Below are positions 1-64,000 of a stretch of 64,000 nucleotides of DNA, one piece after another. The translations under genes were made by a program, and so were the position numbers. Position 1 is the first letter of the stretch. Every line of letters starts with the position of its first letter. The notes under the pieces were generated by a model. It had not been told where the DNA came from and searched no databases. It saw nothing but the letters and a program-made list of their open reading frames with translations. The stretch is from Zhongshania sp. R06B22 (GTDB lineage Bacteria > Pseudomonadota > Gammaproteobacteria > Pseudomonadales > Spongiibacteraceae), in the NCBI RefSeq assembly GCF_040892595.1, contig NZ_JBFRYB010000002.1:248001-312000 (forward strand), given 5' to 3'.

Positions 1-54
1 AGCTTCATTCCATGCTGCGAGCATGTGGTCAAGCGCTTCGGGATAATTGGCCAT
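1..54 (-). CDS. N-terminal fragment of an unknown protein, cut by window edge
   Basis: Eighteen codons, reading MANYPEALDHMLAAWNEA, run from an ATG off the left edge. A strong ribosome binding site (AGGAG, seven bases before the ATG) shows that this is a real gene start. It lies 46 bases downstream of the stop of the lyase-like gene on the same strand, so it is probably the third gene of that operon. The amphipathic start with a Leu-Ala-Ala-Trp-Asn segment resembles the first helix of NTF2/SnoaL-like small proteins, but 18 residues cannot establish a family and I do not assign one. Confidence 0.6.
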   Translation of the reverse strand, partial: MANYPEALDHMLAAWNEA

Positions 55-100
55 TCGTCACTCCTCGTATATCTAGTAAAAATGGGCAGCCGGTCAAGTG

Positions 101-1507
101 TCACCTGCAGGAGTCTTTTGGATGTCTGGTTGGGAACTGCTCCAAACTTTCTTCAAGTAACATTAGCAAGCGGTCGTCCCTCAAGAGTGCAACAGCGTCA
201 GCAGGAGCAGCCGATTCTTTTACTTTCTTAATAAATTTGCTGGGCTCAGCAAAGATGTCAAATTTTTTATCTGCCATTGCAAGCACGTAGGCTTCAAGTA
301 TTGAAATTTCCGAAAAATCTCCTAGAACCTCGATTAGATTCTCAACCTGCCCGACGCCGTGCGTCCAAAGGTCTTCAATGCCATACGAAGTTTGTCCCCC
401 GGATGAGTAGCAACGAGAGCCATATTTTGAACGCATTGCCTCAAGCTTTCCCATCATTAACTTTGGAATTTGAATGAGCCCCAAAGGCGAACCCTGATCG
501 CCTCCATCAATTGGCACGGTCGTGTCACCACTCAAAATGAAAATAACCCTCTGAACCACCGCCCAGGCACAAAACAGAATGGCTTCTATTAACGCCCCGG
601 TTTTTATTGATAGGGTTGGGCAAAAAAAGCTGGCCTGTGAAAGTGGTGCAGGTTCGCCTTCGACGAAGAGTGGATTTCCTGAGGGTTTGAAAATTAGAAG
701 ATTAATCTCACGCATATAGTCTTCGGCAGCAACACAAAAGGCTTCTAACTCCTGTGGTATAGCTCTTATAGAAACTGAACTTTGTTTCTCATGAGAAAAT
801 CCCCTTTTAACAACCTTAGCTCGAACATGTTGCATAACTGAAGCTGGCCACGATCGTTCCGCGTTACTAAAGTAATACAGCTCGCCAACTCGATTAGAGA
901 ATTGAGCGTGTGCAATAGAATTCTCCAGAAAAATCGCAAACGGTATCTCAATATTTTTTACCGAGGCTGCGGCAAGACCAATATGTACAAAAGCTCCGTT
1001 AATCAGCGCCATTGCTGTACCTTGCGGCGTGGGTATGTTCTTATCTCTAAATCTCTCAAATACATTACGAGCCCAATGTGCTGCAGGGATTACATCACCG
1101 CATGAATAAGATGAACCCTTTGGAATGAGAGGATTAAAGTCGGTTCTAACGCATAATTCCTGAAGCTCTCGATAACAACGGGTGTCTATCCCGGTGTAGC
1201 CAGCCGCGAGGGAATAAAGTTTGGCGTAAGATATGCACTTTACTTCAAAGGCACAGTAATTCTCACCATACGAAATCGCATGGGTAGACAATATCTCCGC
1301 ATTAATATCAATGTTTTCGGTACCGAAACCTTCCTCCCCGTCTCTATGGCCCGTAAGCGTGTTTGTGCCGTAAACTCTAAAATTCAGCGTGTTTTGAAAC
1401 TTACTAGCAATCTGAAAATCGCGATGTACACGATCATTCTCGGTCGCCCAAAGAGGTGGTGCTTTAGACGAGGCGGCGTAGTTCAATAAATCAAATAAAG
1501 TCTGCAC
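101..1507 (-). CDS. Divergent aromatic amino acid lyase (HAL/PAL superfamily)-like protein
   Basis: About 468 residues. The superfamily landmarks occur in the right order. VYGTNT at 45-50 matches the Tyr loop (YGxNTGxG). LSTHA at 73-77 matches the (S)HAxGxG helix. GSSYSCGD at 131-138 matches GSxGASGD, which carries the residues that cyclise into the MIO electrophile. MALING at 166-171 matches LALxNG. IRAIPQ at 247-252 matches LRCxPQ. A Glu-Ile-Asn ... Gly-Asn-Pro-Leu block at 267-280 matches ExNxxxDNPL, and a GIED segment near 380 matches the QED site. The usual Ala-Ser-Gly triad reads Ser135-Cys136-Gly137, and the GxFxG loop is poorly kept, so normal histidase or PAL activity is doubtful. 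Start: GTG, because the upstream gene's TAG overlaps it (TAGTG) and AGGAAAG lies just ahead; the longer frame would run back into that gene. Family assignment is fairly sure, substrate unknown. Confidence 0.75.
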   Translation of the reverse strand: MQTLFDLLNYAASSKAPPLWATENDRVHRDFQIASKFQNTLNFRVYGTNTLTGHRDGEEGFGTENIDINAEILSTHAISYGENYCAFEVKCISYAKLYSLAAGYTGIDTRCYRELQELCVRTDFNPLIPKGSSYSCGDVIPAAHWARNVFERFRDKNIPTPQGTAMALINGAFVHIGLAAASVKNIEIPFAIFLENSIAHAQFSNRVGELYYFSNAERSWPASVMQHVRAKVVKRGFSHEKQSSVSIRAIPQELEAFCVAAEDYMREINLLIFKPSGNPLFVEGEPAPLSQASFFCPTLSIKTGALIEAILFCAWAVVQRVIFILSGDTTVPIDGGDQGSPLGLIQIPKLMMGKLEAMRSKYGSRCYSSGGQTSYGIEDLWTHGVGQVENLIEVLGDFSEISILEAYVLAMADKKFDIFAEPSKFIKKVKESAAPADAVALLRDDRLLMLLEESLEQFPTRHPKDSCR

Positions 1508-2883
1508 TATCTTTCCTTTCTCGCGATAGCCACCGCTAATGCACCAATCGCAATAGCTATGGAGTATAAGGATAGGTCTATGGAGGAAATTGAAGGCCAA
1601 TCTGTGAATCCTGGAATTTCGTCTGGAGAAAATGACTGATCACGAGAATACGCAAATAGATTTATACAAAAATCTAAAACCGCAACCCCACCGATTGCAG
1701 CAAGAGAAATTTCAACCATTTTTTCGTTGCGTATATGGCGCCGCTCAATCGCAGCCGAAATATCCTTGTTTAGTAACTCGCGCTTAACCGCAAGCGAGCT
1801 TTTAAGTAAGTCATACTCCCATGTAAAAAATAACGCGGTCGCGACCATTTTTCGATGGCCCTGAAGACCCAGCCATACGTCATTGAACAGGCTTTCTATG
1901 AAGTCTATATGTGAGGCAATCCTCATGTGGCTCGCGTAGTAGGTTTCCCGTTGAGCTTCTTCTGAAACTCTAGATTTTGAAACCATATTCCTCAATGTCG
2001 TATTGATCAGGTCGGCAAGAACGTAAAAATATGTAGCAGTTGATAATGCTGAGCGGAGGGAATGAATTTCGTCCTCTTGCAGCACACCAATCACCAGACT
2101 ATTGCCGATAAAAAAATATGCAGTCGCATCACTGAAATTCACGCCATTTTTTTCATTTACTTTATTCTGTATCCATGATTCTAAAGAAACAACGTCAACG
2201 CGATTTTTATCTATAATCGCAATTCTTGTAACCCACAAGGGTGTCACTGGTGTTAATTCTATTGCCTCATGTTCGAATATCTTAAACGAATCTTTTGCGA
2301 GGAAGCAGGTAACTTCTCCAGCTTGAATTAGCAACTGGATTGCGCGGTCTACCTCTTCGAAGACGCTTGCATTTTTGTTAAGAAAGTCAACGCACAATAA
2401 TGTTGTTAGTTCATCCAGATTTTTCGGCAGAACCTTACTTTCAGTAGGTCGATTATGAACAACGTCTGCTGCCATTTTGAGAATCGCAACTGTATTGTCA
2501 TAAAATTCGACTATGCAATCGTAAACGCGAATGTCGTCATTATTGCCAATTTCAAGAGTTACTGTATCGAAACTTAGGGTAAGGAATGGCTTTGCGCTTG
2601 AAGGAAGACTATCTTCCATAATCGAGCTATATTTCAATTCGGCTAGTGATTTCGAATCTATACTTGAACTTACGGTGATTGATTTTGGCAGGTCTTTCTC
2701 GAGCTTTGCACAAAGAACTTCAATGTCGCGTAAAAAAGTTTGTTCAGCCGCAGTGGCGCGGGCTGTATCTAGGTTTGCAGCCGATCGGAACGGCGCACTT
2801 AGTAACAAAATCGGAGAGTTCATATGCCCAGCGTACCTATAGAGAACTAATAGTTTATTATAAGGGCTCTCGCTCCCTATCAT
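1507..2883 (-). CDS. Unknown protein with soluble body and two C-terminal membrane helices
   Basis: 458 residues that I do not recognise. Residues 1 to about 385 look soluble and mixed alpha/beta. A charged, helix-prone stretch (AAIERRHIRNEK) leads into a first hydrophobic segment around 393-413, a roughly 20-residue acidic/proline loop, and a second hydrophobic segment around 434-453 that ends in basic residues (ARKER). The layout is thus a large cytosolic part anchored by a C-terminal hairpin. CorA-like channels have such an outline, but no GMN motif is present, so this is only a shape comparison. The gene heads the operon; its TAG stop overlaps the GTG start of the lyase-like gene, which implies translational coupling and perhaps a joint function. 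The ATG is preceded by AAGGGG at suitable spacing. Codon use is more AT-rich than the housekeeping genes to the right, hinting at acquisition. Confidence 0.7.
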   Translation of the reverse strand: MIGSESPYNKLLVLYRYAGHMNSPILLLSAPFRSAANLDTARATAAEQTFLRDIEVLCAKLEKDLPKSITVSSSIDSKSLAELKYSSIMEDSLPSSAKPFLTLSFDTVTLEIGNNDDIRVYDCIVEFYDNTVAILKMAADVVHNRPTESKVLPKNLDELTTLLCVDFLNKNASVFEEVDRAIQLLIQAGEVTCFLAKDSFKIFEHEAIELTPVTPLWVTRIAIIDKNRVDVVSLESWIQNKVNEKNGVNFSDATAYFFIGNSLVIGVLQEDEIHSLRSALSTATYFYVLADLINTTLRNMVSKSRVSEEAQRETYYASHMRIASHIDFIESLFNDVWLGLQGHRKMVATALFFTWEYDLLKSSLAVKRELLNKDISAAIERRHIRNEKMVEISLAAIGGVAVLDFCINLFAYSRDQSFSPDEIPGFTDWPSISSIDLSLYSIAIAIGALAVAIARKER

Positions 2884-3321
2884 TTTAGCCCCTTGTCAAA
2901 GTTGGGGGGTAGTATAGGTTAAAAAATTTCAATGAGTTGGCTTCTTTATAATTCACAAGACTCGCTCAAACGAAGACTAATTCCCGCTATTTCTGTCATA
3001 CATTCCTTTCCCCTGATCATATCGCGTTTTTTGTGAATTTCAATGAGTTAAGAAGTATCTCGTCAGGGTATTATTGGGAATGACGCTATTGTTCACATTC
3101 ATCGACGGAGCGGAATTCGCATAGATGCAGGATGTTTAAGTAGCGATATTCGTTGAGGGAAGACCTGTTGCACCAGTGTCGGCTGATTGGGACGGGATTG
3201 TGCAAACCGTTTGTGCTGTCCCCGCGACGATCACTATACTTGCTTGGCGGCGATGGTTATGGTGTTGCCTGTGTTAAATAGCAGCCCGATACGAGCTAGC
3301 ATTCATTATTGAGAGGAAGTT
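2884..3321. other. Gene-less stretch between accessory operon and core genes
   Basis: 438 bases with no convincing gene. It lies between the divergent starts of the accessory operon (left) and the methyltransferase gene (right), so promoters for both are expected here. It contains a 14-base direct repeat (2925-2938 and 3036-3049). A short frame around 3062-3160 has a faint CsrA-like look but lacks a start codon and the conserved N-terminus. I see no tRNA and no terminator. Confidence 0.5.
2925..3049. repeat. 14-base direct repeat pair
   Basis: AATTTCAATGAGTT occurs at 2925-2938 and again at 3036-3049 in the same orientation, 111 bases apart. The copies sit at the edge of the accessory operon. 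They could be a footprint of integration or paired binding sites; only the repeat itself is seen. Confidence 0.6.
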
Positions 3322-4005
3322 TTGGAACTGTCATCCATTGTTCCATGGGGGCGATCTTACGGCGAATACTGCAGTATGTTTTCCCTGTCAGAGCGAGACT
3401 TAGAATGCCATATACTGGGCTGTGGCGACGGCCCTGCCAGTTTTAATGCGGAACTGACCCAGCATGGTGGCCGCATTATGTCGGTCGATCCCATCTATCA
3501 GTTTTCTGCTGAGGGTATTCGCAGTCGTATTCAGCGGGTTTACCCTGGCATTCTTGCTGAGCTTGCCCGCAATACCCAGCATTATTATTGGGGCAGTTTC
3601 AAAGACCCTGGCCATGTCGGTTCGGTTCGGATGTCGGCTATGAACCGATTTCTGGCTGACTTCGACAACGGTCTCGAGGACGGGCGCTATGTTGATGCCA
3701 GCTTACCGGAGCTGCCGTTTTTTGATGCTGAATTTGATCTTGCCCTGTGTTCCCATCTCTTGTTTTTATACAGCGAGCAAATTGACGCGGCCCAGCATAT
3801 CGATGCCTTGGTTGAAATGTGTCGGGTTGCCAAAGAAGTGCGGATATACCCCTTATTAAGTTTAGATGGCCGAGTGTCGCAGCATGTCCCCGGGGTGCTG
3901 CGCTACTTTAATGAACGGGATTATATTGCTGAGTTAAAGCCCGTTGCCTACCAATTTCAGAAAGGCGCCAGCGATATGCTGGTGCTACGCCAGAAGCGCG
4001 ATTAA
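3322..4005 (+). CDS. SAM-dependent methyltransferase-like protein
   Basis: 227 residues with a class I methyltransferase outline. The glycine-rich motif I (ILGCGDGPASF, about 31-41) is followed by the acidic end of the second strand (SVDPIYQFS, about 54-62). A later hydrophobic strand (FDLALCSHLLF) fits motif IV/post-I. The substrate cannot be read from the sequence. Start: TTG preceded by GAGAGGAAG; no in-frame ATG lies upstream of motif I. It is followed after 38 bases by the mutarotase gene on the same strand. It is probably a conserved uncharacterised methyltransferase. Confidence 0.7.
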   Translation: MELSSIVPWGRSYGEYCSMFSLSERDLECHILGCGDGPASFNAELTQHGGRIMSVDPIYQFSAEGIRSRIQRVYPGILAELARNTQHYYWGSFKDPGHVGSVRMSAMNRFLADFDNGLEDGRYVDASLPELPFFDAEFDLALCSHLLFLYSEQIDAAQHIDALVEMCRVAKEVRIYPLLSLDGRVSQHVPGVLRYFNERDYIAELKPVAYQFQKGASDMLVLRQKRD

Positions 4006-4043
4006 AACCGCGCGAGTGAACATGAATTAAAGTGGAGAAATCT

Positions 4044-4991
4044 TTGGTGACTGCAGACATCGCTGCAAGCATAGATATGCTTGAATTACGTAATGCTCAA
4101 ATCCACTTGCGACCCGCTAGCGATATTTTTACGGAGGCGGATGGCTTTTCGGCGCTGAATTCCGAGTCCGCGGACTTGCCGGTGTTGGAGTGTATTAGCG
4201 CAAAATGCCGTGCGGTTATTTCCTTGCAGGGCGCGCAGGTTTTGGCGTTTTGTCCTGCGGCTAAGCAAGAGTTGTTGTGGTTGAGTCCGCTGTCTAGGTT
4301 TCGTCCTGGGGATGCCATTCGAGGCGGTATTCCGGTCTGCCTGCCGTGGTTTGGCGTGAATCGCCGCCAAGCTGACTTGCCAAAGCACGGTCTCGCTCGC
4401 ACCCAGCTTTGGAGCCTAGACGATGTTCAACAAGCGCCGGACGATACGATTAGTTTACGCTTGGTGTTTCGTCCCAATAGTGAGGATTTAGCGCTATTCC
4501 CTTATGCCTTTCTCGCTGAGCTGACTATTGAGCTTGGAACGGAGTTGCGCCTTAGTTTACGGCTTAGCAATGAGGGGCAAGAGCTAATGCCATTGAGTTT
4601 CGCCTTCCATAGCTATTTTTCGGTTAGCGATTCTTCAGTAATTAAACTAGAGGGCATCGACGGCCGCGAGTATCTAGATAACTGCCAAGGTTTGTCTCGG
4701 TTTGTGCAAAGCGATAGCTTGGTGTTTGATCGGGAGATAGACCGGGTATACGAGGCGGTAGGAGCGAGTCAGACGCTTATCGATAGCAATCGTAACATCG
4801 AGATAGATGGCCGGGGTTGCGATACCGTGGTGATCTGGAATCCCGGTGCGGTGTTGGCTGCTAAAATGGATGATGTAGGCCAATATTACTGCCGCTATAT
4901 ATGTGTTGAGCGCGGTATGGCGTTTGGGGATGAGTTGCAATTAGCGGCGGGTGGCGTTGCTGAGGCAAAGATGACGCTGTCATCTAGCTGA
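4044..4991 (+). CDS. yeaD: D-hexose-6-phosphate mutarotase (aldose 1-epimerase family)
   Basis: Interconverts alpha and beta anomers of hexose 6-phosphates such as glucose 6-phosphate in the cytosol. The family signature LLWLSPLSRF ... IRGGIPVCLPWFG ... KHGLART is complete, with the substrate-binding arginine and histidine in GIPxxxPWFG and HGxxR. AFHSYF provides the second conserved histidine and ERGMAFGD-type residues close the barrel. About 315 residues, slightly longer than E. coli YeaD. The open frame extends to a GTG at 4032, but a GGAG at 4034-4037 sits six bases before the TTG at 4044 (nine before the GTG at 4047), so one of those is the likelier start. Confidence 0.85.
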   Translation: MVTADIAASIDMLELRNAQIHLRPASDIFTEADGFSALNSESADLPVLECISAKCRAVISLQGAQVLAFCPAAKQELLWLSPLSRFRPGDAIRGGIPVCLPWFGVNRRQADLPKHGLARTQLWSLDDVQQAPDDTISLRLVFRPNSEDLALFPYAFLAELTIELGTELRLSLRLSNEGQELMPLSFAFHSYFSVSDSSVIKLEGIDGREYLDNCQGLSRFVQSDSLVFDREIDRVYEAVGASQTLIDSNRNIEIDGRGCDTVVIWNPGAVLAAKMDDVGQYYCRYICVERGMAFGDELQLAAGGVAEAKMTLSSS

Positions 4992-5009
4992 AATGGATAT
5001 TGAGTCGAT

Positions 5010-5438
5010 ATGTTTATAATCATTTGCTTGATTAATATGGGGGTGATTTCGGCGGCTGTGCTGATTCACTACGAAACCCTATTCTCCCTGGCTAAATTAT
5101 TACCTCGCTTGGGTAATCCAAGGCACCGGGTTTTGGTTGCCTTGGTGGGCGTTTTAATCGCCCACACTGTGGAGATCTGGATTTTTTCCGTGGCCTACTA
5201 CCTGCTCAATGCCAATGGCAGTTTTGGCGAGCTAACAGGTAATTTTTCCAATACCTTACTGGATTGTGCATATTTTTCCTTTACGGTTTACACGTCCTTG
5301 GGTTTTGGGGACATTGTGCCTCTGGGTGATTTGCGTTTTTTGTGTGGTCTGGAATCGCTTATTGGCTTGGTGATGATTGCCTGGTCAGCCTCATTTATGT
5401 ATCTGGAAATGCAGAAGAATTGGGGCGATCTTCGATGA
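5010..5438 (+). CDS. Two-pore-domain-type potassium channel subunit (Ion_trans_2)
   Basis: 142 residues. An N-terminal hydrophobic helix (about 1-20) is followed by a second around 42-66, then a re-entrant pore loop with the selectivity filter TSLGFGDIVP (about 94-103), and a last helix around 112-133. The filter is a variant of TxGYGD with Phe at the Tyr position, as seen in many bacterial channels. No RCK or cyclic-nucleotide domain follows, so this is a minimal channel subunit that would have to oligomerise in the inner membrane. Ion selectivity is inferred from the filter only. Confidence 0.75.
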   Translation: MFIIICLINMGVISAAVLIHYETLFSLAKLLPRLGNPRHRVLVALVGVLIAHTVEIWIFSVAYYLLNANGSFGELTGNFSNTLLDCAYFSFTVYTSLGFGDIVPLGDLRFLCGLESLIGLVMIAWSASFMYLEMQKNWGDLR

Positions 5439-5569
5439 TTTGTCGCGACACGATGGTTTGTTAAGTTTCAGTTCAGCTCTAAGAGCGTAGTATGTGCGTA
5501 CAGTAAAAGGCAGGCGGTAAGTGCAGATAGGCGCGGCCGCAATTAATTGTAGTATTTAAGGAGAATTTT

Positions 5570-6115
5570 ATGCGTTTACAGTGGGCTTTTGCCATTTTGT
5601 TGTCTGGTCTTGTTGCGGGCTGCAGTAGCACTGGAACTACCTATCAACCGGCTGATGAGCGCGGTGCATACGGTTATACAGAAACTGAATTGGGTAGCGA
5701 TCGCTATCGAGTCACTTTCACTGGCAATAGCCGTACCGATAAAGAAACGGTAAATGACTATGCCATGTTGCGTGCAGCAGAGCTTACTTTGCAGAATGGT
5801 TACAATTGGTTCCATTTGGTGAATCGTGACACCGAGAGCAAGAGCCGCAGCAGCACCAGTATCTCTGGTATTAATGACTTTGGTGGCGGCACGGCGGTGT
5901 ATCAGCGCTGTGGTTTACTTAGCTGTCAAACGGTAGTTTCGCAATCTCCGTCGCGCTTTAGTGGTGGCATTGCGTCGTCGACCACGCGAACGAACTATCA
6001 GGCATCCTTAGAAATTAAAATGGGTAAAGACCCCATGCCCGATGATGCGGAAGCCTATAATGCGCAAGAATTGGCTTCGACCCTGCGTCGCTGGATGGGT
6101 AAGGCTGCAAAATAA
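5570..6115 (+). CDS. CC0125/CC1285-family lipoprotein
   Basis: 181 residues. A short signal peptide ends in the lipobox LVAGC (Cys18), followed by SSTG, so the mature protein is acylated and probably sorted to the outer membrane. The body has the family pattern GYTETELGSDRYRVTFTGN ... RAAELTLQNGYNWF. Two cysteines (CGLLSC) in the middle could form a disulfide. Start: ATG with AAGGAGA at ideal distance. A strong terminator follows the stop, so the gene is probably monocistronic. Function of the family is unknown. Confidence 0.8.
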   Translation: MRLQWAFAILLSGLVAGCSSTGTTYQPADERGAYGYTETELGSDRYRVTFTGNSRTDKETVNDYAMLRAAELTLQNGYNWFHLVNRDTESKSRSSTSISGINDFGGGTAVYQRCGLLSCQTVVSQSPSRFSGGIASSTTRTNYQASLEIKMGKDPMPDDAEAYNAQELASTLRRWMGKAAK

Positions 6116-6139
6116 TTTACAGCTGATAGTTTAAGAATA

Positions 6140-6163
6140 CCGGGCGCTCGTCGCCCGGTTTTT
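6140..6163 (+). terminator. Rho-independent terminator
   Basis: Perfect seven-base-pair GC stem (CCGGGCG / CGCCCGG) with a five-base loop followed by five T, directly downstream of the lipoprotein gene. Confidence 0.9.
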
Positions 6164-6196
6164 GTTTGTGCGGGAGTTGATTGGAGACACGGACTA

Positions 6197-6562
6197 ATGA
6201 CTGAAACAGTATTGGTGCTTGGGGCAAGTCCAAAGCCGGGGCGATACTCGTTTAAAGCGGTGCAGCTGCTGCGTGAATATGGCCACAGAGTTTTGCCGGT
6301 GAACCCCTATCACGGAGAAGTCAGTGGGGTGAAATGTATTGCTAGCATTGCCGCCGTTTGCGAAAAGGTTGATACGGTGACCTTGTATATTCGAGCAGAG
6401 TTATTGAAAAACGACATCGACCAGCTCATTGCTTTAGCGCCGCGCCGCGTGATTTTTAATCCGGGTACTGAGTCCGAGGAGATGGCAGCAAAGCTGGAGA
6501 GCGCCGGTATTGCGGTAGAGGAAGCCTGTACCTTGGTGTTATTGCGAACGAATCAGTTTTAG
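6197..6562 (+). CDS. CoA-binding domain protein (YccU-like)
   Basis: 121 residues forming a single Rossmann-type CoA-binding domain. The opening strand and loop (VLVLGASPKPGRYSF, residues 5-19) match the succinyl-CoA-synthetase-like nucleotide binding loop. VNPYHGEVSGVKCIASI and FNPGTESEE are the other conserved blocks of the family. No ligase domain is attached, so it is a stand-alone CoA-binding protein; its role is not established. GGAG lies about ten bases before the ATG. Confidence 0.85.
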   Translation: MTETVLVLGASPKPGRYSFKAVQLLREYGHRVLPVNPYHGEVSGVKCIASIAAVCEKVDTVTLYIRAELLKNDIDQLIALAPRRVIFNPGTESEEMAAKLESAGIAVEEACTLVLLRTNQF

Positions 6563-6598
6563 ATAAGCTTAAGTAAGCTAGCCTGAGTGAAAACTCAA

Positions 6599-6630
6599 TA
6601 AAAAAGGGAGCCAAAAGGCTCCCTTTTTTA
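6599..6630. terminator. Bidirectional terminator
   Basis: GGGAGCC AAAA GGCTCCC stem-loop flanked by an A-run on the left and seven T on the right. It lies between two convergent genes and can stop transcription from both sides. Confidence 0.9.
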
Positions 6631-6644
6631 CGAGCTAATAAGGC

Positions 6645-7301
6645 TTAAACGAATTGAAGCAGCGCCACCATGACTACTGTCAGTGCGACACTGCAATGTA
6701 CAACGCCTTTAACCGTCGTCATTGGACCAGTTTTGCCGAACATTGCATTGATTTGAAGTAGCGCTATCAAGCCGATACAAATCCATAGACCCAAGCTGAT
6801 AGACGGTCCTGCTTTACTTAATGCTGCTGCGCCTGCTGCGCCGGTGCCGTGAAAGGATCCGAGCATGCCGATTAGCATTGGGGCAGAGAATAATGTGTTG
6901 GTACGTGAAGCCAAGCCGGCTTTCGGGGCCGCTTTTGCCGCATCGCCAGGCACAATGCCGCAAACGATTTTCTGGTTTGGCCAAATAATCAGCCACACGT
7001 TTAAGAACATTAAGGTGCCCATGAGAGCGCCAATAATGATGTAGCCGTTAAGACCGCCGCGCGACATAGTGAAGTGCAGTAGACCAAAGCCGGTTAAAAA
7101 GGTGAACATTGCACCCCAGCGGAACCACCACAGCGCTCTAGGAGCTAGTTTTTTTACGGCGTCGGCTTTAGCTGAGGCTTCAGCCTCTTTAAAGTATTCG
7201 GTTTGCACAAAATTGAAGTAGTACAGTAAGCCGATCCAGGTAATGCCGAATAGGACGTGTAACCAGCGGAGTAGCAGGTCTGGTGAAATAAATGCATCCA
7301 T
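6645..7301 (-). CDS. PuuD-like (urate oxidase N-terminal domain) membrane protein
   Basis: 218 residues with about five to six membrane helices. WLHVLFGITWIGLLYYFNFVQ near the start and WWFRWGAMFTFLTGFG in the second helix are characteristic of the membrane domain found at the N-terminus of PuuD-type urate hydroxylases, including conserved histidine and tryptophans. Only the membrane part is present; the C-terminal cytochrome c domain of full PuuD is missing, so urate oxidation cannot be assumed. Such stand-alone versions are common and uncharacterised. The ATG is preceded by GAGG at about nine bases. Confidence 0.7.
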   Translation of the reverse strand: MDAFISPDLLLRWLHVLFGITWIGLLYYFNFVQTEYFKEAEASAKADAVKKLAPRALWWFRWGAMFTFLTGFGLLHFTMSRGGLNGYIIIGALMGTLMFLNVWLIIWPNQKIVCGIVPGDAAKAAPKAGLASRTNTLFSAPMLIGMLGSFHGTGAAGAAALSKAGPSISLGLWICIGLIALLQINAMFGKTGPMTTVKGVVHCSVALTVVMVALLQFV

Positions 7302-7533
7302 TAAAAGTAGCCTCGTTTTGCGTATTGTTGTGTTGGATTTCTATTGTTGTCGGTTTGCTCGATATCGCACTTGGCGCAGCTTGAGCATAATGCGCAGCGC
7401 TAAAACCGCTAAAGTATAACAAAGGCGATGAACTTGGGTAGCCAATAAGACTCAAATCCTTCCGCGAGTGCTTTAACCCCCAGCATGCCAGTGTCATAAT
7501 GCCTCTTCTTCTACCTCTTTCAAACACAGTGAG

Positions 7534-8331
7534 TTGATAACCGTGAGCACGGACAGACAGGAACCAAAAATTTCACTCTCGATTGATGATGAGGATATCG
7601 TGCAGCGCGCGGCAATGAAAAAGCCCGCCCAGCCGAAGACGCCGAAAGCGGGTGCGCCCAAGGGTGGCGGTGGTTTTGTCATGTTTATGCTGACGGTGTT
7701 GGTATTGTTGCTCTCTGGCGTGTCCTACTATTTATACGAGCAGTTAACGGCAAGCCAGGCACAGATACTGGCGAGTCAGGGCCGCATCGATGCCTTGGAA
7801 ATGCGTCTGTCATCAGCAGATGAGAGCATTAGCGAAAGTACCGTCACCACATCTGTGAAGCTCAAGGAATTGGACCAAGAGGTTCGCAAGCTCTGGGACA
7901 ATGTCTGGAAGAAGCAAAAAGACGAATTAGCTCAGCACGATGCCACTCTAGACAAGCAACGGGTTGAGCTGGATACCGCGGTCAAACGAATTGCGGCACT
8001 TGAGAGCAAACTCAAGAGCAGTGATGCGCAGCTAAGTAAAATTGCAGCGTCTTATAATAGTGATCGCGAATCCTTTACCTCAATGTCAGGTAAGTTGGAC
8101 AGGGTTATTGCTCAGTCTGAAGTGAATCGTAAAGAGCTATTTACTATGGCTAAACAAGTCGCCGCTGGCGGTAGCTTGGATGCCCGGGTCAAAGATGTTG
8201 AGCGCCGCATTACTCAAAATGAAGATTGGTTAGACTCGGTGAATGCCTTCCGTAAGCAAGTAAATCGCGATATCGAATCTATGCGCCAAACGATGACGCA
8301 ATACCATGCGGGCAGCCCGACACCGCGTTGA
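7534..8331 (+). CDS. Single-pass membrane protein with periplasmic coiled coil
   Basis: About 265 residues. A cytosolic N-terminus rich in Pro, Lys and Gly (residues 25-47) is followed by one membrane helix (about 48-68, FVMFMLTVLVLLLSGVSYYLY). The rest is almost entirely heptad-like coiled coil with many Lys, Glu, Gln and Ala. No enzymatic motif is visible. The overall plan resembles periplasmic scaffold or division-associated coiled-coil proteins, but no family is recognised. The start is uncertain: TTG at 7534 or GTG at 7543, neither with a strong ribosome binding site. The next gene, fumarase, is 114 bases away. Confidence 0.65.
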   Translation: MITVSTDRQEPKISLSIDDEDIVQRAAMKKPAQPKTPKAGAPKGGGGFVMFMLTVLVLLLSGVSYYLYEQLTASQAQILASQGRIDALEMRLSSADESISESTVTTSVKLKELDQEVRKLWDNVWKKQKDELAQHDATLDKQRVELDTAVKRIAALESKLKSSDAQLSKIAASYNSDRESFTSMSGKLDRVIAQSEVNRKELFTMAKQVAAGGSLDARVKDVERRITQNEDWLDSVNAFRKQVNRDIESMRQTMTQYHAGSPTPR

Positions 8332-8445
8332 TTTGTTTGGGCAGGCGGTGGTGCGGCCCTAGGCTCTACACTACCGCCCTCCTGCTGGTGTATACTTTGC
8401 CGCCGTTCTGGGCGCTGTCGCCAACCATTTATCAGGAGTCTTCCC

Positions 8446-9963
8446 GTGACCGTAATTCGTCAAGATGACCTTATTCAAAGTGTGGCCGACGCGCTGCAAT
8501 ATATTTCTTATTACCACCCCGTTGATTTTATTCGCGCCATGGATGAAGCCTATCAGCGTGAGGAGAACCCTGCCGCCAAAGATGCGATGGCACAAATACT
8601 GATCAACTCGCGTATGTGCGCTGAGGGCAAACGTCCGATTTGCCAAGATACCGGTATTGTGACCGTATTCCTCACCGTCGGTATGAATGTCCAGTGGGAA
8701 GGCACGATGGGCGTAACAGACATGGTGAATGAAGGTGTTCGCCGTGCTTACAATTTGCCTGACAATGTCCTTCGCGCGTCAATTTTGGCAGATCCAGACG
8801 GCGCTCGCGCCAACACCAAAGACAATACCCCCGCTGTTATTCACTACGAGATTGTCCCCGGTGACACCGTAGAGGTGCACGTGGCTGCCAAGGGTGGCGG
8901 CTCTGAGGCTAAATCCAAATTTGCCATGTTAAACCCCTCTGATTCGGTAGTGGATTGGGTGCTAAAAATGGTGCCGACTATGGGTGCTGGCTGGTGTCCG
9001 CCAGGTATGCTGGGCATTGGTATTGGTGGCACCGCAGAGAAGGCGATGATAATCGCCAAAGAAGCCTTGCTAGACCCTATCGATATTCACGATTTGCAAA
9101 AGCGCGGTGCCAGTAATCGCGCCGAAGAATTGCGTCTGGAATTGTTTGAGAAAGTAAACAAATTAGGTATTGGCGCCCAGGGCCTAGGTGGTTTGACCAC
9201 GGTGCTGGATGTGAAGGTGAAAGACTTCCCGACCCATGCTGCTAACAAAGCGGTCGCCATGATCCCCAATTGCGCAGCAACTCGTCACGCCCACTTTACC
9301 CTTGATGGCAGCGGCCCTGCGGCGCTCACGCCGCCCTCATTGGACGAGTGGCCAGAAGTGACTCGTGAAGCGGGTGAGAATGTAAAACGGGTTAATCTTG
9401 ATACCGTTACTCAAGAAGAAATGAATACTTGGAAGCCCGGTGATACGATTTTGCTGAGCGGAAAAATGCTTACGGGTCGGGATGCCGCGCATAAGAAAAT
9501 GGTCGACATGCTTGCCCGTGGTGAAAAGCTGCCTGTAGATATGAAAGGCCGGTTTATATACTACGTTGGCCCGGTTGACCCGGTGCGCGACGAAGTGGTT
9601 GGCCCTGCTGGCCCGACCACGGCAACACGAATGGATAAATTTACCCGCACCATGCTGGCCGAAACTGGTTTGATGGGCATGATTGGTAAGTCTGAGCGTG
9701 GCGACGTGGCTATCGATGCGATTAAAGAGTTTGGTGCAACCTACTTAATGGCTGTGGGCGGGGCGGCCTACTTGGTGGCGCAGGCTATTAAAAAGTCGGA
9801 AGTGGTGGGCTTTCCTGAGCTGGGAATGGAAGCGATTTACGAATTCACCATTGAAGATATGCCGGTGACTGTCGCCGTTGATGTGCGCGGTGAGTCTGTT
9901 CATAAAATTGGCCCCCAAATTTGGAAGGCTAAAATTGAAGAGCAGGCGATTACGGTTTCTTAG
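8446..9963 (+). CDS. fumA: Class I (iron-sulfur) fumarate hydratase
   Basis: Reversible hydration of fumarate to L-malate in the TCA cycle by an oxygen-sensitive 4Fe-4S enzyme. At 505 residues the length matches Pseudomonas-type class I fumarases. The N-terminal alpha domain has candidate cluster cysteines in RPICQDTG (Cys66) and PNCAATRH; the C-terminal beta domain runs from about residue 330 (PGDTILLSGKMLTGRDAAH). The start is GTG with AGGAG seven bases upstream. A strong terminator follows the stop, so the gene appears to be a single-gene unit. Confidence 0.93.
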   Translation: MTVIRQDDLIQSVADALQYISYYHPVDFIRAMDEAYQREENPAAKDAMAQILINSRMCAEGKRPICQDTGIVTVFLTVGMNVQWEGTMGVTDMVNEGVRRAYNLPDNVLRASILADPDGARANTKDNTPAVIHYEIVPGDTVEVHVAAKGGGSEAKSKFAMLNPSDSVVDWVLKMVPTMGAGWCPPGMLGIGIGGTAEKAMIIAKEALLDPIDIHDLQKRGASNRAEELRLELFEKVNKLGIGAQGLGGLTTVLDVKVKDFPTHAANKAVAMIPNCAATRHAHFTLDGSGPAALTPPSLDEWPEVTREAGENVKRVNLDTVTQEEMNTWKPGDTILLSGKMLTGRDAAHKKMVDMLARGEKLPVDMKGRFIYYVGPVDPVRDEVVGPAGPTTATRMDKFTRTMLAETGLMGMIGKSERGDVAIDAIKEFGATYLMAVGGAAYLVAQAIKKSEVVGFPELGMEAIYEFTIEDMPVTVAVDVRGESVHKIGPQIWKAKIEEQAITVS

Positions 9964-9971
9964 TCCATTAA

Positions 9972-10010
9972 AGCAGGGCACGCTTCGGCGTGCTCTGCTG
10001 ATGTTTTTTT
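9972..10010 (+). terminator. Rho-independent terminator after fumarase
   Basis: Twelve-base-pair stem (one G-T wobble) around a TTCG tetraloop, ending in a run of seven T. Confidence 0.9.
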
Positions 10011-10110
10011 GATTTATCCCGCCTCGATTAACAGTAAATCATTACATTGTTTGCATTTTTCCCCTCAGCCATGTGCAATACCGTCACTGCTTCTTTGATT
10101 GGATGACATC

Positions 10111-11550
10111 TTGGCCACTTCAACCTTTTATTGGCACGACTACGAAACTTGGGGCGCGAATCCCGCCCGTGACCGGCCGGTGCAGTTTGCTGGTGTGCGA
10201 ACCGACGCTGAGTTAAATATTATCGGCGAACCATTAATGGTTTACAGTCGGCCCACCCCAGATTATCTCCCTCACCCAGAGGCCTGTTTGATTACCGGTA
10301 TTACCCCTCAGCAAGCGCTGCAAGAAGGGGTGTCTGAGTCAGAATTTATTGCCACCGTAAACGCAGAATTATCCCAGCCGGGTACCTGCGGTGTCGGTTA
10401 CAACAGCATCCGATTTGATGACGAAGTGACGCGCTACACCTTATACCGCAACTTTTATGACCCCTATGCCCGCGAGTGGCAAAACGGCAACTCGCGCTGG
10501 GACCTCATCGATGTGGCTCGCCTGTGTCGCGCTCTGCGCCCTGACGGTATTGAATGGCCCCTGCGCGAAGACGGCACGCCCAGTTTTAAGCTAGAAGAGC
10601 TGTGTATTGCCAATGGGCTGAGTCACGAATCTGCCCACGATGCTCTGTCGGATGTGTATGCAACAATCGATCTGGCCAAGTTATTAAAACAGCGCCAGCC
10701 CAAATTGTTTGACTACGCCCTGAGCCTGCGAGACAAACGCACAGTCGCCGCGATGTTAGATGTGGTGACTCAAGTGCCGGTATTGCATGTCTCTGGGCGC
10801 CTGCCCGCAGCTAAGTTTTGCTCTGCACTGATGATGCCTTTGGCTCTGCACCCCGATAATAAAAACAGCGTGATTGTTTATGACTTAAGTGTCGATCCTA
10901 GTCCGCTGCTTGAATTGTCCGCTGAGGAAATTGCCGCGCGGGTATTTAGTGCAACCGCAGATTTGCCCGAGGGTACTGAACGTATTCCGCTGAAAGAAAT
11001 TCATATTAACCGCGCGCCAATTATTGCGACTGCTAAATTAGTCGATGAGGCGGTGAGCCAGCGCTTGCAGATCGATATGGCGCAGTGCCGCCGTCATTGG
11101 GCTCAGCTTCATAAAGCATCCGGCGTGGTAGAGAAGTTGCAGAAAATTTTTGGAGCGCGCGAGTTTGTGCAAAGCAACGATCCTGACGTCATGTTATACG
11201 GCGGCGGTTTCTTTAACGGCGACGATAAAAAAATGATGGATGAGGTTCGCCGTGCGACGCCGGACATTCTCGCCATGCATAGCTATCGCTTTAGCGATGC
11301 GCGCTTACCGGAATTATTGTGGCGCTATCGGGCGCGTAATTTTCCCATGAGCTTGTCTGATTCTGAGCGCGGAAAATGGCGCGACTTTTGTCGTCAATGT
11401 TTGCGTGATCCCGAGCCAGGCCAGCTTGGTTTTACGGAATTTCGGCAGCGCTTGGTTGAACTCGCGGGTGAGCGCAGCTCCAGCACGGATGCGATGATAT
11501 TAAGCGAGCTAAATGATTACGCCGATGCCTTGGAGCAAGAGGGTTTGTGA
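10111..11550 (+). CDS. sbcB: Exodeoxyribonuclease I
   Basis: Processive 3'-to-5' single-strand DNA exonuclease used in recombination and mismatch repair. About 479 residues (E. coli 475). The DEDD-type active site is visible: ExoI motif FYWHDYETWG near the N-terminus, VGYNSIRFDDE, and AHDALSDVYATIDLAK, followed by the SH3-like and helical ExoI C-terminal domains. The frame stays open to a TTG at 10099, but the TTG at 10111, preceded by TTGGATGA, places the protein start at the usual distance before the first motif. The stop overlaps the GIY-YIG gene start. Confidence 0.92.
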   Translation: MATSTFYWHDYETWGANPARDRPVQFAGVRTDAELNIIGEPLMVYSRPTPDYLPHPEACLITGITPQQALQEGVSESEFIATVNAELSQPGTCGVGYNSIRFDDEVTRYTLYRNFYDPYAREWQNGNSRWDLIDVARLCRALRPDGIEWPLREDGTPSFKLEELCIANGLSHESAHDALSDVYATIDLAKLLKQRQPKLFDYALSLRDKRTVAAMLDVVTQVPVLHVSGRLPAAKFCSALMMPLALHPDNKNSVIVYDLSVDPSPLLELSAEEIAARVFSATADLPEGTERIPLKEIHINRAPIIATAKLVDEAVSQRLQIDMAQCRRHWAQLHKASGVVEKLQKIFGAREFVQSNDPDVMLYGGGFFNGDDKKMMDEVRRATPDILAMHSYRFSDARLPELLWRYRARNFPMSLSDSERGKWRDFCRQCLRDPEPGQLGFTEFRQRLVELAGERSSSTDAMILSELNDYADALEQEGL

Positions 11551-11810
11551 CGTCAGCTTGGTGGGTATATCTGGTGCGCAGTCGAAGCGGTAAGTTGTAT
11601 ACCGGCATCACCACAGATCCAGAGCGCCGTTTTAGAGAGCATTGCGGCGAGGGTGGGCGCGGTGCTCGGTTTTTTCGAGGTGATCCAGCTGAGGCAATGG
11701 TGTATTGCGAGCCCGCAGAGAATCGTTCGATGGCATCGCGACGCGAAGCTGCCATAAAGAAATTGCGGCGCAGTGACAAAGAATCCTTGATCATTCAGTC
11801 GCCGAATTAA
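11547..11810 (+). CDS. GIY-YIG nuclease-fold protein (YhbQ/UPF0213 family)
   Basis: 87 residues forming one GIY-YIG domain. WWVYLVRSRSGKLYTGIT gives the two-strand core (VYL/YTG), DPERRFREH the catalytic arginine and REAAIKKL the metal-binding glutamate. E. coli YhbQ has been reported to act on DNA, but the cellular role is unclear. The GTG start overlaps the sbcB TGA by four bases (GTGA), so it is translationally coupled with exonuclease I. Confidence 0.85.
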   Translation: MTSAWWVYLVRSRSGKLYTGITTDPERRFREHCGEGGRGARFFRGDPAEAMVYCEPAENRSMASRREAAIKKLRRSDKESLIIQSPN

Positions 11811-11895
11811 TTTTACTGACTAGTAAATGCCTGTAAACGCCGCTTTCCTGTACTTGCGATAAAGGCGATAATGCGCGGCTAAGCAGGGGAGATTT

Positions 11896-13701
11896 ATGAC
11901 GGATACAGGTTCGGAGCGCGAAAAAAGCACTAACGTTGGTGTATTAAAGGCGATGATGACGTTCTTGCGGCCTTATCGCTGGCAAATGGTGGGGGCTAGC
12001 CTAGCCTTGATTTGCACTGCGGCAATTACCCTGTCTATCGGCCAAGGCTTGCGGATGTTGGTTGATCAGGGCTTTTCCAGCAATGCCTCAGAAGCGGCTT
12101 TAAACCAAGCACTGCTCTTGTTTATGGTCATGATTTTGCTTTTGTCTGCCGGTACCTTTGCGCGTTTTTATTTGGTGTCGTGGATTGGCGAGCGCGTTAG
12201 TGCAGATTTGCGCAAGGCGGTGTTCGCGCATGTTGTTCACCTTCACCCCGGTTATTTTGAAACCAATCTCAGCGGAGAGATTCAGTCTCGCATCACCACC
12301 GATACCACTTTGCTACAAACTGTCATCGGCTCATCGGTATCTATTGCGCTGCGTAATATGCTGATGTTTGTTGGTGGTCTAATTCTATTGTTCATCACCA
12401 ATCCAAAGCTAACCGGTTTAGTCATGCTGAGCGTGCCGCTGGTGGTTGTGCCGATTATTGTTTTTGGGCGTCGTGTTCGCGCGCTGTCGCGCACCAGCCA
12501 AGATCGTATCGCCGGTGTGGGTACCTTTGTCGGTGAGGCAGTTAAAAATATAAAGATGGTGCAGGCTTTTAACCATCAAAAGCTCGATAAAGACGCCTTT
12601 AATGGCCATGTGGAGTCGGCGTTTACCGTTGCAATTGTGCGTATTAATCAGCGCGCATGGCTGTCTACTATTGTTATTACCTTGGTGTTGGGCGCCGTAA
12701 CCGCAATGCTGTGGGTTGGTGGTCACGATGTGCTGGCTGGTGAAATCAGTGGCGGCGAATTGACGGCCTTTATTTTTTACGCGGTGATGGTGGCTGCCTC
12801 GGTGGGTGCTATTTCAGAAGTATATGGCGATCTGCAACGAGCAGCGGGCGCGACTGAGCGTCTACTGGAATTGCTGGCGGCAGAAAACTTAGTGCCTTCT
12901 CCTGAGCATCCGCGCAGTTTGCCGGCGGCGCCACCGGGTAATTTGCAGTTTGACGCCGTGAACTTTAGTTATCCATCGCGCCCTGAGCAGCGCGCTATTG
13001 ATAATTTAACTTTGAATATTGCGCCGGGTAGCAGTGTGGCCTTGGTGGGAAGTTCGGGTGCGGGTAAGTCCACCTTAGTCGATTTAATTTTGCGCTTTTA
13101 CGATGTACAGGGCGGGGCGATTCGCTTTGATGGTATTGATATTCGCGAACTCAGTCTTGATGAACTGCGCAGCCAAATTGCCATGGTCCCTCAGCAGCCG
13201 GTGTTGTTTACCGGCACTGTGGCTGACAATATTCGCTACGGTAAACCCAATGCCAGTCCGGCTGAAATAGAAGCGGCGGCGCGCTCGGCGTATGCCCACG
13301 AGTTTATTGAACGTCTATCAGGTGGCTATGACAGTTTTGTTGGCGAGGGTGGTATACGGCTCTCCGGTGGCCAGCGTCAGCGTATTGCTATTGCTAGAGC
13401 GATATTGGCAGACCCAAGATTATTATTATTAGATGAGGCGACAAGCGCGCTTGATGCCGAGAGTGAGTATCAAGTTCAGCAAGCCTTGGAATTGCTTATG
13501 AAGGGCCGCACCACCATCGTCATTGCCCACCGTCTAGCGACGGTAGTGAATGTTGATGTTATTGCAGTCTTGGATCATGGCAAGTTGGTGGATACCGGCA
13601 GTCACGCCGAACTTCTGCAGAGTTCGCCGCTTTATGCGCGCTGGGCGAGTCTGCAGTTTGATGAGGGTGTGAACACTGTTGATGTGTTGGCAGCGGTTTA
13701 A
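11896..13701 (+). CDS. ABC transporter, fused permease and ATPase (MsbA-like exporter)
   Basis: 601 residues: a six-helix ABC exporter membrane domain (about 25-320) followed by an ATPase domain. Walker A GSSGAGKST is at about 385-393, the Q-loop in MVPQQPVLF, the signature LSGGQRQR at about 492, Walker B LLLLDEATSALD at about 510-521, and the H-loop in IVIAHRLAT. It forms a homodimer in the inner membrane. The family includes lipid A flippase MsbA and related lipid/drug exporters; the substrate cannot be told from sequence. GGGGAG precedes the ATG. pyrB follows after 18 bases, an unrelated function. Confidence 0.88.
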   Translation: MTDTGSEREKSTNVGVLKAMMTFLRPYRWQMVGASLALICTAAITLSIGQGLRMLVDQGFSSNASEAALNQALLLFMVMILLLSAGTFARFYLVSWIGERVSADLRKAVFAHVVHLHPGYFETNLSGEIQSRITTDTTLLQTVIGSSVSIALRNMLMFVGGLILLFITNPKLTGLVMLSVPLVVVPIIVFGRRVRALSRTSQDRIAGVGTFVGEAVKNIKMVQAFNHQKLDKDAFNGHVESAFTVAIVRINQRAWLSTIVITLVLGAVTAMLWVGGHDVLAGEISGGELTAFIFYAVMVAASVGAISEVYGDLQRAAGATERLLELLAAENLVPSPEHPRSLPAAPPGNLQFDAVNFSYPSRPEQRAIDNLTLNIAPGSSVALVGSSGAGKSTLVDLILRFYDVQGGAIRFDGIDIRELSLDELRSQIAMVPQQPVLFTGTVADNIRYGKPNASPAEIEAAARSAYAHEFIERLSGGYDSFVGEGGIRLSGGQRQRIAIARAILADPRLLLLDEATSALDAESEYQVQQALELLMKGRTTIVIAHRLATVVNVDVIAVLDHGKLVDTGSHAELLQSSPLYARWASLQFDEGVNTVDVLAAV

Positions 13702-13719
13702 TTTTTCGGAGAGGCAGCA

Positions 13720-14736
13720 GTGAAATTTTCCGGCAGTCATATTCTCTCTATCAGTCAGTTTGATCGCGATGACATTGAACGCGTCTTTGAGGTTGCCGAT
13801 CGCATGGTGCCCTACGCGCATCGGCAGCGCGTCACCAAAGTGCTCGACGGTGCCATTCTCGGCAATATGTTTTTTGAACCCTCAACGCGAACGCGGGTGA
13901 GTTTTGGTTGCGCCTTTAATCTGCTTGGCGGGGAAGTGCGTGAAACCACCGGGTTTGAAACGTCTGCAATTTCCAAAGGTGAGTCACTTTATGATACCGC
14001 GCGGGTCTTAAGCGGCTATAGCGACGTTATTGTTATGCGCCACCCGGTGGCGGGTTCGGTGGCCGAGTTTGCTGCGGCGAGCAGAGTACCGGTGATGAAT
14101 GGTGGTGATGGCGCAAATGAGCACCCTAGCCAAGCCTTGTTGGACCTGTATACCATCCGTAAAGAATTACAGCATCAGGGCCGAAGTGATCTTGATGGTC
14201 TACGTATTGCCATGATTGGCGATCTGAAGCATGGCCGTACTGTGCATTCACTGTGCAAATTACTTTGCCTGTATAAAAATGTCACCGTGATGCTAATCTC
14301 TCCCGATGAACTAAAGATGCCGGAAGCGATTATTGAGCAGCTACGCGAGGCTGGTAGCACGGTGCAAGAATCTGATGTGATGGAAGGCAGTATCTCAAAG
14401 GTCGATATTGCGTATTCAACCCGGATTCAAGAAGAGCGCTTTACCAGTCCCGCCGAGGCAGATTTATATCGTGGTCGCTACCGCCTGAATCAATCTATTT
14501 ATACTCGCTATTGCGAGCCAAACACGGTCATTATGCATCCACTGCCCCGCGACTCTCGGACCGAGGCAAATGAATTAGATAACGACCTAAACGACAACCC
14601 CAATTTGGCTATATTCCGTCAGGCCGATAATGGTGTGCTGGTGCGTATGGCGCTGTTCGCGCTGACCTTGGACGTTGTCGATCAGGTCGACAAAGCCGCC
14701 CGTGATGTCAATTGGTATACCGAAAGACGGTTTTAA
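13720..14736 (+). CDS. pyrB: Aspartate carbamoyltransferase catalytic subunit
   Basis: Condenses carbamoyl phosphate and aspartate, the committed step of pyrimidine synthesis. 338 residues, longer than E. coli PyrB (311). FFEPSTRTRVSF is the carbamoyl phosphate loop, HPSQALLDLYT the second conserved block, and HPLPRDSRTEAN the aspartate-binding loop near the C-terminus. No pyrI regulatory subunit gene is adjacent. The GTG start has GGAGAGG six bases upstream. It is likely cotranscribed with the exporter in front and nudF behind. Confidence 0.92.
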   Translation: MKFSGSHILSISQFDRDDIERVFEVADRMVPYAHRQRVTKVLDGAILGNMFFEPSTRTRVSFGCAFNLLGGEVRETTGFETSAISKGESLYDTARVLSGYSDVIVMRHPVAGSVAEFAAASRVPVMNGGDGANEHPSQALLDLYTIRKELQHQGRSDLDGLRIAMIGDLKHGRTVHSLCKLLCLYKNVTVMLISPDELKMPEAIIEQLREAGSTVQESDVMEGSISKVDIAYSTRIQEERFTSPAEADLYRGRYRLNQSIYTRYCEPNTVIMHPLPRDSRTEANELDNDLNDNPNLAIFRQADNGVLVRMALFALTLDVVDQVDKAARDVNWYTERRF

Positions 14737-14770
14737 GTTTGTTTCTATCCTCGCACAGCGGCTATTCTTA

Positions 14771-15382
14771 ATGACAGATTTTGAATCCAAAGATGTAGAA
14801 GTTGAAGAAGACCGCGCAGCATGGCGCGGTTTTTTTCAGGTGCGCAAATTGCGTTTGCGCCACCGTCTATTTGCCGGTGGCTGGGGGAAATGGCTAAGTC
14901 GCGAGCTATTTATGCGCGGCCCTGCAGTGGGTTTGCTGCCCTATGACCCAGTAAATGACTGCATTCTTTTGGTTGAGCAATTTCGTATTGGTGCACTTAG
15001 CCGCGCCCAGCGCCCCTGGTTACTGGAGTTAGTCGCCGGCATTATTGATACCGATGAAAGCCCTGCTGAAGTGGCGCGTCGGGAAGCAAAAGAAGAGGCC
15101 AATATCGAGATTGGCGAAATGGAGGCGATCGCTGAGTATTATTCTTCACCCGGCGGCAGCGATGAATATTTCTATTTGTTTTGTGGCTCAGTAGATCTGA
15201 GTGCAGCGGGCGGTTATTTCGGACTTGCCACCGAGGGCGAAGATATTCATGCCCAAGTTTTTTCTTTTGCTGATGCCATGACCATGCTTGAGGCCGGAAA
15301 AATAAATAATGCTCACAGCCTGATTGCTATGCAGTGGCTGCGCGAGCATAGAGAAGACTTGCGTCGGCGGTGGCAGGCGTGA
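14771..15382 (+). CDS. nudF: ADP-ribose pyrophosphatase (Nudix)
   Basis: Hydrolyses ADP-ribose to AMP and ribose 5-phosphate. 203 residues, close to E. coli NudF (209). The Nudix box reads G-x5-E-x7-REAKEEANI (about residues 95-117); all metal-binding glutamates are present, but the usual glycine near the end of the box (EExG) is asparagine. ELVAGIID and the SPGGSDEYFYLF segment that follows are typical of the family. The frame continues upstream into pyrB, but the ATG at 14771 gives the family length. The stop overlaps the murJ start. Confidence 0.85.
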   Translation: MTDFESKDVEVEEDRAAWRGFFQVRKLRLRHRLFAGGWGKWLSRELFMRGPAVGLLPYDPVNDCILLVEQFRIGALSRAQRPWLLELVAGIIDTDESPAEVARREAKEEANIEIGEMEAIAEYYSSPGGSDEYFYLFCGSVDLSAAGGYFGLATEGEDIHAQVFSFADAMTMLEAGKINNAHSLIAMQWLREHREDLRRRWQA

Positions 15383-16971
15383 GTGACGTGGCTGCGCCCA
15401 AACCAGTAAAGCAAAGGGGCTTATTGCGTTCTAGTTTGTTAGTCAGTGTGATGACGCTGATGTCGCGGGTTTTGGGGCTGGTTCGCGACGTTGTTATTGC
15501 GATTTTTTTGGGCGCCAGCAGCAACGCAGACTGTTTTTTTGTCGCGTTTAAAATCCCTAATTTTCTGCGGCGTCTATTCGCTGAGGGTGCCTTCTCTCAA
15601 GCCTTTGTGCCGGTGCTATCTGAGTACAAGGAAAAGGGCAGCATAGAGTCTGTTAAGTTACTGATTGACCGCACTGCCGGTGCATTGGGTGGGGTGTTAT
15701 TGCTGGTCACCTCTTTGGCGGTCATTGCCTCGCCGCTGGTTGCCACTCTGTTTGCCCCCGGCTTTCGTGATGATCCCGCCAAGTTTCAGCTCACCTCGGA
15801 TATGATCCGGATTACCTTTCCGTATTTATTTCTTATTTCGATGACTGGTTTTGCCGGCGGTATTTTAAATACCTTTGGTCGCTATGCGGTGCCGGCATTC
15901 ACGCCGGTATTACTGAATGTCTGTTTAATTGTGTCGGCGCTGTATTTTTCCTCGTATTTTGCTGAGCCAGCAATGGCCTTGGCTTGGGGTGTGTTGATGG
16001 CCGGCATGGTGCAGCTAGTATTTCAGTTGCCGTTTTTGCAGCGGATTCAAATGCTGCCGCGGCCGCGATGGGATTGGCACAACGAGGGTGTGCAGAAAAT
16101 TGTCACCTTGATGATTCCCGCCTTATTCGGGGTTTCAATAAGTCAGATTAATTTACTGTTAGATACTATATTGGCGTCGTTTCTACCCACCGGCAGTATT
16201 TCGTGGCTCTACTATTCCGACCGCTTAGTAGAGTTGCCGCTGGGGGTGTTTGCCATTGCTATCGCCACCGTGGTGTTACCCAATTTGTCTCGCCAGCGCG
16301 CTGGCGGCAATGAGGTCGCGTTTTCATCTACACTAGATTGGGGTCTGCGCGGTGTATTGCTTATGGCAGTGCCCGCTGCCGTGGCCTTAATGCTGCTTGC
16401 CGAGCCCATTCTCATTACTCTGTTTCAGTACGGCGAGCTGCAAATGCGCGACGTGTCGATGGCGGCTTTGAGTCTGCGCGCCTACACCCTTGGCTTGATT
16501 CCATTTATGTTAATTAAGGTGCTAGCCCCGGGCTTCTATGCCCGCCAAGACACCAAAACCCCGGTGCGTATTGGTATTATCGCGATGGTCGCGAATATGG
16601 TGATGAATATCGCCTTCGTGATTCCATTGCATCACTACTGGCAGGTAGGCCATGCTGGCCTAGCATTGGCAACAGCGGCTTCGGCTTGGCTCAATGCGGG
16701 TTTGCTGTATCGCGGTTTACGTCGCAATGCGAGTTTCACCCCCTTACTTGGCTGGGGTCGCTATTGTTTGCAGCTGCTGGGCGCCGTGGTGGCAATGAGT
16801 GCCTGCTTATATTATGGCCTGCAGTGGTTCACTGGCTGGGAGGCTTGGAGTGTATGGGAGCGCACCTTGCACCTATTGGTCTTGTGCGTCGCGGGTGGTG
16901 GAGCATACGCCTTAGTGATGTTTGGTTGCGGTTTACGACTCAGAGACCTTAAAGGACCGGTCGCGCATTAA
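15379..16971 (+). CDS. murJ: Lipid II flippase MurJ
   Basis: Moves lipid-linked peptidoglycan precursor (lipid II) across the inner membrane. 530 residues with about fourteen membrane helices, of the MOP exporter superfamily. The N-terminal signature LLVSVMTLMSRVLGLVRDVVIA and the downstream GASSNADCFFVAFKIPNFLRRLFAEG match the family, including the arginines lining the central cavity (SRVLGLVRD). The start is taken as the GTG that overlaps the nudF TGA (GTGA); a GTG nine bases upstream is possible. Confidence 0.93.
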   Translation: MSDVAAPKPVKQRGLLRSSLLVSVMTLMSRVLGLVRDVVIAIFLGASSNADCFFVAFKIPNFLRRLFAEGAFSQAFVPVLSEYKEKGSIESVKLLIDRTAGALGGVLLLVTSLAVIASPLVATLFAPGFRDDPAKFQLTSDMIRITFPYLFLISMTGFAGGILNTFGRYAVPAFTPVLLNVCLIVSALYFSSYFAEPAMALAWGVLMAGMVQLVFQLPFLQRIQMLPRPRWDWHNEGVQKIVTLMIPALFGVSISQINLLLDTILASFLPTGSISWLYYSDRLVELPLGVFAIAIATVVLPNLSRQRAGGNEVAFSSTLDWGLRGVLLMAVPAAVALMLLAEPILITLFQYGELQMRDVSMAALSLRAYTLGLIPFMLIKVLAPGFYARQDTKTPVRIGIIAMVANMVMNIAFVIPLHHYWQVGHAGLALATAASAWLNAGLLYRGLRRNASFTPLLGWGRYCLQLLGAVVAMSACLYYGLQWFTGWEAWSVWERTLHLLVLCVAGGGAYALVMFGCGLRLRDLKGPVAH

Positions 16972-17107
16972 GACTGCAAATCATGGTTTTTAGCCTGCGG
17001 GCATAGCAATATTAGCTCGCAGCGGCAAGAGTCACGAACACTGGCGTTTTAGTCGGGCCTACGCTGGGCTATAATCTCTCGCTTTGCTGAGCAATAAGAC
17101 GGTAGCC

Positions 17108-18037
17108 ATGGAGTTAATCCGCGGATTTCAACATTTTCGTCCTCGTCATCGTGGCTGTGTAGCCACGATAGGGGCTTTTGACGGTGTTCACTTGGGACAT
17201 CAGGCGGTATTGCGCCAGTTAATTGCCAAGGGTCGAGAAATGGGTTTACCGTCAACGGTGATTATTTTTGAACCCTTGCCCAGAGAGTTTTTCTCGCCCG
17301 ATGAAGCCCCGGCGCGCTTAATGAGTTTTCGCGAGAAGTTTATTGCTCTGCGGGACTTGGGGATTGATAGGGTAATGAGGATCAGTTTCACACCTGATTT
17401 TCGCGATATGACCGCCCATGAGTTTATTCACAAGTTATTTGTGGTCGGCTTGGGTGTTAAATACATTGTGGTTGGCGACGATTTGCGTTTTGGACGTAAC
17501 CGCAGTGGTGATTTTGATTTGTTGCGCAAGGTTGGTAAAAAAGACGGCTTTGACGTTGTGGACACCTCGACCTTAGAAGTGACCGGTGAACGAGTTAGTA
17601 GTACCCGTATCCGTGAGGTCTTGGCAGACGCTGATTTTGAATTGGCCGAGCGTTTACTCGGGCGGCCCTACAGTATCTCTGGCCGCGTTATTGTCGGTCA
17701 GCAGTTAGGTCGCACCATTGGCACACCAACGGCAAATATGGAGCTACACCGGCTGCGCTCGCCTTTGTCGGGGGTCTTTGCGGTAGAAGTCTACGGCGCG
17801 GATAGCGTTATGCGCCCGGGTGTCGCCAATGTCGGTGTGCGGCCGACGGTGGGTGACTTGTCAAAGGCGATTTTAGAAGTTCATCTGTTGAACTTTGAAG
17901 AGAATATTTACGGCCGCAATATTAAAGTCGTATTCCGTAAGAAACTGCGGAATGAGCACAAATTCGACGGGCTTGATGCACTCAAAGCGCAAATCACCCG
18001 AGATGTAGAACAGGCGCGAAGCTATTTTAATCTTTAG
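17108..18037 (+). CDS. ribF: Bifunctional riboflavin kinase / FAD synthetase
   Basis: Converts riboflavin to FMN and FMN to FAD. 309 residues. The N-terminal FMN adenylyltransferase domain carries GAFDGVHLGHQ (about 20-30) and SSTRIREVL; the C-terminal kinase domain carries GRTIGTPTANM and the GVANVGVRPTV block. The ATG at 17108 gives the usual N-terminus; the open frame begins earlier at a TTG without a binding site. The order murJ, ribF, ileS, lspA, fkpB, ispH is the conserved gammaproteobacterial arrangement. Confidence 0.93.
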   Translation: MELIRGFQHFRPRHRGCVATIGAFDGVHLGHQAVLRQLIAKGREMGLPSTVIIFEPLPREFFSPDEAPARLMSFREKFIALRDLGIDRVMRISFTPDFRDMTAHEFIHKLFVVGLGVKYIVVGDDLRFGRNRSGDFDLLRKVGKKDGFDVVDTSTLEVTGERVSSTRIREVLADADFELAERLLGRPYSISGRVIVGQQLGRTIGTPTANMELHRLRSPLSGVFAVEVYGADSVMRPGVANVGVRPTVGDLSKAILEVHLLNFEENIYGRNIKVVFRKKLRNEHKFDGLDALKAQITRDVEQARSYFNL

Positions 18038-18135
18038 CCCAAGCTTTTAATTCATAGTGGGGCCTTTGCACGGGCAAGACACAAGCGTGCACAGGGTCTC
18101 ATCGTATCGACCTTTGGAAAATACAGAACACCTAT

Positions 18136-20958
18136 ATGAGTGAATACAAGCACACCCTGAATTTACCCGAGACTAGTTTCGCTATGAAGGCGAATTTGTC
18201 GCAACGCGAACCCGGTATGCTTAAACGCTGGCAGGAAGAGGGAGTGTACGAGCAAATTCGCGAAGCTCGCGCTGGCCGTGAGAAATTTATTCTCCACGAT
18301 GGCCCACCGTATGCCAACGGCGATATTCATATCGGTCATGCGGTAAACAAAATTCTTAAAGATATGATCGTTAAGTCTAAAACCTTAAGTGGTTTTGACG
18401 CGCCCTACGTGCCGGGCTGGGATTGCCACGGCCTGCCAATAGAGCTGAATGTAGAGAAGAAAGTGGGCAAAGCCGGCCATAAAGTTGACGCGGCTACTTT
18501 TCGTGAAAAATGTCGCGAATACGCCTATAAGCAAGTGAATGGCCAGCGCGAGGACTTCAAACGCTTGGGCGTATTTGGCGATTGGGATAGACCCTATCTG
18601 ACCATGGACTTCAATTTTGAAGCCAATATCATCCGCGCCCTAGGTAAAATTGTTGAAAACGGTCATATGCACAAAGGCTTTAAGCCGGTGCATTGGTGCA
18701 TGGATTGCGGTTCGGCGTTAGCAGAAGCTGAGGTTGAATATAAAGATAAAACCTCACCGGCAATCGACGTGGCATTTGCGATTGTTGATCGCGATGCAGC
18801 CATCGCAAAAAGCGGTTTGGCTGCCGATATTGATGGTGAATTGAATCTGGCGATCTGGACTACCACGCCGTGGACCCTACCCGCGAATATGGCGGTGTGT
18901 TTGCACGCGGAGCTAGATTATCTTTGGGTGAGCTTTACCGGCGAAAGCGGCGACAAAATGGTGTTGCTATTAGCTGATGCCCTGCATGAATCGACCTTGG
19001 CGCGTTACGGTGTCGAAGATTTTACCGTTGTGGGGCGCTGCAAAGGCGCGGCACTGGAAAATCTGCAGTTGCAGCATCCCTTTTATAGCAGGCAGGTCCC
19101 AGTCATTCTCGGCGATCATGTCACTACTGACGCAGGTACTGGCGCGGTACACACTGCGCCAGCGCACGGTCAAGATGACTTTGTGGTGGGCAAGCAATAC
19201 GGTCTAGAGGTTTACAACCCGGTTGCGGCCAACGGCACCTTCTTAGAGGGCACCGAGTTATTTGAGCGTCAGCATGTCTTTAAGGCTAACGACAATGTGA
19301 TCGCGACCTTAACTGAGCGTGGTCGGTTACTGCACTGTGTACATTTTGAACATAGCTATCCGCACTGCTGGCGTCATAAGAGCCCGATTATCTTCCGTGC
19401 TACCCCGCAGTGGTTTGTCAGCATGAAGCAAAATGGCTTACTCGAGATGGCGATGGCTGCTGTCGACACCGTAGCCTGGACGCCGAGTTGGGGGCGTGCG
19501 CGCATCGAGTCGATGATGCAGGAACGACCTGATTGGTGTATTTCTCGCCAGCGGACCTGGGGCGCGCCCATTGCGCTATTTGCCCACAATGAAACGGCTG
19601 AATTGCATCCGCGTACGGCGGAGCTGATCGAGCAAGTGGCCAAACTGGTTGAGGTCGGCGGTATACAAGCGTGGTTCGACTTAGACGCGGCAGAGCTGCT
19701 CGGTGACGAGGCGGCGCAATACAGTAAAGTGAGCGATACACTGGATGTGTGGTTTGACTCTGGGGTGACTCATTTCGCGGTATTGTCGCAGCGAGATAAT
19801 TTGCAATTCCCCGCCGATCTTTATCTGGAAGGCTCGGATCAACATCGCGGCTGGTTTCAGTCGTCCATGTTGACGTCGGTGGCGACTACCGGAGTAGCAC
19901 CCTATAAAGAGGTGCTTACCCACGGTTTCACGGTCGATGCGCAAGGTCGTAAAATGTCCAAGTCAGTGGGAAATGTGGTTGCGCCGCAAAAAATTATGAA
20001 CACCCTAGGAGCCGATATTTTGCGGCTTTGGGTAGCGGCAACCGATTACCGCAATGAAATGACGGTATCGGACGAAATCTTTAAGCGCACCGCAGATTCA
20101 TATCGTCGTATTCGCAATACTGCACGCTTCCTGCTTTCTAATATGGCCGGCTTTGAGCCCACCGAGCACGCTGTAGAGCCATCAGAGATGCTGGCACTGG
20201 ATCGCTGGGTTATGCATCGTGCGGCGGTATTGCAAGAAGAGATTGTGGCGGCGTATGAAGCCTATCAATTCCACTTGGTCTATCAAAAACTGCACAACTT
20301 CTGCGTATTGGAGCTGGGTGGCTTTTATCTAGATATTATTAAAGACCGCCAGTACACCACGAAAGCCAATAGCCTGCCGCGGCGTTCTGCGCAGACTGCG
20401 ATGTATCATATTGCCGAAGCCCTTACGCGCTGGATTGCCCCCATCTTAAGTTTTACCGCAGACGAGTTGTGGGAGCATTTGCCGGGTGAGCATTCGGGCA
20501 CAGTATTTGCCGCTGAGTGGTATACTGGTTTGAGTAAAATGACCCTTGATAGCGACATGGATAATGATTTTTGGAATACCGTACAAGATGTTAAATCCGC
20601 TGTAAATAAAGTACTGGAAGGCGCGAAGAAGGAAGGCTTTGTAGGCGGTAGTCTTGCGGCAGAAGTCACTTTATTCTGCGATGAGTCACTAATGACAAGC
20701 TTGCATGCCCTGGGTGATGAGCTGCGATTTGTATTGATTACCTCAGCTGCTCGTTTAGCGCCTTTATCAGCGGTTAACGAAGCGGTAGAGACTGATGTCG
20801 AGGGCTTACAGGTTCGCGTAGCGGCTAGCGAAGGGACTAAGTGCGCACGCTGCTGGCACCATCGCGAAGATGTTGGTCAGGCTCTAGATCACCCTGAACT
20901 GTGTTTTCGCTGCATAGATAACGTCGACGGCGACGGGGAAGTACGTTTGTATGCATGA
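18136..20958 (+). CDS. ileS: Isoleucine-tRNA ligase
   Basis: Charges tRNA-Ile with isoleucine and edits mischarged valine. 940 residues, class I synthetase. HIGH motif at 65-68, KMSKS at 606-610, the inserted CP1 editing domain between them (with [17 protein letters not shown]), an anticodon-binding helical domain, and a C-terminal zinc finger with Cys903, Cys906, Cys923 and Cys926. The last eight bases overlap the lspA start. Confidence 0.96.
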
Positions 20959-21475
20959 TGCTGGAGTAGATAGCGAAATGGCTGCCCAGCGCCGTAGCCG
21001 GTTTTTTTGGCTACTGGTGGCAGCCACGGTGATCGTACTTGATCAAATCACTAAATATTTCGCCAACACCATGCTGGACTACGCCAGCCCGGTAGAGATT
21101 TTGCCGGTGCTGAATATTACCTTGCATTACAATCCTGGAGCCGCGTTTAGTTTTTTGAGCGACGCCGGCGGCTGGCAGCGCTGGTTCTTTTCGGTGATCG
21201 CTTTGGCGGTGAGCGCGTATATTTGTGTATGGCTAATGCGCTTGCGGCGCGACCAATGGTTGTTGTCCCTTGCCTTAGCGTTGGTCTTAGGTGGTGCGCT
21301 CGGTAATTTGTGGGATCGCCTGTTCCTTGGGCATGTTATCGATTTTATATCGGTGCATTGGGGGGATAGCTATTTCCCAACATTTAATATTGCCGATGCG
21401 GGTATTAGCGTGGGCGCGGGCCTATTGTTACTCGATATGGTGGTAAACCCTGAATCGGAAAATCAGCCTAAATAG
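20951..21475 (+). CDS. lspA: Lipoprotein signal peptidase (signal peptidase II)
   Basis: Inner-membrane aspartyl protease that removes signal peptides from diacylglyceryl-prolipoproteins. 174 residues, four membrane helices. The start LDQITKYF, the NPGAAFSFL loop, GNLWDRL and [11 protein letters not shown] contain the conserved residues, including both catalytic aspartates. Its ATG lies inside the end of ileS. It serves the several lipoproteins seen in this window, such as BamD. Confidence 0.94.
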
Positions 21476-21496
21476 CTGTCTGGAAATGTGTTGATC

Positions 21497-21949
21497 ATGA
21501 CAAATGTTAGCGTAGCACCGGCTACCGAAATTAGTTTGCACTTCTCTCTTAGTATCATTGATGGCGATGAGGTGGACTCGACCTTTGGTGGTAAGCCTGC
21601 CACTTTTGTATTTGGTGATGGCAGCCTGCTCCCCAGTGTAGAGGCCAAATTACTAGGCTTAACAGCTGGCGCGAAAGAGACTTTTACCCTAGCCCCAGAA
21701 GACGGCTTTGGTCAGCGCAATCCGGCCAATATTCAGCGTTTTCCGCGCAGCCAGTTTAGTGCCGATATGGTCTTGGAAGAAGGTTTGGTGATCTCCTTTG
21801 CCGATGCTGCCCGGGCCGAAGTGCCGGGTGTGGTAAGTGAGGTGGGCGACGAAGATGTGATGGTAGATTTCAACCATCCGTTGGCTGGTCGAAATCTGAG
21901 CTTCCGTGTTGAAATTTTAAGTGTCAGCGCGCAGGCTGATGCCAAGTAA
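21497..21949 (+). CDS. fkpB: FKBP-type peptidyl-prolyl isomerase (SlpA/FkpB)
   Basis: 150 residues of the SlyD/FkpB type. A split FKBP domain (LHFSLSIIDGDEVDSTF ... FVFGDGSLLPSVEAKLLGL) carries an inserted-flap domain containing the APEDGFGQRNP motif and returns to FKBP at DFNHPLAGRNLSF. It probably assists folding of new proteins as isomerase and chaperone. The start is the ATG at 21497; a GTG three codons earlier also reads in frame. It lies between lspA and ispH as in E. coli. Confidence 0.9.
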   Translation: MTNVSVAPATEISLHFSLSIIDGDEVDSTFGGKPATFVFGDGSLLPSVEAKLLGLTAGAKETFTLAPEDGFGQRNPANIQRFPRSQFSADMVLEEGLVISFADAARAEVPGVVSEVGDEDVMVDFNHPLAGRNLSFRVEILSVSAQADAK

Positions 21950-21990
21950 TATTCATTGGCGAAAGACAGTAATCTGAACACGGTGACGTA

Positions 21991-22959
21991 ATGACTAGCT
22001 CGGGCGATAAAATGCAAATTAAAATGGCAAATCCTCGTGGATTTTGCGCTGGAGTGGATCGTGCCATCGAGATTGTTAACCGTGCCTTAGACGTGTTTGG
22101 CGCGCCTATTTATGTGCGCCACGAGGTTGTACACAATAAATTTGTTGTTGAGAATCTGCGTCAACGCGGAGCCATGTTCGTTGATGAGCTAGACGAAGTG
22201 CCAGACGATAAAATAGTTATTTTTAGCGCCCATGGCGTGTCGCAGGCGGTTCGCAACGAGGCCAATCGCCGCGGTTTGAAAGTCTTTGATGCCACCTGCC
22301 CGCTGGTGACAAAAGTGCATATGGAAGTAGTTAGTTTCAGTGGCGCGGGTCATGAGTGTGTATTGATCGGCCATAAGGGCCACCCTGAAGTTGAGGGCAC
22401 AATGGGGCAGTATGACGAATCCCTAGGTGGCGGGATCTACCTTGTTGAAGACGTTGAGCAAGCCTTGGCACTGCAAGTAAAAGACCCGGACCATTTGTCC
22501 TATGTAACCCAGACCACCTTGTCTATGGATGACACGGCGGCGGTCATTAAGGCTTTGCGTAGTAAATTCCCTAACATTGAGGGTCCGCGTAAAGACGATA
22601 TTTGTTACGCCACCCAAAACCGCCAAGATGCCGTAAAAACCTTGGCACAGCAGGTGGATGTGGTGCTGGTGGTAGGTTCACCCAATAGCTCTAATTCCAA
22701 CCGTCTGAGAGAGCTGGCCGAACGTATTGGCTGCCGTGCTTATTTACTTGATAGTGAAGAAGATATCCGTCCTGAATGGCTTGAGGGTCAGCCCAAAATC
22801 GGCATCACTGCCGGCGCCTCTGCACCAGAAGTCCTGGTCAAGGCGGTCATTGATCGGCTTTGCGAACTTGGCGCATCCGCTCCTGTAGAGCTGGATGGTC
22901 GTCCTGAAAATATTACCTTCTCGCTGCCAAAAGAGTTGCGTTTGATTGAGGTTTCTTAA
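21991..22959 (+). CDS. ispH: 4-hydroxy-3-methylbut-2-enyl diphosphate reductase
   Basis: Last enzyme of the MEP isoprenoid pathway, making IPP and DMAPP with an iron-sulfur cluster. 322 residues. The three cluster cysteines are in [22 protein letters not shown] and [16 protein letters not shown] and [11 protein letters not shown] give the conserved histidines. The start could also be the ATG at 22012 (MQIKMANP), which fits the E. coli N-terminus. The stop is only five bases from the stop of the convergent pseudopilin gene. Confidence 0.95.
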
Positions 22960-22964
22960 GCCCT

Positions 22965-23468
22965 TCAGCACGCCGCTATTTCTGATTTAATCATTCTTAC
23001 CCGCCCGCCAATACTGATAATAAGTTGGTATGCGTCGCTGTGGTCTGGCCTACAGACTGTAATGGTGCCAACTTGAAATGCGCCGCTTGCCGTTGTCGCG
23101 CTGCCGTCAGGGGCGAATTTGACATAATCCGCCACCCAGCGGTTTCCGCTAATAGTGACATCCTTCTGAGCTGGATTGCGAGCTAAGACAATTTCGCTTG
23201 GTTCCCTTTCGCCGTTGCTATTGTTATCTTCAAATAGAGCGACGTCGCTAGACCAGTCGCCATCTTCATTCCACACAGTGATTTGCTTGCGTCGCATTAC
23301 TGCTGTTGCTCTGGCGCTAGTGAGTAGGCCGAAAAGCTGCTGCCCGGCTGCGCGCAAGCGATGTTCTTGAATCAGAGCGTAGAAAGCGGGTACCGCACTA
23401 AGTATCAGTATTGAGGTAATGGTAAGCACACCAATAAGCTCAAACAACGAAAACCCTCGGTTTTCCAC
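22965..23468 (-). CDS. Lone FimT/GspH-type type IV pseudopilin
   Basis: 167 residues. The class III prepilin leader is very short, MENRG, followed by FSLFELIGVLTITSILILSAVPAF, so cleavage after Gly5 would give N-methyl-Phe with the conserved Glu at mature position 5. The C-terminal half (ITVWNEDGDWSSDVALFEDNNSNGE ... GTITVCRP) fits the GspH/FimT beta domain. The GTG start has AGGAG six bases upstream. It is transcribed away from the two pilin operons to its right and shares a 137-base divergent promoter region with the first fimU. Confidence 0.85.
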   Translation of the reverse strand: MENRGFSLFELIGVLTITSILILSAVPAFYALIQEHRLRAAGQQLFGLLTSARATAVMRRKQITVWNEDGDWSSDVALFEDNNSNGEREPSEIVLARNPAQKDVTISGNRWVADYVKFAPDGSATTASGAFQVGTITVCRPDHSDAYQLIISIGGRVRMIKSEIAAC

Positions 23469-23605
23469 AATGGACTCCTTTCCACATTGGATTTAACTTG
23501 GGATTATTTGCCTGTTTATGTATCAGCTTCCATGCTGATCAGGTTTAAATTAGCACTAAGCTAGTCTAATCTAGAACGATACGACAATATGTCAAGTTTA
23601 CACGG
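23469..23605. promoter_or_regulatory. Divergent pilin promoter region with small palindrome
   Basis: 137 bases between two divergent pseudopilin genes. It contains a perfect 6+6 inverted repeat ATCAGC-TTCCAT-GCTGAT at 23522-23539. I found no sigma-54 -24/-12 element with correct spacing, although PilR genes lie nearby. Confidence 0.4.
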
Positions 23606-24124
23606 ATGCGCCTAATGCAGCTTAACAGCGGAAATAAGGGCTTTACCCTAATCGAGTTGATAGTGACGGTCTCGATCGCCTCAGTATTAGCCGTTGTTGC
23701 TGTGCCTAGCTTCAGCCAGTTTATCGATGAGTCTCGTGATCGCGCGGTGGTTCAAAAGCTTATAAAATCCCTTGTGGCTGCGCGTTCAGAGGCCGTGTTG
23801 CGGGCTGCCCCCGTGAGTTTGAGCGCAGTAGATGGCAACTGGGCTAACGGCTGGTTGAGCTGGGTGGATACCGATGGCAATGGCAGTTATGACGATGGCG
23901 AAGCCATTCAAAAAAGTGCCGCGGTCAGCGGCACCGCAGCGATTACAGGTGATCGCGGTGGTACCGCCGTAAATACTATCGCTTTTAGCCGCGATGGTTT
24001 TCTTAATGATGCCACCGCGATAGTGATTTCATATCGCACATCGCCAGAATATTGCTCCCGTGATCGAAATATTAGCATCAGCCTTACTGGTCAGGTGAGT
24101 GTGAGCGAAAGGAGTTGCTCGTGA
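23606..24124 (+). CDS. fimU: Minor pilin FimT/FimU family (operon A)
   Basis: 172 residues. Prepilin leader of about 12 residues then GFTLIELIVTVSIASVLAVVAVPSF, cleaved after Gly with Glu5. The GspH domain follows, with the WANGWLSWVDTDGNGSYDDGE loop and a C-terminal cysteine pair (YCSRD ... RSCS). It is a subunit of the minor-pilin complex that primes type IV pilus assembly. First gene of operon A; the stop overlaps the pilV start (GTGA). The start could be 23606 or the ATG at 23615. Confidence 0.85.
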   Translation: MRLMQLNSGNKGFTLIELIVTVSIASVLAVVAVPSFSQFIDESRDRAVVQKLIKSLVAARSEAVLRAAPVSLSAVDGNWANGWLSWVDTDGNGSYDDGEAIQKSAAVSGTAAITGDRGGTAVNTIAFSRDGFLNDATAIVISYRTSPEYCSRDRNISISLTGQVSVSERSCS

Positions 24125-24561
24125 ATAGAAATCGACAGCGGGGTGTAACCTTAATCGAGGTCCTTGTCGCCGTACTAATAACGGCGACCGGTGTGCTCGG
24201 CGCTGCGGCGATGCAGCTCAATGCAGTAAAGTTTAATCAAACCTCAAATACTCGCTCTACTGCCGTTTTTCTTGCTAATGATATCTCAGACCGTATGCGC
24301 GCAAATCGGGCAGATGCCTTGGCCGGACGTTATGATTTGGCTATGAGTAATGACGTGCCAACAGGTACGGCTATTTACCAAATTGACGTGCAGGACTGGC
24401 TGCAGGAAATTGCCCTACGGCTTCCAGCTGGTGATGCCTCCATTGAGCGAGATGACGCCAATTTTACTATTTCCATCCAGTGGGACGAGAGCCGACTGTC
24501 GAAGACCCGCGAAGTAAGCGCCGGCGATATTCAAACCTTTGTGTTTCAGACTAGGCTGTGA
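24121..24561 (+). CDS. pilV: Minor pilin PilV (operon A)
   Basis: About 146 residues. Leader VNRNRQRG then VTLIEVLVAVLITATGVLGAAAMQ, typical of PilV/GspI with the family's leucine- and alanine-rich helix; NDISDRMRANRADALAG matches the conserved (A)xDRMRAN block. The GTG start has AGGAG six bases upstream and overlaps the fimU stop. It acts with FimU, PilW, PilX and PilY1 at the pilus tip. Confidence 0.87.
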   Translation: MNRNRQRGVTLIEVLVAVLITATGVLGAAAMQLNAVKFNQTSNTRSTAVFLANDISDRMRANRADALAGRYDLAMSNDVPTGTAIYQIDVQDWLQEIALRLPAGDASIERDDANFTISIQWDESRLSKTREVSAGDIQTFVFQTRL

Positions 24562-24572
24562 AAGGGGTATAT

Positions 24573-25610
24573 ATGAAGTTCTCACAGCGGGGGTTTGGTC
24601 TTGTAGAACTAATGATTTCCATCACCCTGGGCTTATTTTTAAGTACAGCGGTTATTCAAGTTTTTCTCGCCACAAGTACCAGCTCTAAAGTTCAAGATTC
24701 ATTAGCGCAAGTTCAAGAAAATGCGCGTTTCGCAATGCGCTTTCTGGGGGAAGAAATTCGAATGGCAGGCTATATGGGCTGCAGTTCCATTGGCAATATT
24801 AGTGTTAACGTCATTGCTCTACCGGCAAGCGCTGTTGATTTTGGGATGGCAACGGCGCTGGTAGGGGAGGATAACGTCGCCGCTGGCAATGTTTTATCAG
24901 CCGTGCCCGGTAGTGACGTCTTGCATATTAAAAAAGCGTCTGAAAGTAGTGTTAATGTCACCGGTAATATGGCGACTAACAATGCGAATTTACAAATTGA
25001 AAACAATAGCCTTGGTCTTGAAACCGGGGATTACGTCATGGTTAGTGACTGCCTTAACGCAGATGTATTTCGGATTGTGAATAACCTAGGCAGTAACGGC
25101 AATGCTGCAGCGACTTTAGCCCACTCTCAGGGCCAGGGACTTAACTCAAGCAACAACCTAAGTAAGCTCTACCAAACCGACGCCGAAGTGTTTGCCTTTG
25201 AAAGTGTTGATTACTTTGTTCGCGATACCGGAAGAGATACGGCTGGAGGGCAGCCGATAAACGCCCTCTACATGCGACGTCTTATCGCTGGCAGCGGTGG
25301 TGTGATCGCTGCCGCTGTAGAGTTGGTCGAGGGTGTTGAGGATATGCAGATAAGCTACGGTGTAGATACTAACGCTGATCGAGCCGTGGATGCCTACCAA
25401 ACCGGGGCTGCGGTGACGGCTTGGGAAGATGTGTTGAGTGTTCGGATCGCCTTGCAGCTGGTGGCAAACGAGGAGAATGTTGTTGGCAAGACGGGTGGCG
25501 CTAATGCACAGGCAATTGTTGATTTAAATGGGAATGTTGTCGCTAATACGGACGGCCGCTTTCGACAAATATTTACCAATGTATTTGCTATTAGGAATAA
25601 ATTGCCATGA
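24573..25610 (+). CDS. pilW: Minor pilin PilW (operon A)
   Basis: About 345 residues, the large GspJ-like minor pilin. MKFSQRG is followed by FGLVELMISITLGLFLSTAVIQVFLA with Glu5. QENARFAMRFLGEEIRMAGYMGC is the family block after the helix, and the C-terminal part (LVEGVEDMQISYGVDTN, WEDVLSVRIALQLV) is well conserved. The ATG at 24573 is preceded by AAGGGG; the frame opens at a GTG five codons earlier. The stop overlaps pilX by four bases. Confidence 0.88.
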   Translation: MKFSQRGFGLVELMISITLGLFLSTAVIQVFLATSTSSKVQDSLAQVQENARFAMRFLGEEIRMAGYMGCSSIGNISVNVIALPASAVDFGMATALVGEDNVAAGNVLSAVPGSDVLHIKKASESSVNVTGNMATNNANLQIENNSLGLETGDYVMVSDCLNADVFRIVNNLGSNGNAAATLAHSQGQGLNSSNNLSKLYQTDAEVFAFESVDYFVRDTGRDTAGGQPINALYMRRLIAGSGGVIAAAVELVEGVEDMQISYGVDTNADRAVDAYQTGAAVTAWEDVLSVRIALQLVANEENVVGKTGGANAQAIVDLNGNVVANTDGRFRQIFTNVFAIRNKLP

Positions 25611-26149
25611 TGTGTGGCGTGGAAAGAAATAGTGCTGCTAGACAACGCGGCGCGGTATTGATTGTCAGTCTTGTGTTTATGCTAATACTAACGATTATCG
25701 CTGCAGCGTCTATGCAGTCCTCGACCTTGCAAGAGCGGATGGCGGGTAATGCTAAAGACACCAAATTGGCGTTTCAGGCGGCTGAGGCGGGATTGCGGGT
25801 TGCAGAAGCTGCTTTGTCACAAATAAATGTGGGTCCATTTGATGGCAGTAATGGTTTGTATCGCCTGTGTGCGGATCCTACAGATACTGCGACCGCCTGC
25901 GTTGAGCCAGATTGGTCGAAGCATTCTTCAGCAGGTTGGCAAGTTCTGGCTGCAGATGTGATTCCCTACGCCGCACAACCGCCGGAATACTTTATTGAAG
26001 AGCTAGTCAGCGTAGCAAGCGAAAATGAAATATTAGACTCTGATAAACCTATCGCGCCTTTAGTTTTTTATCGTGTTACCGCAAGGGGCTATGGGGCAAG
26101 TAACCGCAGTATGGTTGTGCTAAGTACGACATATAAGCGAAGCAATTAA
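25607..26149 (+). CDS. pilX: Minor pilin PilX (operon A)
   Basis: 180 residues. QRGAVLIVSLVFMLILTIIAAASMQSS is the PilX helix; it lacks the Glu5 of other pilins, as in the GspK/PilX class that sits at the very tip. LQERMAGNAKDTKLAFQAAEAGLRVAEA matches the PilX domain. It starts in an ATGA overlap with pilW and is followed 28 bases later by pilY1. Confidence 0.88.
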   Translation: MMCGVERNSAARQRGAVLIVSLVFMLILTIIAAASMQSSTLQERMAGNAKDTKLAFQAAEAGLRVAEAALSQINVGPFDGSNGLYRLCADPTDTATACVEPDWSKHSSAGWQVLAADVIPYAAQPPEYFIEELVSVASENEILDSDKPIAPLVFYRVTARGYGASNRSMVVLSTTYKRSN

Positions 26150-26177
26150 GTGTGCACAAATTAGGTCGAGAAAAATT

Positions 26178-29100
26178 ATGACTATATCTAAGAAGCGTAA
26201 TACGCGTGTCGGTTTATTATTTTTTTCTATGGCAATAATCTTTCCGAGCTTACTGAATATGTCATCTGCCTATGCCGCAGATAGCTGTATTATCGAGCAG
26301 GTGACTAATAAGTCTATCGGTAAGAAAAATGCTAATCAGACGTACACCTTTTCAGATTTAAGTAAAATTACTGAAATAGTTAGTGTCGATGTCGATAAAA
26401 AGAAAGAATGTCCTAATAGAAAGTATGCGTTTAATGATAATAAGCTGACTGTCTATAACAGCAAAAATGATAATACAAAATGTAAGGCTAAGTTTACGGT
26501 TAAAGGTGAGAAGAAAGACTGCTCATCGGTTGATCCAGTGAATGATGATATTGCCCAAAATCCATTATTTTTAACTCAGGCCGCTGAGCCCAATGTCATG
26601 TATATTTTGGATGACTCCGGTTCAATGCAGTTTGAGTTGATGCCAGATAGCATTATTTATAGTAGCACTCGATATATATTCCCTCGGGCAGATGGCGTCT
26701 ATAAAGGTGATGACTATAGCAACTATGTGCCCACTGTCGATGCAAACTCAGGGTTTAATGCACGTTCGCGATCGCCACAAATAAATTCCGTTTACTACAA
26801 TCCAAACTCGACTTATGCACCCTGGATCAAAGCCGATGGGAGCTTGTATCCCGATGCTGATCCTAAGTGCGCTCTGCATAACCCAGATCGAACTACGAAT
26901 AGTTTTGATGCAAAACTCTGCCGCAACCTTACGGTTAATAATGGCAATTACAATAGCGTTAGATGGTATAGCTGCGATAGTGGTGGCGATTGTAGTTTCA
27001 CCACTAACAATAAATCATTTTGGCCCGCTAAATATTTTTGGTACAAGGGTGCGGGCAGTGATTGGTCTTGGAGTAACTTCAAAGAAGTCGAGATTCGTTC
27101 AGGCCAGACATATACCGGTGACGGTCGTGAAAATCGTGATGACTGTGATGAGGCCGATGATGGGGCTGTTTCTTGTACATATACGCAGGAAATACAGAAT
27201 TTCGCAAACTGGTATACCTATTATCGTTCACGCATTTTAACCGCCCGCGGCGGCAGCGGCTATGCCTTCGCTGAACAGGGTGTAGGCATACGTGTTGGTT
27301 TTGGCAGTATTAACCAAGACGAAACCACCATAGATGGTGAAAAGACCAAAGTGATTGTTAACGGTGTGCGCGCTTTTGACGGCGAAGCACGAACTAATTT
27401 TTACAAATCGCTATATGAACGTGAAATCCCAAATGCGGGAACTCCATTACGCTTAGCAGTGGATTATGCGGGTAAGTATTTTTCACGAAAGGATAATAAG
27501 GGGCCTTGGGGCGCCGATCCTGGTACTGATGATAGCTCGGATCAGTTGGAGTGCCGAAGAAACTATACGGTATTAATGACCGACGGCTACTGGTCTGGCT
27601 CTGCTACCAGTGGCGGGCCAAATAATAATAATGATGGTACTGATGGACCTACGCAAACTGGGCCTACTGGTGCTAGTTTTAGCTATAAAAAGGTGTCGCC
27701 ATTTACCGATGGAGAATCGAGTACGCTAGCCGATGCGGCTATGTATTATTGGAAAAATGATCTTCGTACAGATATGCCCAATGTGGTTGCGGTATCTAAA
27801 ACCTCGCCGGCATTCTGGCAGCATATGACCACTTTTGGTGTGGGTCTTGGCGTTTTTGGTACAGTTGACCCAGATGCAGCATTTGCGGCGATTTCATCCG
27901 GCGATACCATCTCCTGGCCTAAACCAACATCAAATGAAGTTCATAAAATTGATGATTTACTGCATGCGGCTGTGAATACCCGGGGCGGGTTTTTTAGCGC
28001 ATCAGAGCCAGAAGTATTTGCGAACAAGCTTGGCGCGATTTTACAAACGATTGCTAATGAAAGTAAATCTTCGGCGTCATCGGTCGCCGCGAACTCCACC
28101 AGACTGGATTCCGGAACATTAGTTTATCAAGCGAGTTTTAATAGTTTAGAGTGGTCGGGTCGAATTATCGCCTATTCTTTAAATGGCGACGGTAGCCTTA
28201 ATAATGCTGTTTGGGATACCAATAAAGGTGGAATCCCAGCGCCAGCATCAAGAAATATTATAACGGGTGTGGGTGATCAACAAGGATTCACAAATAAGGC
28301 AATTGCTTTCACTGATGCGAACTGGAGTCAATTGGCGACAAGTCAACAGAATGAGCTTATCGCTGGTGAATCGATTGCTGATGGTAAGGCGCGCCTCGCT
28401 TGGCTGCGAGGTGACAAGAGTCTTGAGGGTAATAAGTTCCGAGGGCGTTCAACTATTTTGGGCGATATTATTAATTCAGATCCCTTTTTTGTTGGTCAGA
28501 ATGAGAACTTTGGCTACAACAAATTACCGGGACTTGAAGGCTCAAGTTACGCAAGTTTTCTTTCGGCTAAGGCCGCACGTACCTCGATGATTTATGTTGG
28601 CGCGAATGATGGCATGTTGCATGGCTTTAATGCCTCCACGGGTGTTGAGAAATTTGCTTATATTCCTGTTTCTGCGTATCCGAAGTTAGCTGAACTGACA
28701 GCGCCTGAGTACGAGCACTCCTATATCGTCGATGGATCACCGCGAGTATTAGATGCCTATTTGAGTGGCGCTTGGAAGTCCATTTTAGTTGGCTCGACTG
28801 CGGCCGGTGGTCGATCTGTTTTTGCGATTGATGTTACAAATCCTGACGCATTGGGTGCATCTAACTTTCTTTGGGAGTTTGCGACACCAACTACTGCCAC
28901 TGATAAATTAGGCGTTGCTATGAGTCAGCCCGCCATCGCGCGCGTTGCGGCAGGAGGTAAGTGGGTCGCGATCTTTGGCAATGGCTATAACTCTGGTGAT
29001 ACCGTCAAACTCTTCGTTGTCGATTTGGGAACCGGCGCATTGCTGAAGGCAATTAATACTGGGGTAAGTGGCACCGATAATGGCTTGGCAACGCCAGTCC

Positions 29101-29990
29101 CCGTCGACGTCAATAATGACCGGGTCACTGATTTTGTCTACGCAGGTGATTTGAAGGGCAATCTTTGGAAGTTTGATTTAAGGGGAACAAATAATAACCA
29201 GTGGGATGTTGCTTTCAAGACGGCGGGGGTCGCAACACCTCTTTATACCGTTGTTGATTTAGACGGTAACCCTCAGCCGATTACCTCTCGTCCGACGGTA
29301 GGTGCTCACCCTCAAGGTGGGTATATGGTTTACTTCGGTACTGGTAAATATTTCGAGAACAGCGACGCAGTATTGCCAGCAACACCGCCAGTTCAAGATT
29401 TTTACGGTATCCGTGATAATGGTGCAAGCTTTACTGGAAGGGATAAATTGCTTTCGCAATCGATAGAATTTCAAGGGGCGGCTACAACCAAAAATGGGTC
29501 AGTCTCTACAAATCAAATTCGCATTGTAACTAACAATAGTGCTGGTTCTCCGCCGACCTATGGCTGGCATTTACCTTTGTATCCGCCGTCGAAAGCGCGT
29601 ACCGGTGAGCGGGTCGTTTCGCAACCTGTGCTTCGCAACGGCAGAATTATCTTCGCCACTATTATTCCCTCGGAAAGTGTCTGCGGTTTTGGTGGTAGTA
29701 GTTTTTTGATGGAGTTAGATGCTGAGACGGGTGGTCGCATTGGCGATCCAGTATTGGATATCAATGGCGATGGTAAAGTTGATTTGTTGGATTTAGCACT
29801 ATTTGAAGGAGACTATTATCCTGCAAGTGGTATCGGAAGCCCGGAGATGATTAAAACGCCAGGTATCATTGGCGCGGGCGAACTCGAATACAAATACACG
29901 TCGGGTACCAGTGGTACGATTGGCGTGATTACAGAGACGGGCGGAGGAAGCGAGGCTTCTGGTCGGCAGTCATGGAGACAGCTGCAGTGA
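26178..29990 (+). CDS. pilY1: PilY1-like pilus tip adhesin (operon A)
   Basis: 1270 residues, secreted through a signal peptide ending near residue 34 (SSAYAA). Residues 36-118 form an extra Lys/Asn/Cys-rich segment (cysteines at 37, 78, 102 and 115) not typical of PilY1. A von Willebrand A-like domain follows, with an intact MIDAS start DDSGS (145-149). From about residue 760 comes the PilY1 beta-propeller (GANDGMLHGFN, IVDGSPRVLDAY, DFVYAGDLKGNLWKFDL). A calcium loop DVNNDRVTD lies at about 975, and a second EF-hand/dockerin-like loop DINGDGKVD at about 1193. PilY1 proteins promote pilus extension, adhesion and surface sensing. Codon use in the N-terminal third looks AT-rich. The end overlaps pilE. 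Confidence 0.88.
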   Translation: MTISKKRNTRVGLLFFSMAIIFPSLLNMSSAYAADSCIIEQVTNKSIGKKNANQTYTFSDLSKITEIVSVDVDKKKECPNRKYAFNDNKLTVYNSKNDNTKCKAKFTVKGEKKDCSSVDPVNDDIAQNPLFLTQAAEPNVMYILDDSGSMQFELMPDSIIYSSTRYIFPRADGVYKGDDYSNYVPTVDANSGFNARSRSPQINSVYYNPNSTYAPWIKADGSLYPDADPKCALHNPDRTTNSFDAKLCRNLTVNNGNYNSVRWYSCDSGGDCSFTTNNKSFWPAKYFWYKGAGSDWSWSNFKEVEIRSGQTYTGDGRENRDDCDEADDGAVSCTYTQEIQNFANWYTYYRSRILTARGGSGYAFAEQGVGIRVGFGSINQDETTIDGEKTKVIVNGVRAFDGEARTNFYKSLYEREIPNAGTPLRLAVDYAGKYFSRKDNKGPWGADPGTDDSSDQLECRRNYTVLMTDGYWSGSATSGGPNNNNDGTDGPTQTGPTGASFSYKKVSPFTDGESSTLADAAMYYWKNDLRTDMPNVVAVSKTSPAFWQHMTTFGVGLGVFGTVDPDAAFAAISSGDTISWPKPTSNEVHKIDDLLHAAVNTRGGFFSASEPEVFANKLGAILQTIANESKSSASSVAANSTRLDSGTLVYQASFNSLEWSGRIIAYSLNGDGSLNNAVWDTNKGGIPAPASRNIITGVGDQQGFTNKAIAFTDANWSQLATSQQNELIAGESIADGKARLAWLRGDKSLEGNKFRGRSTILGDIINSDPFFVGQNENFGYNKLPGLEGSSYASFLSAKAARTSMIYVGANDGMLHGFNASTGVEKFAYIPVSAYPKLAELTAPEYEHSYIVDGSPRVLDAYLSGAWKSILVGSTAAGGRSVFAIDVTNPDALGASNFLWEFATPTTATDKLGVAMSQPAIARVAAGGKWVAIFGNGYNSGDTVKLFVVDLGTGALLKAINTGVSGTDNGLATPVPVDVNNDRVTDFVYAGDLKGNLWKFDLRGTNNNQWDVAFKTAGVATPLYTVVDLDGNPQPITSRPTVGAHPQGGYMVYFGTGKYFENSDAVLPATPPVQDFYGIRDNGASFTGRDKLLSQSIEFQGAATTKNGSVSTNQIRIVTNNSAGSPPTYGWHLPLYPPSKARTGERVVSQPVLRNGRIIFATIIPSESVCGFGGSSFLMELDAETGGRIGDPVLDINGDGKVDLLDLALFEGDYYPASGIGSPEMIKTPGIIGAGELEYKYTSGTSGTIGVITETGGGSEASGRQSWRQLQ

Positions 29991-30427
29991 TACATTCTAA
30001 GCGAGGCTTCAGTTTAATAGAGCTTATGATTACTGTGGTGATCATCGGTATTTTGGCGTCTGTCGCCTATCCCTCTTACCAGGAACAAGTGGCTAAGTCG
30101 CGGCGTACTGAAGCGAGCGGTGCGTTGCTATCGGCTGCTCAAGCGTTAGAGCGGTATTACTCGGCAAATGGGCGCTACACAACCACCGCGGCAGGCTCGA
30201 CTTTGCCGTCGGTATTTTTGACTAAAGTGCCAGAAAATGGCGCGGCTTATTACAATATAGCGTCTAGCTCTGCTTCCGCCAATGCATTCACGCTCAGGGC
30301 CAGTCGAGCGGGATTAATGGCAAACGATAGCTGCGGAGATTTTACTCTGGATGAGACGGGATCCCTTGCTATAACGGATAAACCGGCGGGCTCTTCAAAA
30401 ACCATAAGCGACTGCTGGCGCCGCTAG
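29987..30427 (+). CDS. pilE: Minor pilin PilE (operon A)
   Basis: About 146 residues. Leader VIHSKRG then FSLIELMITVVIIGILASVAYPSYQEQVAKSRR, a type IVa pilin with Glu5. The C-terminus has the disulfide-bounded loop with DSCGDFTL and a terminal CWRR. The start is probably the GTG overlapping the pilY1 TGA (GTGA), with GGAG nine bases upstream; an ATG at 29972 is the alternative. As last gene of operon A it likely links the tip complex to the major pilin. No major pilin gene is in the window. Confidence 0.86.
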   Translation: MIHSKRGFSLIELMITVVIIGILASVAYPSYQEQVAKSRRTEASGALLSAAQALERYYSANGRYTTTAAGSTLPSVFLTKVPENGAAYYNIASSSASANAFTLRASRAGLMANDSCGDFTLDETGSLAITDKPAGSSKTISDCWRR

Positions 30428-30519
30428 TTAAGGTCCACTTGAGTTTGTTCCTACCGCTGGTCGCCTTGAGTCTACCGATCGTCGGCCCCCAGCTGACATT
30501 GATCTAATTCTTTCCTAAA

Positions 30520-30555
30520 GTGTAAAGCGAGTCATTTTAATTGGACGCTTTACAC
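30520..30555. promoter_or_regulatory. Perfect 10-bp inverted repeat abutting pilE (operon B) start
   Basis: GTGTAAAGCG at 30520-30529 and CGCTTTACAC at 30546-30555 are exact reverse complements separated by 16 bases, and the second arm ends directly at the ATG at 30556. There is no T-run, so it is not a standard terminator. It may be an operator or an RNA stem controlling translation of operon B. Confidence 0.6.
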
Positions 30556-30975
30556 ATGCTTTTATCCTTAGCCCGTCACCGAGGCTTTACCCTGATTGAA
30601 GTAATGATCACGGTTGCCATCATTTCCATTCTTACCTTGGTTGCCTTGCCTTCCTATCGTGATTACGTTGTCCGCGCTAATCGTTCGGCAGCTGCTAGCT
30701 ACCTGCAGGAAGTTGCAAATTTACAGGAACGCAATTTTCTTGATGAGCGGAGCTACGCAACCAGCATGCTAGATTTGGGCGCTACAGTGCCTTCTCAGGT
30801 AGAGCAGAACTATACGGTGACGACAGTGGCAGATAATGCGGCCACGCCACCGAGTTATACGGTTTCCGCGGCGCCGAAATCGAATCAAGCCGGCGATGAT
30901 GACTGTGGCACTCTAACCTTAAATAGTCAGGGCCAGCAAGGCTATGCAGCGGGGGCGACACGATGCTGGAATTAG
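30556..30975 (+). CDS. pilE: Minor pilin PilE (operon B)
   Basis: About 139 residues. MLLSLARHRG then FTLIEVMITVAIISILTLVALPSYRDYVVRANRSAAASYLQEVANLQERNF matches the PilE family, including the LQExANLQERxF block. A C-terminal disulfide loop runs from DDDCGTLTL to a final CWN. The ATG at 30556 immediately follows an inverted repeat; a TTG at 30541 also opens the frame. First gene of the second minor-pilin operon, with the opposite position to pilE in operon A. Confidence 0.87.
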   Translation: MLLSLARHRGFTLIEVMITVAIISILTLVALPSYRDYVVRANRSAAASYLQEVANLQERNFLDERSYATSMLDLGATVPSQVEQNYTVTTVADNAATPPSYTVSAAPKSNQAGDDDCGTLTLNSQGQQGYAAGATRCWN

Positions 30976-31415
30976 GCCAACAGCGCGGTTATACACTGCT
31001 TGAATTGATGGTGACCTTGGGTATTGTCTCGATACTCGCGGGAGTGGCGGTACCTTCATTTACTGATTTTGTCCGCACCCAGCGCTTACGTAGTGTAGCA
31101 AGTGATTTGACAACTTCGTTTCAGTTAGCGCGAAGTGAAGCAGTGAAGCGCAATACCGATATTACCGTGGCTAGAGTGGGCAGCAGTTGGGTTGAAGGTT
31201 GGACTGTGGCTGCCGGCGCGACAACATTGCGCGCGCAGGATGCAATTTCTGGATTATCTATTACTGGCAGTGCGAACAGTTTTATCTTTCGAAGTAATGG
31301 ACGTATCGACAGTGCGGTCACTTTTAGTTTGGCGAGTGCGGCAGATGCGAGTGCAGCGAAATGTGTGCGCCTGTCATTGAGTGGCAGCACCATTACTGAT
31401 GATGGGGCTTGCTAA
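30963..31415 (+). CDS. fimU: Minor pilin FimT/FimU family (operon B)
   Basis: 150 residues. MLELGQQRG then YTLLELMVTLGIVSILAGVAVPSF with Glu5, followed by QLARSEAVKRNTDITV, a standard GspH/FimU block, and a C-terminal disulfide pair (AKCVRLSL ... GAC). It overlaps the end of pilE by 13 bases and its TAA overlaps the pilV ATG (TAATG). Only distantly similar to the operon A copy by eye. Confidence 0.87.
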   Translation: MLELGQQRGYTLLELMVTLGIVSILAGVAVPSFTDFVRTQRLRSVASDLTTSFQLARSEAVKRNTDITVARVGSSWVEGWTVAAGATTLRAQDAISGLSITGSANSFIFRSNGRIDSAVTFSLASAADASAAKCVRLSLSGSTITDDGAC

Positions 31416-31987
31416 TGACCAGAATTACCCGCTCTAGGCACAACGGCTTTACCTTGATTGAGATTTTAGTTGCGCTAGTTGTGTTGCTTGTTGGCTTGAT
31501 GGGAGCCGCAGGTCTGATGGTTAGAACAGTGCAGCAGGAGGCTGAGTCCTACCAGCGTTTGCAGGCCTTGAATTTATTGCAGGATATGGTTGATCGGATA
31601 AATGCCAATAGGGCTGTGGCCGGCTGTTATTCCTATGGTGGTAGCGGGTCAGTTTTGGGGTATCAGGTGACCTCCCTGACATCGTGCTCGCTAGGTGATA
31701 CTTCCCAGCAAACGATTGCCGATGCGGATCTTAGCGAATGGAATAATTTATTGCAGGGCGCCTCAGAACAAATCGGCAATACCAATGTAGGTGCAATGCT
31801 GGGAGCTAGGGGCTGTGTGCAGCAAATTAGTGCGACGGATCAAACCTACCGTATTACTGTGGCGTGGCAAGGACTGAACGACACGGTGACCGCCCCGGCC
31901 AGTAATACGTGTGGCAAGGATCTTTACGGTGACGAAAAGCTTAGACGTATTATCAGCGCGATTATCCGTATTGGAGATTTGTCTTGA
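31415..31987 (+). CDS. pilV: Minor pilin PilV (operon B)
   Basis: About 190 residues. MTRITRSRHNG then FTLIEILVALVVLLVGLMGAAGLMVRT, with LQDMVDRINANR matching the PilV block. The C-terminal part is longer than in operon A and has several cysteines (GCYSYGG, TSCSLG, RGCVQQ, SNTCGKDLYG). ATG in a TAATG overlap with fimU; the stop overlaps pilW. Confidence 0.87.
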   Translation: MTRITRSRHNGFTLIEILVALVVLLVGLMGAAGLMVRTVQQEAESYQRLQALNLLQDMVDRINANRAVAGCYSYGGSGSVLGYQVTSLTSCSLGDTSQQTIADADLSEWNNLLQGASEQIGNTNVGAMLGARGCVQQISATDQTYRITVAWQGLNDTVTAPASNTCGKDLYGDEKLRRIISAIIRIGDLS

Positions 31988-33078
31988 TGAAATGCAAATT
32001 AGATATTAGGACTCATCAACGCGGCTTGTCCTTGGTAGAGCTATTGATCGCGCTCGGCTTGGGCGCATTTATGTTACTGGGTATTATCAGCCTTGTCGCT
32101 TCCGTTAGCACCACTCGCACAGAGTTGGCCAACACCTCGGATCAAATAGAAAATGGTCGCTACGCCTTGCAGGTGTTTAATGAAGACCTTGCTCTGGGCG
32201 GATTTTACGGTAATTATCATCCCGGTTTGGGGGCGGTTACTTACACCGAGCCGAATCCTTGCGAAACGACGGTCGCCAACTTAGGATTTAGCGGTATTCT
32301 CACGCCGGTAGTCATGCCTGTGGCCGTTAATGGCTTTCCCTACGACAGTGCCAGCTCGGCTCCCGGTTTGACGATTCCTAGCTGTTTCAGCGCCCAAGTG
32401 CGGGATAAGTCAGAAATTCTGATCGTTCGTCATGTAGACCCAAACTCGGTTGCGGTCACCGCAGCCAATATTCCGGCAAGTAATACGACGCCTTATTTGC
32501 AGATGTCTGGCTGCACTTTAGATTCACTTGCTTTCAAAATCAGCACCGATAGAAGCGATCTGGATCTTCGAGAAAACGGCTGCACCCCCTTAGCGTCGAC
32601 CTTGGCTGAAGCGTGGCCCTACACGCTGCGAGCCTATTTCATTTCGCCATGTAATGACTGCACAGGCTCCGGTGATGGTATTGCCAGTCTCAAGGCTTAT
32701 GAATTTTTAAATGGAAGTGGTGACATTAAGACCTTGGTTGAAGGGGTGGAGGATATTCATTACCAGTATGGTCTAGACCTTGACGGCGATAGCGGTCCAG
32801 ATTGCTATGTTGCCAATCCCACTGTTAATACCAAACCTGCTGGCTGTCCTGCTGGCGCAGCGTATACATGGGAAAGTAGCGATACTCTAAATTGGCAAAA
32901 TGTGGTCTCAATGCAAATTAAAATACTGGTACGAGGTAGTCGTTCCAGTAACAACATTAGCAATAGTAAAACCTACAATATTGGCCGCGAGGTTCTAGGT
33001 CCCTACAGCGATAATGTGAGGCGACAAGTTTATTCGACTGTTATTACCTTACCGAATGTTGGCGGAGTGAGAGAGTAA
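31987..33078 (+). CDS. pilW: Minor pilin PilW (operon B)
   Basis: About 363 residues. MKCKLDIRTHQRG then LSLVELLIALGLGAFMLLGIISLVASV with Glu5; IENGRYALQVFNEDLALGGFYGNY is the family block and TLVEGVEDIHYQYGLDLDGDSGPDC the conserved C-terminal region. Start and stop overlap pilV and pilX (TGATG-type and TAATG). Confidence 0.88.
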   Translation: MKCKLDIRTHQRGLSLVELLIALGLGAFMLLGIISLVASVSTTRTELANTSDQIENGRYALQVFNEDLALGGFYGNYHPGLGAVTYTEPNPCETTVANLGFSGILTPVVMPVAVNGFPYDSASSAPGLTIPSCFSAQVRDKSEILIVRHVDPNSVAVTAANIPASNTTPYLQMSGCTLDSLAFKISTDRSDLDLRENGCTPLASTLAEAWPYTLRAYFISPCNDCTGSGDGIASLKAYEFLNGSGDIKTLVEGVEDIHYQYGLDLDGDSGPDCYVANPTVNTKPAGCPAGAAYTWESSDTLNWQNVVSMQIKILVRGSRSSNNISNSKTYNIGREVLGPYSDNVRRQVYSTVITLPNVGGVRE

Positions 33079-33629
33079 TGAATTCTAACTTGGGAAATAA
33101 ACAGGGCGGTGTGGTTTTGATCATTGTACTGATTATGTTGGGCATCTTTAGCGTTATTGTTGCCAGCATGCTGACCAGCAGTAATGTTAATTTCAAAATT
33201 GCCGGCAACCAGCAGTACCGCTTAGAGGCCAAGTTGGCCGCTAGGAATGCGCTGGAAACTTATATATCGAATCCCGCTAACTTCTCTTTGCCACTGCCTA
33301 CCGCCAACTCAAATATCGAAAGTGATTTTGACGGTAATGGGGTGGTTGATATGGTGGGCGTTGTGCCGCCGCCGAATTGCCTGCGCATCGCGCCGATACT
33401 GCGCTCGGAGCTAAGTTATCCCAAGGACAAAGACTGTATTCGCACCGCTCAGGATGTTGACGATAATATTTTTAGGGATAACGAGGGCGTTGCCTCCGTC
33501 ACAAATTCGGGTTGCGTGAAAATGACCTGGGATGTTCAGGCTAATGTAGTCGATACAGTGACGGGCGTTAATTTAGAAATGCATCAGGGCGTATATGTCC
33601 GCGCTGCATTAGGTACCACATGTCTTTAA
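33078..33629 (+). CDS. pilX: Minor pilin PilX (operon B)
   Basis: 183 residues. NKQGGVVLIIVLIMLGIFSVIVASMLTSS is the PilX helix without Glu5; FKIAGNQQYRLEAKLAARNALE fits the PilX N-terminal domain. Cysteines at CLRI, DCIRT and GCVKM plus the terminal TCL suggest disulfides after export. It precedes pilY1 of operon B by 38 bases. Confidence 0.86.
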   Translation: MNSNLGNKQGGVVLIIVLIMLGIFSVIVASMLTSSNVNFKIAGNQQYRLEAKLAARNALETYISNPANFSLPLPTANSNIESDFDGNGVVDMVGVVPPPNCLRIAPILRSELSYPKDKDCIRTAQDVDDNIFRDNEGVASVTNSGCVKMTWDVQANVVDTVTGVNLEMHQGVYVRAALGTTCL

Positions 33630-33667
33630 GGCTAGACGTTTGTTGAATTTAATTTTGCGAGGCCGCT

Positions 33668-36600
33668 ATGAAAACTTTTAATCACACCATGAGAACTCTG
33701 GTCTCCGCCGCTGCGTTACTGTTTTTATCAGGTGGGCTGGTTGTTGCTGAGGATATTGATCTCTTTGTGGGTAATACGCCGTCCTCAGAAGCTCAGACGG
33801 TGCTGCTTGCCTGGCATACCAGCGGTAATGTAAACGCCAACGCTGTGCATGGCTGTGTGTACAGTGATAACGCGGGTATACCGGCGCTCGGTGCGACAAC
33901 GGTCGGTGGTATGGAGCAGTGCGCCATGGTGAATGCGGTGCTATCTCTGAAAGCTGATATTGATAACCTAGGTGCTCTAAAAGTCGGCTTAATGGTATTC
34001 AATAAGAATAACCTCGACACGTCTTTCCCGAACGGCACCAGTCTTGGCAATGGTAACAATGGCTGCGGGTATTTGATTATTCCACCGACTTTACTGACCT
34101 CCGCGGGTATTGATGCCTTTGTTACTAAATTGAAGGCGATTGATGGACGAGTTACTGCCAATGCCTCGGAAATGGGGGATATGGTGTCCGAGAGCTGGGC
34201 TGTATTAAATGGTCTTGGCGCATCGGCATCGTGCTCCGGTGTGAATTATAGTTCTTTGGCCGTGCCAGGCGGTTCATGCCGCGATGCTGTTATGGTTTAT
34301 ATTGGCAATGCCACTGCAGCTAATGCCAGTGTAAAAGATGGTAATAACAATCCAAGTGGAGTGCTATTTAATCAACTGAATTCAGCATTTGGTTATGCTA
34401 ATGGGTCGGCCGAATATAATAATTACGCAACAATTAGGAATGTGACTGGCTTTAATAAAAATCCGGCCAATGATTTTTGGGCGGATGAATGGACATACTT
34501 TATGAACAAGGTGGACGTTGACGACAGCGCCCAGTCTGATCGCAATGTTACGACTTATTCTATCGCCGTTTATGATCCTAGTGTTCAATCACAAGTCGCA
34601 GAGGAGTTAGCATTTCTTGGTGAAATTGCCAGAGTTGGTGGCGGTAAGGCTTACCAGGTAACGGCGACAAGTCATGCAGATTTGGCGCAAATTTTCCGCG
34701 AGATTTTTAATGAAGTGCTTGATGTTAATAGCGTCTTCTCTTCTGCGACTTTGCCAGTGAGTGCAAACACCCAGGGCACGTTTGAAAACCAGATTTATAT
34801 CGCCATGTTCCGCCCTAACCCTACTGGCGGCCCGCGCTGGTTGGGTAATGTTAAGCAGTTTCAGTTTGGTGTAGATATAAACGGCGGTATTGTGCTGACG
34901 GATGCTCTTAACCCCACTGTTGACTCTCAGTCGGTAGTTAACCCGGTTACCGGCGGCTTAGTTGACAGTGCGCAAAGCTTTTGGACTACTAATTCGCCGG
35001 TAGGGCAGGCGCAATGGCCTATTGATGGTTTTTGGAAAAATAGTCCAGAGGGCGATGGCTTTACCTTTGATGCGCCTGATGGAGATCTGGTTCAGAAGGG
35101 CGGCGCCGCACAAATGCTGCGGGTGGATTATCTGGCGGACCAGAGTGCGCGTCGTGTTTATACCTGCCCCAGCTCTGGTTGTGTTGCCAATGCGGCCTTA
35201 ACTGAATTTAAAACAAGTAATAGTGATTTGGTTAGTGCCCTAGATGCAATAATTTCTGCCACATCAAGTAGCGCAACGTCGACCATTACAGCGGGTAAGC
35301 AGGCGCAGATATCTGGGACATCAGTGTGCAGTGGCAACGGCGGTAATCGTCGGTGTACCTATAGCTACGCTGTCGGGTCGCCGACGTTTGATTTTTCCAC
35401 CAGCGAAGATCGGGTGGTGTTAGGCGCAGGGATTGTCGGCAGTTCAAAATGCACCAACTCGTCTCCTTGCGTATTAGAGTCCGCTTCTGCAAGCCAATTT
35501 GTTATCAAGACGGGTAACTCTGTTAGCGCGGGTACCACCACATTTACAAATGCGACGGTGACCCGCTTGACCAGCCGGATCAATGTGGGGCAAATAGCGC
35601 ATGGTCTCAATGCTGCTCAGGCTTTGCAGTCGTGTACTCTCAATGGCACCAACAGTGCTGCGACGGTTTTGAACGCTTCGTTAATCACCGGTGCGTCGGT
35701 TTCAACTAGCAACTTCCGTAATGTGGATGCTAATAACTATACAGTTAGCATTGGCGGTGGAGCATATGTCTATGCCAGTGCTTTGGCTAACGTTCAATGT
35801 ACCGCTTCTACAGACTCATTAAATACCGCTAGTATTATTAATTGGGTCCGTGGTGAAGATAATGCTGCAAATGAGCAAATGCCTGGACCATGCTCTGATG
35901 GAAGCTGTGCTTTAAATGTGCGTGGCTCTATTCATGGCGATGTTTTGCATTCGCGTCCAGCGGTAGTAAATTATGGTAGCCGAGGGGTTGTTGTTTACTA
36001 CGGCTCTAATGATGGTCTTTTCCGAGCAATTAATGGCAATCGCAGTGCCGCCATAAGCAATAGTGGCAATACAGTTTCTGTGAGGGCGGGCGGGGAATTG
36101 TGGAGCTTTGTGGCGCCTGAGTTTGTTGACCAGCTTCCACGTCAATTTAACGACGACCCTGCGATTCGTTTCCCAAACACGCCTGCGGCATCTGATGCTG
36201 AATACCGTGATTATTTCTTTGATGGCACGACTACGTTCTTTCAGGATAGCCGTAGCTCAGGTGCGACCTCGGGAGATGTCTATCTTTATATGTCAGCGCG
36301 TCGTGGTGGCCGCCTGCTATACGCTATGAACGTGACTGATCCAATGGACCCGGTGGTTATGTGGCGATTCACTACTACGCAGCTGCCAGAGTTGGGTTAT
36401 ACCTGGTCGCAGCCAAAAGTCACCAAAATCGGTGGGCGGGCTAGACCGGTATTGATCTTTGGCGCTGGTAATTCACCAGAACAAGATGCCGACCCTGTCG
36501 TTGCGGCCGACACGATGGGTCGTGGTATCGTGATCCTTGATGGCATTACAGGTAAAATTATTTGGGCGGCATTAAATAGCTGTGCTTCTGTTCCCGCCGG

Positions 36601-37549
36601 GAGTTTTAGCACTTTGGGAACAGAGGGTGTTACCGGAACATGTGTTAGTAACGGCGCGTTGAGCAATGCTTTTCCTGCAGATTTAACACTGTTGGATAGA
36701 GACGGAGACGGTTATACAGACCGTCTTTACGCGGCCGATGTTGGCGCAAATATATGGCGGGTTGATCTTGATCCTCAAGACTCAACAAATATTTACGTCA
36801 GTCCAGTTACCACCACTCCGGCTACAGAAATCATTCTTACCAAGTTTGCGGCGCTAGGCGGCACAGGAAATAACGCCAGAAAAATGCTTTATCCACCTGA
36901 TGTTGTGCCCACCGATGGCTTTGACCTAGTGGTGGCTTCGACCGGAGATCGCGAGCATCCACTCTATACCGCGGCTGCTACGGCCGGGACTGCGCAGAAT
37001 GTCCAAAATCGCTTCTATATGTTAATTGACCCAAATGAGGGGGCGTCGGCGGCAGGCTTTACAGCCGTGGTGGAGTCCGATTTATTGGATCAAACTACAT
37101 TAACCTGCATCGACAATAGTAATGTCAGTGGTACAAGCGTGACTTGTGATTCGACTAATAGTACAACCTATGTATTCGACGGCAGTACCTCACCGTATTT
37201 AGGTTATTACTTGAATTATTCTGCGGGTGAAAAAGGGGTAAACGCTCCACTGACTGAAACGGGTACGGTTTATTTCGCCACTAATAAACCAGATACGCCA
37301 ACGCCGGGTACCTGTAGCAATGGTCTTGGACGTGCCTTTGCTTATCAGGTTGATGTGCTTACTGGTGAAACCGTGAGGTCAGAGTTTGCTGGTGGTGGCT
37401 TACCGCCAACCGCAATTTCAGGACTGGTTTTATTGAATGGGGAGATTCGCTACTTCCTATTGGGTGGGGATGGCGATTCTATCTTTAAGCCCAGTGAAGG
37501 TAAGCCAATTACTAGTGGTCGCAAGCGCATGTATTATTTTTATAAATAG
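33668..37549 (+). CDS. pilY1: PilY1-like pilus tip adhesin with altered MIDAS (operon B)
   Basis: 1293 residues. The signal peptide ends near residue 27 (VVAEDIDLF). A von Willebrand A-like domain follows, but where relatives have Asp-Asn-Ser/Thr this protein reads AWHTSGN (48-54), so the first metal-binding aspartate is replaced. A Ser/Thr/Ala-rich stretch rich in cysteines spans about 480-720. The C-terminal PilY1 propeller begins near residue 755 (SIHGDVLHSRPAVVNYG, YYGSNDGLFRAING) and holds a canonical calcium loop DRDGDGYTD at about 1010-1018 followed by RLYAADVGANIWRVDLD. It ends with RKRMYYFYK. It probably provides an alternative tip adhesin to the operon A protein. Confidence 0.88.
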   Translation: MKTFNHTMRTLVSAAALLFLSGGLVVAEDIDLFVGNTPSSEAQTVLLAWHTSGNVNANAVHGCVYSDNAGIPALGATTVGGMEQCAMVNAVLSLKADIDNLGALKVGLMVFNKNNLDTSFPNGTSLGNGNNGCGYLIIPPTLLTSAGIDAFVTKLKAIDGRVTANASEMGDMVSESWAVLNGLGASASCSGVNYSSLAVPGGSCRDAVMVYIGNATAANASVKDGNNNPSGVLFNQLNSAFGYANGSAEYNNYATIRNVTGFNKNPANDFWADEWTYFMNKVDVDDSAQSDRNVTTYSIAVYDPSVQSQVAEELAFLGEIARVGGGKAYQVTATSHADLAQIFREIFNEVLDVNSVFSSATLPVSANTQGTFENQIYIAMFRPNPTGGPRWLGNVKQFQFGVDINGGIVLTDALNPTVDSQSVVNPVTGGLVDSAQSFWTTNSPVGQAQWPIDGFWKNSPEGDGFTFDAPDGDLVQKGGAAQMLRVDYLADQSARRVYTCPSSGCVANAALTEFKTSNSDLVSALDAIISATSSSATSTITAGKQAQISGTSVCSGNGGNRRCTYSYAVGSPTFDFSTSEDRVVLGAGIVGSSKCTNSSPCVLESASASQFVIKTGNSVSAGTTTFTNATVTRLTSRINVGQIAHGLNAAQALQSCTLNGTNSAATVLNASLITGASVSTSNFRNVDANNYTVSIGGGAYVYASALANVQCTASTDSLNTASIINWVRGEDNAANEQMPGPCSDGSCALNVRGSIHGDVLHSRPAVVNYGSRGVVVYYGSNDGLFRAINGNRSAAISNSGNTVSVRAGGELWSFVAPEFVDQLPRQFNDDPAIRFPNTPAASDAEYRDYFFDGTTTFFQDSRSSGATSGDVYLYMSARRGGRLLYAMNVTDPMDPVVMWRFTTTQLPELGYTWSQPKVTKIGGRARPVLIFGAGNSPEQDADPVVAADTMGRGIVILDGITGKIIWAALNSCASVPAGSFSTLGTEGVTGTCVSNGALSNAFPADLTLLDRDGDGYTDRLYAADVGANIWRVDLDPQDSTNIYVSPVTTTPATEIILTKFAALGGTGNNARKMLYPPDVVPTDGFDLVVASTGDREHPLYTAAATAGTAQNVQNRFYMLIDPNEGASAAGFTAVVESDLLDQTTLTCIDNSNVSGTSVTCDSTNSTTYVFDGSTSPYLGYYLNYSAGEKGVNAPLTETGTVYFATNKPDTPTPGTCSNGLGRAFAYQVDVLTGETVRSEFAGGGLPPTAISGLVLLNGEIRYFLLGGDGDSIFKPSEGKPITSGRKRMYYFYK

Positions 37550-37562
37550 CTTCATGCAATGG

Positions 37563-37591
37563 AAAAGCGGCGGCTTGTAGCCGCCGGTTTT
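37563..37591. terminator. Bidirectional terminator between pilY1 and pilR
   Basis: Stem CGGCGGCT / AGCCGCCG with a three-base loop, AAAA on the left and GTTTT on the right, between convergent genes. It overlaps the last bases of the pilR stop. Confidence 0.75.
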
Positions 37592-38963
37592 AATTGTCTA
37601 GCTGATGTTTTTTGAGCTTGTAGCGGAACTGCCTAAACGTCACCCCAAGCATTTTTGCTGACTCCGTTTTATTCCAGCGGTTAGCTTCCATTGCATCGGA
37701 AATAATCTGCATTTCTATATTTGCAAGATAGCTCTCCATATCGCCCTTGGCGGCCTCCATATGCGATATCTCGCTTGCTATTTTTGCTGACGTGTTAGCG
37801 CCCTCAGTAGTTGCAGGTGCTGAGGGTAGAGACAAGTCATCTGGCTTTATGATGCTGTTCTCGCAGAGCGTGGCAGCGCGCTCAATAATATTTTCTAGTT
37901 CGCGCACATTGCCGGGGAAGCGATAGTCGCACAGGGTTTGCAGTGCTTCATCGCTCATGACCGGAGGTGTCAAACCCCACTCTCTGCCGATTTTGTCTAA
38001 CATGAATTTCGCTAGTAGAGGAATGTCTGTCCGGCGATCTCGTAAGCTTGGCACTTGTACTTCAATAACGTTGATTCGATAGAACAAGTCACTGCGAAAA
38101 TGTTCTGCCGCAACGGCTTTGCTTAAGTCTCTATGGGTAGCGCTGAGGATGCGAACGTCGACGGGTATTTCTTGGTTGGAGCCAATTCGCCGAACCGCTT
38201 TTTCTTGTATGGCGCGTAATAATTTCACCTGCATATTCAAGGGTAGATCGGCCACTTCATCTAAAAATAGCGTGCCGCCATTTGCTGCTTCAAACAGACC
38301 TTCTTTGTGGTCATAGGCACCGGTAAAGCTGCCTTTGGCATGGCCAAAAAACTCACTTTCTACGAGCTCGCTGGGAATTGCACCGCAATTTACGGGGACG
38401 AAAGGGGCATCGCTGCGTGGGCCATTAGCATGAATGAGCCGAGCAACGACCTCTTTACCACTGCCGGATTCACCGCTGATATAAATTGGCGCCTGGCTGC
38501 GTGATAATTTGATGATCTGCTCGCGCAGTGTGACGATGCACGGGGTTTCGCCGAGAAGTCTAGTATTGCTGCTGCCATCAAACTGGGTGTCGCGGCGGCC
38601 AAGTTTTAATGCGCTTTTAACAAGGTTGCGGAGTTGCTCTACTGAAACTGGTTTGTTGATGAAGTCGAAAGCCCCAGCCTTTAATGCGTCGACCGCCACC
38701 TCGGTGCTGCCGTAGGCAGTTAGCACCGCGACCGCGGTAGAGGGGGATGACTGTTGGATATGGCGGACTATTTCTAAACCAGAGCCATCAGGTAATTTTA
38801 TGTCGGTTAGGCATAAGTTAATTGCGGGGTCTGACTGCAGTGCCTGCATGGCATCGTGAACGTTGCCAACAGCAATAGTTTTCAAGCCCATTCGGCTAAT
38901 GGTGATGTCGAGAAGTTCGCGAATATCCGGCTCGTCATCGATAATTAACACGGTTTGTTGCAT
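37590..38963 (-). CDS. pilR: Sigma-54 response regulator PilR
   Basis: 457 residues. Receiver domain (1-120) with phosphoacceptor Asp54 (CLTDIKLPDG) and acidic pair DDE at 9-11. Central AAA+ domain with Walker A GESGSGKE, the sigma-54 contact loop GSFTGA, and GGTLFLDEV as Walker B. C-terminal Fis-type helix-turn-helix (WNKTESAKMLGVTFRQFRYKL). It activates pilin transcription with sigma-54 in Pseudomonas. It lies 27 bases after pilS on the same strand and faces the minor-pilin operons. Confidence 0.92.
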   Translation of the reverse strand: MQQTVLIIDDEPDIRELLDITISRMGLKTIAVGNVHDAMQALQSDPAINLCLTDIKLPDGSGLEIVRHIQQSSPSTAVAVLTAYGSTEVAVDALKAGAFDFINKPVSVEQLRNLVKSALKLGRRDTQFDGSSNTRLLGETPCIVTLREQIIKLSRSQAPIYISGESGSGKEVVARLIHANGPRSDAPFVPVNCGAIPSELVESEFFGHAKGSFTGAYDHKEGLFEAANGGTLFLDEVADLPLNMQVKLLRAIQEKAVRRIGSNQEIPVDVRILSATHRDLSKAVAAEHFRSDLFYRINVIEVQVPSLRDRRTDIPLLAKFMLDKIGREWGLTPPVMSDEALQTLCDYRFPGNVRELENIIERAATLCENSIIKPDDLSLPSAPATTEGANTSAKIASEISHMEAAKGDMESYLANIEMQIISDAMEANRWNKTESAKMLGVTFRQFRYKLKKHQLDN

Positions 38964-38990
38964 TTGTTTAGACTCTTTTTAGATTCTTTT

Positions 38991-40580
38991 TTAGTCAGCG
39001 ATAGTGCCGCGATCAGGGTGGGAAAATTGTAGTCTGAAGCAGCTCTCCCCGCGCTCAGTGCGGCGATAATAAATGTGTATTTGGTTGGCTAGGCACAGTT
39101 CCCTACACAAATAAAGCCCCAAGCCGTTGCCCTGTTTTTGTGTTGTGAAAAAAGGTTCAAATATTTTGTCTTCATCTTCGGGCTTGATACCTGGCCCGTT
39201 GTCGATGATATCAAGACTTACTGCCCCGGAGCTGGCATTCTTTATGCAGCGAAAAGTAAGAATGGCTTTATCACTATTTTCGGCACCATGACGCGCGCCA
39301 TTCTCCGCAATATTAGAAATAATTTGCACTAACTGGCTGCGATCGACATTGACGTCGTCATCCTTTAGAGCGCTGTCCACGTTAATATCCAGCGGTTTAT
39401 GATTCGATGGCTGCCAGTCATCTAGAAATTGTTTTAGCCATGAGCTTAGTGCAAAGCGCAGCGGCTCTGGGCTTCTACCGCGCGATAATTCTAGAATATT
39501 TTTTATAATGTCGTTCATACGTAGCGCGTGGTTTTGAATAATGGCGGCAAAGCGCTGGTCGACTTCGTTCAAATCAGGGCTTTCTGCTAGTAGTTGCGCG
39601 GCGTGGCTTATGGCGCTCAGTGGGTTGCGGATCTCATGAGCAATGCTGGCGGTAAAGCGGCCTAGAGAAGCCAATTTTAGGTTTTGTGCTCGCTGGTTAA
39701 TTTTACTGATGTCTTCCAGGTAGAGTAAGCGGTGGCTATCACTATTTTTTTCAAGAATGCTCATGTTGACATGGATGTCTAAATGCCCCGCGCCAATATT
39801 GATAACTTTTGTCGTGTTCTTATGATTGCGGGCCATGTCTATGAGCGCAGGAGGCACATAATGGTTGCTGTCTGTGACGGGGGTGGGGATATCGAGTAAC
39901 TCTGTGGCGGCTGCATTGATGAGTTTTATTTGCCCGGTTTTACTCATCACGACTATTCCGGTCTGCATGCGCTGCACAATCCGCTGATTGATTCGCGACA
40001 ACTGCTCTATGTCGGTACGGCGGTGTTCGGCCAATTGTTGGGCTTTAACGATGCGCGCGCTTAAATAGCGGATGGCTATAGCGGCCGCAAAATAGGTGGT
40101 GCCGGTCATGCCTGCAACAATAAATCGTTGCGCAGATACCCGTTCGCTCAAAGTGTGGGCGGCGACTTCGCTGATTGCAGATATGGTTGCCAGTGCGGCA
40201 ATGGCTAAGCTTAGCTGTCCGGGCATAGTAATACTGGCGGCGCTGATGGTAACAATGAGTAATAGCGGCAGGCCAGAGTCGGCGCTGCCAGAGCAATAGC
40301 TCATTAGCATGATGACGCCGACGTCGACAAAAAACTCGAAGAATAGCTGGGTTTGGCTATATTTGGTGCTAAATAAGGTATGGATTAGCAGGGCCGCAAT
40401 GGCGAAGAGGGTGTAGCCGATGACGGCGATGGCAAACCATTTTGGTGCAATAGTTCCCAAAGTGGAATTTGCTGGTCCAAATAGCAAGGCAATCAGTATC
40501 ATGCTTGCTAGAACAAGCCGATACGCGCTGTACACCCGCATTATGGCCCGTTGCTGGAGGAAATCTTGCGCAAAAAACAT
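38991..40580 (-). CDS. pilS: Sensor histidine kinase PilS
   Basis: 529 residues. About six membrane helices between residues 20 and 190, a PAS-like linker (GIVVMSKTGQIKLINAAATELL), the phosphoacceptor H-box SIAHEIRNPLSAISHAAQLL (His near residue 311), the N-box ISNIAENGARHG, and G-boxes DNGPGIK and GNGLGLYLC. It is the partner of PilR and in Pseudomonas senses pilin level in the membrane. Start ATG with a GGAGGAAA-type ribosome binding site. Confidence 0.92.
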   Translation of the reverse strand: MFFAQDFLQQRAIMRVYSAYRLVLASMILIALLFGPANSTLGTIAPKWFAIAVIGYTLFAIAALLIHTLFSTKYSQTQLFFEFFVDVGVIMLMSYCSGSADSGLPLLLIVTISAASITMPGQLSLAIAALATISAISEVAAHTLSERVSAQRFIVAGMTGTTYFAAAIAIRYLSARIVKAQQLAEHRRTDIEQLSRINQRIVQRMQTGIVVMSKTGQIKLINAAATELLDIPTPVTDSNHYVPPALIDMARNHKNTTKVINIGAGHLDIHVNMSILEKNSDSHRLLYLEDISKINQRAQNLKLASLGRFTASIAHEIRNPLSAISHAAQLLAESPDLNEVDQRFAAIIQNHALRMNDIIKNILELSRGRSPEPLRFALSSWLKQFLDDWQPSNHKPLDINVDSALKDDDVNVDRSQLVQIISNIAENGARHGAENSDKAILTFRCIKNASSGAVSLDIIDNGPGIKPEDEDKIFEPFFTTQKQGNGLGLYLCRELCLANQIHIYYRRTERGESCFRLQFSHPDRGTIAD

Positions 40581-40728
40581 ATTGTGCCCTGATGTTAGCT
40601 AAAGCGTAGTTTATACGCCCATAGTGGGGGATGCACTCTCGCTTATTTGCTAGAATAGATCTCTGTATTCATGTGCTTGCCTGGCGACGACCGGGCGCGG
40701 CCTCGTTTTTATTTATGGAATTGTATTA

Positions 40729-42357
40729 ATGACCTCCCTGCGTATCGTAATGGCTCAGATAAATCCCGTCGTCGGAGATATCGAGGGTAATACAAATAAG
40801 ATTATCGCCAACATTGAAACGGCGGTATCGCGTCACGACCCCCAGTTAATTTTGTTTCCAGAATTAGTGATTACAGGGTATCCGCCTGAAGACTTATTGC
40901 TGCGCTCCAGCCTGGCGCACCGCGTTGAGCGCGCGCTGCAGCGTATCGCCAGCCATGCGCCGAAATGTTATGTAGTGCTGGGTTATCCGCGATCGATGGA
41001 TGGCTATTTGTATAATGCGGCGGGTGTGTTTTTCGGTGGCAAGCTGGTTAATGAATACCATAAGCAATGCCTGCCTAATTACCGTGTTTTTGATGAGAAG
41101 CGCTATTTCAAGGAGGGCCGCGATACCCTGGTGATGGATATTTTTGGTGTCCCCACGGCGATCAGTATTTGTGAAGATGTTTGGGAAGATGCACCAACGG
41201 CCGGCGCCAAAGCAGAGGGGGCTAAGTTAATGTTGAATCTCAGCGCTTCGCCCTTCCATGCTGGTAAGCAGATCGAGCGTGAAGCCTTGTTGGCGCAGCG
41301 CGCTTGGCAGGGTGGCATGCCAGTGGTGTACTGCAATCTGGTCGGTGGCCAAGATGAGCTGGTATTCGATGGCGCTTCAATGGTGGTGTCTGAGGAAGGG
41401 GAATTAATTGCGCGCAGTCCCGCTTACGTTGAATACATTAATTGCGTGAATGCTCGCTGGGATGGTCGCCGTTTGCGGTTTGATGACGGCGAGGTCAGTG
41501 ATCTGCGACCGGTGCTGGAAGATATATACGAGACCCTCGTGCTGGGAGTGCGGGACTACGTCAATAAAAATGGTTTTAACGGTGTAGTCTTGGGCTTGTC
41601 GGGTGGTATCGATTCGGCGTTGACCTTGGCGATAGCCGTAGATGCTTTGGGCGCTGACCGGGTTGAAGCCGTGATGATGCCGTTCCGCTATACCGCGTCA
41701 ATGAGTATGGAAGATGCCCAAGCCCAAGCCAAGGTGCAGGGTGTGAGCTACAAGGTGATCTCGATTGAAGCCTTGTACGATAGCTTTATGCTTGCCTTAG
41801 CCGATGAGTTCGCGGGTATGTCCGCGGACAAAACTGAAGAAAACCTGCAAGCTCGCTGCCGCGGCGTATTGTTGATGGCGATATCAAACAAGAAAGGCTA
41901 TTTGGTGCTCACTACCGGCAATAAGAGTGAAGTGGCGGTGGGTTACTCGACCTTATACGGTGATATGGCCGGTGGCTTTGACGTCCTAAAAGACGTTGCA
42001 AAAATGCGGGTGTTTGAGTTAGCAAGATATCGCAATACCGTGTCGCCAGTGATTCCGCAGCGGGTTATTGATAGGCCGCCATCGGCTGAGTTGGCGCCTG
42101 GGCAAGAGGATCAGGATAGTCTGCCACCCTACGATATTTTGGATCAGGTACTGGAGCGCTATATAGAGGACGACGAGAGCGCCGAAACCATTATCGAGGC
42201 GGGCTTTGATCGCGAGATGGTGTATCGTATTTTACGCTTGGTTGATTTAAACGAATACAAACGTCGCCAGTCGCCTATAGGAACACGTATCACCGAGCGC
42301 GGCTTCGGGCGTGACCGCCGCTATCCGATTACTCAAAAATGGGTCATCGGTGACTAA
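40729..42357 (+). CDS. nadE: Glutamine-dependent NAD+ synthetase
   Basis: Converts deamido-NAD+ to NAD+ using ammonia released from glutamine. 542 residues in two domains. The N-terminal nitrilase-type glutaminase has Glu in FPELVITGYPPEDLL, Lys in KQCLPNYRVFDE and the nucleophile Cys in ISICEDVWED. The C-terminal synthetase has the P-loop LSGGIDSALT (about 290), TTGNKSEVAVGY and the DRPPSAEL block. It appears to be a single-gene unit. Confidence 0.95.
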   Translation: MTSLRIVMAQINPVVGDIEGNTNKIIANIETAVSRHDPQLILFPELVITGYPPEDLLLRSSLAHRVERALQRIASHAPKCYVVLGYPRSMDGYLYNAAGVFFGGKLVNEYHKQCLPNYRVFDEKRYFKEGRDTLVMDIFGVPTAISICEDVWEDAPTAGAKAEGAKLMLNLSASPFHAGKQIEREALLAQRAWQGGMPVVYCNLVGGQDELVFDGASMVVSEEGELIARSPAYVEYINCVNARWDGRRLRFDDGEVSDLRPVLEDIYETLVLGVRDYVNKNGFNGVVLGLSGGIDSALTLAIAVDALGADRVEAVMMPFRYTASMSMEDAQAQAKVQGVSYKVISIEALYDSFMLALADEFAGMSADKTEENLQARCRGVLLMAISNKKGYLVLTTGNKSEVAVGYSTLYGDMAGGFDVLKDVAKMRVFELARYRNTVSPVIPQRVIDRPPSAELAPGQEDQDSLPPYDILDQVLERYIEDDESAETIIEAGFDREMVYRILRLVDLNEYKRRQSPIGTRITERGFGRDRRYPITQKWVIGD

Positions 42358-42529
42358 GATTTTCTTGTTGGTCGCGGCAAGCCTGGCTGCCGCGTTTGCC
42401 AATGCCGTGAATTCAAATGGTTTATGCTAATCCGGCGAGTTTTTTGCTTCGTAGCTCTAATCTGTGGTGGTTTTTATAACCGCTAAGTACGCACTCTTTA
42501 ATTACCTCTGAAAGAAAATCGGGATCGCA

Positions 42530-44134
42530 ATGGAATTACGGGCAAACAATGTCAGCAAACTGCGCGATGGTTATTTCGACGTATTGATTTTAGGTGGCGG
42601 CATAAATGGAGCGGTGTCAGCGGCGTCCTTGGCAGCCAAAGGTGTGAAGGTCGCTTTAGTTGATCGCGGTGATTTTGCCGGCTCAACCAGCTCCAATTCA
42701 TCTAATTTAGCCTGGGGCGGCATTAAGTATTTAGAAAATCATGAATACTTTTTGGTCGACAAACTCTGCCGCAGCCGCAATCACTTGATGCGCAGCTATC
42801 CCTCAACGGTAAAAGAAATTCGGTTTTTGACCACCATCCAAAAAGGCTTTCGTTTTCCGCCGTTTATTGTCTACCTTGGCACCATTCTTTACTGGATTAT
42901 TGGTCGCTTTGCCACACGTGCTCCCAAATATCTGAGCCCAGCTGGATTGAGTAAACGTGATGGCGTTATTGATACTGCCTTGGCAGCCGGTGGCTTTGAA
43001 TACTCCGACTGCTATCTTTACGATAACGATGCCCGTTTTGTGTTTAATTTTATTCGCAGCAGTTTGAATTACGGTTGTATCGCCGCCAATTATGTAGAGT
43101 CTATGGGCTCTGAACGCCGTGGCGGGCTGTGGCATACCCAGTTGCAGGATAAACTGAGCGGCGAGACATTCGAGGTGCGCAGTCGGGTATTGATTAATGC
43201 CTGCGGCCCCTATGTTGATGCTCATAATGACCTTACAGGTCAAGACACCGAGCACCGGCATTTATTTTCTAAGGGAATTCATTTAATTGTTGATCGGATA
43301 TCTGAAACCCACCGCATTCTCACTTTTTTTGCCAGTGACGGGCGTTTGTTCTTTGTGATTCCCATGGGGCCAAAGACCTGTATTGGCACCACCGACACTC
43401 AGGAGAGTAGTCCCGAGGTTGAGGTGACCGCAGCAGATCGTCAGTTCGTACTCGATAATGTGAATGCCGTATTGAAGCTTGAGCGGCCCTTGACCCCCGA
43501 CGATGTGATTGCCGAGCGCTGTGGTGTGCGGCCGCTGGCGTTAAAGGGACGCGAGGGTGTGGCTGACTGGGTTAAGCTGTCGCGTAAGCATGCAATAGAT
43601 ACCAATAGCGACGATCAGCATTTAAGCATTTTTGGGGGTAAGCTCACCGACTGCTTGAATGTGGGCGACGAAGTGTCGGACATCGTTGCTAAAATGGGTG
43701 TCGCTGTGCCGTTTCCTGCTAAACGTTGGTACGGCGAGCCTAGCAATAGTGTGAAAGAAGAGTTCATGCATCAAGCCATGTTAATGGGGCTTGATGATTT
43801 GACGGATGCATCGTCTTCAGAGCCCTTAACGCAGCGTTTGTGGCGGCGTTATGGTCGCAGCGCCCTAGAGATGTTAGAGATGATTCGCGAGGATCCCACT
43901 AGCGCTGAGTTACTGATTGAGAATGCGGAGTATCTGCGCTGCGAGATAGAGCATGCGGCGCGAAGGGAAATGATTACTAAGCTGGAGGATTTTTTACGTC
44001 GCCGATCTAAGATTTCTCTGGTGGTGCGTCGTGATGACATTATCAATGCACCGGGCTTGAAAGAAGCCTGCGAGATTTTATTCGGCGATGAGGCCGATGC
44101 AAAATTGCAGGAATACATTGCCGCGACTGCATAG
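42530..44134 (+). CDS. glpD: FAD-dependent glycerol-3-phosphate dehydrogenase-like protein
   Basis: 534 residues of the GlpA/GlpD family. FAD-binding GGGINGA (about 21-27) with ADP-ribose acidic end LVDRGDF; SSNSSNLAWGGIKYLE corresponds to the SSRSSKLxHGGLRYLE signature but with Asn-Leu-Ala-Trp in place of Lys-Leu-x-His. HLFSKGIHLIVDR, FFVIPMGPKTCIGTTDT and CGVRPLA are the other family blocks. A hydrophobic stretch around 105-125 may anchor it to the membrane. The altered signature leaves the exact substrate open; no glycerol genes are adjacent. Confidence 0.78.
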   Translation: MELRANNVSKLRDGYFDVLILGGGINGAVSAASLAAKGVKVALVDRGDFAGSTSSNSSNLAWGGIKYLENHEYFLVDKLCRSRNHLMRSYPSTVKEIRFLTTIQKGFRFPPFIVYLGTILYWIIGRFATRAPKYLSPAGLSKRDGVIDTALAAGGFEYSDCYLYDNDARFVFNFIRSSLNYGCIAANYVESMGSERRGGLWHTQLQDKLSGETFEVRSRVLINACGPYVDAHNDLTGQDTEHRHLFSKGIHLIVDRISETHRILTFFASDGRLFFVIPMGPKTCIGTTDTQESSPEVEVTAADRQFVLDNVNAVLKLERPLTPDDVIAERCGVRPLALKGREGVADWVKLSRKHAIDTNSDDQHLSIFGGKLTDCLNVGDEVSDIVAKMGVAVPFPAKRWYGEPSNSVKEEFMHQAMLMGLDDLTDASSSEPLTQRLWRRYGRSALEMLEMIREDPTSAELLIENAEYLRCEIEHAARREMITKLEDFLRRRSKISLVVRRDDIINAPGLKEACEILFGDEADAKLQEYIAATA

Positions 44135-44172
44135 TCGCGGCTTCTAGCTTGTGTTAGATAGGTAGTGGACAC

Positions 44173-44200
44173 AAAAAAGGCAGCCTAAGCTGCCTTTTTT
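44173..44200. terminator. Bidirectional terminator
   Basis: AAAAAAGGCAGC / GCTGCCTTTTTT stem around a CTAA loop, between the convergent glpD-like and bamD genes. Confidence 0.92.
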
Positions 44201-44225
44201 AATTCAATGCCATTCGACCGGAGTA

Positions 44226-45092
44226 TTACTCCTGTTCGCGGTTATCAAATTTGGGTGGGTCGTATCGGTCAAATAAACCGAGAGTCGCCTTATTTATCAC
44301 CGAGCCTTCCTGATCAACCCCGACCTGGCTGATAAAGTTGCCCTTTTTATCCAGTGAAGGATGGTCCGGGAAGTTTTTACGCAATACCGTTAGCGACTGT
44401 TCGGCTAAATCTTCCATGCCCAATAGCAAATATGCCTGAACCATAACCGCCAGTGCGTCGGGTGTTGCCGGAGTTTGTGGCAAGTTTTCAATTACGTAGC
44501 GACCACGATTAGCCGCTGCCAAATAGGCTTTGCGCTTAAAGTAGTAATTAGCGACATTGATTTCGTAACGAGCCAAGCGGTTGCGCAACTGAATCATCCG
44601 CGCTTTGGCGTCGTCAGCGTATTCGCTGTCAGGGAAGCGTTGCAGCAACTGGCGGAAGTCGTCAAACGACTGAATAGTCGAGCCGGGGTCACGCTGGGTC
44701 ATATCGGTGGGAATAAAGCGCTCCAAGAAGCCTTCGCCATCGGTATAGTTTGCGAGACCGCGCATATAATAGGCGTAGTCGACTTTTTCATGCCGCGGAT
44801 GTAGACGGATAAAGCGATCTGCAGCGGCAACAGCAGCGTCATTATCGCCGCGGCGATAGTGAGCGTAAACGATTTCTAATTGCGCTTGTTCAGCGTAAGG
44901 GCCAAATGGGTAGCGGCTTTCCAGTAGCTGCAAATTATCAACAGCCAATGCAAAGTTCTTGCTTTTCAGGTAGCCTTGCGCGGTTTCGTATATTTCCCGT
45001 TCAGATAAATCTGGGCGGTCTGGTTTGCCAGCACAGCCGGCGACCAAAACGGTAATAAATAGTAGTGTAAAGACCTTAACGACAGCTTTCAT
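44226..45092 (-). CDS. bamD: Outer membrane assembly lipoprotein BamD
   Basis: Essential lipoprotein of the BAM complex that folds beta-barrel proteins into the outer membrane. 288 residues from the ATG at 45092, whose signal peptide ends in the lipobox VAGC. TPR-like repeats follow (YETAQGYLKSKNFALAVDNL, YPFGPYAEQAQLEIVYAHYRRGD, YAYYMRGLANY). The open frame continues 31 codons upstream but that would bury the signal peptide. It is divergent from rluD, with 95 bases between starts, as in many gammaproteobacteria. Confidence 0.94.
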   Translation of the reverse strand: MKAVVKVFTLLFITVLVAGCAGKPDRPDLSEREIYETAQGYLKSKNFALAVDNLQLLESRYPFGPYAEQAQLEIVYAHYRRGDNDAAVAAADRFIRLHPRHEKVDYAYYMRGLANYTDGEGFLERFIPTDMTQRDPGSTIQSFDDFRQLLQRFPDSEYADDAKARMIQLRNRLARYEINVANYYFKRKAYLAAANRGRYVIENLPQTPATPDALAVMVQAYLLLGMEDLAEQSLTVLRKNFPDHPSLDKKGNFISQVGVDQEGSVINKATLGLFDRYDPPKFDNREQE

Positions 45093-45187
45093 GTAATTTT
45101 TCCAAATAGCGGAATATCCTAACGACCCCTTGCCAAGCGAGGGCCTGCTATTTAAACACAGCGCGCAGATGGTATAAAGAATCACAT

Positions 45188-46144
45188 ATGACCGAGATTA
45201 TTGATCGACAGGAAATCGTCCCCGAAGCCCACAATGGCGGTCGTTTCGACCAGGTGGCGGCGCAGTTGTTCCCAGAGTACTCCCGTTCTAGGCTACAAAC
45301 CTGGATAAAAAGCGGCGAACTCACTGTTAGCGGTGAACTTAGGCGTACCCGCGACAAGGTTGTGGACGGCGAAACACTGTGTTTAAAGGCAGAATTACAG
45401 GTTGAAGTGCGCTCGGTGGCTGAGCCCATCGATTTGGATATTGTCTACGAAGACGATTACGTCATCGTGATTAACAAGCCAGCGGGGCTGGTTGTCCATC
45501 CCGGTGCAGGTAATCCTGATGGTACTTTGCTAAACGCGCTGCTCAATCACTACCCTGAGATCGATAAAGTGCCGCGAGCGGGTATTGTCCATCGTCTCGA
45601 CCGGGATACCACTGGTTTGATGATTGCCGCTAAAACCGTGGAAGCTCATACCAGCTTGGTTGCGCAATTGCAGTCGCGGGAAGTACACAGGGAATACGAC
45701 GCCGTGGTCTTTGGCACCATGACAGGCGGCGGCACGGTGGATGAGCCTATGGGGCGTCATCCCCGCCAGCGCACTAAGATGGCGGTATCGCAAATTGGCG
45801 GCAAAGATGCCGTGACCCATTATCGGGTAACGCGCCGCTTTCTTAATCACACCCATATTCGCTGTTTCTTAGAAACTGGCCGCACCCACCAAATTAGGGT
45901 GCATATGGCATACATAAAATACCCCTTATTGGGTGATCCGCTATATGCCGGGCGTCCGCGTTTGCCTAAAGGCGCGACTGAATTGCTGATTAATACTCTG
46001 CGGGGCTTTGACCGTCAGGCACTCCATGCCCGTAAATTGGAGCTGGAACACCCTATCACCGGCGATACCATGTCTTGGGAGGTGCCCCTTCCTGATGATA
46101 TGAAGGCTTTGTTGGCGGTTCTGTCCACGGAAGATGTTCGCTAG
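45188..46144 (+). CDS. rluD: 23S rRNA pseudouridine synthase RluD
   Basis: Makes pseudouridines in helix 69 of 23S rRNA (1911, 1915, 1917 in E. coli). 318 residues. N-terminal S4 RNA-binding domain (SRSRLQTWIKSGELTVSG, about 32-50), catalytic motif HRLDRDTTGLM (about 137-147), then the TGRTHQIRVHM block. It is divergent from bamD and followed by pgeF, which is the usual arrangement. Confidence 0.94.
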   Translation: MTEIIDRQEIVPEAHNGGRFDQVAAQLFPEYSRSRLQTWIKSGELTVSGELRRTRDKVVDGETLCLKAELQVEVRSVAEPIDLDIVYEDDYVIVINKPAGLVVHPGAGNPDGTLLNALLNHYPEIDKVPRAGIVHRLDRDTTGLMIAAKTVEAHTSLVAQLQSREVHREYDAVVFGTMTGGGTVDEPMGRHPRQRTKMAVSQIGGKDAVTHYRVTRRFLNHTHIRCFLETGRTHQIRVHMAYIKYPLLGDPLYAGRPRLPKGATELLINTLRGFDRQALHARKLELEHPITGDTMSWEVPLPDDMKALLAVLSTEDVR

Positions 46145-46188
46145 ATTATTTTTGCGCAGTGGTATCGAGTGAGACTGGAGCCCACAGA

Positions 46189-46968
46189 ATGATAGCGAGT
46201 GATTATCTTATAGCCCCTAATTGGCCTGCACCTGCAAATGTGCTGGCATTGTCGACTACCCGAAAAGGTTTGGCGGGCTATGCGGGTGCTAGTGTTGGGG
46301 CATACTCCCACTTTAATCTCGGCGATCATGTCGATGACTCACTTTTAAACGTTGCCAAGAACCGAGCGGCCCTACTCGCGGCCTGCGATAATTTGGATGC
46401 CATTGTGTGGCTGCAGCAAGTGCATGGCATTGAGGTTTGTGAGGTCTCAGACGTCCGAGCGGCGCCAGTTTGCGCGGATGCCAGCATTACCCGAGCCAAG
46501 GGGCTAGGGTGTGCAGTGTTAACCGCCGATTGTATCCCCGTCCTGTTTTGTCGCATAGACGGTGGCGAGGTTGCTGCGGCTCATGCGGGTTGGCGAGGCT
46601 TGTGCGCCGGTGTCTTGGTCAATACCGTGACCGCTTTTAATTGTCCCCCACAGGAATTGATGGCGTGGATAGGCCCCGCTATATCACAAGCGCATTTTGA
46701 GGTTGGTCCAGAAGTGTATCGGGCTTTCTTAAAAGAATTTAGCGGCGTGTCTAAGGCTCAAATTGAGAATGCATTTAGACCCTCTGCCTATAAGGCAGGA
46801 CATTTTTATGCTGATATTAATGCACTCGCCCAATGTCAGCTGCAAAACCTAGGCGTGGCCTGGGTCGGTGGAGGAGATCTGTGTACCTATGCTGATGCCG
46901 ATCGTTTTTATTCCTTTCGGCGCGATGGCCAAACCGGTCGTCAGGTCAGTCTTATTTATCGCCGCTAA
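46189..46968 (+). CDS. pgeF: Peptidoglycan editing factor / LACC1-type purine nucleoside phosphorylase
   Basis: 259 residues of the YfiH/LACC1 family. HFNLGDHVDD, WLQQVHG, TADCIPVLF and AAHAGWRGL carry the conserved His/Cys zinc ligands. Members act on purine nucleosides, and E. coli YfiH has been linked to keeping peptidoglycan free of misplaced amino acids. Start ATG at 46189 with GGAG eight bases upstream; the frame opens ten codons earlier at a GTG. Confidence 0.9.
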   Translation: MIASDYLIAPNWPAPANVLALSTTRKGLAGYAGASVGAYSHFNLGDHVDDSLLNVAKNRAALLAACDNLDAIVWLQQVHGIEVCEVSDVRAAPVCADASITRAKGLGCAVLTADCIPVLFCRIDGGEVAAAHAGWRGLCAGVLVNTVTAFNCPPQELMAWIGPAISQAHFEVGPEVYRAFLKEFSGVSKAQIENAFRPSAYKAGHFYADINALAQCQLQNLGVAWVGGGDLCTYADADRFYSFRRDGQTGRQVSLIYRR

Positions 46969-47000
46969 TTATTTATAGCGGTATCTCCTTAGCTATTCTG

Positions 47001-47030
47001 CTTGAAATCGTTCAGTTAGCCCCCCATTTA
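47001..47030 (+). promoter_or_regulatory. Heat-shock (sigma-32) promoter for clpB
   Basis: -35 element CTTGAAA at 47001-47007 and -10 element CCCCATTTA at 47022-47030, separated by 14 bases. Both match the sigma-32 consensus exactly or nearly so, 60 bases before the clpB ATG. Confidence 0.9.
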
Positions 47031-47089
47031 TGGTTTAGGGAAGGCGAAGTATTACTTTGTCTATTCGTGATCTTTTGGGGGAGCCCGAT

Positions 47090-49678
47090 ATGCGTGCTGA
47101 TCGTTTTACTAATTCTTTACAAACTGCACTTGCCGATGCGCAATCCTTAGCGCTAGGTAAGGATCATCAATATATCGAAGCCGTCCATTTGTTGTCTGCA
47201 TTGTTAAAACAGCAAGGCGGCAGCACGAGACCCTTGTTGACTCAGGCTGGCGCTAATATTCCGGCATTAGAGCAGGCGGTGGCGACTGAGTTGAGTCGTT
47301 TGCCAACGGTGCAAGGTGCTGGTGGCGATGTCCACGTATCTCAAGCCTTGGCCAAGATTTTTAATATAAGCGATAAGATTTCGCAGCAGCGCCAAGACAG
47401 CTATATCTCCAGCGAATTAATTTTACTGGCCATGCTCGAAGTTGGCGGTGAAGCCGCAAAGTTGATCACTGACAACGGTGTCGCCAAACCTGCCTTACTG
47501 GCGGCCATCGATAAAGTTCGCGGTGGCCAGCCTGTCAATGACGCCTCAGCAGAGGAGTCGCGGCAAGCACTTGATAAATATACTGTCGACCTAACCGAAC
47601 GAGCTGCATCGGGCAAGCTAGATCCGGTCATAGGTCGCGATGACGAGATTCGACGCACTATCCAAGTCCTGCAGCGCAGAACAAAAAACAATCCGGTTCT
47701 AATTGGTGAGCCGGGAGTTGGTAAAACCGCGATTGTTGAGGGTTTAGCGCAGCGAATAATTAATGGTGAAGTACCCGAAGGCTTAAAGGGTAAGCGTGTC
47801 CTTTCCCTGGATTTGGCGGCTCTATTAGCGGGCGCTAAATTTCGCGGGGATTTTGAAGAGCGCTTAAAGTCGGTATTGAATGAGCTGGGTAAAGAAGAAG
47901 GCCGGGTAATTTTATTTATCGACGAATTACATACCATGGTTGGTGCAGGTAAGGCCGAGGGTGCGATGGACGCCGGCAATATGTTGAAGCCTGCGCTGGC
48001 GCGGGGCGAATTGCATTGCGTTGGCGCGACAACCTTGAATGAATATCGCCAGTCTATTGAAAAAGACTCGGCCCTAGAGCGCCGCTTTCAGAAGGTGTTA
48101 GTCGAGGAGCCATCTGAAGAAGATACCATTGCGATTCTGCGTGGTCTAAAAGAGCGTTATGAAGTCCACCACAGTGTTGATATTACCGACGCGGCTATTA
48201 TCGCGGCGACTAAACTGTCGCAGCGTTATATTACCGATCGTCAGTTGCCTGATAAAGCCATCGATTTGATTGATGAAGCGGCAAGCCGTATTCGTATGGA
48301 AATTGATTCTAAGCCCGAGGTCATGGATAAGCTTGAGCGACGCTTAATTCAATTAAAGATACAGCGTGAGGCGGTAAAGAAAGAGGATGATGACGCGGCG
48401 CGTAAACAGTTAGATAAATTAAATTTGGATATTGATAAAGTTGGTAAAGAATTTTCAGATTTAGAAGAAATTTGGAAAGGTGAAAAAGCGGCGTTGCAAG
48501 GTTCTGCACAAGTTAAGGTGGATCTTGAGAAAGCCAAATTAGATATGGATAACGCCCGCCGCGCCGGTGATCTGACGCGCATGTCAGAATTGCAGTACGG
48601 GGTTATTCCGGGATTAGAGAAAAAACTCCTCGATGCCGATGCGGTAGATCATGGCGAAATGCAGCTGCTCCGCAATAAGGTAACTGAAGCAGAAGTTGCT
48701 GAAGTGGTATCGCGCTGGACCGGTATCCCCATTAGTAAAATGTTGGAAGGCGAACGCGATAAGTTATTGCGTATGGAAGATGAGCTGCACCGCCGAGTGA
48801 TTGGTCAAAGTGAGGCCGTTGACGCAGTATCGAATGCGGTAAGGCGCTCTCGAGCGGGTTTGAGTGACCCCAATAGACCAAACGGATCGTTCTTGTTTTT
48901 GGGGCCAACTGGGGTAGGTAAGACAGAGCTCTGTAAAGCCTTGTCGATGTTTCTTTATGATAGCGAAGACTCGATGGTACGTATCGATATGTCGGAATTT
49001 ATGGAGAAACATTCTGTCGCCAGACTTATCGGTGCGCCTCCGGGGTATGTTGGCTATGAAGAGGGCGGATACTTAACCGAGGCGGTACGCCGTCGTCCAT
49101 ATTCTTTGCTTTTGTTGGATGAGGTAGAGAAGGCGCATCCTGATGTGTTTAATATTTTATTGCAGGTTTTAGACGATGGTCGTCTTACCGATGGTCAGGG
49201 TAGAACAGTAGATTTTCGCAATACTGTAATTGTCATGACGTCGAACTTGGGCTCAGATGTGATTCAAGAGATGACACTGGCCGCTAGCGGATACGACAAA
49301 ATGCGGGAGGCCGTTTTGAACGTGGTTTCTGGACATTTTCGACCTGAGTTTATTAACCGCATCGACGAGCTGGTTGTGTTCGAGCCCTTGGACAGAAATC
49401 AAGTTCAGGCTATTGCGAGTATTCAAATAGGAATACTTAATCAACGTCTCGCCGAAAGAGAATTGCGCTTAGAAGTGAGTGATGAAGCGATGAGCCGCTT
49501 GGCCGATGTTGGCTTTGATCCGGTGTATGGCGCAAGACCCTTGAAACGCGCCATTCAACAGCGTTTTGAGAACCCGCTCGCGCAACGATTACTGAAGGGT
49601 GAGTTCAGTCCTGGACAGATTATTACGGCCACGGTTGACGGTGAAAACATTGTGTTCACCACGCCACGGTTGCAGTAA
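47090..49678 (+). CDS. clpB: ATP-dependent disaggregase ClpB
   Basis: Hexameric AAA+ chaperone that rescues aggregated proteins with DnaK. 862 residues (E. coli 857). N-terminal Clp repeat domain, first ATPase with Walker [10 protein letters not shown] and Walker B ILFIDELH, a coiled-coil middle domain (about 405-525) and second ATPase with GPTGVGKTE and [13 protein letters not shown]. The ATG at 47090 follows GGGGGAG by six bases; the open frame starts 11 codons earlier. Driven by the heat-shock promoter just upstream. Confidence 0.96.
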
Positions 49679-49787
49679 TAGTGAAAGTAATCGCTTGATG
49701 TTTGGCGTGTAGATAATTTTATTTAGTGATCGGTATTAGTTTTGGCTGCGTACAGTGCAGTCAATAAGTAATAACCGAGGTATCACT

Positions 49788-51371
49788 ATGAAATTATCTA
49801 CACGGGGGCAGGCGCTTGCGCTGTCACTACTCAGCGCAAGTGTTATAGGTCAATTTGCAGTCGCATCAAGTCACCGAGAGGCACCGTTCATTGCCGGTTC
49901 GCCCAAGGTTGATGGTACCGATTTTTATATGTTCCGCAGCTATGAAGATGGTCGCGGCGATTTTGTTACTTTGATTGCTAACTACCAGCCTCTGCAAGAT
50001 TCTTACGGTGGTCCTAATTATTTTACGATGGATCCCACTGCTCTCTATGAAATCCATATCGATAACGATGGCGATGCAGTAGAAGATTTAACCTTTCAAT
50101 TTGAATTTAATAACGCCTACGGCCAAGCGAATGCATCTGGCCTAATTCGCGACGGCGGTATTGATACCGGCGCTGGCAGTGATGTTCAAGTGCCCCTAGC
50201 GGCTTTTGGGCCTGCGAATGTAGTGGGCGGTCAAACTGGACTGCTTAATGTGGTCGAAACGTATACCGTTAACGTGGTAAGTGGTGATCGCCGCACCGGT
50301 AGCAGTAGCGCAGTGACTGAATCAGGCGGCAGTAGCACTACATTTACCAAGCCTGTGGATAACATCGGTGCCTTGACGATTCCCGATTACAACGCCTATG
50401 CCAACCAGTTTATATACGAAGTGGCCGTGCCGGGTTGCGCTACCCCGGGTCGTTTGTTTGTGGGCCAGCGCCGCGAAGGTTTCGTGGTGAATTTGGGCGA
50501 GATCTTTGACCAAGTAAACCTCAATCCTCTTGGTGCGCGGGATTCGCGTAGCAATACCATCGATGACAAAAACGTGACGTCCTTGGCCTTAGAAGTGCCA
50601 GCAAGTTGTTTAACTAGCGGTGACGACACAGTGATTGGCGCGTGGACAACGGCGAGTAAACGTCAGGGTCGCGTTCTTAATCCAGCACCGGCTGGCCCAA
50701 CGGATAATGCGTCAGGTAAAGGGCCGTCAGTAGAGCTGGGTGCTTGGACACAGGTCTCTCGTTTGGGTAGCCCGCTAGTTAATGAAGTCGTTATTGGTAT
50801 CACCGATAAAGACAAATTTAATGCAAGTGAGCCAAAAGACGACGTTGCAAACTTTGCTACATACGTCTTGTTCCCCACGCTGCCAACTATTGTTGAAGTA
50901 TTGTTCGGTGTGCCTGCGCCAATGCCAGAAGGCGGTCGTACTGATTTGCTAGCGGCCTTTGTAACTGGTGTAACGACTGGCCCCAATGATACACCTGCTA
51001 ACTTTAAGTTTACCGCTCCGGCTAATTTGACCACGCCTGGTGAAATGCTTCGCTTAAACACGGCAATCGGAACTGTGGTTCCAGGTGCGAGCGGCTACAG
51101 CGATCTTGGTTTTCTAGGCTGTGATTTGGCAGGTTTTCCGAATGGACGTCGTGTAACAGATGATGTGGTAGACATTGCCCTTACTGTTGCTGAGGGTGCG
51201 TTATTGGGTGCCAATGGTCTGCAAACTTGTGATTTAAGTGGTGCTTCGCCGGTAGTTGCTAACTCCGGTACGGTTGTAAACGACGGCGCCTTGCCAGTGA
51301 CAAGTGATTACCTGACGGTATTCCCATACCTAAATACACCTTTCGCTGGTGTAGCAACGACCAATAGATAA
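49788..51371 (+). CDS. DUF4331 family exported protein
   Basis: 527 residues. The signal peptide ends ...FAVA followed by SSHREAPFIAGSPKVDGTDFYMF, the diagnostic opening of the DUF4331 family. The mature protein is beta-rich with many Asp, Gly, Asn and Thr residues. Function unknown. The ATG at 49788 has GAGG eight bases upstream. It heads an operon with a small lipoprotein, a TPR protein and a HupE/UreJ-like membrane protein, spacing 10 bases to the next gene, so the four probably act together in the periplasm. Confidence 0.85.
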   Translation: MKLSTRGQALALSLLSASVIGQFAVASSHREAPFIAGSPKVDGTDFYMFRSYEDGRGDFVTLIANYQPLQDSYGGPNYFTMDPTALYEIHIDNDGDAVEDLTFQFEFNNAYGQANASGLIRDGGIDTGAGSDVQVPLAAFGPANVVGGQTGLLNVVETYTVNVVSGDRRTGSSSAVTESGGSSTTFTKPVDNIGALTIPDYNAYANQFIYEVAVPGCATPGRLFVGQRREGFVVNLGEIFDQVNLNPLGARDSRSNTIDDKNVTSLALEVPASCLTSGDDTVIGAWTTASKRQGRVLNPAPAGPTDNASGKGPSVELGAWTQVSRLGSPLVNEVVIGITDKDKFNASEPKDDVANFATYVLFPTLPTIVEVLFGVPAPMPEGGRTDLLAAFVTGVTTGPNDTPANFKFTAPANLTTPGEMLRLNTAIGTVVPGASGYSDLGFLGCDLAGFPNGRRVTDDVVDIALTVAEGALLGANGLQTCDLSGASPVVANSGTVVNDGALPVTSDYLTVFPYLNTPFAGVATTNR

Positions 51372-51381
51372 GGAGGCGTTT

Positions 51382-51609
51382 ATGAATATCACCATTAAAT
51401 GCGGCCTGTTTCTTATTTTAGGTCTCGGCTTGGCGGCGTGTAACAACGAAAGTAAGCGCGATGGCCAAGCGGCGGGTGGCAATACCGAGTTAAGTGGCAG
51501 TCAGCTGATCACGGCGGTACTTTTGCAAGATAAAAATGCCGAGCCGGTGTCAGTGAATGACAAAAATATTGCGGATAGTTTTGACCCGATCGATGTCAAT
51601 AGTCTGTAA
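51382..51609 (+). CDS. Small lipoprotein in DUF4331 operon
   Basis: 75 residues. MNITIKCGLFLILGLGLAAC is a complete lipoprotein signal with lipobox LAAC (Cys20). The mature part is only 55 residues, polar, without recognisable domain, and ends in DPIDVNSL. AAGGAGG precedes the ATG at good spacing. Too short for a function call; position suggests a partner of the DUF4331 protein. Confidence 0.75.
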   Translation: MNITIKCGLFLILGLGLAACNNESKRDGQAAGGNTELSGSQLITAVLLQDKNAEPVSVNDKNIADSFDPIDVNSL

Positions 51610-51613
51610 TTTG

Positions 51614-52729
51614 TTGGGTCTTTTACAGACCCAAAATCTAGCGCAGCGATGGTTTCATCGCCGCGCTATTTTTTTTCGCGTACTACTCATTGCTAATTGT
51701 GCCTTGCTTAGTGGTCACTTGTCGGCGGCGTCTATAGACGGGCCGGATATCTTTCAGCCTAGTGATGATGCGACAGTCGTGTTTCGGCTTACTGCATCTC
51801 CGGCATTGCTACCTTCAAGCGCAAGAACACCTCAAGAGCATCTAGATACCGTGGAGCAGGCCCTAAAATCCTTTAGGAATACTGCTAATCCGCGTTATTT
51901 AGGGGATGCGGAGCGCGAGCTCGCCTTAATTCCAGCTAATGATCGCGATGTAAGATTTTATTTTTTCCGAGCGTCACTCAAGCAAAGTCTTCATCTATTT
52001 GACGAAGCAGTGGCGGACTTGAATAGGATTTCAGATTTAGACGGCGATTCCCTAGAATCGCTGATGATGCGGTTTACGATTAACTTTGTAAGTGGTGATT
52101 ACCCCGCCGCTGAGCTTTCGTGCTCCGCACTCAAGAATTTCCAGAATAATCTTTACGCGGCCAGTTGTAAGCAACAGCTTCAGGCCTTAGTGGAACCGCA
52201 AACCGCCTACCGCGATCTTAAGCAGGCAATGGCCGAGTTTGGGGTCTTAAGTGATCGTCGCGCCCTGATTTGGGCGAGCGGCACCTTGGCGGATATTGCC
52301 GAGCGTGCTGGTCGTGATGACGCTGTCGCTCTGTGGCAACTTACCTTACAACTGAATCGCGACGATCTTTATACCCGCGCTCGCCTCGCTGAATCCCTTC
52401 TTGCACAGGATAGTTACCAGCAGGTAATAGCGCTCACCGAAGACTATTTGTCGATTGATGCGCTGGCGGTGTCCCGTGCTATTGCTCAAACCTATTTAGG
52501 TGGCGGCACTAGGCTGGCGAAAATGTTGCGGGAGCGCTTTGATGAAGCCCTCTGGCGTGGAGAAATTTTGCATAAGCGCGCCTATGCGCAATTCTTACTT
52601 GATATTGAAAAGAATCCGGAAGTCGCTTTAGAAATGGCGGAAGACAACTGGGCGCATCAACGTGAATGGCCCGATGCGCTTATTCTAAAACGCGCGCGTG
52701 AAGTACTTAAAGGCAGGGCAGCTCAATGA
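51614..52729 (+). CDS. Exported TPR-like protein in DUF4331 operon
   Basis: About 370 residues. A hydrophobic signal-like segment (FFRVLLIANCALLSGHLSA) is followed by a mature part with helical TPR-type repeats from about residue 75 on (ELALIPANDRDVRFYFFRASLKQ, LFDEAVADLNRISDL). The start is uncertain: TTG at 51611/51614 or ATG at 51557/51593 inside the lipoprotein gene, none with a good binding site. An ATG at 51649 would give a short, perfect signal peptide if the eight-T run at 51669-51676 were one base shorter. The stop overlaps the HupE-like gene. Confidence 0.65.
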   Translation: MGLLQTQNLAQRWFHRRAIFFRVLLIANCALLSGHLSAASIDGPDIFQPSDDATVVFRLTASPALLPSSARTPQEHLDTVEQALKSFRNTANPRYLGDAERELALIPANDRDVRFYFFRASLKQSLHLFDEAVADLNRISDLDGDSLESLMMRFTINFVSGDYPAAELSCSALKNFQNNLYAASCKQQLQALVEPQTAYRDLKQAMAEFGVLSDRRALIWASGTLADIAERAGRDDAVALWQLTLQLNRDDLYTRARLAESLLAQDSYQQVIALTEDYLSIDALAVSRAIAQTYLGGGTRLAKMLRERFDEALWRGEILHKRAYAQFLLDIEKNPEVALEMAEDNWAHQREWPDALILKRAREVLKGRAAQ

Positions 52730-53814
52730 TGTCTCGTATCATGCTGCTTGTATTGCTAGTGGGCTTGTCGACGGCTTTTCCTCGCTCTGTGTTGGCCCAT
52801 AAGGCAAGTGATAGTTTTATGTATATCACCGCAGAGCAAATCCGTTTCGACGTCGCCCTGCAGGATATGCAGCGAATTCAGTCATTGGATTTGAATGGTG
52901 ATTCACAGCTTCAGTGGGGCGAGCTTCGCGCTGCCGAGAGCGCATTTTCACAGTTGTTGGCTCGGCGAATTTCAATTAGCAGTGACGGTGATTCCTGTCC
53001 CTTAGTCATTAAGTTAGCTGGCCTTAGCGAACATAGCGATGGACCCTATGGGGTTTGGTTGATTCGCTCCACCTGCTTGGCGCAACCGGAGGTTCAGCTC
53101 AGCTATTCTTTGTTATTTGATGTGGATCCGTTGCACCGCGCATTGTTGGTGAGCGATATAAGCGGTGAGAAACAACTTGGTGTGCTATCGCCATCTAGCA
53201 ACACGGCGAAATTAGGTGAGCGGGTGTCTGCGCTAGAAACTGCCGAAGTATTCCTTTGGCAGGGCGCGGTCCATTTGTTGTTGGGCTATGATCACATGCT
53301 GTTTTTATTGGCTTTACTATTGCCGGCAACGCGGCTAAGAAAGCACGGTGTTCACCTGCCGTTGCGCAAGGTATTCACCGATGTGGCTTTGGTCGTCACC
53401 ATGTTTACCTTGGCCCATAGTTTTACTTTGGTTGCTGCGAGCTTGGGCTGGTTTAGTCTGCCTTCACAACCCGTGGAAATTGCCATTGCGTTATCAATTA
53501 GTTTGGCTGCCGTGTTGGCTTTGATGGACGTTGATTATCGTTTTCAGCGGGGCTTGGCAATGGGGGTGGGACTAATTCACGGCTTTGGTTTTGCCGGTGT
53601 ATTGTCGGATCTGCTAGCGGCCAGTTCCTTGAAGTTACTGGCGTTGGGGAGTTTCAATGTCGGCATTGAACTCGCCCAGTTGCTACTGGTGTTTATCGTG
53701 CTCCCCCTGCTATATCGCTGGAGCGCGCAAGCCCATTATCAGCGCTGGGTCTTTCCTGCTGCGGGTTTGTCGCTAGCTGCTAGTGGGCTATATATGGCTG
53801 CTCAACGACTTTAA
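52726..53814 (+). CDS. HupE/UreJ-like membrane protein with periplasmic EF-hand
   Basis: 362 residues. Signal peptide (ends near LAHKAS), then a periplasmic domain of about 160 residues containing a canonical 12-residue EF-hand loop from Asp55 to Glu66 (DLNGDSQLQWGE). The C-terminal half is the HupE/UreJ_2 membrane domain with about six helices and the conserved histidines in GYDHMLFLLAL, TLAHSFTL and HGFGFAG, plus FNVGIELAQL. This domain is found in putative metal or hydrogenase/urease accessory transporters. No hydrogenase or urease genes are nearby. It starts in an ATGATG overlap with the TPR gene. Confidence 0.8.
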   Translation: MMSRIMLLVLLVGLSTAFPRSVLAHKASDSFMYITAEQIRFDVALQDMQRIQSLDLNGDSQLQWGELRAAESAFSQLLARRISISSDGDSCPLVIKLAGLSEHSDGPYGVWLIRSTCLAQPEVQLSYSLLFDVDPLHRALLVSDISGEKQLGVLSPSSNTAKLGERVSALETAEVFLWQGAVHLLLGYDHMLFLLALLLPATRLRKHGVHLPLRKVFTDVALVVTMFTLAHSFTLVAASLGWFSLPSQPVEIAIALSISLAAVLALMDVDYRFQRGLAMGVGLIHGFGFAGVLSDLLAASSLKLLALGSFNVGIELAQLLLVFIVLPLLYRWSAQAHYQRWVFPAAGLSLAASGLYMAAQRL

Positions 53815-54269
53815 TTGCAGTTAATTTTAATTACCTCTAGGGCTCGGTTTTCCTGCTGTTTGATTTCTTCTGTGTTTAGCATACGGCTAGTGCCGTCGGC
53901 GTTGGTAATGCGAATTCTGGCCCCGTTAGCTCGAAGTGAATCCATATTCGCTTTTGCTTTTTCACACAGTGCGGGGTCTTTCGGAGGAAGAATTTCCATT
54001 TTCTCAGGTGGCGCTTCATTGTTATTGCTGTCTGCTTCGTTACTGGAATACGGGACCTCGACGGAAGAGTCATCACCACCACTGCTCATTGTCGCACCGC
54101 TGCCAGTTTTCACGAATTCGTAGGGTCGGCCTTGGGGTGGCTGCTGTGAGAAGTGCTGCTTACCGTCCTTGTCGGACCAGCGGTAGTAACCTGTTTTATC
54201 TGCGTTGACTCCGAAGCTGCAAACCAGGAGGCCGGAGCAAAGTGCAATTGTTAGAGCAGTATTTTTCAT
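53811..54269 (-). CDS. DUF4124-domain exported protein
   Basis: 152 residues from the ATG at 54269. The signal peptide ends near GVNA, followed by DKTGYYRWSDKDGKQHFSQQPPQGRPYE, the DUF4124 signature (a small beta domain with Tyr-x-Trp-x-D-x-x-G). The rest is low-complexity Ser/Asn/Glu-rich and then a helical tail with two cysteines (ALCEKAK, KINC). Function unknown. The last bases overlap the convergent HupE-like gene by four. Confidence 0.8.
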   Translation of the reverse strand: MKNTALTIALCSGLLVCSFGVNADKTGYYRWSDKDGKQHFSQQPPQGRPYEFVKTGSGATMSSGGDDSSVEVPYSSNEADSNNNEAPPEKMEILPPKDPALCEKAKANMDSLRANGARIRITNADGTSRMLNTEEIKQQENRALEVIKINCN

Positions 54270-54792
54270 GGTTGAAAATGACCGTACTTTAGGTGAGTGA
54301 CTTAGATTATGGCAGATTATTCTCAGTGTGGAAAAACGACAGCAATACGACCCTAATATGGCGGGATAGAGTGCGCTTGCGGGCAATTATCCTGAATTAA
54401 GTTCTGGTTTGGTATTGACATAGCACGCCATAGGCTAAAAAATACGCAGTCTATCTTTACGATAGCAAATGGCTGTTTTCCCCGCCGCTTACCTGCGGCC
54501 AAAGTACAGAGTGCGGCTCATCGTGTCGCGCTGCTACCTTCGGTAGTTCCATTCACTCTGCAAACACATGACCTGTGTTGCGAGATTGCCCGCACCGCGT
54601 TATCCCGCGATGCATATAAACGCTGCCTTGCAGCATTATGGCGTTTCGCCCGGAGTTCAGCCGTGTTGGCTGCGATCCGGTGGTAATGTGTTTCGACATC
54701 TTTGTTCTTGTTTCATATCTTTTGCTGAGCGTTTGTCTCGGCGGTGCTGTGACAAGATTTTTGCGTATTCAAACTGAATCGAGGGTATTTCA
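54270..54792. other. Long leader region upstream of ilvI
   Basis: 523 bases without a well-supported gene. It holds a promoter-like TTGACA at 54415-54420, several GC-rich inverted repeats between about 54480 and 54660 (for example CAGAGTG...CACTCTG), and a small frame starting at 54686 that encodes a peptide rich in Val, Leu and Ile (IFVLVSYLLLSVCL) and runs into ilvI. It may be a regulatory leader for branched-chain amino acid control. Confidence 0.5.
54415..54445 (+). promoter_or_regulatory. Candidate sigma-70 promoter for ilvIH
   Basis: TTGACA at 54415-54420 followed after 15-18 bases by an A/T-rich TAAAAA/AAAATA element. The -35 is perfect, the -10 weak. It would give a transcript with an untranslated leader of about 340 bases before ilvI. 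Confidence 0.45.
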
Positions 54793-56541
54793 GTGGAGTT
54801 GTTATCTGGCGGCGAAATGATCGCGCGTGCCATGGAAGACGAGGGTGTTGAATTCATCTTTGGCTATCCCGGTGGTGCAGTACTGCATATTTACGATGCT
54901 TTGTTTAAAAGCTGCAAAGTACCCCATATTTTAGTGCGTCACGAGCAGGCAGCTACCCATGCTGCAGATGGCTACGCACGTGCGACGGGCAAACCTGGTG
55001 TGGTCTTAGTGACATCTGGTCCCGGTGCGACCAATGCGATTACTGGCATTGCGACGGCGTATATGGATTCTATCCCGATGGTGGTCTTGGCGGGTCAGGT
55101 TATGAGTCACCTGATCGGTGAAGATGCCTTCCAAGAAACCGATATGATGGGTATTTCACGGCCTATTGTTAAGCACAGTTTTCAGGTGACTAGGACCCAG
55201 GATATTCCGGAGATCATTAAGAAGGCTTTCTATATTGCGACCAGTGGTCGTCCCGGCCCAGTTGTTATCGATTTGCCGAAAGATCTTACGAATCCGCATG
55301 ACAAATTCGAGTACAACTATCCTAAAAAAGTGAAGCTGCGCTCTTATACGCCGGCGACTCGCGGTCACTCTGGGCAGATTAAGAAAGCGGCTAGTATGTT
55401 GCTCGGCGCCAAGCGGCCGATTATTTATGCCGGTGGTGGTGTAATTCTAGGTAATGCCTCTGAGCAGTTGCGGGTATTGGCGCGGGAGCTTAATTTCCCT
55501 GTCACTCACACTCTGATGGGGCTGGGAGCGTTTCCTGCTAGTGATCGTCAGTTCTTGGGTATGTTGGGTATGCACGGCTTTTACGAAGCCAATAATGCCA
55601 TGCACCACAGTGATGTGATTCTGGCGATTGGCGCGCGCTTTGACGATCGTGTGACTAACACCACGGGCAAATTCTGTCCCGGCGCAAAAATCGTACATAT
55701 TGATATCGATCCCGCTGCGATCTCTAAAACCATCACTGCGGATGTGCCTATTGTTGGTCCGGTTGATTCGGTGCTGACTGATCTAATTGCAGTTCTTCGT
55801 GAAATGCGTGCGGTCGACTCCAGTCTTCCAGACGCGAATTCCCTGAAACACTGGTGGAGTCAGATTGACGAATGGCGTGAAACCCACGGCTTGTGGGTAA
55901 GACCCCGCTACGATATTACGTCGCCCTATATTAAGCCGCAGCAGGTTATTGAAACGCTGTGCAAGGTGACTCATGGCAAAGCGTATGTCAGCTCAGATGT
56001 TGGCCAGCATCAGATGTTTGCGGCCCAGTATTATAAGTTTGATGAGCCGCGTCGCTGGTTAAACTCTGGCGGCCTTGGCACGATGGGCTTTGGTTTACCT
56101 GCGGCGATGGGAGCTAAATTGGCATTCCCGGATGCTGACGTGGCCTGTGTTACCGGCGAAGGTAGTATTCAAATGAATATTCAGGAGTTGTCTACCTGCG
56201 CCCAGTACAAAATTCCGGTTAAAATTATCAGCTTGTATAACGGCTATCTTGGCATGGTTAAACAATGGCAGGACATGCAGTATGAAGGCCGGTATTCAGA
56301 AAGTGTTTACGCGAATTCACTACCTGACTTTGTCAAACTAACCGAGGCTTATGGCCATGTTGGTATTAAAGTGACCCAGTTGAGTGATTTGGAAGAGGCG
56401 ATGAAAGAGGCCTTTGCCCGTAAAAATGATTTGGTATTCATGGATATCCATGTTGATCCGCACGAGCATGTATATCCTATGCACATAGCGCCAAACGGAT
56501 CGATGCGTGATATGTGGTTGAGCAAGACGGAGCGTACCTGA
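54793..56541 (+). CDS. ilvI: Acetolactate synthase large subunit
   Basis: TPP- and FAD-dependent enzyme joining two pyruvates, or pyruvate and 2-oxobutyrate, in valine/leucine/isoleucine synthesis. 582 residues. [15 protein letters not shown] with the catalytic glutamate shortly after ([18 protein letters not shown]), the FAD-binding middle domain, and the TPP-binding motif [12 protein letters not shown] ... [11 protein letters not shown]. The GTG start has GAGGG upstream. The stop overlaps ilvH (TGATG). Confidence 0.95.
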
Positions 56542-57032
56542 TGCGACATATTATTTCGGTATTGATGGAAAATGAGCCCGGTGCATTGTCTAGATTGGTG
56601 GGCCTATTTTCACAGCGCGGCTACAATATTGAGACCTTGAATGTTGCGCCAACAGAAGACCCTACCTTGTCGCGTTTAACGCTGACAACGACCGGTAATG
56701 ATCACAAAATAGAGCAAATTACTAAGCATCTTAACCGCTTAATCGACGTGGTGAAGCTGGTGGATTTGTCGGAAGGTTCACATATTGAGCGTGAATTGAT
56801 GTTGGTGAAAGTGCGAGCTACTGGCGCGCAACGAGCTGAGATTAAGCGCTGCACCGATATTTTCCGTGGTCAGATTGTTGATGTTGGTCCCAGCGTTTAT
56901 ACCATTCAGGTGACTGGCGCGGCGGACAAGCTCGATTCCTTCCTTGAAGCCGTTGGCGAAGCCGCGATTATGGAAGTGGTTCGCAGTGGTGTGTCGGGTA
57001 TTGCTCGGGGTGAAAAAATACTGAGTCTGTAA
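56541..57032 (+). CDS. ilvH: Acetolactate synthase small (regulatory) subunit
   Basis: 163 residues. N-terminal ACT domain (ISVLMENEPGALSRLVGLFSQRGYNIETL, residues 4-32) that binds valine for feedback inhibition, then the ALS small-subunit C-terminal domain (ELMLVKVRATGAQRAEI). The start ATG overlaps the ilvI TGA. A strong terminator follows. Confidence 0.95.
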   Translation: MRHIISVLMENEPGALSRLVGLFSQRGYNIETLNVAPTEDPTLSRLTLTTTGNDHKIEQITKHLNRLIDVVKLVDLSEGSHIERELMLVKVRATGAQRAEIKRCTDIFRGQIVDVGPSVYTIQVTGAADKLDSFLEAVGEAAIMEVVRSGVSGIARGEKILSL

Positions 57033-57051
57033 GCGCCATAATGCAGACGAT

Positions 57052-57077
57052 AAGGCGCCTTCGGGCGCCTTTTTTAT
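57052..57077 (+). terminator. Rho-independent terminator after ilvIH
   Basis: AAGGCGCC TTCG GGCGCCTT hairpin with a UUCG-type loop and following T-run. Confidence 0.92.
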
Positions 57078-57157
57078 TTGTGGGCATAGATGTTTTCTGA
57101 GTAGAGAGTTTCTAGCATGGCTGCCTAGGTGGGCTTTCCTGCTATTTCAGTCCGCGC

Positions 57158-57442
57158 TTAGTGCGCGCTGAACGCTTGCACGCAATAGCCTTTTGCCAGC
57201 GCTTCAATAATCTGTGGATCTTTTGCCAGCGCGGGATTACTTGGAATCTGGGTATTGTCGATGAGCTTACGTTTTATAATGGTGACGTCGCGAAAGCCTT
57301 CAGCCATCACAAAAAGCTGGGCGAGTTTCTCGGCGCCGAACATATCTTTAAAATCCACATAGACAATGAACGGTGCTTGTTCGCCCTCGGTGAATTCACC
57401 TTGGGTTTTTTTGGCCGTCGCGTTAACTGAGAATAGGTACAT
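57158..57442 (-). CDS. Small uncharacterised protein downstream of rapA
   Basis: 94 residues from an ATG with GGAG seven bases upstream. It opens MYLFSVNATAKKTQGEF and contains IVYVDFKDMFGAEKLAQLFVMAEGF, suggesting a small alpha/beta fold. No signal peptide and no known motif. It lies 16 bases after the rapA stop on the same strand, so it is probably cotranscribed with rapA. Confidence 0.65.
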   Translation of the reverse strand: MYLFSVNATAKKTQGEFTEGEQAPFIVYVDFKDMFGAEKLAQLFVMAEGFRDVTIIKRKLIDNTQIPSNPALAKDPQIIEALAKGYCVQAFSAH

Positions 57443-57458
57443 GGTTTGCTCCGGTCGT

Positions 57459-60353
57459 TTACTGGCTAACAATGGCCAGGCGCAATGCTGACATATTAAG
57501 TTGCAAGGATTGCAGTGCTGTCATACCTATTGTGGTTTCTTGATCAAAGATCTCTAGCTCTTGTGGTGCTACGTGTGGGTTGCGGCTCATTAATGCGTGT
57601 AGGCGCTCACGCTCGCTGCTGCGTTCGGCTTGGAATGCTTCGGTGGCTTCCTTTCTCCAATCTTTGCAGGCATCTTCGGCAAGACTTTCTATATGCGGGA
57701 TCATTGCGGTAATGGTGCTGCGCACCTCGCGCAGTAGAACGGGCATTAAGGTTTTCTTCACGCCTTGCGCCAGTTGATTCAATTTGCTGTGAGCAACGGC
57801 CTTAGATAGATCGCGGTTTTGTTGGTCGACGACAAGACGGAAGCTTTGCGCCGGTAAGTAGCGTCGCAGTTGTAGCCAAGCAGGGGCTTGCAGCGCGGGG
57901 CTAAAGAACCCTTCAAGCAAAAGTGTGCCGGGCTTGAGTGCTTTGACCGCAATAGTGCATATACATGCGCTGCCGAAATCACTGGACATGACCATGTCCA
58001 TGGCACTGATGACCAGTGGATGTTCCCAGCTGAAATACGCCATGTCTTCTCTGCTGAGCGCACGTTCTCTATCAAATGTACCAGTGATGCCGTCGTCTGG
58101 CAGGTGTGGAAATGCTTCGGTGATCATGTGGTCGCCGGGACGCAGAATCACGGCGTTGTCGCTGTGGTCTTCATGATCGAGCCCGAATTGCTCTGCCAGC
58201 ATTTCAAGGTATTCAGCTAAAGTGTCGCTGCGTTGCTCGGCTTCTAGTGCGGTAATTAGCTCGGCGGCGCGCTGTGGTTGACAGGAGTTTAATTCCAGTA
58301 GGCGGTTGCGGCCTTTGCGCAGATGCTCTTGTAGTTCAACAGCTTTAGCCGAGGCGCGCGCAATTAAGCCCTTAATAGCGGCATTGTCGGTATTTGCTAG
58401 TGCAGCATGGAGCTCGTCACCGAATTCAAGATTTAGCGCATTGCCGACAGTGCAGGGTTGGCTGAAAATATTGACGGCGTCGCGATACCAGAGGAGTAAT
58501 TTTTCTTGAGCGCTGTCAGCGTAGTAGGGCACATGTAAATTAACATCGCCGAGCTGACCGATACGATCTAGGCGGCCAATTCGCTGCTCTAGCAAGTCGG
58601 GGTTTAACGGTAGATCAAGCAAAATGAGATGTTGTGCGAACTGGAAATTGCGGCCTTCGCTGCCAATTTCTGAACAAATCAGAAGCTGGGCGCCATCTTC
58701 AGGGTCTGCAAAGTAGGCGGCGGCGCGGTCGCGCTCAATTAAGCTGAGTTCTTCGTGGAATACCGCACTGGCGATCCCGCGACGTAAACGCAGGTGTAAT
58801 TCAAGGTCTCTAGCAGCGCTGGAGTCGGCTGCAATTAATAAGACTTTCTCGTCGGGGTTTTGCAGTAAAAATTTCTCTACCCAAGCGACGCGTGGGTCTG
58901 TTTTTAGCCACATAACACCAAGTAGCTGTTCTGGATGAAGCGATTCTTCAATGGTTGCCGTGGTGCAGGCCTGCTCATATCCCGGCGGGACGCTGAGTGG
59001 GTGTTCGTGTAGAACACGCTTGGGGAAGCCGCCGACCGACGCGCGAGTATTGCGGAACAGCATACGGCCGGTGCCGAAGCGATCGAGAAGGTCGCGTATG
59101 GTTTTGTCGAGCTGCTCAGTGCTCGCCTGGTTTTGAAGCGAAGATACTTGGCTGTTGCCTAATAGGGCTTCCAGGCGCTGACAGAAGTCGGCGTCGTTTA
59201 GCGCAGCTTCTGGGGTATCAGCTAAACCTTGTATCAGTTCGCTGATTTCTTCGTAGTGCCCCTGTTCTTCAAGAAAGGCCGCAAGGTCTGGATAGCGAGC
59301 CGGATCTAGCAGGCGAAGGCGTGCAAAATGCCCATCGATTCCCGCATTTTCCGGGGTGGCTGTTAGCAAGAGTACTGAGGCGATCTCCGCGCTCAGTCGT
59401 TCAACTAGTTTGTATTCTACTGAGGAGTCGTCGTCTTCATGCCATTGGAGGTGATGAGCTTCGTCAACCACCAGCATGTCCCAGCCGGCATCACAGAGTT
59501 GTTGTTGGCGGCGGGTATGGGTGCTTATCCAGCTAAGCGGACAAATAACGAGCTGGGCATCTTCAAAGGGATTCTCTTCTTTCTGCTTAGACTCTTCTTC
59601 GTCAAAGAAGATGCTGCTTGGGTCGTCTTCATATTCGTCTATTTGTTGGCAGCGAGCTTCGTTAAAAATACTGAACTTAAGATTAAAACGCCGCAGCATT
59701 TCCACTAGCCATTGGTGAACCAGGCTGTCTGGTACCACAATCAGGATTCTTTTAGCCCGCTCCAGCAATAACAACTGATGAATGATGAGACCGGCTTCAA
59801 TGGTTTTACCCAAGCCAACTTCGTCTGCCAGTAAAACCCTTGGAGCGGCCCTGCTTGCGACCTCGGCGGCGATATACATTTGGTGGGGTAGTAATTGCAC
59901 CCGAGGTCCCAGTAGGCCGCGGGTACTGGCGGCCTGGCTGGTGTTTTGTTGTTCTAGGGTGGCTGCCCGCAATGCAAAGCGGCGGTAGTGTTCGACTTGA
60001 CCGGCTAGCAAGCGTTCTTTAGCGTTGCTGAGCTTGATGTTGGCGCTCAGAACTTGCTCGGGTACGGGGTGTACGTCGCCATTTTCGTCTCTGGCAAAAT
60101 AGACGATGCAGCCTCCATGCTCCTGCTGCTCGGTAACAATAAGGGGGCCTTGGCCCGGCACATCTATATCATCGCCCACTTGAAACAAAACCCGTGATAA
60201 GGGCGCGGCAGCGGCAGCATAAGTCCGCTCTTCTTCCGCAGCCGGAAATGCGATAACCACGCGGCGGTGTTCGGCTTCAAGAATAATGCCCAGGCCAAGG
60301 TCGGGTTCGGGGTTGCTAATCCAGCGTTGGCCGGCGATAAAAATATTAGACAT
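57459..60353 (-). CDS. rapA: RNA polymerase-associated ATPase RapA
   Basis: Swi2/Snf2-type ATPase that binds RNA polymerase and helps it recycle. 964 residues (E. coli 968). N-terminal Tudor-like domains, then helicase motif I DEVGLGKT (Lys183), motif II DEAHH, LLLTATP, and the C-terminal helicase lobe with SEIGSEGRNFQFA and QRIGRLDRIGQ. The ATG at 60353 gives the usual MSxxFxxGQRW start; the open frame begins 13 codons earlier. Confidence 0.95.
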   Translation of the reverse strand: MSNIFIAGQRWISNPEPDLGLGIILEAEHRRVVIAFPAAEEERTYAAAAAPLSRVLFQVGDDIDVPGQGPLIVTEQQEHGGCIVYFARDENGDVHPVPEQVLSANIKLSNAKERLLAGQVEHYRRFALRAATLEQQNTSQAASTRGLLGPRVQLLPHQMYIAAEVASRAAPRVLLADEVGLGKTIEAGLIIHQLLLLERAKRILIVVPDSLVHQWLVEMLRRFNLKFSIFNEARCQQIDEYEDDPSSIFFDEEESKQKEENPFEDAQLVICPLSWISTHTRRQQQLCDAGWDMLVVDEAHHLQWHEDDDSSVEYKLVERLSAEIASVLLLTATPENAGIDGHFARLRLLDPARYPDLAAFLEEQGHYEEISELIQGLADTPEAALNDADFCQRLEALLGNSQVSSLQNQASTEQLDKTIRDLLDRFGTGRMLFRNTRASVGGFPKRVLHEHPLSVPPGYEQACTTATIEESLHPEQLLGVMWLKTDPRVAWVEKFLLQNPDEKVLLIAADSSAARDLELHLRLRRGIASAVFHEELSLIERDRAAAYFADPEDGAQLLICSEIGSEGRNFQFAQHLILLDLPLNPDLLEQRIGRLDRIGQLGDVNLHVPYYADSAQEKLLLWYRDAVNIFSQPCTVGNALNLEFGDELHAALANTDNAAIKGLIARASAKAVELQEHLRKGRNRLLELNSCQPQRAAELITALEAEQRSDTLAEYLEMLAEQFGLDHEDHSDNAVILRPGDHMITEAFPHLPDDGITGTFDRERALSREDMAYFSWEHPLVISAMDMVMSSDFGSACICTIAVKALKPGTLLLEGFFSPALQAPAWLQLRRYLPAQSFRLVVDQQNRDLSKAVAHSKLNQLAQGVKKTLMPVLLREVRSTITAMIPHIESLAEDACKDWRKEATEAFQAERSSERERLHALMSRNPHVAPQELEIFDQETTIGMTALQSLQLNMSALRLAIVSQ

Positions 60354-60545
60354 AGGGTATTGGTATGGCTCGGTGTATTGAGTGAGTTGCACGGCGTTTA
60401 GCGTGAAACCTGAAATTCAGGAGCGAGAATGTTACGCATCAGTGCTGCATAGTGAAAGTCTTAATGTGGTAAATGTCACCACAATGGACGGTTCGCCTTG
60501 AATGCAGAGTGTGTGTTTTTTTGGTTTGTGGAGGAAGGGTTTTAT

Positions 60546-60582
60546 AAAAAAAGGCGGCGCCCAATGGGCGCCGCCTTTAATA
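60546..60582. terminator. Terminator downstream of ilvC
   Basis: AAAAAAAGGCGGCGCCC AAT GGGCGCCGCCTTT: a 12-base-pair GC stem with A-run on the left, which is the T-run for the minus-strand ilvC transcript. Confidence 0.9.
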
Positions 60583-60607
60583 GAGCATTCGCGATGTTAA
60601 ATACCGA

Positions 60608-62083
60608 TTAAACGATTTTCTTCATTGCAGTCATGTAGCCGCGCAATCTGCGACCAACCACTTCAACAGGGTGGTTGCGGATTGCGGCATTAACGGTAAT
60701 CAGCTCTTGGTTGTCTACGCCCAAGTCTTTTGTGTTTAAGCCTTTGCCGATAATGTCGGTAGAGACTTTGCTCATGAAATCGGTGAGCAGTGGACGACAG
60801 GCGTGATCGAACAGGTAGCAGCCGTACTCTGCAGTGTCTGAAATAACAACGTTCATTTCATACAGTTTACGACGTGCAATAGTGTTGGCGATCAGCGGTG
60901 TTTCATGGAGTGACTCGTAGTAGGCAGACTCTGGCTCCATGCCGGCTGCAACCATGCATTCAAACGCCAGTTCTACGCCGGCTTTACACATGGCCACTAG
61001 CAAAATGCCGTGGTCGTAGTATTCCTGCTCACTAATTTCAACATCGCCTGCTGGGGTCTTTTCAAATGCAGTCTCGGCAGTTGCTGCGCGCCAGCCGTGA
61101 AGGTTTTTGTCGTCATTAGCCCAGTCTTCCATCATGGTCTTGGAGAAGTGGCCACTGATGATGTCGTCCTGATGCTTTTCATATAAAGAGCGCATGATGT
61201 CTTTTAGCTCTTCTGCCAAGTCAAACGCTTTGATTTTGGCAGGGTTGCTCAGGCGGTCCATCATATTGGTAATGCCGCCATACTTTAGGCCTTCAGTGAC
61301 AGTTTCCCAGCCGTATTGAATCAGCTTCGAAGCGTAGCCAGCTTCAATGCCTTGCTCAACCATTTTGTCGAAGCACAGGATGGCGCCAGTTTGCAGCATG
61401 CCGCAAAGGATGGTTTGTTCACCCATCAGGTCAGACTTAACTTCAGCGATTGGTGAAGATTCCAGAACACCAGCGCGGTCGCCGCCAGTTCCAGACGCCA
61501 GCGCCTTGGCAATAGCCATGCCCTCGCCTTTGAGATCGTTTTCGCGATGAACGGCGATCAAGGTAGGTACCCCAAAGCCACGTTTGTATTCTTCGCGTAC
61601 TTCAGTGCCCGGGCACTTCGGGCACATCATCACAACAGTGATGTCTTTACGAATTTGCATGCCTTCTTCAACAAGGTTGAAGCCGTGAGCGTAATCTAGG
61701 CAGGCGCCTTCCTTCATTAAAGGCATAACCGCGTTAACAACAGGGGTGTGCTGCTTGTCTGGGGTTAGGTTCATAACCACGTCAGCGGTGGGGATAAGTT
61801 CTTCGTAAGTACCAACCGCAAAACCGTTCTCTGTCGCGTTTTTCCAGCTCTGGCGTTTGTCGGCAATCGCCTCTGCGCGCAGTGTGTAGGAAACGTCCAA
61901 ACCAGAGTCACGCAGGTTCAAGCCCTGGTTGAGGCCCTGGGAGCCACAGCCGATAATGACAATCTTTTTGCCTTTCAAGTATTCGCAGCCGTCAGCAAAT
62001 TCGCTGCGATCCATAAAGCGGCATTTGCCGAGTTCTTGCAGCTGAAGACGCAGCGGCAAGCTATTGAAGTAATTCTGACCCAT
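60608..62083 (-). CDS. ilvC: Ketol-acid reductoisomerase, class II (long form)
   Basis: NADPH-dependent isomerisation and reduction of acetolactate/acetohydroxybutyrate, second common step of branched-chain amino acid synthesis. 491 residues, the same as E. coli IlvC, with duplicated C-terminal knotted domain. Rossmann loop [21 protein letters not shown] followed by the basic NADPH-binding segment; magnesium-binding acidic residues in [11 protein letters not shown] and the second-half [19 protein letters not shown] precedes the ATG. IlvY is divergent, pointing to inducer-dependent activation. Confidence 0.95.
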
Positions 62084-62178
62084 GGGGGCTCTCCTGAAAG
62101 ACTAATAAAAAAACGGGTTTGCGGGAGGGTGATATTTCACTTTTCCACAATGGCGGCCACTTTAGCACTGCTTTTATG

Positions 62179-62227
62179 TTGCGTAAAATGATATATAGTT
62201 GATGTAGTGTTGCGTATTTCGGCGCAA
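62179..62227. promoter_or_regulatory. Probable IlvY operator
   Basis: TTGCG-N8-CGCAA palindrome at 62210-62227 with the LysR-type T-N11-A pattern, plus a second half-site TTGCGTA at 62179-62185, in the ilvC/ilvY intergenic region. The tandem arrangement fits the two IlvY operators known in E. coli. Confidence 0.65.
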
Positions 62228-62277
62228 TAACGATAACTTGCTTCCGTCCTGACACTGCTTTGAGAGAAGGCGCTGCT

Positions 62278-63189
62278 ATGAATATTAAAGAGCTAGAGAC
62301 ATTTATTCATCTTGCTCAGTCTTTGCATTTTGGTCGTACCGGCGATGCGATGCATTTAAGCGCTTCAGCCGTCAGCCGATCTATTATGCGTTTGGAGGAT
62401 CAGGCGGGGGTGGCCTTATTCGAACGCGACAACCGGCGGGTGCAGCTAACTGCTGCTGGGCGCGAGTTTTTGCGTTATGCAGAGCAAGCTGTCGTTAACT
62501 GGCAGTCGGTATTGCAGCGTTTGCATATTCAGGGTGAGGCGCTGCAAGGGGAATTGGGGGTGTATTGCTCGGTCACCGCCTCTTATAGCGTGCTTAGTAA
62601 TATTCTTGAGGTGTTTAGGCAGCGATACCCTGCGATAGAATTGAAATTGCATACAGGTGACCAGGCTGATGCCATAGAGCGTATTGTTGAGGGCGGAGAA
62701 GATGTTGGTATTACCGCAAAGCCCAAGCAGCTGTCATCGCGGCTGCAGTATCAGGAGTTAACGCGCTCTCCGCTGCGCTTGCTGGTACCGAATATTCCCT
62801 GCGCGGTAAATGAGCAAATTGCGGCTGGAGATGAAATTTTAACGCCGGCAGTGCTGTCGACTTTGCCCTTTATTTTACCTGAGCGGGGTGTGGCCAGAAC
62901 CTTAATAGAGCAGTGGTTTCGTCAGCAGCAAATTAGACCGAGTGTCTATGCTCAAGTGAGCGGCCATGAAGCCATTGTTAGTACTGTTGCGCTTGGTCTT
63001 GGCATTGGCGTGGTGCCGGAATTGGTGTTGGCAACTAGTTTTTTACGCGAACGGGTGCGGGTGATTCCGGTGGAGCCGGCTTTGCCCAGTATGGAGGTGG
63101 GTATGGTAGTGTTACAGCAACGATTATCAAATCCCTTGGTCAAAGCGTTTTGGGATTGCGCCAAGTCATCGTACAGCTCCCAAAATTAA
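62278..63189 (+). CDS. ilvY: LysR-type regulator IlvY
   Basis: 303 residues. N-terminal winged helix-turn-helix (ELETFIHLAQSLHFGRTGDAMHLSASAVSRSIMRLEDQAG), then a periplasmic-binding-like effector domain. IlvY activates divergent ilvC in response to acetolactate or acetohydroxybutyrate. The ATG at 62278 is preceded by GAGAAGG; the frame opens at a TTG six codons earlier. Confidence 0.92.
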   Translation: MNIKELETFIHLAQSLHFGRTGDAMHLSASAVSRSIMRLEDQAGVALFERDNRRVQLTAAGREFLRYAEQAVVNWQSVLQRLHIQGEALQGELGVYCSVTASYSVLSNILEVFRQRYPAIELKLHTGDQADAIERIVEGGEDVGITAKPKQLSSRLQYQELTRSPLRLLVPNIPCAVNEQIAAGDEILTPAVLSTLPFILPERGVARTLIEQWFRQQQIRPSVYAQVSGHEAIVSTVALGLGIGVVPELVLATSFLRERVRVIPVEPALPSMEVGMVVLQQRLSNPLVKAFWDCAKSSYSSQN

Positions 63190-63235
63190 TTTATGATGTC
63201 GTCACTTTGCAACGTATTAACAGGTTGAACACCTT

Positions 63236-64000
63236 ATGACAGAACAACCGGACAGCGAGAAATCGAAATTAAGCTTTGAGAAAGAAGCCTTATTGCTGAT
63301 CGATGACCATGAAGAAGAAGTGTCTGTTGATGGCAAGACCGTGCGCAAGCGCGGGATATACCTTTTGCCGAACCTGTTTACCACTGCAGCCCTGTTCTCT
63401 GGCTTCTTTGCGATTATCTCCGGTATGCATGGCAATTTCGAGAATGCAGCCATCGCCATCTTCGCAGCTATGATTTTTGATGGTTTAGACGGTCGTGTCG
63501 CTAGGCTGATGAACGCGCAGAGTAAATTTGGTGCCGAATACGATAGCTTGGCCGATATGGTCTCGTTTGGCGTGGCGCCGGCGCTGGTGGTGTTTAGCTG
63601 GGCTTTGGTTGATCTGGGTAAATTTGGCTGGGCGGTCTCCTTTATATACGTCGCCTGCGCTGCGCTGCGTTTGGCGCGCTTTAATACCCAAATAGAAACC
63701 GCAGATAAAAACTACTTTACCGGTCTGGCGAGTCCCGCTGCGGCAGCGGTCATGGCGGGTTTGGTGTGGGTTTGCGCTGAAGAGGGTTGGGTGGAGCAGG
63801 GCGTTCATTTTGAGTTGGAAGTGTTTGCCGGGCTGTTGATGGCCCTGTGTGGCTTGCTGATGATCCTTAATGTGCCATACAGCAGCTTTAAAGGCATCGA
63901 TTTCCGCGGTAGGGTGCCCTTTGTGGTGATGATTGCCGTTGTCTTTATCTTTGGCTTGGTATCTGTAGATCCTGCGCGGGTCCTGTTGGCGGCAGCTATG
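63236..64000 (+). CDS. pssA: CDP-diacylglycerol-serine O-phosphatidyltransferase, cut by window edge
   Basis: 255 codons from an ATG to the right edge without a stop. Makes phosphatidylserine, precursor of phosphatidylethanolamine, in the inner membrane. A cytosolic N-terminus (1-40) is followed by several membrane helices. The CDP-alcohol phosphotransferase motif DG-x2-AR-x8-G-x3-D-x3-D is complete at residues 85-107 (DGRVAR ... GAEYDSLAD). This is the integral-membrane type II form, unlike E. coli PssA. Its place next to ilvC/ilvY agrees with the ilvC-pssA linkage seen in Pseudomonas. Confidence 0.92.
   Translation, partial: MTEQPDSEKSKLSFEKEALLLIDDHEEEVSVDGKTVRKRGIYLLPNLFTTAALFSGFFAIISGMHGNFENAAIAIFAAMIFDGLDGRVARLMNAQSKFGAEYDSLADMVSFGVAPALVVFSWALVDLGKFGWAVSFIYVACAALRLARFNTQIETADKNYFTGLASPAAAAVMAGLVWVCAEEGWVEQGVHFELEVFAGLLMALCGLLMILNVPYSSFKGIDFRGRVPFVVMIAVVFIFGLVSVDPARVLLAAAM

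Follow-up and report, generated by a model that had tools for sequence, protein, structure and literature searches.

A divergent histidase-fold protein with a Ser-Cys-Gly triad is encoded next to a putative membrane-type protein in a low-GC insertion of Zhongshania sp. R06B22

The window analysed here, a stretch of 64,000 nucleotides from Zhongshania sp. R06B22, begins inside a low-GC insertion that carries the genes for P0001, a protein with a predicted HAL/PAL fold, and for P0002, its upstream partner. The features are as follows.

1-3197, no strand: part within the window of a low-GC insertion of about 3.8 kb in all, delimited by comparison with congeners
1-54, reverse strand: 5' end of a SnoaL/NTF2-like gene, the third gene of the insertion, which continues outside the window (L002 11692-12054)
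101-1507, reverse strand: P0001, predicted HAL/PAL-fold protein of 468 amino acids, GTG start at 1507
773-775, reverse strand: codon of Val246, which replaces HAL Tyr280 in the alignment (Tyr280 located with the help of the Y280F entry 1gkj)
1097-1105, reverse strand: Ser-Cys-Gly triad codons at the MIO position, within GSSYSCGDVIPAAH (1076-1117)
1507-2883, reverse strand: P0002, 458 amino acids with two hydrophobic C-terminal stretches, upstream of P0001 in the same direction and overlapping it at TAGTG

The P0001 frame at 101-1507 on the reverse strand is open and intact. Its GTG at 1507 shares one base with the TAG stop of P0002 (TAGTG), and there is an AAGGA sequence about 7 bases 5' of the GTG. 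Taken together, these suggest that the GTG is the likely start and that the coordinates given in the first-pass annotation are likely those of the gene; an in-frame TTG further upstream, at 1600, is a possible but less likely start. The overlap also suggests that P0001 and P0002 are expressed jointly. Residue numbers of P0001 (Y47, Cys137, N171, Val246, R249 and E379) refer to the protein as translated, with one codon before the start included, so that the residues first described as Ser135-Cys136-Gly137 are 136-138 here. Catalytic positions are given in Pseudomonas putida HAL numbering.

The insertion is absent from this site in the congeners inspected. Of 17 congeners searched nine were fetched, and in all nine the two flanking genes lie side by side, 199-351 bases apart; they encode a thrombospondin-repeat hydrolase and a methyltransferase. 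The 18-kb stretches from these nine congeners contain nothing that matches P0001, P0002 or the SnoaL-like gene. DNA similarity resumes at about window position 3198; the left end, whose exact position is uncertain, was placed at the stop codon of the hydrolase gene on that side, some 575 bases ahead of the window. The G+C content of the insertion is 39-47% in 500-base windows, compared with about 50-55% to the left and 45-52% to the right, and GC3 is 0.40 for P0001 and 0.38 for P0002 in comparison with 0.52-0.54 for three neighbouring genes. No integrase was recognised among the inserted genes and there are no clear terminal repeats. A direct repeat of 14 bases close to the right edge (L002 14925 and 15036) may be due to chance. 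At the left edge (L002 11520-11606), a stretch of about 85 bases recurs with 78% identity at C1:1850132 of the same genome, and is perhaps a small repeat element. The SnoaL/NTF2-like gene lies 46 bases downstream of P0001. Its match to SnoaL_2 (E 0.14) is below the cut-off, and most of the plasmid relatives listed for it are annotated as NTF2 family; the best of these (71% identity) is found beside unrelated genes on a plasmid of Agarilytica rhodophyticola.

P0001 had been assigned to the HAL/PAL superfamily from its sequence landmarks, and the profile search bears this out. PF00221 matches with E 6.5e-13 and 48.6 bits (cut-off 27.3), residues 25-408 aligning with positions 24-439 of the 466 in the profile. 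The Tyr loop, GSxxxxGD, LxNG, RxxPQ, NPL and ED are all found as described, and SHA reads THA. P0001 was also said to be far from characterised members, and in agreement with this its best single-sequence match in the PDB, to the probable histidine ammonia-lyase 7tqr, reaches 25 bits. The best NCBIfam matches are HAL models at about 33 bits, which miss the cut-offs of TIGR01225 (539) and NF006871 (524).

An AlphaFold2 model, built on an alignment with 35 natural HAL-like proteins, has a pLDDT of 75.7 and a pTM of 0.81, with pLDDT below 50 at residues 219-222, 228-244 and 460-469. The best 50 Foldseek matches of the model consist entirely of ammonia-lyases, aminomutases and ergothionase, and the same holds for the best 39 matches found with VIA-align. 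In the top ten of Foldseek the TM scores (by query) are 0.72-0.78, most of them 0.76-0.78. The predicted fold is thus of the HAL/PAL type, as the first-pass annotation had supposed, with Z scores of 29-31 to HAL, TAL and aminomutase structures. The match to the aminomutase 3kdz has a Z of 30.9 over 442 residues at 3.2 Å, and that to P. putida HAL (1b8f) a Z of 29.2 over 450 residues at 3.6 Å. The tyrosine and phenylalanine aminomutases 3kdz and 3unv (Z 30.9 and 30.4) and the tyrosine ammonia-lyase 2o6y (Z 29.9) are canonical MIO enzymes that are 15-18% identical to P0001, and P. putida HAL follows within 2 Z. The ergothionase of Treponema denticola (6s7j) has the same fold (Z 30.5); it presumably uses a catalytic Lys, and no such residue is seen in the aligned P0001 stretch GSPLGLI, which was aligned to HALs and not to 6s7j itself. 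Other folds were rejected, fumarase-type chains scoring far lower with a Z of about 15 (VIA-align). Since HALs made up the alignment used for the model, the fold match is not fully independent of homology; the Pfam match is free of this bias.

P0001 shares with HutH (PF00221, TIGR01225; P. putida HAL, 1b8f/1gkm) its fold, the order of the motifs and nine of ten catalytic positions. It differs from P. putida HAL, to which it is 16% identical in the structural alignment, in having SCG for ASG and Val for Tyr280, and from the family TIGR01225 in scoring 33 bits against a cut-off of 539 and in coming from a genome without a urocanase match.

The placing of the Ser-Cys-Gly triad at the MIO site also stands. 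The segment GSSYSCGDVIPAAH, at 1076-1117 on the reverse strand, aligns without gaps with HAL motifs of the GSVGACGDLAPLAH type and, in P. putida HAL, with the GASGD stretch, so that the triad is in register with that of HAL. A degenerate pattern of this motif, derived from P0001's own sequence, has one match in the window and none in 100 shuffles. The literal Ala-Ser-Gly triad of MIO-dependent enzymes is absent from P0001. However, literal ASG is an unreliable criterion for exclusion, because Cys is present at the site in at least 66 other full-length histidase-like loci, as set out below.

We compared P0001 with 35 non-redundant Cys-type HALs at ten positions, which we take from HAL work to be the catalytic ones and of which Tyr280 alone had its place checked. 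The equivalents of Tyr53, His83, Asp145, Asn195, Gln277, Arg283, Asn313, Phe329 and Glu414 are retained in P0001, and Tyr280 alone is lost (Val246). Y47, N171, R249 and E379 correspond to Tyr53, Asn195, Arg283 and Glu414, residues common to all 35 HALs. Retention at the catalytic positions (9/10) is higher than at the remaining columns with 90% or more conservation across the 35 HALs (29/66; Fisher P 0.007). The 35 HALs had been picked by the triad motif and the 14 motif columns were therefore left out of a second count, which gave 8/9 against 24/56 (P 0.012). Over all columns conserved at this level, P0001 keeps 39 of 77, or 31 of 63 outside the motif.

The surroundings of these residues are much changed. 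GSVGASGD becomes GSSYSCGD, YGxNTGFG becomes YGTNTLTG, NFHG becomes SFFC and QEDHVSM becomes IEDLWTH. Within the first of these, P0001 has Ser at the Ala142 site and Tyr directly before the triad, where HAL has Gly (as in 25 of 25 ASG loci; in the 35 HALs this Gly was fixed by the selecting motif). As judged from the alignment, P0001 has a conserved catalytic set inside a strongly altered pocket, and its less usual features are the Ser at the Ala142 site, the Tyr for the preceding Gly and the Val for Tyr280.

Cysteine at the MIO serine was the feature on which the first-pass annotation had dwelt. A degenerate DNA pattern, which allowed Ser, Ala, Thr, Gly and some other residues before the Cys, was scanned over the GTDB collection of 84,980 genomes and found at least 119 stretches. 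Among the matches listed (119 GTDB stretches and one viral) there are 120 motif occurrences, of which 76 are of the histidase type GS[VL]GACGD and nine are SCG. At least 66 full-length histidase-like loci from GTDB have ACG for ASG. Going by the titles of their records, these loci are spread over several phyla, and several species of Aliidiomarina are represented. Both the 66 and the non-redundant 35 were chosen by the motif GS[VL]GACGDLxPxAH, so their Ala, Cys and Gly are identical by construction and the sets say nothing about the rarity of SCG. None of the nine SCG occurrences is a HAL, all lying in frames of 169 codons or fewer. One of them, the 81-codon frame of L035, was judged to be chance; it gave a tblastn E of 0.001 in a one-locus search and matches none of the 66 HALs at E 0.001. 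By comparison, ASG is present in all 25 HAL-like loci found by searches with P0001 itself: 19 from among the 45 other matches in the search of 194 relatives, three of three in the class and three new ones in the order.

There is a urocanase gene near at least 21 of the 66 ACG loci, a lower bound since at most 8 kb was examined per locus. The urocanase query was taken from the Aliidiomarina taiwanensis locus (L029), where the gene is directly upstream of an ACG histidase, and it matches all three Pfam urocanase domains. Tyr280 is kept in 26 of the 35 non-redundant proteins, and the other nine have Leu in its place together with Arg at Gln277. The Cys-type (GSVGACGD) histidase-like proteins, such as that of L029, thus resemble P0001 in the Cys and, in nine of 35, in the absence of Tyr280. 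They differ from it in their sequence (17-23% identity), in the Ala before the Cys, for which they had been selected by motif, and in their match to the HAL model NF006871, which is at least 353 bits in the four tested and about 33 bits for P0001.

These natural genes alter the earlier interpretation in part. The superfamily, the SCG site and the lack of a hut context stand, but Cys alone is not what makes P0001 unusual, because it is found at the MIO serine in many natural histidase-like genes. Since at least 21 of the 66 lie near urocanase, formation of MIO from Cys is also more plausible than had been held. The earlier reading had overlooked the Val for Tyr280, the Tyr and Ser before the Cys, the pairing of the gene with P0002 and the genomic insertion. 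The Retey group reportedly found in 1994 that an engineered Ser143Cys HAL was fully active. We found no paper on natural Cys variants of the ammonia-lyase MIO triad ('Ala-Cys-Gly') in the open literature, which was judged mostly by titles. Cysteine, ASG and ACG are absent from the main text, as available, of a review on the origin of MIO enzymes (PMC9002059), and the available part of a paper on new PALs has no mention of cysteine or ASG (PMC5651878). The accessible part of a paper on the Rubrobacter PAL describes the ASG tripeptide as strictly conserved, and reports that changing Ser to Ala at the MIO site costs more than a thousandfold in activity (PMC3903478). The natural occurrence of Cys at the MIO serine in many histidase-like genes, some of them beside urocanase, is in contrast with the ASG described there as 'strictly conserved' (PMC3903478).

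The Cys of P0001 might instead stay a thiol, acting as a nucleophile or ligand in new chemistry on a HAL scaffold in which no MIO is formed. Judging from the alignment, the tight cyclisation could be impeded by the two residues that precede the Cys, Tyr and Ser where HAL has Gly and Ala. We nevertheless consider this improbable, because the presence of Cys-type HAL-like genes next to urocanase suggests tolerance of Cys at a site where MIO is expected, and because P0001 retains the equivalents of Asp145, Asn195 and Phe329, all of which we take to matter for the MIO pocket or for forming MIO.

The genomic context bears on the substrate. P0001 is the sole PF00221 match in its genome, and urocanase (PF01175) was not found there by a search that was positive in five of 14 control genomes; the statement that P0001 is not in a hut context is therefore upheld. 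Of the neighbouring genes that were examined, none was recognised as part of a pathway for the product of an ammonia-lyase. The failure to find urocanase in the genome suggests that P0001 probably does not act on histidine as a nutrient. That P0001 is an ordinary Cys-type histidase that has drifted and still deaminates histidine seems very improbable to us. In favour of this, its top NCBIfam matches are HAL models, and many Cys-type histidase-like genes do lie next to urocanase; against it, the score of 33 bits is far short of the HAL cut-offs (524 and 539), the genome has no urocanase match and Tyr280 is lost.

We searched widely for relatives of P0001. Pattern scans found no close homologue in genome_contigs (47 stretches) or viral_contigs (17 stretches), nor did an alignment of P0001 with HALs in viral_contigs (22 pattern stretches). 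Plasmids gave seven matches at 24-33% identity, six of which are annotated hutH and none of which is a close homologue, and phages gave two matches at E 0.8, annotated hutH. In the genomes of 194 relatives there are matches in 44, including its own, all others being at or below 26.3 bits. Among 369 genomes from the class and 262 from the order (overlapping samples; limit E 1e-5), nothing besides P0001 itself exceeds 28.6 bits, and 17 congeners have no match at E 0.001 anywhere in their genomes. By these comparisons P0001 is an orphan, and the most divergent case met among the searches described here.

The partner, P0002, is no easier to place. Its hydrophobic stretches were read from the sequence by eye, and the description 'membrane-type' refers to that reading. 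It has no Pfam match at E up to 10, no NCBIfam match, no plasmid match at E up to 1 and none in viral_contigs; PHROGs gave a match at E 0.33. AlphaFold2 without an alignment gave a pLDDT of 33, and the P0002 family profile found no relative in the PDB (best E 0.56). The position of the two genes in a low-GC insertion led us to consider an anti-phage defence system. PADLOC yielded no convincing match: there was none for P0001, a weak match of P0002 to a SIR2 model (E 0.0063, 13.7 bits), and none for five P0002 relatives and two of their small partners. We found no related paper in the literature that links an ammonia-lyase to anti-phage defence.

Relatives of P0002 were found within the order. 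In 369 genomes of the class, P0002 and its family profile each recovered P0002 alone, and in 390 genomes of the order there is a match in eight, including its own; two of the seven others are congeners. These seven relatives (L188-L194) are 15-22% identical to P0002 and have twelve invariant columns in common with it. In six of the seven, the next gene downstream has 116-136 codons and lies within 26 bases or overlaps slightly. The six small proteins are related to one another, with 24 of 136 columns invariant, and none of them matches P0001 at E 1. Among all frames of at least 80 codons in the seven stretches (12-19 kb), the best match to P0001 has E 0.045 and 2.9 bits. It appears from these loci that the usual small partner is not beside P0002 in the window and that the HAL-fold P0001 stands in its place; this is one case and could be coincidence.

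The arrangement is consistent with an alternative role for P0001, that of a non-catalytic scaffold: a HAL-type fold without lyase chemistry that would serve P0002 as a soluble partner or ligand-binding subunit, for example by binding an amino acid without turnover. Its gene overlaps that of the membrane-type P0002, whose relatives have another small gene downstream in six of seven loci, and the gene that follows in the seventh weakly matches SBP_bac_3 (20.8 bits, cut-off 26.4). The loss of Tyr280, the altered MIO surroundings and the lack of recognised pathway genes nearby point the same way. However, retention of nine of ten catalytic positions is above expectation for a relaxed active site, and the equivalents of Tyr53 and Glu414 are not obviously needed for mere ligand binding. 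We regard a scaffold role as less likely than the enzyme reading that follows, but as a strong rival to it.

The reading that we prefer, while holding the case for and against it to be about evenly balanced, is that P0001 is a very divergent and possibly MIO-forming enzyme of the lyase or mutase type that works with P0002 as an accessory membrane-type protein. It is favoured by the PF00221 match above the cut-off, the fold match, the nine catalytic positions, the TAGTG overlap and the similar low GC3 of the pair, and also by the natural precedents for Cys (at least 66 loci) and for Cys without Tyr280 (9/35). The loss of Tyr280, the altered MIO surroundings, the retention of no more than 39 of 77 conserved columns and the lack of recognised pathway genes are against it. 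Such an enzyme would keep the homotetrameric helical core, and its Ser-Cys-Gly loop would cyclise to MIO with loss of H2S from the Cys rather than of water. The MIO would then act on the α-amino group of a small amino-acid-like substrate, the Tyr53 equivalent serving as the base, with elimination or 2,3-migration of the amine. P0001 would work next to the membrane with P0002, as the cargo of an accessory insertion.

P0001 is an unusual member of a known superfamily and not a new kind of protein. What is unusual is the combination of SCG, the lack of Tyr280, the orphan sequence and the overlap with a membrane-type gene in an insertion. More tentatively, a histidase-type fold may have been recruited into a two-gene membrane module in place of the usual small partner, either with MIO formed from SCG without Tyr280 and a new amine chemistry, or as an amino-acid sensor with a preserved pocket; we think this conceivable, with the balance somewhat against it. 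P0001 raises the questions of whether nature builds MIO from Cys and whether a HAL fold can work, or be reused, without Tyr280.

Two observations were made on the Cys-type proteins themselves. The nine with Leu280, Arg277 and GSVGACGD (L025, L031, L048, L050, L063, L065, L083, L088 and L128) have the sequence RLRDxLSLRC or nearly so. There is a urocanase gene near at least four of them (L048, L063, L065 and L128), and against the HAL subfamily cut-off of 524 bits L048 scores 546 and L025 523. From their sequences, this group may be a distinct enzyme class that is annotated as HAL. Finally, an elusimicrobial Cys-type HAL-like protein (L040, 758-2200) has 354 bits against the same cut-off, and is the best phmmer match of P0001 among the 66 at 42.6 bits.
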